From the NCBI GenBank assembly GCA_937892105.1, contig CALAUZ010000067.1:1-22028 (forward strand): a stretch of 22,028 bases of DNA. The letters run 5' to 3'. The notes below the pieces were generated by a model, which was not told where the DNA came from, made no database searches, and was given only the letters and a program-made list of their open reading frames with translations. The DNA is from an uncultured Fretibacterium sp. (GTDB lineage Bacteria > Synergistota > Synergistia > Synergistales > Aminobacteriaceae). This document shows, piece after piece, positions 1-22,028 of the stretch. The stretch's first letter is position 1. Each line of letters begins with the position of its first letter. The position numbers and the translations under genes are program-made.

Positions 1-2
1 AA

Positions 3-104
3 ATAAATAATAAACAGCATTTAGCTGTAATGAGAGAAGGAATCGGGAGACGATGCGAACGTTTTGCTGAAAGCCTCCCTGATTTAAAGATTTCAACGAG
101 ATAA
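3..104 (+). CDS. 3' end of an unrecognised gene (partial)
   Basis: A reading frame is open from the window edge and stops with TAA at 102-104. The visible C-terminus is about 33 residues and ends SLPDLKISTR. It is basic, with an RRCER motif, and has no recognisable domain. The spacing to the antirepressor start (16 nt) suggests one transcript. The start lies outside the window, and an internal ATG at 30 has no good ribosome binding site. Coding status is inferred only from frame and position. Confidence 0.4.
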   Translation: MNNKQHLAVMREGIGRRCERFAESLPDLKISTR

Positions 105-120
105 TTTTTAAGAAAGGCGG

Positions 121-894
121 ATGGCTGATACAGCTACTATGAACAATATGAACGAAAACGTATCAGTTGAATTGGTTAAAGTTGAATACAGCGGTCAACG
201 TCCCACTGTGCTTGGCCGTGATCTTCATCAAGCGTTAGGGATCAAAACAGCTTACAAGGATTGGTTTCCTCGCATGTGTGAATATGGCTTTGAAGAAGGC
301 AGGGACTTCATTTTATTGCCTGCTCAAAAAAGAGCGACCAATAATCCTAAGAATCCATGGACTGAAGTTAATGATCATCAGCTCACGATCGAGATGGCGA
401 AGGAAATCTGCATGATCCAGAGAACTGAAATCGGTAAGCGATGCCGCGAATATTTCCTTGAGATAGAGAAACGGTATAACGATCGATATAACGAGCAAAG
501 TAGAGCATTAACTCCCGCTGAAATTCTTCTTGAGCATGCCAAGATGCTGGTAGAACAAGAGCGAAGAATGGCCGCAGTCGAGAGCAAGGTTGATTCCGTG
601 GAAAATAACGTCTTAGCCATGAAAACTCAGGTTAATGACTTGGAAACGAAATTTGAATCCAAGTTGAACCCGACGGTCGGCATGGATTGGTACACAATCA
701 CCGGCTACATAGCTCTCAATAAATACCGAGTAAATCCGAACGATTATGGGAAACTTGGGAAAGCCGCGGCTCGTTTATCGCGAGAGAAAGGATATCCCAT
801 TGGCCAAGCTCCGCATCCGACATACGGCCATGTCGGCGTGTATAACTCCGATATTTTGAGTGAAGTTTTCAAGTGCTACGAAGGAAAATGGTGA
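121..894 (+). CDS. Phage antirepressor, AntA/AntB family
   Basis: A 257-residue protein. Residues about 15-105 resemble the AntA/AntB antirepressor domain (VLGRDLHQALGIKTAYKDWF, then an EICMIQRTEIGKRCREYF segment). Residues about 135-180 are charged and coiled-coil-like. Residues about 187-255 resemble the C-terminal domain common in phage antirepressors (DWYTITGYIALNKY, then LSREKGYPIGQAPHP). Such proteins bind phage repressors or host regulators and shift the lysogeny decision. The start follows AAAGG at 113-117 with a short 3-nt gap; ATG 139 is possible but poorly spaced. Domain calls are by memory of family motifs; the specific target is unknown. Confidence 0.85.
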   Translation: MADTATMNNMNENVSVELVKVEYSGQRPTVLGRDLHQALGIKTAYKDWFPRMCEYGFEEGRDFILLPAQKRATNNPKNPWTEVNDHQLTIEMAKEICMIQRTEIGKRCREYFLEIEKRYNDRYNEQSRALTPAEILLEHAKMLVEQERRMAAVESKVDSVENNVLAMKTQVNDLETKFESKLNPTVGMDWYTITGYIALNKYRVNPNDYGKLGKAAARLSREKGYPIGQAPHPTYGHVGVYNSDILSEVFKCYEGKW

Positions 895-932
895 GTGATG
901 TGAGTGACACTAGTGACGTTAGTGATACAGGA
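891..932 (+). repeat. Short tandem repeat, 9-bp unit AGTGAYNNN
   Basis: Right at the antirepressor stop, four consecutive 9-base units occur (AGTGATGTG, AGTGACACT, AGTGACGTT, AGTGATACA). Read from GTG 891 they give an S-D-V/T repeat in a 24-codon frame that ends at TAG 957-959, and an AAGGA lies 5 nt upstream of that GTG. I treat it as a repeat; translation into a micropeptide is possible but unsupported. Confidence 0.6.
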
Positions 933-982
933 TTATTTTGCAGACGTATAGCAAAATAGCGTCGAAAGAACGGTGAAAACAA

Positions 983-1297
983 ATGAAAACAAATGAATAC
1001 TATGAATGTGAAGCCAAGGCCGAGAATGCAATCGGTGACGTCATCGACAATCATATCTGGGAAGGCTGGACAGTCAGAGATTTTATCGAAGCCTTGAAAC
1101 CGGAGCTGGATTTAATAATGACAGGCCGAAGCTGGAGAAAGCCGTTCAAGACAAGAAAAGCTCTGGAAACTTGGTGCGCTGATAATCAGCCTCAGTATAA
1201 AGAACCGCTCAGGGAAGTAGCAACATACTTCTCGGTTCTATACGGGATTGGAAGAAGCGGCAGAAGCGGCAACAAAACCGGCGAAAGAAGGATGTGA
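983..1297 (+). CDS. Hypothetical protein, 104 residues
   Basis: An acidic-to-neutral protein beginning MKTNEYYECEAKAENAIGD, rich in Trp and charged residues, with no membrane segment or motif that I recognise. The C-terminus is low-complexity and basic (GRSGRSGNKTGERRM). The start has only a weak upstream GGTGAAAA sequence. It lies between the antirepressor and a pair of small membrane-protein genes on the same strand, so co-transcription is likely. Coding status rests on frame length and amino-acid composition. Function unknown. Confidence 0.6.
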   Translation: MKTNEYYECEAKAENAIGDVIDNHIWEGWTVRDFIEALKPELDLIMTGRSWRKPFKTRKALETWCADNQPQYKEPLREVATYFSVLYGIGRSGRSGNKTGERRM

Positions 1298-1304
1298 CGC
1301 AACA

Positions 1305-1526
1305 TTGGGATTTGTTGAAGCATTGTTACTCATTTTTATTATCTTAAAAACCACTGGTCAGCTAACTTGGCCGTGACTCTGGGTATCCTCTCCTCTGTGG
1401 ATTACATTATCTCTAATTGTTGCAGTAATTTTGTTGAGCATCATTCTGGTTATCGTTATGGCTTTATTGGATTATGTGGAAGAGTACATGCATCGAGCAT
1501 CCAAAGCACCCAAACGAAAGCTGTAA
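1305..1526 (+). pseudogene. Small membrane protein, 'transmembrane Fragile-X-F' type, with in-frame TGA
   Basis: Read from TTG 1305, the frame gives MGFVEALLLIFIILKTTG, then QLTWP, then TGA at 1374-1376, then LWVSSPLWITLSLIVAV and a second hydrophobic helix, ending KAPKRKL at TAA 1524-1526. The same architecture (hydrophobic helix, K-x-T-G, W-rich turn, LWV.SPL, second helix) is shared with the next copy at 1671-1911. There the aligned residue is Trp (TWTWLWV), so the TGA is most simply a TGG to TGA nonsense change. Prophage proteins with this pattern are often labelled 'transmembrane Fragile-X-F'; their function is unknown to me. AAGAAGGA at about 1284-1291 may be its ribosome binding site. 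Confidence 0.6.
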
Positions 1527-1546
1527 TATCTATAAAAACTATAACT

Positions 1547-1678
1547 GTGTCAAGAAAGCGTAAACGCACAGCTTTCATAGACTTTGCTAACTACATGCCA
1601 ATTAGGCACTTAGTTTTTATGTTTTTAGAACCTAGAAGACGTAACAATTTACCGAGTGAGGTGAGTTATTATGAGTAG
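1547..1678 (+). CDS. Possible small basic protein, 43 residues
   Basis: A GTG-initiated frame beginning MSRKRKRTAFIDFANY and ending EVSYYE overlaps the start of the next gene by 8 nt. The N-terminus is strongly basic. I see no convincing ribosome binding site and no recognisable family. It fills the only space between the two membrane-protein genes. Low confidence; it may be non-coding. Confidence 0.25.
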   Translation: MSRKRKRTAFIDFANYMPIRHLVFMFLEPRRRNNLPSEVSYYE

Positions 1679-1911
1679 CAAAACATCACATCATGGTTCT
1701 GGAAGTTCAGGTTTGATCAGCGGTCTCAGTTTCAGCGTTGGCCTTGTTATTTATCGGCTTGAAATTGACGGGTTTTCTTCCGACGTGGACTTGGCTCTGG
1801 GTTTTAAGTCCTTTGAGGATTACATTGTCCATAGCTCTTGTCATTGCAATCATTGTGCTGGCGTTTGATGAAGTCAACGATAATTTGAAAGCTGAGGGTA
1901 CAGACGACTGA
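1671..1911 (+). pseudogene. Small membrane protein, second copy, apparent +1 frameshift
   Basis: ATG 1671 follows GAGGTGA with good spacing and gives MSSKTSHHGSGSSGLISG. Within about 1710-1740 the sensible reading moves by +1 to a frame that ends at TGA 1909-1911. That frame gives ALALLFIGLKLTGFLPTW, then TWLWVLSPLRITL, a second hydrophobic helix, and a soluble acidic tail ending KAEGTDD. It is the paralogue of the 1305-1526 gene: both have a GLKLTG or LKTTG turn and LWV.SPL. Without the shift, the product would diverge into a Cys/His-rich tail ending at 1868. A single inserted base explains it; sequence error or programmed shifting cannot be excluded. Confidence 0.55.
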
Positions 1912-1950
1912 TGGCAAACAAAGATTGTATGTAAAAGTACTCCTTTATGT

Positions 1951-1987
1951 GAATTGCTCTGAGCCTTGCAGGGCAATTCATTTTTTA
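1951..1987 (+). terminator. Intrinsic terminator after the antirepressor operon
   Basis: GAATTGC (1951-1957) pairs with GCAATTC (1973-1979). The stem extends inward by four more pairs (1958-1961 with 1969-1972), giving 11 pairs with a 7-nt loop, followed by ATTTTTT. It lies 40 nt after the last stop of the operon. Confidence 0.8.
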
Positions 1988-2044
1988 CGCTGTAAGAGCA
2001 AATGATTATCTAAATTAGCATTTTTCGCCGTAAGGGCAATGCGT
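1980..2044 (+). repeat. Imperfect direct repeat of about 22 bp
   Basis: TTTTTTACGCTGTAAGAGCAA (from 1981) and TTTTTCGCCGTAAGGGCAA (from 2020) are imperfect copies about 40 bp apart, lying between two terminators. They could reflect a small local duplication or a binding site. No function can be assigned. Confidence 0.4.
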
Positions 2045-2063
2045 ATAAAAAAGGGCAAATTGA

Positions 2064-2093
2064 AAAGCGCCCGTTAGTTCAGGTGCTTTTTTT
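2064..2093 (+). terminator. Second intrinsic terminator
   Basis: AAAGCGCC (2064-2071) pairs with GGTGCTTT (2082-2089), including one G-T pair, around a 10-nt loop, and runs into seven T residues (2087-2093). Together with the hairpin at 1951 it makes a double terminator. Confidence 0.65.
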
Positions 2094-2460
2094 CGACATT
2101 CATTTGCGGCGATGCTGTTAAAAAGCTGTGCATATAGAGCTTAAAAATGTGAGATCTAACTAACATTTTATGCCATATCCGGCAGTCGTGCTTGGCTGGG
2201 GCGGGGGGCGGTATAAATCTATAAAGCCAGTCCACGACCAGACCGATCGTGGCCCGTCGTGAGCAAAAACGCAAAATTCAGGGGGCGGGGGGTAAGATAA
2301 AGGAATGTTTAATGATTAAATAACGCGGGCGCACTAGTGAGTACGAGTGAGTACGAGCGCACATGTGAAAGTGAAACAACGAAAAGAGGCATTGCCGCTG
2401 ATTTTGTTAGCCCATGTTTCGGCTGTCTTCCGGCCATATTACGCCCATGTCCAATGAAAC
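2094..2460. other. Gene-poor region with G-runs, inverted repeat and short direct repeat
   Basis: I see no convincing gene here. GGGG-C-GGGGGG-CGG sits at 2198-2211, and GGGGG-C-GGGGGG at 2281-2292, 84 bp apart. Between them CCACGA (2232-2237) pairs with TCGTGG (2247-2252), and CACGAC (2233-2238) can alternatively pair with GTCGTG (2256-2261). At 2337-2356 GTGAGTACGA occurs twice in tandem. Frames on both strands (for example 2337-2534 plus and 2074-2274 minus) have no ribosome binding site or recognisable product. A regulatory or replication-control site is possible. Confidence 0.4.
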
Positions 2461-2463
2461 CGC

Positions 2464-2577
2464 ATGAGAGCCAAAGTTACGAGAAGCGGCTCGAAAACCT
2501 ACGGCCAATCATCTTACTTTTTACATTTGCATAATGGCAAAATTTTTATTTCGACGCAATATGAGAAATTCGACTGA
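2464..2577 (+). CDS. Possible micro-ORF, 37 residues
   Basis: ATG 2464 to TGA 2577 encodes MRAKVTRSGSKTYGQ followed by SSYFLHLHNGKIFISTQ and a short tail. Composition is protein-like, and its start overlaps (ATGA) the stop of an even shorter frame that begins at ATG 2415. No ribosome binding site is clear and I do not recognise it. It could be the remnant of a longer gene. Confidence 0.25.
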   Translation: MRAKVTRSGSKTYGQSSYFLHLHNGKIFISTQYEKFD

Positions 2578-2671
2578 GGTATGGTGGTCGATATGTGGTG
2601 ATACGGCTACCTGGCTACTTCACGTGCCGCCAACGAAAGAACTACTGAAAAAGAGGGGACACACTATTTGA
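2534..2671 (+). CDS. Possible small ORF overlapping the zinc-finger gene start
   Basis: ATG 2534 (or ATG 2561) opens a 45-residue frame ending LLKKRGHTI, with TGA at 2669-2671. Its stop overlaps the TTG start of the next gene in a TTGA arrangement typical of translational coupling. It also overlaps the preceding micro-ORF in another frame. The product is unrecognised and the evidence is only positional. Confidence 0.25.
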   Translation: MAKFLFRRNMRNSTEVWWSICGDTATWLLHVPPTKELLKKRGHTI

Positions 2672-2973
2672 AAAGAAGGTTCAAGGACGATGTGATTCGC
2701 CCTGATGAGTATGTGGATATTTGCCCTAACTGCGGTGGGCTGTTCAATCCCAATCCAACAGGCCGCCGGAAAAGATTTTGCTCCGATAGATGCCGCCTGA
2801 TTTGGAATCATAAGCATCCGCATTCAGAACGATGGAAGGACACGAGCAGAATCGTTATCTGCCCTGTGTGCAAGAAGGATTTTATAGCGACACGGGAATA
2901 TAAAACGCAGAGAAAGTACTGTTCGCGGGCTTGTGCAAATACAGGCAGGAAAGGAGAAAAGAACGGGGAATAA
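2668..2973 (+). CDS. Double zinc-finger protein
   Basis: A 101-residue protein with two tandem Cys4 zinc-binding modules: C19/C22/C38/C42 (CPNC, then FCSDRCR) and C65/C68/C85/C89 (CPVC, then YCSRACA). The C-x2-C...C-x3-C spacing resembles small treble-clef or MYM-like fingers in phage proteins that bind DNA or RNA. It starts at TTG 2668, 10 nt after AGAGGGG (2651-2657). The C-terminus is basic (GRKGEKNGE). A nucleic-acid-binding or regulatory role is inferred from the fingers only. Confidence 0.7.
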   Translation: MKRRFKDDVIRPDEYVDICPNCGGLFNPNPTGRRKRFCSDRCRLIWNHKHPHSERWKDTSRIVICPVCKKDFIATREYKTQRKYCSRACANTGRKGEKNGE

Positions 2974-3005
2974 GAGAATGGGGAACACGAAAAGGAGTAA
3001 TCAAA

Positions 3006-3167
3006 ATGGTAATCAATCACGTGAAACACGAATTTGATGTTGAAACTCAAACGGAAATGTTCTACTTAATCAAGCATCTCGCTAATTGTGAGGCGTTTGA
3101 AGTCGATGGCTTGAAAGCGCGAGCCATGATGCTTATCGAAAATTTAAGGAGGAGCATAGGTATATGA
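3006..3167 (+). CDS. Hypothetical protein, 53 residues
   Basis: It begins MVINHVKHEFDVETQTEMFY and continues as a helical, charged protein ending RRSIGI. ATG 3006 was chosen because AAAAGGAG (2989-2996) lies 9 nt upstream; the open frame extends further upstream but without a site. The stop (TGA 3165-3167) overlaps the next start in an ATGA junction, so the two are probably translationally coupled. No family recognised. Confidence 0.65.
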   Translation: MVINHVKHEFDVETQTEMFYLIKHLANCEAFEVDGLKARAMMLIENLRRSIGI

Positions 3168-3307
3168 GATGCCCTATGGAGTTATTACTTTTGATTTTAG
3201 GCGTTTGGTGGCTTGCAATAATGCCCGGAATATTTGTTGTTGCCACGTTCAATGCCATCAGCGATTGGATCGAGGAAAAGGCAAGGGAGCTTCGGAGGAA
3301 AAATTAA
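3164..3307 (+). CDS. Small single-pass membrane protein, 47 residues
   Basis: The frame gives MRCPMELLLLILGVWWLAIM, then PGIFVVATFNAISDW and a charged tail ending ARELRRKN. One long hydrophobic segment (about residues 5-30) is followed by a basic C-terminus, so an N-out/C-in helix is plausible. AAGGAGG (3146-3152) is 11 nt before ATG 3164. It overlaps the upstream stop by 4 nt (ATGA) and the downstream start by 1 nt (TAATG). Holin-like or other membrane roles are possible, but there is no specific evidence. Confidence 0.65.
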   Translation: MRCPMELLLLILGVWWLAIMPGIFVVATFNAISDWIEEKARELRRKN

Positions 3308-3423
3308 TGTGCCTAATAGGATTCTTGACTGCAACGCTGTTCTTGAGTTGCGGCATGATCTTAGTGCTTCAGCTATGTAGCATTGCAATAATAAAACTGT
3401 GGAAATGGGGCAGGAGCAAATAA
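3307..3423 (+). CDS. Small membrane protein, 38 residues
   Basis: ATG 3307 opens MCLIGFLTATLFLSCGMILV, continuing hydrophobic to about residue 29 and ending with the basic tail KLWKWGRSK. GGAGG (3294-3298) precedes it by 8 nt. The 1-nt overlap with the preceding membrane gene indicates coupled translation of a two-peptide membrane module. Function unknown. Confidence 0.6.
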   Translation: MCLIGFLTATLFLSCGMILVLQLCSIAIIKLWKWGRSK

Positions 3424-3447
3424 AACTGGCAAGTAGGAGGAACAAGC

Positions 3448-3663
3448 GTGATCATTAAGAATCAGGTCAAGTGTAATCATTGTGGCGACATCATCGAGAG
3501 TAAGCACAGCCATGATTTCCGAACTTGCTCCTGTGGCTGTGTATCCGTTGATGGCGGCCATGACTACCTGCGACGCTGCTATAAGGCAGAGGGCGATTTT
3601 GAGGAGCTGTCAATCATGAAAGAAGACAGAGAAGAATGTGAAGAAAGTGAGGACACGCATTAG
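3448..3663 (+). CDS. Cys-rich conserved phage protein (DUF7695-like)
   Basis: A 71-residue protein with C9-x2-C12, C27-x-C29-x-C31 and a GGHDYLRRC motif, followed by an acidic tail. The pattern 'CxxCGDIIESK..HDF..CSCG...VDGG.DYLRR' is a recurrent small phage and Bacillota protein that I recall as DUF7695; the number is from memory and may be wrong. It probably binds a metal ion. GTG 3448 has AGGAGG (3435-3440) upstream. Its TAG overlaps the next GTG by one base. Confidence 0.7.
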   Translation: MIIKNQVKCNHCGDIIESKHSHDFRTCSCGCVSVDGGHDYLRRCYKAEGDFEELSIMKEDREECEESEDTH

Positions 3664-4397
3664 TGTTTAGGACAGAAACAAAAGAAACTACAGAAATTCG
3701 TTTTGAGGACGGTTTCTTCGATGACATGATTAAGGGGATCGAGAAATTGGTAACTACAAGCCCTAAAGGGAACTTTGATTCCGGCTGGAATGCGGCATTA
3801 AAGAATTGTGTATATAAGCTGTACGCATTCTTCGGAAGAGGAACGCCATCGGTCGATGTACTTAATGTGCTTACACCGTTACAGCCTGACAGCGATAAAG
3901 AAGAACAAGAGATGGTAGTTACAGCATTCTTCGATAAATTAGTTTCAGAAATTTTGAAAGCGCGTATCCTGAATCCTGTGTATGAAGATCATAAGGCTTG
4001 GAACTCAGCCATTCATGTGTCTTTGATTAGGATTTACAACTTCTTTGGCAAAGGTGAACCGCCCGAGAAGATTTCAAACCTTTTCTTAGACAGTATAAAA
4101 GCACCGGATACAAGCGATAAGGCTGATTCGAGCAACGTTACAGAAAAGTGTTCAGCGCAAATTGGCGAAATCAGACCGCTTATTGAAGATCCGATCACAC
4201 ATCCAAGTTATTACTGTTCGGGAGGCATTGAAACGCTGGATTTCATTGAGGCCAAAGGACTTAACTTCACACGCGGCAATGCCGTGAAATACATAACTCG
4301 CGCTGGATACAAAGACCCTGCCCAGGAAATCCAAGATTTAAAAAAAGCACGCTTCTATATCGATTGGGAGATTAACCGACTGAAGGAGAAGGGTTAA
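3663..4397 (+). CDS. DUF3310 (SaV-like) protein with duplicated N-terminal domain
   Basis: A 244-residue protein. Residues about 178-242 form a DUF3310 module (DPITHPSYYCSGGIETLDFI, then RGNAVKYITRAGYKDP and DLKKARFYIDWE), the domain often labelled phage nucleotide kinase-related, without proven enzymology. The N-terminal part is an internal duplication: residues 18-70 and 89-141 align at a constant 71-residue offset (F19/F90, W42/W113, YAFFGRG/YNFFGKG). Residues 142-177 look like a linker rich in Ser, Asp and Lys. GTG 3663 overlaps the upstream TAG by one base. It sits with MazG-like and nrd genes, which fits a nucleotide-pool role (inference). Confidence 0.75.
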   Translation: MFRTETKETTEIRFEDGFFDDMIKGIEKLVTTSPKGNFDSGWNAALKNCVYKLYAFFGRGTPSVDVLNVLTPLQPDSDKEEQEMVVTAFFDKLVSEILKARILNPVYEDHKAWNSAIHVSLIRIYNFFGKGEPPEKISNLFLDSIKAPDTSDKADSSNVTEKCSAQIGEIRPLIEDPITHPSYYCSGGIETLDFIEAKGLNFTRGNAVKYITRAGYKDPAQEIQDLKKARFYIDWEINRLKEKG

Positions 4398-4426
4398 TAA
4401 AGATTAATGGGAGATGCTAGAGACTG

Positions 4427-4774
4427 ATGAGCTTGTTACTTTTTGACATTCCAGATCAAACGCCGGTACTCAAACTTTATGGTGAAGAAGTTCAGCACAT
4501 TGTGGCTATGGAGGAATGCTCGGAATTAATCCAAGCTATATCCAAGACTTACAGGGCGCAAAGTCTTCCCAATACATGTACTACAAGGGACAAAGCAAGA
4601 TTGAATCTTATTGAAGAAGCCGCTGACGCTTTGATTTGCCTTCAACAACTCATGGATATGTACAAAATCACTGAGTTGGACATACAAGGGTTTATTGACA
4701 AAAAATGCAAACGACAGGAGGAAAGAGTTAATGCGGAACTCAGCAGAAGAAATTGCGGACGAGAGAATTGTTAA
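4427..4774 (+). CDS. MazG-like nucleotide pyrophosphohydrolase
   Basis: A 115-residue, helical protein with the acidic metal-binding pattern of all-alpha NTP pyrophosphatases: EECSE at 29-33 and EEAAD at 63-67, with LIQAISK and ALICLQQLMD around them. Family members hydrolyse nucleoside triphosphates to monophosphates and pyrophosphate using Mg2+. Phage copies may adjust dNTP pools or alarmone levels. The start at ATG 4427 has only a weak GGGAG upstream (4409-4413). The 3' end overlaps the next gene by 44 nt. The substrate cannot be told from sequence. Confidence 0.7.
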   Translation: MSLLLFDIPDQTPVLKLYGEEVQHIVAMEECSELIQAISKTYRAQSLPNTCTTRDKARLNLIEEAADALICLQQLMDMYKITELDIQGFIDKKCKRQEERVNAELSRRNCGRENC

Positions 4775-5327
4775 TGCAGGTGGTACTGCTACTGTGGCTA
4801 CTGCCATGCCCAAGAAAGATCACATACCAACGCTCATCGACCGTTTCATGAGAGAGAATGTGTCTATCGATCCACATTCGGAAATCATGTACGGCAGTGA
4901 TCAGGTCTATGTAAGTTGTCCTCGCAGATTTGCGACAGTGGGGCTTGAGATTATTGCCGGCTATGGGCTTCAGCTACTTGTTGACAGACTGAGAAAGGAC
5001 TTAGGTTTCAAGCCGCTTGAGCCGATTGATGATGAAGATTACGATGAAGATTGTGATCAGGAAGGTGAGTATTATTTCTACGCCGGCCTGAACGATTACA
5101 CTGACAGCAAAGTTGATAATTGCATTAGCGTCATAATTGAGAGCGATGAAGCGCCGGACAACGAAGAACTTTACACGATTGACTTGTCGGAAGAAGAGCA
5201 GAAAGCACTCTACAGACGACTTGATGAAGAGAGCCGTATTTTGTTCAGGAAGTCATGTGAGGATTTGCTTGAAGAGGCAAGGGCGGAGATGGAGAGAATG
5301 GAGAAAATGGAGAAAAAGGAGGAATGA
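4731..5327 (+). CDS. Acidic hypothetical protein, 198 residues
   Basis: ATG 4731 was chosen because ACAGGAGGAAAG (4714-4725) precedes it; it overlaps the MazG-like gene by 44 nt. The middle is very acidic (EPIDDEDYDEDCDQEGEYY), and the C-terminus is a charged probable coiled coil rich in Glu, Met, Lys and Arg. No membrane segments and no family that I can name. It is immediately upstream of nrdD, whose ribosome binding site lies inside its last codons, so expression is coupled. Confidence 0.65.
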   Translation: MRNSAEEIADERIVNAGGTATVATAMPKKDHIPTLIDRFMRENVSIDPHSEIMYGSDQVYVSCPRRFATVGLEIIAGYGLQLLVDRLRKDLGFKPLEPIDDEDYDEDCDQEGEYYFYAGLNDYTDSKVDNCISVIIESDEAPDNEELYTIDLSEEEQKALYRRLDEESRILFRKSCEDLLEEARAEMERMEKMEKKEE

Positions 5328-5331
5328 TATT

Positions 5332-6181
5332 TTGCGGGTAATTAAACGAGACGGACGGGAAGTCCAATTTGACGCGGTGAAGATTCGCCACGCTATCGAA
5401 GCGGCAAACGCGGCTGTCACAGAAAAAGATAGGCTCAGCAAAAATGAAGTTGAACTTATTATCTCAAGAGTAATAAGAAGCTGTGAAGATTTAGGACGGA
5501 CACTCAGTGTCGAAGAGGTTCAGGACATAATTATTTCTGAACTTGCCAAAGCCGGTCATATAAATCTTATGCTTCATTACAGCGAGTATCGTTACAGGCA
5601 TGAAATGCTACAAAAGCAGAATAGCACCGATGCTAAAATCTTGTCGTTGCTTAGGCATGAGAACGAGTTAGCAAAGCAGGAGAACGCCAACAAAGACCCA
5701 ATCATCAATTCTACGATGCGAGACTACTTGGCTTCGGAAATCAGCGAGGACATTTGCAGACGGTATATCTTCCCAGAAGATGTAATCCGTGCCCATGATG
5801 AGGGAATAATTCACGTTCATGATATGGGGTACGTCAGTGGCCCAATCAGTAACTGTGAGCTTGTGAATCTTAAAGACATGCTTCAGAACGGCACTGTAAT
5901 CACAAACACACTAATCGAGAAACCTCATTCATTTAGAACTGCCTGCAATATTGCAACACAAATCATTGCCCAAGTTGCGAGCAACAGTTTTGGAGGTCAA
6001 ACAATCTCATTAGCTCATCTTGCGCCATTTGTTGACATATCACGTCAGCATTACAGAGATGAAGTTCGCAGTGAGTTTGAAGCAATCGGCAAGACCGCAA
6101 GCGAAGCTGAGATAAACCATATAGCGGAACTGAGGGTTCAGAAGGAAATTAAGGACGGGGTACAGACCATCCAGTATCAAA
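5332..6181 (+). CDS. nrdD: nrdD exon 1: anaerobic ribonucleoside-triphosphate reductase
   Basis: The first of three exons. It starts at TTG 5332, 9 nt after AAAGGAGG (5315-5322), and encodes an ATP-cone (residues 1-95: MRVIKRDGREVQFDAVKI) and the beginning of the class III reductase barrel (IHVHDMGYVSGPISNCELVN, then SNSFGGQTISLAHLAPFVD). The enzyme reduces ribonucleoside triphosphates to deoxy forms under anoxia with a glycyl radical generated by NrdG. The reading frame ends GVQTIQYQ plus one base (A6181), then enters the group II intron. The expected family sequence (QYQINTLMTTNGQ) resumes only at 8918. Joining 5332-6181, 8918-9258 and 9516-10490 gives exactly 722 codons, a normal NrdD length. 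Confidence 0.92.
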
Positions 6182-8917
6182 GCGCGACTTGTTGAGACAT
6201 GAAAAGTGTCTCCTTGACAGCACAAAAATGCAGTCAAGAACTGCATATCCGAGTGAGCGGAATGATGGGGTAACGCCCAGAAACACTCCCTTTAATACTC
6301 CGGCACGCGTCATATAGCGAAAGCTAAGGCGTGTGAAGCCCGGTGAAGTCGGCTGAGAGTGACCGTACAGGAAAAATCCTACGAAAGTTGCCCAGAGGTG
6401 GGTGGTGTCACCTATAGGTCGGAAGTCTATAATGCATACACGGTTAGAATGGTATGAAAAAGCCTGACGAACTGGCGAATGTAAGGGTCTATAATTGGAC
6501 GTGATAGAAATGTCACGGGTTCCACGAAGGGACGTTAGCGTGGTTGAGTAAGAATTTTGGTTATGAAAGACCATTATCCGTTACAGGCGGATACGTGCTA
6601 ACAGGCTCAAAGTCAGAACCTAAATATGCAAGAACAGATAGGATATGCGGAACAAGGAAAGGTATCGGAGTTGTGCAATACGACTAAGACGGCGAAGAAT
6701 AATAAGCGTCTGAACCGATGCTGAAAAGTAGAGGTCGAACCAATGAAACTTCTGTAATGGAAGCGGAGGAATGGCCTCAAGTCGTTCAAAGTAAATTCGA
6801 GGTCACTATACTACATAGGATTTCGAGTATGACCAAAAGCGTCACTCGTCGAAAGGCAGGTGATGCCTATGCCAAAACAAAGCAAGGTAAAATGCGAGGG
6901 ATCCATTCGTTACTCTGAATACTATGGCATGCAGGAAATATTCGACAGACTGTATCAACAGTCCAAAGAAAGTATCCCGCTTGAAAATGCAATGGACTTA
7001 ATTCTATCAAAGGACAACATTGTATTAGCCTACAGAAACATAAAGAGAAACGATGGAAGTAATACCAGGGGTACAGACAGGCTCACAATCAAAGATATCG
7101 AAAATCTTACGGTAGATGAAGTTGTTGAAAATGTTCGTAAATTCCTGGTGGGGTCTAAGCATGGATACCGACCTAAACCGGTACGCAGGAAGGAGATACC
7201 TAAGCCAAACGGCAAAACCAGACCATTGGGAATACCGTGTATCTGGGACAGGTTGATACAGCAATGCATCCTTCAAATCCTGCAACCATATTGTGAGGCA
7301 AAGTTCAGTAGTAACAGCTATGGGTTCCGCCCTACAAGAAGTGCAGAACATGCGATATGTAAAATGTACAATCTCATGAATCTGTCACATCTGCATTACG
7401 TTATAGAACTGGACATAGAAGGTTTCTTCGACCATGTAAATCACAGCAAGCTGATAAAGCAAATGTGGAGCATGGGAATAAGAGACAAGAAGCTCATTTA
7501 CATTATCAAACAAATCCTGAAAGCACCCATTCGGATGCCAGACGGAAAAACCATAATCCCAACAGAGGGCACGCCGCAAGGTGGAATTATTTCCCCATTA
7601 CTGGCAAACATAAACCTCAACGAGTTTGATAAATGGATAGAAAGCCAATGGGCAGACCATCCTATCGCAAATGCACATGTGCACATGAACGGCAATCATC
7701 TCAATAAAGGAAATGGTTACGAGATAATGAAGAAGACCAACCTTAAGGAAATGCGTATCGTCAGGTATGCCGATGACGCAAGAATCCTGTGCAGAACAAG
7801 GAAGGACACCGAAAACACTCTGATAGCAGTTACAGAATGGTTAAGAGAACGGCTGAAATTAAATGTTTCGCCAGAGAAAACCAGAATTGTAAATGTCAAA
7901 GAGCAATGGGCAGAATATCTTGGATTTGAAATCAGGGTCGAACTGAAAGGTGGTAAATGGGTGGTGAAGTCTCGTATGTGTCGTAAGGCATACGAAAGAG
8001 CCTTGTATAACCTCAAAGAACAAGTCAAGTTAATGGCCAAACCAAGGGACAGCAAAAATGTTCACGATGAAGTTGTAAAATATAATCAAATGGTCATGGG
8101 CATTCAGAATTATTATCAGATTGCCACAATGATAAACATCGACTGCATGGCAATGCAAAGAGAAATCATGATATTGATGACCAGTAGATTTAACGGAACA
8201 AAACAGCGTGGAAATATGTTGTCTAGGGTCGGAAAAAGAAAGCTAACGGAATATGAGGCAAAGAGATATGAAAAGTCCAAAATGCTCCGATGGCTTAAGA
8301 ATGAGGATTCTCCCATATATCCAATAGGATATATAAAGCACAAAAACCCAATGGGGTACCCGACAAACAGATGTCCGTATACACCAGAAGGGCGTAAGGG
8401 AATTCATGACAACGTAAAATTCGATAATATGTATTTATTGGCAGAACTCAGAAGCCAATGTGCATATGACAGAACGATAGAATTCATGGATAATCGACAG
8501 TCATTGTTTTCAGTCCAGACGGGAAAATGTGGAGTAACTGGAAGAAGTTTTATTACAATAAACGAAATCCATTGTCACCACATAACCTCACAAGAAAATG
8601 GGGGCAATGATAGGTACGAAAACCTTATACTTGTACTGGACGATATCCACATTCTTATCCATGCCAAATCCGACGATACCATAAAGAGGTATCTAACGAA
8701 AACAAAACTTGACAAAGAAGAGCTGATAAAGCTTAACAAATTAAGGGAAAAGGCACACAGAAGTCCGATTCCCAAAAACGTTTTGGATAGTATAGGATAG
8801 TATAGATAGGTCTTAAATTTACAAGAACGATGGAACGCCGTGTGCGGGGAAACTCGCATGCACGGTGTGGAGTGGGGGAAAAGTTGGAGATAACATCAAA
8901 GATTTACCTATCACTAT
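6182..8917 (+). mobile_element. Group II intron in nrdD, with reverse transcriptase ORF
   Basis: A 2736-nt intron. The 5' end is GCGCGACTTG, close to the GUGYG consensus but with C at the second position. Structured non-coding sequence runs to about 6860, followed by the maturase gene. Domain V lies at about 8832-8869: CCGUG pairs with CACGG, a two-base bulge (UG) follows, and a GAAA tetraloop caps it; the triad reads CGC. Domain VI follows, and the intron ends in AT at 8917. The 3' boundary was set by protein homology: only A6181 plus TC at 8918 restores Q-I-L-T-L-L-T-T-N-G-Q. The boundaries could shift by one or two bases. Orientation is the same as nrdD, as required for splicing. Confidence 0.88.
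6869..8800 (+). CDS. ltrA: Group II intron-encoded protein: reverse transcriptase/maturase with HNH endonuclease
   Basis: About 643 residues. The reverse transcriptase domain contains RPLGIPCIWDRLIQQ, YGFRPTRSAEHA, LDIEGFFDHVNH, TPQGGIISPLLANI and the catalytic YADD at residues 300-303, so polymerase residues look intact. A maturase (X) domain follows (about 370-470). The C-terminal region has an HNH-type zinc endonuclease: CGVTGRSF, then HCHHITSQENGG and ENLILVLDDIHILIHA (about 545-600). It should promote intron splicing and retrohoming by target-primed reverse transcription. ATG 6869 was chosen, 8 nt after AGG (6858-6860), with AAAGG at 6853-6857; GTG 6860 and ATG 6863 are alternatives. It sits in intron domain IV. 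The lack of frame breaks argues for recent activity. Confidence 0.93.
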   Translation: MPKQSKVKCEGSIRYSEYYGMQEIFDRLYQQSKESIPLENAMDLILSKDNIVLAYRNIKRNDGSNTRGTDRLTIKDIENLTVDEVVENVRKFLVGSKHGYRPKPVRRKEIPKPNGKTRPLGIPCIWDRLIQQCILQILQPYCEAKFSSNSYGFRPTRSAEHAICKMYNLMNLSHLHYVIELDIEGFFDHVNHSKLIKQMWSMGIRDKKLIYIIKQILKAPIRMPDGKTIIPTEGTPQGGIISPLLANINLNEFDKWIESQWADHPIANAHVHMNGNHLNKGNGYEIMKKTNLKEMRIVRYADDARILCRTRKDTENTLIAVTEWLRERLKLNVSPEKTRIVNVKEQWAEYLGFEIRVELKGGKWVVKSRMCRKAYERALYNLKEQVKLMAKPRDSKNVHDEVVKYNQMVMGIQNYYQIATMINIDCMAMQREIMILMTSRFNGTKQRGNMLSRVGKRKLTEYEAKRYEKSKMLRWLKNEDSPIYPIGYIKHKNPMGYPTNRCPYTPEGRKGIHDNVKFDNMYLLAELRSQCAYDRTIEFMDNRQSLFSVQTGKCGVTGRSFITINEIHCHHITSQENGGNDRYENLILVLDDIHILIHAKSDDTIKRYLTKTKLDKEELIKLNKLREKAHRSPIPKNVLDSIG

Positions 8918-9258
8918 TCCTGACACTGCTCACGACTAACGGTCAAACCCCCTTTGTTTCTGTGTTCATGTATCTTGATGAAGTTCAGCCTGGTCAGACT
9001 AGAGATGATCTCGGATTAATTATCGCGGAGACATTGAAGCAAAGGTATGAAGGCATCAAGAACGAAGTCGGAGAATGGATTAGTCCGGCATTTCCGAAGC
9101 TTCTGTACGTCCTCGACGAAGACAATATTACGGAAGATAGTCCTTACTGGCATTTAACAGTTTTAGCGGCTAAATGTACAGCTAGGCGAATGGTGCCGGA
9201 TTACATCAGCGCGAAAGTCATGAGAAAACTTAAAGGCGATGTTTATGCCTGCATGGGT
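8918..9258 (+). CDS. nrdD: nrdD exon 2
   Basis: The middle exon encodes ILTLLTTNGQTPFVSVFMYL, then a helical stretch, then ISAKVMRKLKGDVYACMG. It ends at ATG GGT (9253-9258), immediately before the family's conserved Cys-Arg of MGCR. The frame would run on to a TAG at 9271-9273, giving the non-family tail LECS, which is intron sequence. The T at 9258 is the expected U of the P1 U-G pair of the group I intron. Splicing with exon 3 creates the CMGCRAFL motif that by family knowledge contains an active-site cysteine. Confidence 0.92.
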
Positions 9259-9515
9259 TTAGAATGCTCTTAGCCCATGTAAAACCTCTTGAACCGTGCT
9301 TAACGGGTGTGGCTTAAATAAGCTGCTAACGGTTAGGACTCTTTTAAGAGTTGAGACCGTGCTAAAATTCAAAATTATGAATAAAGTGTATCGACTATCC
9401 CTGATGAGTGTAAGGGAGTAGGGCTGGAAATAAGCACCAGCTCCAAGCGAGAGGCTATGTGTATAACGCGCATAGAATATATAGTCAGTACTTGCGGTGA
9501 CGCAAGATTTTCACG
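9259..9515 (+). ncRNA. Group I self-splicing intron (td-like, IA) in nrdD
   Basis: A compact 257-nt intron without an ORF. P1: exon CATGGGT (9252-9258) pairs with the internal guide GCCCATG (9273-9279), with the U-G wobble exactly at the 5' splice site. P7: GACTA (9393-9397) pairs with TAGTC (9482-9486). The segment GACTATCCCT...AGGGAGTAGGG (9393-9422) and the ATATAGTC plus a CTTGCG-GTGA-CGCAAG hairpin (9491-9506) match the layout of the phage T4 td intron core as I remember it. The last base is G9515. Removing it restores CMG-CRAFLTPD without loss or gain of a residue. It probably depends on no protein, or on one made elsewhere, since no homing endonuclease is inside. Confidence 0.9.
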
Positions 9516-10490
9516 TGTAGAGCGTTTTTAACTCCGGATACAGTCGGTCTTAATCCTGATAGAAGCCATAAGTATTACGGCCGCCTAAATCAGGGAGCTG
9601 TAACAATTAACCTTGTTGATGTGGCATGTTCAGCGGACGGCAATGAGGAACGCTTCTTGGAACTCATGGAAGAACGTACCGAACTGTGTCACAAAGCACT
9701 GAGAATCAGGCATGAAACTTTACTTGGAACACCGAGTGATGTAGCTCCTATTCTCTGGCAGTACGGAGCAATTTCAAGACTAGCTAAGGGCGAAAAGATT
9801 GATAAGCTGCTGTATAACAATTACAGTACCATCAGCCTCGGTTACGCTGGTCTTTATGAATGCGTTTACCGCATGAAGGGAGTTTCTCATACAGAGCCAG
9901 TCGGACACGATTTCGCCATTGAAGTCATGAAGTTTCTGAATAAGAAAACGGCGCAATGGAGGGAAGCTGAGAATATCTCCTACTCTTTGTATGGAACGCC
10001 TATGGAATCCTCTACTTACAAATTTGCGAAGTGCTTACAGCGCAGATTTGGAAAGATTCCAGAAGTAACGGATCACAATTACATCACGAATTCTTATCAT
10101 GTAGTTGTCCGTGAGGAAATTGATGCATTCTCCAAACTGGCGTTTGAATCTGAATTGCAAGAGCTGAGTACAGGCGGGGCAATAAGCTATGTAGAAGTTC
10201 CCAATATGCAGAACAATATTCCTGCCGTGTTATCCGTCATGAAATTCATTTACGATAACATCATGTACGCGGAGTTAAACACAAAGTCTGATTACTGCCA
10301 AGTTTGCGGTTTTGACGGCGAGATAAAAATCGTCGAAGATGACGGCAAGCTTATTTGGGAATGTCCTAAGTGCGGTAATCGAGATGAACGCAAGATGAAC
10401 GTCTGTCGCCGAGTTTGCGGTTACTTGGGTGTGAATTACTTTAATCAGGGCAGAACGGCAGAGCTTCGAGAAAGAGTCTTGCATTTATAA
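9516..10490 (+). CDS. nrdD: nrdD exon 3, catalytic C-terminal part
   Basis: The exon starts TGT AGA GCG (C-R-A-F-L-T-P-D), continues HKYYGRLNQGAVTINLVDVA, and carries the conserved LLGTPSDVAPILWQYGA, SLGYAGLYECVY and FAKCLQRRFG segments. Near the end is the structural zinc site CQVCG...CPKCG and the glycyl radical motif R-V-C-G-Y, with the radical Gly near residue 699 of the 721-residue spliced protein, about 22 from the C-terminus, as in the family. An apparent separate start (CTG/ATG-like frame at 9621) is an artefact of the intron. nrdG follows 61 nt downstream. Confidence 0.93.
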   Translation, partial: CRAFLTPDTVGLNPDRSHKYYGRLNQGAVTINLVDVACSADGNEERFLELMEERTELCHKALRIRHETLLGTPSDVAPILWQYGAISRLAKGEKIDKLLYNNYSTISLGYAGLYECVYRMKGVSHTEPVGHDFAIEVMKFLNKKTAQWREAENISYSLYGTPMESSTYKFAKCLQRRFGKIPEVTDHNYITNSYHVVVREEIDAFSKLAFESELQELSTGGAISYVEVPNMQNNIPAVLSVMKFIYDNIMYAELNTKSDYCQVCGFDGEIKIVEDDGKLIWECPKCGNRDERKMNVCRRVCGYLGVNYFNQGRTAELRERVLHL

Positions 10491-10533
10491 GGAACAAAAA
10501 AAGATTTGTTCCATGACAATTTATTTTGGAACG
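10491..10533 (+). promoter_or_regulatory. Competing hairpins between nrdD and nrdG
   Basis: GGAACAAA (10491-10498) is a perfect 8-bp partner of TTTGTTCC (10505-10512) with a 6-nt loop, directly after the nrdD stop. TTTGTTCC can alternatively pair with GGAACGAAA starting at 10529. No T-tract follows, so it is not a typical terminator. It may stabilise the nrdD mRNA 3' end or modulate nrdG translation (inference). Confidence 0.45.
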
Positions 10534-10551
10534 AAATAAAGGATACCGATC

Positions 10552-11043
10552 ATGAATTACGGAGCAATCAAGAAGAATGATATTGCCAATGGTCTTGGTG
10601 TGAGAGTTTCCTTGTTTGTCTCCGGCTGTAGAAATCACTGTGATGGTTGCTTTCAACCGCAAACTTGGGATTTTGAATATGGTCAGCCGTTCACGAAAGA
10701 AGTAGAAGATGAAATTTTAGGGGCTCTGCGTCCTGATTGGATACAGGGTCTTTCCATTCTCGGCGGCGAACCGATGGAAGCAGAGAATCAGGAAGCTCTT
10801 TTGCCTTTCTTGAAACGAGTCAAAGAAGAATACTCGAATAAAGATGTGTGGCTTTATAGCGGCTATGTGTATGAGCAGATTAAAGATGCTGCACTGCTTC
10901 AATATGTGGATGTCCTTGTAGACGGGCCTTTTATGGAAAAGCTAAAGGATCCGTCACTGGCATTTAGAGGTAGCAGTAATCAAAGAAGCTTGAATGTGCA
11001 AGAGAGTCTGCGTGCTGGTCAGGCTGTTCTTGAGGAGAGCTAG
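10552..11043 (+). CDS. nrdG: Anaerobic ribonucleotide reductase activating protein (radical SAM)
   Basis: A 163-residue protein with the radical SAM [4Fe-4S] motif C26-RNH-C30-DG-C33 and the SAM-contacting GGEPM near residue 70. The length and the N-terminus (NYGAIKKNDIANGLGVRVSL) are typical of NrdG. It cleaves S-adenosylmethionine to make the 5'-deoxyadenosyl radical that abstracts hydrogen from the NrdD glycine. It lies directly downstream of nrdD, as in most phage and bacterial pairs. ATAAAGGATACC precedes ATG 10552. No defect seen. Confidence 0.95.
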   Translation: MNYGAIKKNDIANGLGVRVSLFVSGCRNHCDGCFQPQTWDFEYGQPFTKEVEDEILGALRPDWIQGLSILGGEPMEAENQEALLPFLKRVKEEYSNKDVWLYSGYVYEQIKDAALLQYVDVLVDGPFMEKLKDPSLAFRGSSNQRSLNVQESLRAGQAVLEES

Positions 11044-11164
11044 ATATTGAATTAACAGGAGATACACTACGGCGTTGAGCTGTTTTTGTATAAAACAAAT
11101 CCAAAAAAGCATTGAAGTAAGAATTTGGAGTAAAAATTCAAGTAAGAATTGGAGGAATGTTTTT

Positions 11165-11761
11165 ATGTTGAATATTAAGTTGGAAGCTCCTTGGTACACT
11201 TGGAGAAAGAAAGCGGCGGCACTCTTTGAAGGTGATCCAGACATCATCGTCGGAGAAGTTTATGAGATTGACAGCGAAGATGTCCAGTACGGCGTTGATA
11301 TTGAAGTGCGCAATCACGAGAAGTTTGTAGCCCTCGACATGGTATTGCCAAGCGTTAAAGAATTTGGTAACGTCAAGCTGGCAATCACGCTTTTCGATAA
11401 AGAGAATTCAGCCGTCAATCCCGATGCGGCGTTGTATGAAACAATCTTCAAAGGCAATCCTATTTTTGATAGGATCGAGGATACGGTTGATCATACCGGT
11501 ACGCACATCGGCTATGTGGTATTCAAGCCTGTTATCAGTCAGTTCTTCGATGATAACTTATCGGACTATCACGGCAACTGGTCTGGCCTCGCGCAGGATA
11601 TAGCCAATGATGTCTTTGACAATGATTTCATGGGCGTTTATTTCTGCACCGCCGATCTCAAGGAAGCCGCAAAAGCAGACTCCGTTGCAGACACTACCAA
11701 AGCCGATAACGCAAAGTCTGATGCCGACAAAGCTAAAGGCACAGCAAAAGCACTTGGATAG
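11165..11761 (+). CDS. Conserved phage protein of unknown function with Ala/Lys/Asp-rich tail
   Basis: A 198-residue protein starting MLNIKLEAPWYTWRKKAAAL. ATG 11165 was chosen because TTGGAGGAA (11149-11157) precedes it; the open frame extends upstream without a site. The body (GEVYEIDSEDVQYGVDIEV, then ALYETIFKGNPIFDRI and FFDDNLSDYHGNWSGLAQDI) recalls an uncharacterised protein family in phages of anaerobic Bacillota that I cannot name. Residues about 165-198 are a low-complexity tail of K/A/D/S/T with KAD-type repeats. The tail may be disordered. It ends before a strong terminator, closing the nrd transcription unit. Confidence 0.7.
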   Translation: MLNIKLEAPWYTWRKKAAALFEGDPDIIVGEVYEIDSEDVQYGVDIEVRNHEKFVALDMVLPSVKEFGNVKLAITLFDKENSAVNPDAALYETIFKGNPIFDRIEDTVDHTGTHIGYVVFKPVISQFFDDNLSDYHGNWSGLAQDIANDVFDNDFMGVYFCTADLKEAAKADSVADTTKADNAKSDADKAKGTAKALG

Positions 11762-11840
11762 TATTCGCAATACACGGCTTCTAACTATTTTGGTCATAGC
11801 CGTAAAGGCATTCCGTGTTTAGTAAAGTTATTGAAGCATT

Positions 11841-11874
11841 GAGTCGAGAGTTTAATGGCTCTCGGCTCTTTTTG
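11841..11874 (+). terminator. Strong intrinsic terminator closing the nrd unit
   Basis: GAGTCGAGAG (11841-11850) pairs with CTCTCGGCTC (11859-11868) over ten pairs (one T-G) with an 8-nt loop, followed by TTTTT. A weaker long-range inverted repeat (ACACGG at 11772, CCGTGT at 11813) lies upstream. Confidence 0.85.
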
Positions 11875-11900
11875 TCATTGATTTTTTTTGCTATAGGATA
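11872..11900 (+). promoter_or_regulatory. Putative sigma-70-type promoter for the methyltransferase cluster
   Basis: TTGTCA (11872-11877) is one base from the -35 consensus, and TAGGAT (11895-11900) two bases from TATAAT, with a 17-bp T-rich spacer. It starts within a few bases of the terminator's T-tract and upstream of the next gene. A prediction by eye; no other promoter in the window is as well placed. Confidence 0.35.
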
Positions 11901-11911
11901 AGAAATAAGAA

Positions 11912-12185
11912 ATGAAACAGTTCACTGACGGCGAATGGTTAATAGACGATGACAGCGACATTATTTATTATTTGTGGAAGACATTTAATAGCAATGACTT
12001 CTGCTGGTGTCGGCTTTACAGAACGCTATGCAAATGCGCGTTTAATTCAGGCTGCCCCTGAGATGTATGAACTTCTCCAGAAATTCTGTCTTTGCGTGTC
12101 TGATAGCGAACGTTGTATTGCAGCATTGACGCGACTCGCAGATGATGTTGAAGTGCTGATAGAGCGAATTGATAAGGGGTATTGA
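11912..12185 (+). pseudogene. Small phage protein (N-A-R-L-I-x-A-A-P-E-M family), apparent +1 frameshift
   Basis: ATG 11912 gives MKQFTDGEWLIDDDSDIIYY and would soon stop at a TGA (12060-12062). Moving by +1 near 11965-11972, where the sequence is T-rich (TATTATTTGTGG), gives CGRHLIAMTSAGVGFTERYA, then NARLIQAAPEMYELLQKF and a helical end with VEVLIERIDKGY. Small prophage proteins with 'GEW...GVGFTERYANARLI.AAPEMYELL' are common and of unknown role, so the two halves almost certainly belong together. One extra T explains the break. The stop overlaps the next start (TGATG). Confidence 0.6.
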
Positions 12186-12586
12186 TGAATACAAAGAACA
12201 CATGGATATCAGAGATAACAGGACAAAAGCCGGAAATTAAGCCAGAGGCTAAGTCAGACTCTATATTAAATGCTGATAATTCTGTTAGTACTTCTAATAA
12301 ATCTGTCAGATGCGACGCTTGCGGCTGTGCCTTTACTCCCGAAATTCTTACTCAGCGTGAAGGAGAGATTGAATACACTTTCTTCCGTTGTGCCTATTGC
12401 GGTAAGGCTTATATGGTTTCAATCACCGATGAAAAATTACGACAGGACATTGCAAAGTATGTGGTTATCACGAAGAAGGACAGACTAACTTCTGAAGAGA
12501 CACAAAAAGCAATCGAACTGTTAAGAGCAAATAAAGAACGTGCCGAATTGTTGAGACATCAATATTTTAAGGAGAACGGTGAGTAA
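12185..12586 (+). CDS. Zinc-ribbon protein of unknown function
   Basis: A 133-residue protein. After a polar N-terminus comes a zinc ribbon: C43-DA-C46 and C69-AY-C72 (CDACGCAFTP, then FFRCAYCGKAYMV). The C-terminal half is helical and charged. ATG 12185 follows AAGGGG (12172-12177) and overlaps the upstream stop. The resemblance is to small phage zinc-ribbon proteins, not to a named family. Co-expressed with the methyltransferases, whose first gene begins 3 nt downstream. Confidence 0.7.
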   Translation: MNTKNTWISEITGQKPEIKPEAKSDSILNADNSVSTSNKSVRCDACGCAFTPEILTQREGEIEYTFFRCAYCGKAYMVSITDEKLRQDIAKYVVITKKDRLTSEETQKAIELLRANKERAELLRHQYFKENGE

Positions 12587-12588
12587 TA

Positions 12589-13869
12589 ATGACTAATGTA
12601 AAGACACAAGTATTCAAACTGGATGAACTTAATCCAGCAAAGTACAATCCAAGAAAGAAACTGAAGCCGGGCGATAAAGAGTTTGAAAAGCTCAAGAAGT
12701 CAATTCAGAATTTTGGTTACGTTGAATTGATTGTTGTAAACGTGGCAAATAATAACACAGTCATTTCGGGGCATCAGAGACTTTCTGTATTGAAGTATCT
12801 TGGTGAGACCGAAGCTGAATGCGTAGTTGTAGAGCTGAACGAGAACGATGAAAAGGCTCTCAACATCGCCATGAATAAAGTCACGGGTGCTTGGGACGAA
12901 CAAATGCTGGCCGATCTGATCACAGACTTGAAAGAAGCTGATTACGATCTGGATTACACCGGCTTTGACGCTCCAGAGATTGATGCCTTGTTCTCAAATA
13001 TCTACGACAAGAAAGTTAAGGAAGACAAGTTTGACATAGATAAGGAATTAAAACAGCCTGTCTTCAGTCAGCTTGGTGATATTTGGCATCTTGGCAGGCA
13101 CAAAGTTATCTGTGGCGACAGTACGAACGATGAAACATATTCCAGACTTATGGAAGACGAGAAAGCCAATCTCATTTTGACAGACCCTCCGTACAATGTG
13201 AATGTAGAAGAAACAGCGGGCAAAATCATGAATGACAATATGAAGGATTCAGATTTTTACAAATTCCTTCTGGCCGCTTATAGTTGTATGCATTCTAATC
13301 TCGCTGATGACGGCAGTATTTATGTCTGGCACGCAGATACAGAAGGCATAAACTTCCGTACCGCATTCAAAGATGCAGGATTTTATCTTTCCGGCTGTTG
13401 TATTTGGGTAAAGAACGCACTTATCTTAGGGCGCAGTCCCTACCAATGGCGTCATGAACCCTGTCTATTCGGCTGGAAGCAGAAGGGAAAGCATCAGTGG
13501 TACGGTGATCGTAAACAGACTACAGTTTGGGAGTATGACAAGCCTAAGAGCAGTCCTGATCACCCCACAATGAAGCCTGTTAATCTCATGGCTTATCCAA
13601 TCAAGAACAGCACCATGACTAATGGTATTGTCCTCGATCCTTTCTTGGGTAGCGGAAGTACGCTCATTGCTTGCTGTGAAACGGATAGGATTTGTCGAGG
13701 TATAGAACTTTATCCTAAGTTCGTAGATTGCATAATCAAACGCTTCATTGAATGGTCAGATGGCAAATACGATGATGTTTACGTTATCCGCAACGGTCAG
13801 CAACTGATGTTCGCTGAAGTTGCAATATTTGAACCAGAAGAACCTGAAGAGTCCAAAGAGGAAGAATAG
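12589..13869 (+). CDS. DNA methyltransferase (beta class) with ParB/Srx-like N-terminal domain
   Basis: A 426-residue fusion. Residues about 5-110 are ParB-like (LNPAKYNPRKKLKPG, then VVNVANNNTVISGHQRLSVL). The C-terminal part is a beta-class amino-methyltransferase with motif IV DPPY at 199-202 and the SAM-binding motif I DPFLGSGST at about 350, in that order. It would methylate adenine N6 or cytosine N4. This fusion is common in phages and may protect phage DNA from restriction; the target sequence is unknown. The C-terminus is an acidic Glu-rich tail. The module LGDIWHLGRHKVICGDSTN before the catalytic domain recurs in the two following genes. Confidence 0.88.
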   Translation: MTNVKTQVFKLDELNPAKYNPRKKLKPGDKEFEKLKKSIQNFGYVELIVVNVANNNTVISGHQRLSVLKYLGETEAECVVVELNENDEKALNIAMNKVTGAWDEQMLADLITDLKEADYDLDYTGFDAPEIDALFSNIYDKKVKEDKFDIDKELKQPVFSQLGDIWHLGRHKVICGDSTNDETYSRLMEDEKANLILTDPPYNVNVEETAGKIMNDNMKDSDFYKFLLAAYSCMHSNLADDGSIYVWHADTEGINFRTAFKDAGFYLSGCCIWVKNALILGRSPYQWRHEPCLFGWKQKGKHQWYGDRKQTTVWEYDKPKSSPDHPTMKPVNLMAYPIKNSTMTNGIVLDPFLGSGSTLIACCETDRICRGIELYPKFVDCIIKRFIEWSDGKYDDVYVIRNGQQLMFAEVAIFEPEEPEESKEEE

Positions 13870-13884
13870 CGAGGGTGATGAATT

Positions 13885-14736
13885 ATACAGCGCGGCGAAA
13901 TAGTTACACTCGGTCTCCACCGGCTTATGTGTGGAGATTCTACAAATCCTGCTGACGTGGCAAAACTCATGCAAAAGGATCACGCAAAGATTTTATTCAC
14001 GAGTCCGCCATACAGTGATATGAGGGATTACAAAGGCCACGACATGAGCATTGAGCATCTGGCAAAGTTTATTCCAGTGACGAAAGATTACTCTGATGTC
14101 ATGTGTGTTAATCTAGGTATTAAACGGAAAGACTTTGAAATTATCCAATACTGGCAAAAATACATAGATGAGGCAAAGTCTTGCGGTCTGAAATTATTAT
14201 CATGGAATGTATGGGATAAAACTTTCCCGGGCAGTATTTACCAACAGCAGGCTATGTTTCCGATAAGACACGAATTCATTTTCGTCTTCGGCGAGAAAGC
14301 ATACAAGCTGAACCGGACAATCCCGAAACGTATTGCAATCAACACTCATACCACATCGTTGAGGAGGCAGTCAGACGGTTCGATGAGAAGAACATCGGTT
14401 CAATCTCATAACGATGAACCCAATAAACAGCTTGAAACTGTGGTAGCTGTTCCGTCTGAACGAGGCTCTATACGTTCAAAACATCCTGCTGTAATGCCTG
14501 TTCAGCTTCCAGTTGAGTACATCAAAGCGATTACAAACGAAGGCGATTATGTTCTTGAACCATTCGCTGGAAGCGGCACAACGTTAATTGCCTGTGAACA
14601 GACTGGACGTAGATGTTTGGCAATGGAGATAAGCGAAGAATACTGCGATGTGATTATTGAACGTTATAGAGAGTTTAAGAAAGCAGAAGACGCAACAAGT
14701 GCGACAAGTGAAGAATCGAAGGAGGTGAAGTCATAA
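13885..14736 (+). CDS. DNA methyltransferase with SPPY motif, non-canonical or shifted start
   Basis: By alignment with the next gene, the protein begins QRGEIVTLGLHRLMCGDSTN. Its frame has no ATG, GTG or TTG before that point: the preceding codons are TGA (13879), ATT (13882), ATA (13885). GAGGG (13871-13875) lies 6-9 nt before ATT/ATA, so initiation at ATT or ATA is plausible. Alternatively one extra A after ATG 13878 has shifted the start. Motif IV is TSPPY (residues 39-43 from ATA), the form typical of N4-cytosine enzymes, and motif I is EPFAGSGTTL (from 225). The ATG at 13927 would delete the conserved N-terminal segment. Confidence 0.8.
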   Translation: MQRGEIVTLGLHRLMCGDSTNPADVAKLMQKDHAKILFTSPPYSDMRDYKGHDMSIEHLAKFIPVTKDYSDVMCVNLGIKRKDFEIIQYWQKYIDEAKSCGLKLLSWNVWDKTFPGSIYQQQAMFPIRHEFIFVFGEKAYKLNRTIPKRIAINTHTTSLRRQSDGSMRRTSVQSHNDEPNKQLETVVAVPSERGSIRSKHPAVMPVQLPVEYIKAITNEGDYVLEPFAGSGTTLIACEQTGRRCLAMEISEEYCDVIIERYREFKKAEDATSATSEESKEVKS

Positions 14737-15497
14737 TGCAATACGGCGAAATATTAGAACTCGGCCTACACAAACTAATGTGCGGAGATTCAACCAATAG
14801 AAATGACGTAACAAAGCTAATTGCGGGAGAAAGGATTGACTTGGTTTTAACTGATCCGCCATACGGAATACAAGTTCAAAATCCTAACTGCAAGGGCAAA
14901 ATCGGAGGAAACGGAAGGATTTATCCTCGCGTCATAGGAGACATGAACACAGAGATGTTCAGGGATCACTGGCACATACTCAGAACCATTTGCAGTTTTT
15001 ATATTATTTGGGGTGGCCAGAATTTCACAGATGTTCTGCCACCGGCAAGCGGCTGGATTTTCTGGGATAAAATGAAGAATAGTGATAAGCTGACTTTCGG
15101 TGACGGTGAACTTGCATGGTCGAACATCTCAAAGCGCGTTAAGAAGTACAGCTACAAAATGAACGGCTTTATGCAGGAAGGCGACAAAGAGCTGAATAAA
15201 AGATTTCATCCAACTCAGAAACCTGTTGAGTTGCATATGCGGCTTCTTGAGGATTTCAGCAAGCCCGGAGATGTTATCTTTGACGGCTTCGGCGGATCAG
15301 GGACTACATTAATCGCTTCTGAATTGACAGGCCGCAAATGCCTGATGATGGAAGTCAGTCCTGAATACTGCGACGCAATTGTTGACAGGTATAAGAAGCT
15401 TATGGAGAGACAGCAGGAACAGCAGCCACAAAGCAATGACGGGCAGCAGGAACAGCCGCGGGAAGTGGAAGAAGGGCAAGGTGAGACTGTTGAATGA
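14736..15497 (+). CDS. DNA methyltransferase, beta class (DPPY)
   Basis: A 253-residue protein, start ATG 14736 after AAGGAGGTG (14719-14727), overlapping the upstream stop by one base. It opens QYGEILELGLHKLMCGDSTN, has DPPYGIQV from residue 40 and DGFGGSGTTLI from 183. The C-terminal tail is Gln/Glu-rich and low in complexity. Similar length and motifs to the previous gene suggest a tandem duplication with divergence. Base specificity (N6-adenine or N4-cytosine) cannot be decided. Its 3' end overlaps the next gene's likely GTG start by 17 nt. Confidence 0.85.
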   Translation: MQYGEILELGLHKLMCGDSTNRNDVTKLIAGERIDLVLTDPPYGIQVQNPNCKGKIGGNGRIYPRVIGDMNTEMFRDHWHILRTICSFYIIWGGQNFTDVLPPASGWIFWDKMKNSDKLTFGDGELAWSNISKRVKKYSYKMNGFMQEGDKELNKRFHPTQKPVELHMRLLEDFSKPGDVIFDGFGGSGTTLIASELTGRKCLMMEVSPEYCDAIVDRYKKLMERQQEQQPQSNDGQQEQPREVEEGQGETVE

Positions 15498-17385
15498 ACC
15501 AATCGGCGAGAAAGACGTAAAATGTGAACTTTATCACGATAACTTTCAGAATTTCAAATCATACAATATTCCAAAAGCTCAATTGGTAATAGCGGATATT
15601 CCTTATTGCTATGATGAACAAACTGAGTGCTGGACAGCAGAAGGTTGGAAAAAATACACTGAACTTACTCTCAACGATACAGTAATGAGTTTAAATTCTG
15701 TTACACAGGAGATTGAATATTCTGGTATAGAGCGAATTATCATACGTGACAATGATGAAAGGATGATAAGCTTTAATAATAATAATCTCAACTTGCTTGT
15801 CACTGAAAACCATCGAATGTTTGTAAAATCCGATAGGAAAAGACAAGGCATAGGAATAAGAAATGTCAGATGGTCAAGCGAAGATGGGATTCGATTGGCT
15901 AAAAAAACTGGTGCAATGTGGTTTATTCCTAGAAGCGGATACTCTTATACAAGCCATTCAAAAGTTAATGAAATAGTTATTCCTGCGTGCGATATACTGA
16001 CCAAGGGGAGAGAGCATGTCAAAGCAGAAACAATTATTCCTCTTGATGTATGGCTTCCTTTTTTCGGCCTTTGGTTAGCTAATGGCTTTGTTTGTAATTC
16101 AAAAGCGAGCAATGGACGACAACTCTATACTGTCAGTATTAAACAGGCCGGTGAAAGAAGAAAAGCTGTAATGGAGATGTTGGAAAGGCTGCCGTACAAA
16201 GCAATTGAATATTCCAACAAAGGCACTGACAAGAGTAATATCAACATATATTCAAAGCAATTGTGGCTGTATATGAAGCAATTTGGTAAGTCGGACGAGA
16301 AGTTTATTCCTCGTTGGATACTGGATTTATCAACAGAATACCTCCAATTACTTTGGAAGTGGTATACATTTGGAAACTCTCATATCAGTGGCACCGGGAT
16401 AAAAATTTCAAGTATTTCAGAGCGATTAATAAATGAGCTACAAGAAATCGCGTTAAAACTTGGAACTTTGTGTCAAATTAGAACTTTTAGTTATGGAAAT
16501 TCTACACTTTACTATTTTCAGTATAATCCTGAAAGCAGGAATATAAGGTATAGCGGTAAAAGATATGTCGATGATTATTCCGGCAAAGTTTGGTGTATCA
16601 CTTTAACCAATAATTCCGTATTCTTAGTTAGACGAAACGGGCTTATTGCTTTTTCTGGCAACTGTCTTGGAAATAGTTTTCATGCATCTCGTCCAGAGTG
16701 GTGGAAGGACGGGAAAATTGAAAACGGGACAAGTTCAAACGCTAACAAGGCTGCGTTTAATACAGATTACACTTTTAATCTTGCTGAGTACTTCCATTTC
16801 TGTTCTAAGATGCTCAGAAAAGAACCAGCAAAAGGAGAAAAAGATGCTCCAGCTATGGTTGTTTTTTGTTCGTTTGAACAGATGCAGGAAGTTATAAGGC
16901 AGGGTGAGAAGTATGGTTTTAAGCACTATATCCCATTGGTGCTAATAAAGCCTACAAGTCCTTCTGTACTGAAAGCAAATATGAAAATTGTTGGTGCTAC
17001 AGAATATGCTTTAGTCTTGTACCGTGACAAGTTGCCTAAGTTTCGTAATGAAGATGAAAACGGGGTCAAACACATGGTGAAGAATTGGTTTGAATTTAAA
17101 AAAGATTCACCAAAAGATATTTCACGTATTCACCCTACTCAGAAGCCATCAAACGTAATCAAAAAGCTGATTGAGATATTCACAGATCCCGGAGATGTTG
17201 TTATAGACCCAGTGGCCGGAAGTGCAATAACTCTAAAAGTTGCACGTGATCTTGGGCGTAATTCATACGGCTTTGAAATCAGCGCAGATTTTTACAAGAA
17301 AGCTAAAGAGCAGATGTTGCAACAAACATCACAGTCATCGCAATCAGTGCAATCAAACGGGGAGGAAAACGTTGTTGAAAGTTGA
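15481..17385 (+). CDS. DNA methyltransferase with intein in the catalytic DIPY motif
   Basis: Extein parts encode a beta-class methyltransferase of about 282 residues: VIADIPY, then after the intein CLGNSFHASRPEWW, AFNTDYTFNLAEYFHFCSKM, APAMVVFCSFEQM, LKANMKIVGATEYALVLYRD, HPTQKPSNVIKKLIEIF and DPVAGSAITL. The family usually has DIPYNLGN, so Asn is replaced here by the Cys required at intein +1. Motif I reads AGSA instead of AGSG, which could affect SAM binding. Start GTG 15481 (AAGGG 4 nt upstream) was preferred over TTG 15490. The longer frame from 15379 lies inside the preceding gene. The 3' end overlaps thyX. Confidence 0.87.
   Translation: MRLLNEPIGEKDVKCELYHDNFQNFKSYNIPKAQLVIADIPYCYDEQTECWTAEGWKKYTELTLNDTVMSLNSVTQEIEYSGIERIIIRDNDERMISFNNNNLNLLVTENHRMFVKSDRKRQGIGIRNVRWSSEDGIRLAKKTGAMWFIPRSGYSYTSHSKVNEIVIPACDILTKGREHVKAETIIPLDVWLPFFGLWLANGFVCNSKASNGRQLYTVSIKQAGERRKAVMEMLERLPYKAIEYSNKGTDKSNINIYSKQLWLYMKQFGKSDEKFIPRWILDLSTEYLQLLWKWYTFGNSHISGTGIKISSISERLINELQEIALKLGTLCQIRTFSYGNSTLYYFQYNPESRNIRYSGKRYVDDYSGKVWCITLTNNSVFLVRRNGLIAFSGNCLGNSFHASRPEWWKDGKIENGTSSNANKAAFNTDYTFNLAEYFHFCSKMLRKEPAKGEKDAPAMVVFCSFEQMQEVIRQGEKYGFKHYIPLVLIKPTSPSVLKANMKIVGATEYALVLYRDKLPKFRNEDENGVKHMVKNWFEFKKDSPKDISRIHPTQKPSNVIKKLIEIFTDPGDVVIDPVAGSAITLKVARDLGRNSYGFEISADFYKKAKEQMLQQTSQSSQSVQSNGEENVVES
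15607..16662 (+). mobile_element. Intein 1 (352 residues) with degenerate endonuclease motifs
   Basis: It begins at Cys1 (CYDEQTECWTAEGWKKYTEL, block A), has a block B histidine in LLVTENHRMFV, and ends VFLVRRNGLIAFSGN before Cys+1. The C-terminal Asn is present but the penultimate residue is Gly instead of His. Candidate LAGLIDADG helices read FGLWLANGF and LLWKWYTFGN, both lacking the usual acidic residue, so the homing endonuclease is probably dead while splicing may persist. Its removal restores the DIPY-CLGNSF methyltransferase core. Confidence 0.9.
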
Positions 17386-18064
17386 GTTAATTTCACACAC
17401 GAATAACGCGGCTCATCTCTGTGGCGAAGCCGCCGCAATTTGCACAAATTCAGATAAGCCTGAGAGTGCTTTATGCCATGCGCTTGATTCCGGACACACA
17501 AGTATTCTTGAGCACGCAGCGTTTACGTTCAAAATTGAAGGATTGAGCAGGGCGGCTCTGGCACAGTTGACGAGGCACAGACTTGCATCGTTCGATGTCC
17601 AGTCGCAGAGATATGTTCGACTGCCAGATGTTGATAATATTTATGCTGATGAACTCCTTGTATTTCCGCCAAGTATCTCAGAATCAAAATTTCTTGATGA
17701 GGCGAGGAACATCATGAACTATGTGATGAACCTTTATCAGCGAATGGTTGACGCAGGTATTCCGCGTGAGGACGCTCGATATATCACTCCACAGGCTATT
17801 CCGACATCTCTGATCATGACAATGAATGCACGGGAACTGCTTCACTTCTTTGCTTTACGAACTTGTAATCGTGCTCAATGGGAAATCAGAGAACTTGCAG
17901 ACCAGATGCTCAAACTCTGCAAGCAGATTGAACCACGCTTATTCTGCAACGCTGGCCCAAGCTGTGTAACTGGAAGCTGCCCTGAGAAGAAGCCGTGCGG
18001 ACATCCACGTGTACAGAGCGAAGACAGAACGAATGGGAATAATAAGCAGAATAATGAGCAATAA
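17372..18064 (+). CDS. thyX: Flavin-dependent thymidylate synthase
   Basis: A 230-residue protein with the ThyX signature RHRxxSxxxxSxR (R68-H-R, S73, S78-Q-R). Conserved HTSILEHAAFTF, an ARYITPQAIPT segment and LHFFALRTCNRAQWEIRELA complete the family pattern. It makes dTMP from dUMP with FAD, NADPH and methylene-tetrahydrofolate, independent of dihydrofolate reductase. The C-terminus has a Cys-rich segment (CVTGSCPEKKPCGHP) and a hydrophilic tail. Two adjacent TTG codons (17372, 17375) lie 6-9 nt after GGGGAGG. It overlaps the methyltransferase gene upstream by 14 nt. Confidence 0.94.
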   Translation: MLKVELISHTNNAAHLCGEAAAICTNSDKPESALCHALDSGHTSILEHAAFTFKIEGLSRAALAQLTRHRLASFDVQSQRYVRLPDVDNIYADELLVFPPSISESKFLDEARNIMNYVMNLYQRMVDAGIPREDARYITPQAIPTSLIMTMNARELLHFFALRTCNRAQWEIRELADQMLKLCKQIEPRLFCNAGPSCVTGSCPEKKPCGHPRVQSEDRTNGNNKQNNEQ

Positions 18065-18094
18065 TACTTTTTAATTTAGGAGGCTTTTGTCATT

Positions 18095-18946
18095 ATGGCA
18101 ACAATCAAGCAGTTCAAGAATTTAATAACGTTGCTTACGGTAATTTTTCTTGTCCTTATGTTGTTCCTGAATACTCACATCATTCCGACGGGATATACAG
18201 GAGTTTTAGTTCGTTTCGGTCAGATTGATGAGCGTCCTGTACAGAGCGGCGGCTTTAACTTCACAACGCCGTTTATCGAGAGAATTTATCGCGTAAATAA
18301 CAAACAGCAGGATTTTCACGTCAGTAATAAGATCTGGGGCGAGACAGACGACAAGACTCCTATTTTCGCAAGCGATATTTCTGTGACGTACCAGATAGCG
18401 GCTGGACGTTCGGCTTGGATTTACGCGAATGTGTCGGACTATACCAGCAACTTACTCACAGAAAGTCTCGTAGCCTCCGCTGTTAAATCAGCAATGGTTG
18501 AGTTAAGCCCTACAGATGTTACGAACAGAACCAAGATAGAGCCGCTGGTTCTTACAAAACTCTCTGAATCCCTGACTGCCAAATACGGTGCTGATACCGT
18601 GTACATTTGCAGAGTGATAATCGGGGACATGGACTTCGAGGAAGCATACAACAAAGCAATACAGGCGCGTTCAATCGCAGCTCAAACCAAAGCCCGTGCT
18701 GATATCGAGAATCAGACATTACTCGCGAAAGCTGAAAACGACAAGCGAGTAGCTGTTCTTCAGGCAGAAGCCGAAGCCGAGAAAATCCGTATTGCGGCAG
18801 AGGCACAGGCTAGGGCGAACCAGCTTATAAGTGAGAGCCTCAACACATCACTTATTGAACTTCGCAAGGTCGAAGCATGGGACGGGAAATTACCAAGCGT
18901 TATGGGAACAGGTAACGGCACATTGTTTGGCATTGATGTGAAATAA
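18095..18946 (+). CDS. SPFH/band-7 (prohibitin-like) membrane protein
   Basis: A 283-residue protein with an N-terminal hydrophobic anchor (residues about 10-30, LITLLTVIFLVLMLFLNTHI), a band-7 domain starting GYTGVLVRFGQI and running to about 190, and an alanine/glutamate-rich coiled coil (about 200-255, AVLQAEAEAEKIRIAAEAQA). Such proteins oligomerise on membranes and scaffold or restrain proteases and other complexes. Phage copies occur but their job is unclear. TTTAGGAGG precedes ATG 18095. Its placement between thyX and a methyltransferase gives no direct functional clue. Confidence 0.88.
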   Translation: MATIKQFKNLITLLTVIFLVLMLFLNTHIIPTGYTGVLVRFGQIDERPVQSGGFNFTTPFIERIYRVNNKQQDFHVSNKIWGETDDKTPIFASDISVTYQIAAGRSAWIYANVSDYTSNLLTESLVASAVKSAMVELSPTDVTNRTKIEPLVLTKLSESLTAKYGADTVYICRVIIGDMDFEEAYNKAIQARSIAAQTKARADIENQTLLAKAENDKRVAVLQAEAEAEKIRIAAEAQARANQLISESLNTSLIELRKVEAWDGKLPSVMGTGNGTLFGIDVK

Positions 18947-19343
18947 GTCGCAAGGAGTTGATGGCTTGAGTAATAAGAAAACCTTGACCCTCGGTAGTCT
19001 GTTTTCAGGCTCTGGGGGTTTTGAATTAGCGGGGATTTTAGCTGGAATAAAGCCTGTCTGGAATTCGGAAGTTTCGCCGTTTCCTGTTTTAGTAACACAC
19101 AAGCGACTTCCGCAAGTCAAGCATTATGGAGATGTTTCAAAGCTGAAGGGAGGCGAGCTTGAGGCTGTCGATATTATTACATTCGGCAGCCCTTGACTTT
19201 GCCAAGATATGTCTTTGGCTGGAAAGAGGGCCGGTCTTGACGGAGAACGGTCTGTTTTATTCCATCAGGCAATTAGAATTATTAAAGAGATGAGGGAGGC
19301 AACTAATGGCAAATACCCAAGATACGCCGTGTGGGAAAACGTA

Positions 19344-20315
19344 TGCTTTTCTGGTGATACGTTAATCACTACATCACAGGGATTAAAACCGATAAAAGAT
19401 ATTAAAGTTGGCGAACTTGTACGAACTAACGATGGAACGTATCAACCAGTCTTGGCTACATACTTACACAAATCAAAGGAAGTTTTAAGGGTTAAATATC
19501 AGGGTGGCGAATTAGTTTGTACTCCTAATCACCCTTTTTTAACAGAAGCTGGAGAATATGTTCCTATTGGATGCATGCAATCAGGTAGCACCATAGGATT
19601 TAGATGTGAACAAGGGAATAATCATATCGGAATGCCTGTGGCTTACGCCTTTGGACGTTGGCTTGCTGATGGTTCTGTTGTATTGAGACCAGACAGAAAA
19701 ACACATCATAGAATTTTCATATCATGCGGATACTCAAAATACGAAGCGTTGAAGCAAGAGCTGTCTAAACTCCCTTACCGAATATCTGAGAATAAAATGG
19801 AATGGGCTGTGAATTTCACTTTTTCATCTGACGAATTCGGGGCTTTAACTGATACAGCGGGCTATGTCGCAAGAAATAAGCAAGTACCAGAATGGGTTTT
19901 TCAACTGTGTGCAGAAGAACGAGCGGAAGTTTTAAGGGGATATTTAGACGGTGACGGATATTCACGAACAAGGAAGAAGCATATAGAGTGCTGTTTTTCT
20001 TCTTCATCTAAAAAACTGATATATGGCATAGCACGTTTGATTCGTGACGTATATCATGTTGGTTGCTCAATTTTTTTTAATAAAGGAAAGGGCAAGACTG
20101 CTATACAAGGACGTACTGTTAATGCTAACGATTATTGGTCTGCGTCTTTTTCTCCAGAAACAGGCTTTAATCGCCCTTTTCGACTTTCAAAGTATAAAGA
20201 TGGTTTCATATGGACATCAATAAAGTCCATAGATGATTGGGACAAAACGGATGTCTATAATTTATCAGTAGGAGGGAATCATACATATGAGGCAAATGGC
20301 ATCTGCGTCCACAAC
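19344..20315 (+). mobile_element. Intein 2 (324 residues) with LAGLIDADG homing endonuclease
   Basis: Block A CFSGDTLITTSQGLKPIKDI, block B GGELVCTPNHPFL, endonuclease motifs FGRWLADGS and LRGYLDGDGYS with the acidic residues intact, and block F VYNLSVGGNHTYEANGICVH then Asn, followed by Cys+1. All canonical splicing residues are present (Cys1, TxxH, His-Asn, Cys+1). Insertion is within the ENV|CGAF motif VI of the methyltransferase, a catalytic segment. The endonuclease looks functional, although its host gene is broken. Confidence 0.93.
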
Positions 20316-20639
20316 TGCGGAGCATTTAGTTCCAATGGAGGCAACGATTTCAAAGCTGTCCTCGAAGCATTTATCGGAGTTAAAGAAGAAAATGTGTCGC
20401 TGCCTACGCCTGAAAAAGGAAAGTGGGCCAAAGCCGACGTACTACTGGGAGACGGATGGTCACTGGCTTATAGAACTTTTGACTCACAACACTGGGGTGT
20501 CCCGCAACGTCGCACAAGAATCTACCTTGTCGCAGATTTTGATGGAGAGAGTGCCGGCGAAGTATTATTTAAGTCCGATGGCTTGTCAGGGTATTCTGAG
20601 GAGAGCTGCCGCGCGTGGCAAAGAATTGCCAGAGGTATT

Positions 20640-21835
20640 GAAATTGGCACTGGAACGGCAGGCAGGGCAAATGGCCTGTTCTGTATAAATCCTCAAATAT
20701 GCGTCAATCCGCAAGGCAGTAGTGGTCTTACAATAACGGAAGGACAGACAGGCACACTTGTTGCTCAGGATCATGGTAATCATCCGGCAGTATTGGGAAT
20801 AAATTTCCCTGTGCTTAATGATCAGGGCGGAGCAAGAATGGACGTAACCGATGATATAACTTGCACATTACGCGCCCAGTCCAAGCATCCGCCATGTGTG
20901 ATTGATGAGCCGTTGAAGTCTGATGCGCAATTAAAGTTTGCTGGCTTCTGTACTGAACCCAGCGCAAAAGCTCGAAGTATTGGTTATGAGGAAGAAAAAT
21001 CGCCTACATTAAGAGCTGGAGTAGTTCCAGCAGCGTTATCTATTGAAAATCACCCCACAGACTCAAGAGTAAAAATCGCTAAAGATGGAAAGGTACAAAC
21101 ACTGTGCGGTCGCGCAGGGACAGGCGGCGGAAACGTACCGATGATTGCTGAGCCTGATATAAAAGCGTTTGGAATTTGCAGTAAGGCTTCTCACAGCATG
21201 ATGTCTGATAATCCACATTCCGGCTTTTATGAAGCCACAACGTCTCGCACATTGGATAAAAGCGGCGGCAATTCTGTTTGCAGTAATCAAGGCGGAATAG
21301 CTGTCGTAGAAACTTGCACTTTAGGCCACGATCAGGCTCAAAAAGTTGAGGTAGCCGGTGCGTTAAATTGCAGTATTTCTCATCTGTCATCTAATCAGGG
21401 CGGCACTGCCGTTGTGAACGGAGTAAATGAAGCTGGCAAAGAAGCCAACGAAGCTGAGAATGCCGGTGCTGAAGCTAAGAACGCTGTAGAGACTTATGAT
21501 GTCCGCTTTACATCAGAAGGCACACGCAATGCCAGAGGCCATTGTTATAAGACAGACACATGTCGATGCCTTGATACTGGAGGTGAGTCTCCTGAGACCA
21601 ATCACGGCGGGCTGGCCATTTTAGCATTTTCGGCAAATCAAAAAGATGAACTGAGAGACTTAAAGGACTGTGCTGGTGCGGTTCAGGCGCGACCAGGCAT
21701 GAAACAGCAAACTTTTGTCATTCAAGGCTCTGTTCCTGGAAGACAAGATAAGAACGGCCCTAATGGTTCTGGCATAAGTGAGGATGTCTGCTTTACATTG
21801 AACACGGTAGATCACCATGCCGTCGCAATGCCCAG
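20640..21835 (+). repeat. Nine degenerate repeats in the C5 methyltransferase C-terminal region
   Basis: In the translated protein a pattern 'D/E-x-x-x-TL-x...x-HHAV/GGxAVV' recurs about nine times: TEGQTGTLVAQDHGNHPAVL, TDDITCTLRAQSKHPPCVI, EEEKSPTLRAGVVPAALSI, KDGKVQTLCGRAGTGGGNV, EATTSRTLDKSGG, VEVAGALNCSISHLSSNQGG, KTDTCRCLDTGGESPE, KDCAGAVQARPGM, SEDVCFTLNTVDHHAVAM. Phage C5 enzymes often have such repeats between the catalytic core and motif IX; here the array is long. A role in target recognition is not established. Confidence 0.6.
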
Positions 21836-21854
21836 TGAGAACAGCGAGAATGCT

Positions 21855-22028
21855 ATAGTCAGCACATTTTGAAAGCAGTAAATATAGCGGAAGCCAAGTC
21901 TGAAGTAAAACGAAGCGTATCTGTCACTGGTTTTTTAAGCCAATGCCAGAAATGTTCTATAGGATTAAGCTCGGGAGAATAAGGAGGTAGAAAAATAACT
22001 GTTCTATTGTACTTAGCAGCTATATCAA
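21855..22028 (-). mobile_element. IS630-family element, one end (partial)
   Basis: The end lies within the C-terminal coding region of the C5 methyltransferase gene. IS630-family elements target TA, and the sequence GC-TATAG-TCAGCACATTTT around 21853-21870 offers a TA junction; the exact end and the target duplication cannot be fixed because the other end is outside the window. The transposase stop is only a few bases inside the inferred end. Confidence 0.6.
21859..22028 (-). CDS. IS630-family transposase, C-terminal part
   Basis: Reading the minus strand from the window edge gives DIAAKYNRTVIFLPPYSPEL, then NPIEHFWHWLKKPVTDTL and a helical tail ending TAFKMC. The LPPYSPELNPIEHFW stretch is the conserved region around the last acidic residue (E) of the IS630/Tc1-mariner-type DDE transposases. 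Only 56 codons are visible, and the stop is at 21861-21859. Whether the full element is intact cannot be seen. Confidence 0.9.
   Translation of the reverse strand, partial: DIAAKYNRTVIFLPPYSPELNPIEHFWHWLKKPVTDTLRFTSDLASAIFTAFKMC

What the first reader, a model, noticed from the sequence alone, without database searches (positions are those of the whole stretch)
5332..10490. One nrdD gene split by both a group II and a group I intron
Three exons (850, 341 and 975 nt) join to exactly 722 codons with normal NrdD motifs throughout. The group II junction restores Q-I-L-T-L-L-T-T-N-G-Q, and the group I junction restores CMG-CRAFL. T4 nrdD also has a group I intron, but I know of few, if any, cases of both intron classes in one phage gene. 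The two ribozymes must splice from the same mRNA under anoxic nucleotide demand, which invites splicing-based regulation of dNTP synthesis.
Basis: partly seen in the sequence, partly recalled or inferred. Interest (0 to 1): 0.88.

Follow-up and report, generated by a model that had tools for sequence, protein, structure and literature searches.

The report
Phage nrdD split by two introns
A gut-type phage gene for making DNA building blocks without oxygen is interrupted by two self-splicing RNA elements of different classes, one of which looks like a mobile element aimed specifically at this gene.

Summary
nrdD is split at 6181/6182–8917/8918 and 9258/9259–9515/9516 into exons of 850, 341 and 975 nt (721 residues plus stop). 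The first insert is a complete group II intron: both Rfam parts pass, and it encodes an RT/maturase with YADD intact. The second is a 257-nt group I intron. Rfam scores it below threshold, but a covariance model built from six relatives without the window finds it at 121.7 bits; P1 fits the junction.

The group II guide pairs at 11 or more of 12 positions with the cognate, empty site in 186 of 209 other nrdD loci. Two proteins from other contigs read as the same kind of intron end fused to NrdD at the same residue, and one has a counterpart identical over 117 residues without it. So it looks like a nrdD-homing retroelement. The group I point (Met-Gly|Cys290) also holds other group I-like introns and inteins.

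Regulation of dNTP synthesis by splicing has no support. Both classes in one phage gene is already published (virion RNA polymerase beta', 2025); I found no group II intron in nrdD in nine open-access literature searches.

The parts
5332..6181 (+). nrdD exon 1 (850 nt, TTG start): ATP-cone and N-terminal NRDD
   Evidence: Pfam PF03477 and PF13597 positions 1-145; relatives align to its last codon
6170..6181 (+). IBS2 (6170-6175) and IBS1 (6176-6181), exon bases read by the group II guide
   Evidence: 12 of 12 positions pair with EBS2/EBS1, G.U counted
6182..8917 (+). group II intron, 2736 nt, 5' GCGCG, 3' ...CACTAT
   Evidence: RF02004 and RF00029 above gathering score; boundaries from exon homologues; EBS/IBS
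6236..6433 (+). group II domain 1 part (Rfam D1-D4-5)
   Evidence: 169.8 bits
6494..6499 (+). EBS2 (less firm than EBS1)
   Evidence: for exon -12..-7 the best column, 76% of pairs over 11 introns; 6 of 6 in the window only. Five exon frames were tried; this place was best in four
6556..6561 (+). EBS1
   Evidence: 97% of pairs over 11 introns, 9 of 11 complete; next best column 64%, column mean 29% sd 14%
6869..8800 (+). intron-encoded protein, 643 aa: reverse transcriptase (YADD at 300), maturase, C-terminal part HNH-like by inspection
   Evidence: TIGR04416 348 bits, cut-off 300; PF00078. Pfam found no HNH in the window's protein; relatives P0002 and P0003 carry PF01844. Frame intact
8833..8917 (+). 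group II domains 5 and 6, with a bulged A by inspection near the 3' end
   Evidence: RF00029 62.4 bits
8918..9258 (+). nrdD exon 2 (341 nt)
   Evidence: PF13597 positions 148-263
9259..9515 (+). group I intron, 257 nt, no ORF of note; U before, G at its end
   Evidence: model R1 121.7 bits; P1 of 9 pairs starting with U.G (2 of 500 shuffles as long) and a P10 candidate of 7 pairs (no shuffle control); RF00028 18.3 bits, below cut-off
9516..10490 (+). nrdD exon 3 (975 nt), begins with the codon of the Cys equivalent to T4 NrdD Cys290; glycyl radical domain
   Evidence: PF13597 264-562, PF01228; T4 numbering
10552..11043 (+). nrdG, the NrdD activase
   Evidence: TIGR02491 179.4 bits, cut-off 126.1

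Best explanation
This is most likely a working phage nrdD gene carrying two self-splicing introns that arrived separately. The group II intron is a mobile retroelement. Its RNA excises with help from its RT/maturase; the RNA-protein complex then reads a 12-base stretch encoding the conserved Ile-Gln-Tyr-Gln motif, and the RT copies the intron into empty nrdD alleles (retrohoming). The guide has U opposite a Gln wobble base and G opposite the Tyr wobble base, so it tolerates synonymous changes. The group I intron sits directly before the codon of the catalytic Cys, carries no endonuclease gene, and persists by splicing cleanly. Shown: anatomy, junctions, guide pairing, same-site readings and an empty counterpart elsewhere. 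Inferred: splicing, retrohoming, separate arrival, function of the joined NrdD.
For: Exon continuity. Both group II parts above threshold. EBS1/IBS1 pairing stands out across 11 introns. The guide pairs at 11 or more of 12 positions in 186 of 209 nrdD loci, all empty at that point, against 0.12% of random positions in the same loci. P0131 and P0134 read as D5/D6 fused to NrdD at the same residue. P0242 is identical to P0131 over 117 residues but has the ordinary upstream sequence. Group I: R1, P1. NrdD domains and NrdG intact.
Against: No RNA data. The intron starts GC, not the usual GU; by inspection relative L170 also appears to start GC. Rfam's group I model scores below its cut-off. None of 209 related DNA loci has the group II intron, so it is rare. 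The DNA behind P0131, P0134 and P0242 was not seen. EBS2 is less clear than EBS1: only the window reaches 6 of 6. The wobble argument is post hoc and rests on four positions.
Confidence: 0.87

Rival explanations
1. The two introns have been recruited to tune NrdD output: splicing depends on GTP, magnesium or the maturase and so couples NrdD synthesis to nucleotide state under anoxia.
For: Unspliced RNA would stop after a few codons at both 5' splice sites, so NrdD does depend on splicing.
Against: The same is true of any intron in a coding frame. Of 209 related nrdD loci all lack the group II intron, and at the group I point only 12 of 206 judged loci have any insert, so control by them is dispensable. 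No regulatory feature was seen, though none was searched for systematically.
Confidence: 0.04
2. The gene is broken: the inserts are dead and NrdD is not made, or the contig is a chimaeric assembly.
For: No RNA evidence; GC at the group II 5' end; only one DNA copy seen.
Against: Exact codon continuity at two junctions, intact RT frame with YADD, guide matching its own exon, P1 matching its exon, intact nrdG, and the same group II junction read from two other contigs.
Confidence: 0.06
3. The group II element came in by one-off retrotransposition, and the guide match to other nrdD genes only reflects conservation of the codons at that spot.
For: Any intron in a conserved motif would match many homologues; 0 of 209 loci hold it.
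Against: Same site in three sequences whose aligned pieces (D5/D6 reading plus exon 2) are 64-68% identical to the window's, a counterpart of P0131 without it, and a guide that fits more alleles than a strict complement would (12/12 in 115 against 55 of 209).
Confidence: 0.15

Closest known systems
Virion RNA polymerase beta' gene of phages such as AR9 and PBS1 (Merk et al. 2025, PMC12350094; section 6 read)
   Same: one phage gene with both a group I and a group II intron
   Different: there the introns carry related homing endonucleases; here the group II intron carries an RT/maturase protein, the group I intron has no ORF, and the gene is nrdD
T4 nrdD (sunY) group I intron with I-TevII (sequence L083; PMC2988022 passages read)
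   Same: intron in nrdD; T4's insertion point is 6 nt upstream of the window's group II point
   Different: T4 has a group I intron there; no second insert was seen in the T4 stretch read
Split nrdD of Jug phages (PMC12363816; passages read)
   Same: gut phage nrdD cut by group I introns and intein-like inserts; splicing seen in metatranscriptomes
   Different: no group II intron in the passages read
Termite-gut phage contigs LSPY01000009 and LSPZ01000022 (PMC5759034; passages read)
   Same: nrdD and a group II intron reverse transcriptase in one phage genome
   Different: the passage does not say that the intron lies in nrdD; their DNA was not looked at here
Bacillus phage SPbeta nrdE (described in PMC3653736; passages read)
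   Same: RNR gene with more than one class of self-splicing element (group I intron plus intein)
   Different: class I enzyme; no group II intron mentioned
Enterococcus ltrA group II introns (top-ranked plasmid matches H43-H50)
   Same: H43-H47: 66% identity over 62% of the intron
   Different: carried on plasmids; insertion sites were not examined

Membership tests
group II intron | catalytic D5/D6 and domain 1 with conserved structure | tested here: met
   RF00029 62.4 and RF02004 169.8 bits, both above cut-off
group II intron | EBS1-IBS1 and EBS2-IBS2 pairing at the 5' splice site | tested here: met
   6 of 6 and 6 of 6 in the window; EBS1 column stands out over 11 introns, EBS2 less so
group II intron | 5' end GUGYG | tested here: not met
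   GCGCG; second base C instead of U. By inspection relative L170 appears also to start GC. A consensus position, not an invariant one as far as I recall; the other features are met, so the filing stands
group II intron | encoded RT/maturase | tested here: met
   TIGR04416 above cut-off, YADD
group II intron | self-splicing through a lariat | not testable with these tools
   needs RNA
group I intron | conserved core found by a covariance model | tested here: met
   R1 without the window: 121.7 bits. RF00028 reaches only 18.3 of 50 bits
group I intron | P1 with U.G at the 5' splice site, and P10 | tested here: met
   9 pairs, 2 of 500 shuffles as long; P10 candidate 7 pairs, best of 16 offsets, no control. 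P1 is weak in relative L056 (5 pairs, 184 of 500)
group I intron | terminal G | tested here: met
   intron ends CACG
group I intron | GTP-initiated splicing | not testable with these tools
   needs RNA
NrdD, class III ribonucleotide reductase | ATP cone, NRDD and glycyl radical domains, catalytic Cys, neighbouring NrdG | tested here: met
   Pfam by exon, NrdG, Cys290 equivalence; residue roles recalled
phage gene | viral genome context | tested here: met
   shared gene neighbourhood in IMG/VR contigs such as L238 and L005; anti-repressor. No structural gene was identified in the window

The most novel reading that the evidence does not exclude
A nrdD-specific lineage of group II retroelements has a guide tuned to read the protein motif rather than one DNA sequence: wobble-tolerant bases face the synonymous positions of the Ile-Gln-Tyr-Gln codons, so one intron can home into most phage and bacterial nrdD alleles. 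It shares the gene with group I introns and inteins that crowd the codon of the catalytic cysteine.
Probability: 0.35. Interest if true: 0.65.

Novelty: new member of a known kind. Interest (0 to 1): 0.5.

Why it matters
It adds nrdD to the phage genes where two unrelated ribozymes must both act on one message. It also gives a concrete group II target site: same-site readings in other contigs, a counterpart without the intron, and a guide whose fit to 209 natural target sites can be counted, so target choice by a group II intron in phages can be tested. The Met-Gly|Cys290 point is a natural case of RNA introns and protein inteins using one and the same nucleotide position.

Tried and rejected
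Rfam at gathering score in relatives: of 11 loci and 14 none was listed with a group I or group II intron, so a dedicated group I model was built (R1). L333, searched alone, does pass RF00028 (50.3 of 50 bits). A second model including the window (R2) was made and not used.

Search for the same group II junction in IMG/VR by DNA pattern: 0 hits twice. IEP search in IMG/VR with one sequence confirmed nothing; with an alignment it gave 63 loci. Of these only L208 has an nrdD match, on the other strand about 4.5 kb away, so none is an intron in nrdD. In genomes 9 of 295 in one order carry a relative at E 1e-150 or better, best 53% identity; their insertion sites were not examined.

L346's 342-nt insert was not recognised by Rfam. 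It resembles L333's at its 3' end, but I do not call it group I.

H31 covers 96% of P0134. I suspect the match only runs on into exon 1; the region was fetched and not analysed further. P0126, P0256, P0262 and P0294 have odd sequence before the motif and were not followed.

Regulation by splicing was considered and set aside for lack of any supporting feature.

Literature: nine counted searches in the open-access library only. In the listings and passages I read, no paper reports a group II intron in nrdD; PMC5759034 reports nrdD and a group II RT in the same termite phage genomes, which I could not resolve. Supplementary tables, including the 9,229 IMG/VR contigs of Merk et al., were not readable, so this intron may sit unnamed in such a table.

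Confidence went from 0.88 to 0.87 because EBS2 and P10 are less well controlled than I had first written.

Full report
WHAT IS THERE. The nrdD frame starts at TTG 5332, stops at 10490, and is interrupted twice. Exons of 850, 341 and 975 nt add to 722 codons including the stop. Searched as three separate pieces, they match Pfam NRDD at positions 1-145, 148-263 and 264-562, with ATP-cone in the first and the glycyl radical domain in the third. tblastn of the three pieces against 82 related loci gave zero extra bases at the first junction in all 79 loci that could be judged, and at the second in 70 of 80, the other ten having inserts at or near it. NrdG follows at 10552-11043.

GROUP II INTRON, 6182-8917. 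Rfam finds domain 1 (RF02004, 169.8 bits) and D5/D6 (RF00029, 62.4 bits), both above the curated cut-off. The 643-residue protein in it is a group II RT/maturase (TIGR04416, 348 bits against a cut-off of 300) with YADD intact. Its end looks HNH-like; Pfam does not detect this in the window's protein, but PF01844 is listed for relatives P0002 and P0003. I aligned the first 480 nt of 11 introns (window plus ten relatives of the 12 loci; L167 was left out as a near copy of L166, and L172 has no domain 1 match). Their 5' ends were set by the motif GYGYG, chosen by inspection where more than one fitted. I then asked which column pairs with the last six exon bases: one column pairs at 97% (9 of 11 introns 6/6), the next best at 64%, the mean over columns being 29% (sd 14%). 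That column is EBS1 (6556-6561 in the window). For EBS2 five exon frames were tried; one place (6494-6499) was best in four of them, at 76% for exon positions -12 to -7, but only the window reaches 6/6 there. The 5' end is GCGCG rather than GUGYG; by inspection relative L170 appears also to begin GC.

GROUP I INTRON, 9259-9515. Rfam's RF00028 gives only 18.3 bits against a cut-off of 50. Relatives with such an insert at the same point or elsewhere in nrdD (L056, L005, L011, L069, L073, L240) were aligned without the window (A4) and made into model R1. R1 finds the window's intron at 121.7 bits (E 1.2e-35, rough); the next match in the 22-kb window is 7.2 bits. In the alignment that includes the window, 18 of 30 predicted pairs show changes on both sides in at least one of seven sequences. 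P1 has nine pairs beginning with the U.G at the splice site (2 of 500 shuffles as long). A P10 of seven pairs with exon 3 was the best of 16 offsets, without a control. The intron ends in G. In relative L056 P1 is weak (5 pairs, 184 of 500 shuffles as long). No ORF of 80 aa or more lies wholly inside the insert.

HOW COMMON. Of the 350 loci held at that time, 274 have a plus-strand nrdD match and 213 are distinct DNA; near copies still count apart. The group II point could be judged in 209 and is empty in all: 202 read straight through, and seven (L341, L347, L334, L318, L350, L348, L345), which a coarse filter had flagged, read on to TTNG and have their insert 26 nt downstream. Those inserts are group I by R1: six at 85-99 bits, L334's at 35 bits. 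The Met-Gly|Cys point could be judged in 206, and fourteen were flagged. By inspection twelve lie exactly there: eight intron-like (L005, L009, L011, L056, L073, L330, L331, L341; L005/L009 and L330/L331 are near copies, and R1 is weak, 20-26 bits, for L330, L331 and L341) and four inteins (L057, L068, L257, L347). L345 and L350 also have intein-like frames starting there. L333 and L346 lie 4 nt upstream; L333's passes RF00028 at 50.3 bits when searched alone, L346's is not recognised. The Cys is T4 NrdD Cys290 by count; its catalytic role is recalled. T4's own nrdD intron lies within codon 180, 6 nt upstream of the group II point here.

SAME GROUP II INTRON ELSEWHERE. A protein search with the ORF that runs from D5/D6 into exon 2 (766 hits, 120 listed), then one with an alignment of three such proteins (4102 hits, 120 listed), together listed 192 proteins (P0121-P0312). 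By motif, 155 have the ordinary sequence before TTNG, three have the D5/D6 reading (the window's own P0121, P0131, P0134), four have something else and 30 lack the motif. In P0131 and P0134 the fusion is at the same residue. P0242 equals P0131 over all 117 compared residues but has the ordinary upstream sequence: a with/without pair. All three (P0131, P0134, P0242) end soon after Tyr-Pro-Cys-Ile, which fits a second break at Cys-AT|G, 4 nt upstream of the window's group I point; L346's DNA shows that reading. L333 shows the point can hold a group I intron; whether P0131 and P0134 have one is not known, since their DNA was not seen.

TARGETING. The window's 12-base guide was scored, G.U allowed, at the cognate position of the same 209 empty loci: 12/12 pairs in 115, 11 or more in 186 (75 of 79 genome loci, 111 of 130 others). 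At random positions in the same loci 11 or more occurs at 0.12%. A strict Watson-Crick complement of the window's exon would reach 12/12 in 55. The gain comes from U facing a Gln wobble base (-8) and G facing the Tyr wobble base (-5). There are four positions where the window's exon base would allow either a Watson-Crick or a wobble partner; the guide wobbles at the two that are third codon positions and not at the other two, one of 16 possible patterns. This was noticed after the fact and is only suggestive.

MECHANISM. I read the two inserts as independent selfish elements. Splicing must restore the frame, because both unspliced frames stop within a few codons. The group II element should move by retrohoming. 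The group I intron has no endonuclease gene of its own; relatives at the same point carry GIY-YIG-like ORFs by inspection (L005, L011), so loss of one is plausible. Nothing I saw supports a regulatory role.

WHAT IS KNOWN. [quoted passage not shown] nrdD split by group I introns and intein-like inserts with splicing seen in RNA: Jug phages (PMC12363816, passages). nrdD and a group II RT in the same termite phage genomes, relation not stated: PMC5759034 (passages). Phage RNR genes as frequent hosts of introns and inteins: PMC3653736 (passages). Mitochondrial cox1 holds both intron classes: PMC2814812 (passages). My searches found no paper on a group II intron in nrdD, within an open-access library and without supplements.

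VERDICT. The combination is rare but not without precedent. The added finding is a group II intron that looks dedicated to nrdD. Regulation is unsupported.

Noticed in passing
window 19344-20315: Intein (324 aa) in a C5-cytosine methyltransferase gene; relatives (e.g. L238, L005) have the empty site.
   Followed up: yes
window 15607-16662: Intein (352 aa, LAGLIDADG-like) in an N6/N4 methyltransferase gene at the PPY-like motif; empty site in L239 and L242-L244. The window thus holds four self-splicing elements of three kinds in 22 kb.
   Followed up: yes
L341 3238-9641: An nrdD with six insertions; several score with the group I model R1.
   Followed up: partly
L257 6158-7000: An intein at the Met-Gly|Cys290 point that starts with Ala and seems by inspection to contain a GIY-YIG endonuclease, which I recall as unusual for inteins.
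   Followed up: no
L056 and L057: NrdD genes equally distant from the window's (both 41/59/63% identity to exons 1-3): one has a group I intron, the other an intein, at the same nucleotide.
   Followed up: partly
L024 5956-6335; L054 5494-6311: Inteins by inspection in nrdD near the Asn-Cys motif (T4 Cys79 region), perhaps a second insertion hotspot beside a catalytic Cys.
   Followed up: no
L346 5333-5676: 342-nt insert without a long ORF by inspection at Cys-AT|G in nrdD, not recognised by Rfam; its first codons read like the ends of P0134, P0258 and P0263.
   Followed up: partly
L208: An IMG/VR contig with a distant relative of the intron-encoded RT and an nrdD match about 4.5 kb away on the other strand.
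   Followed up: no
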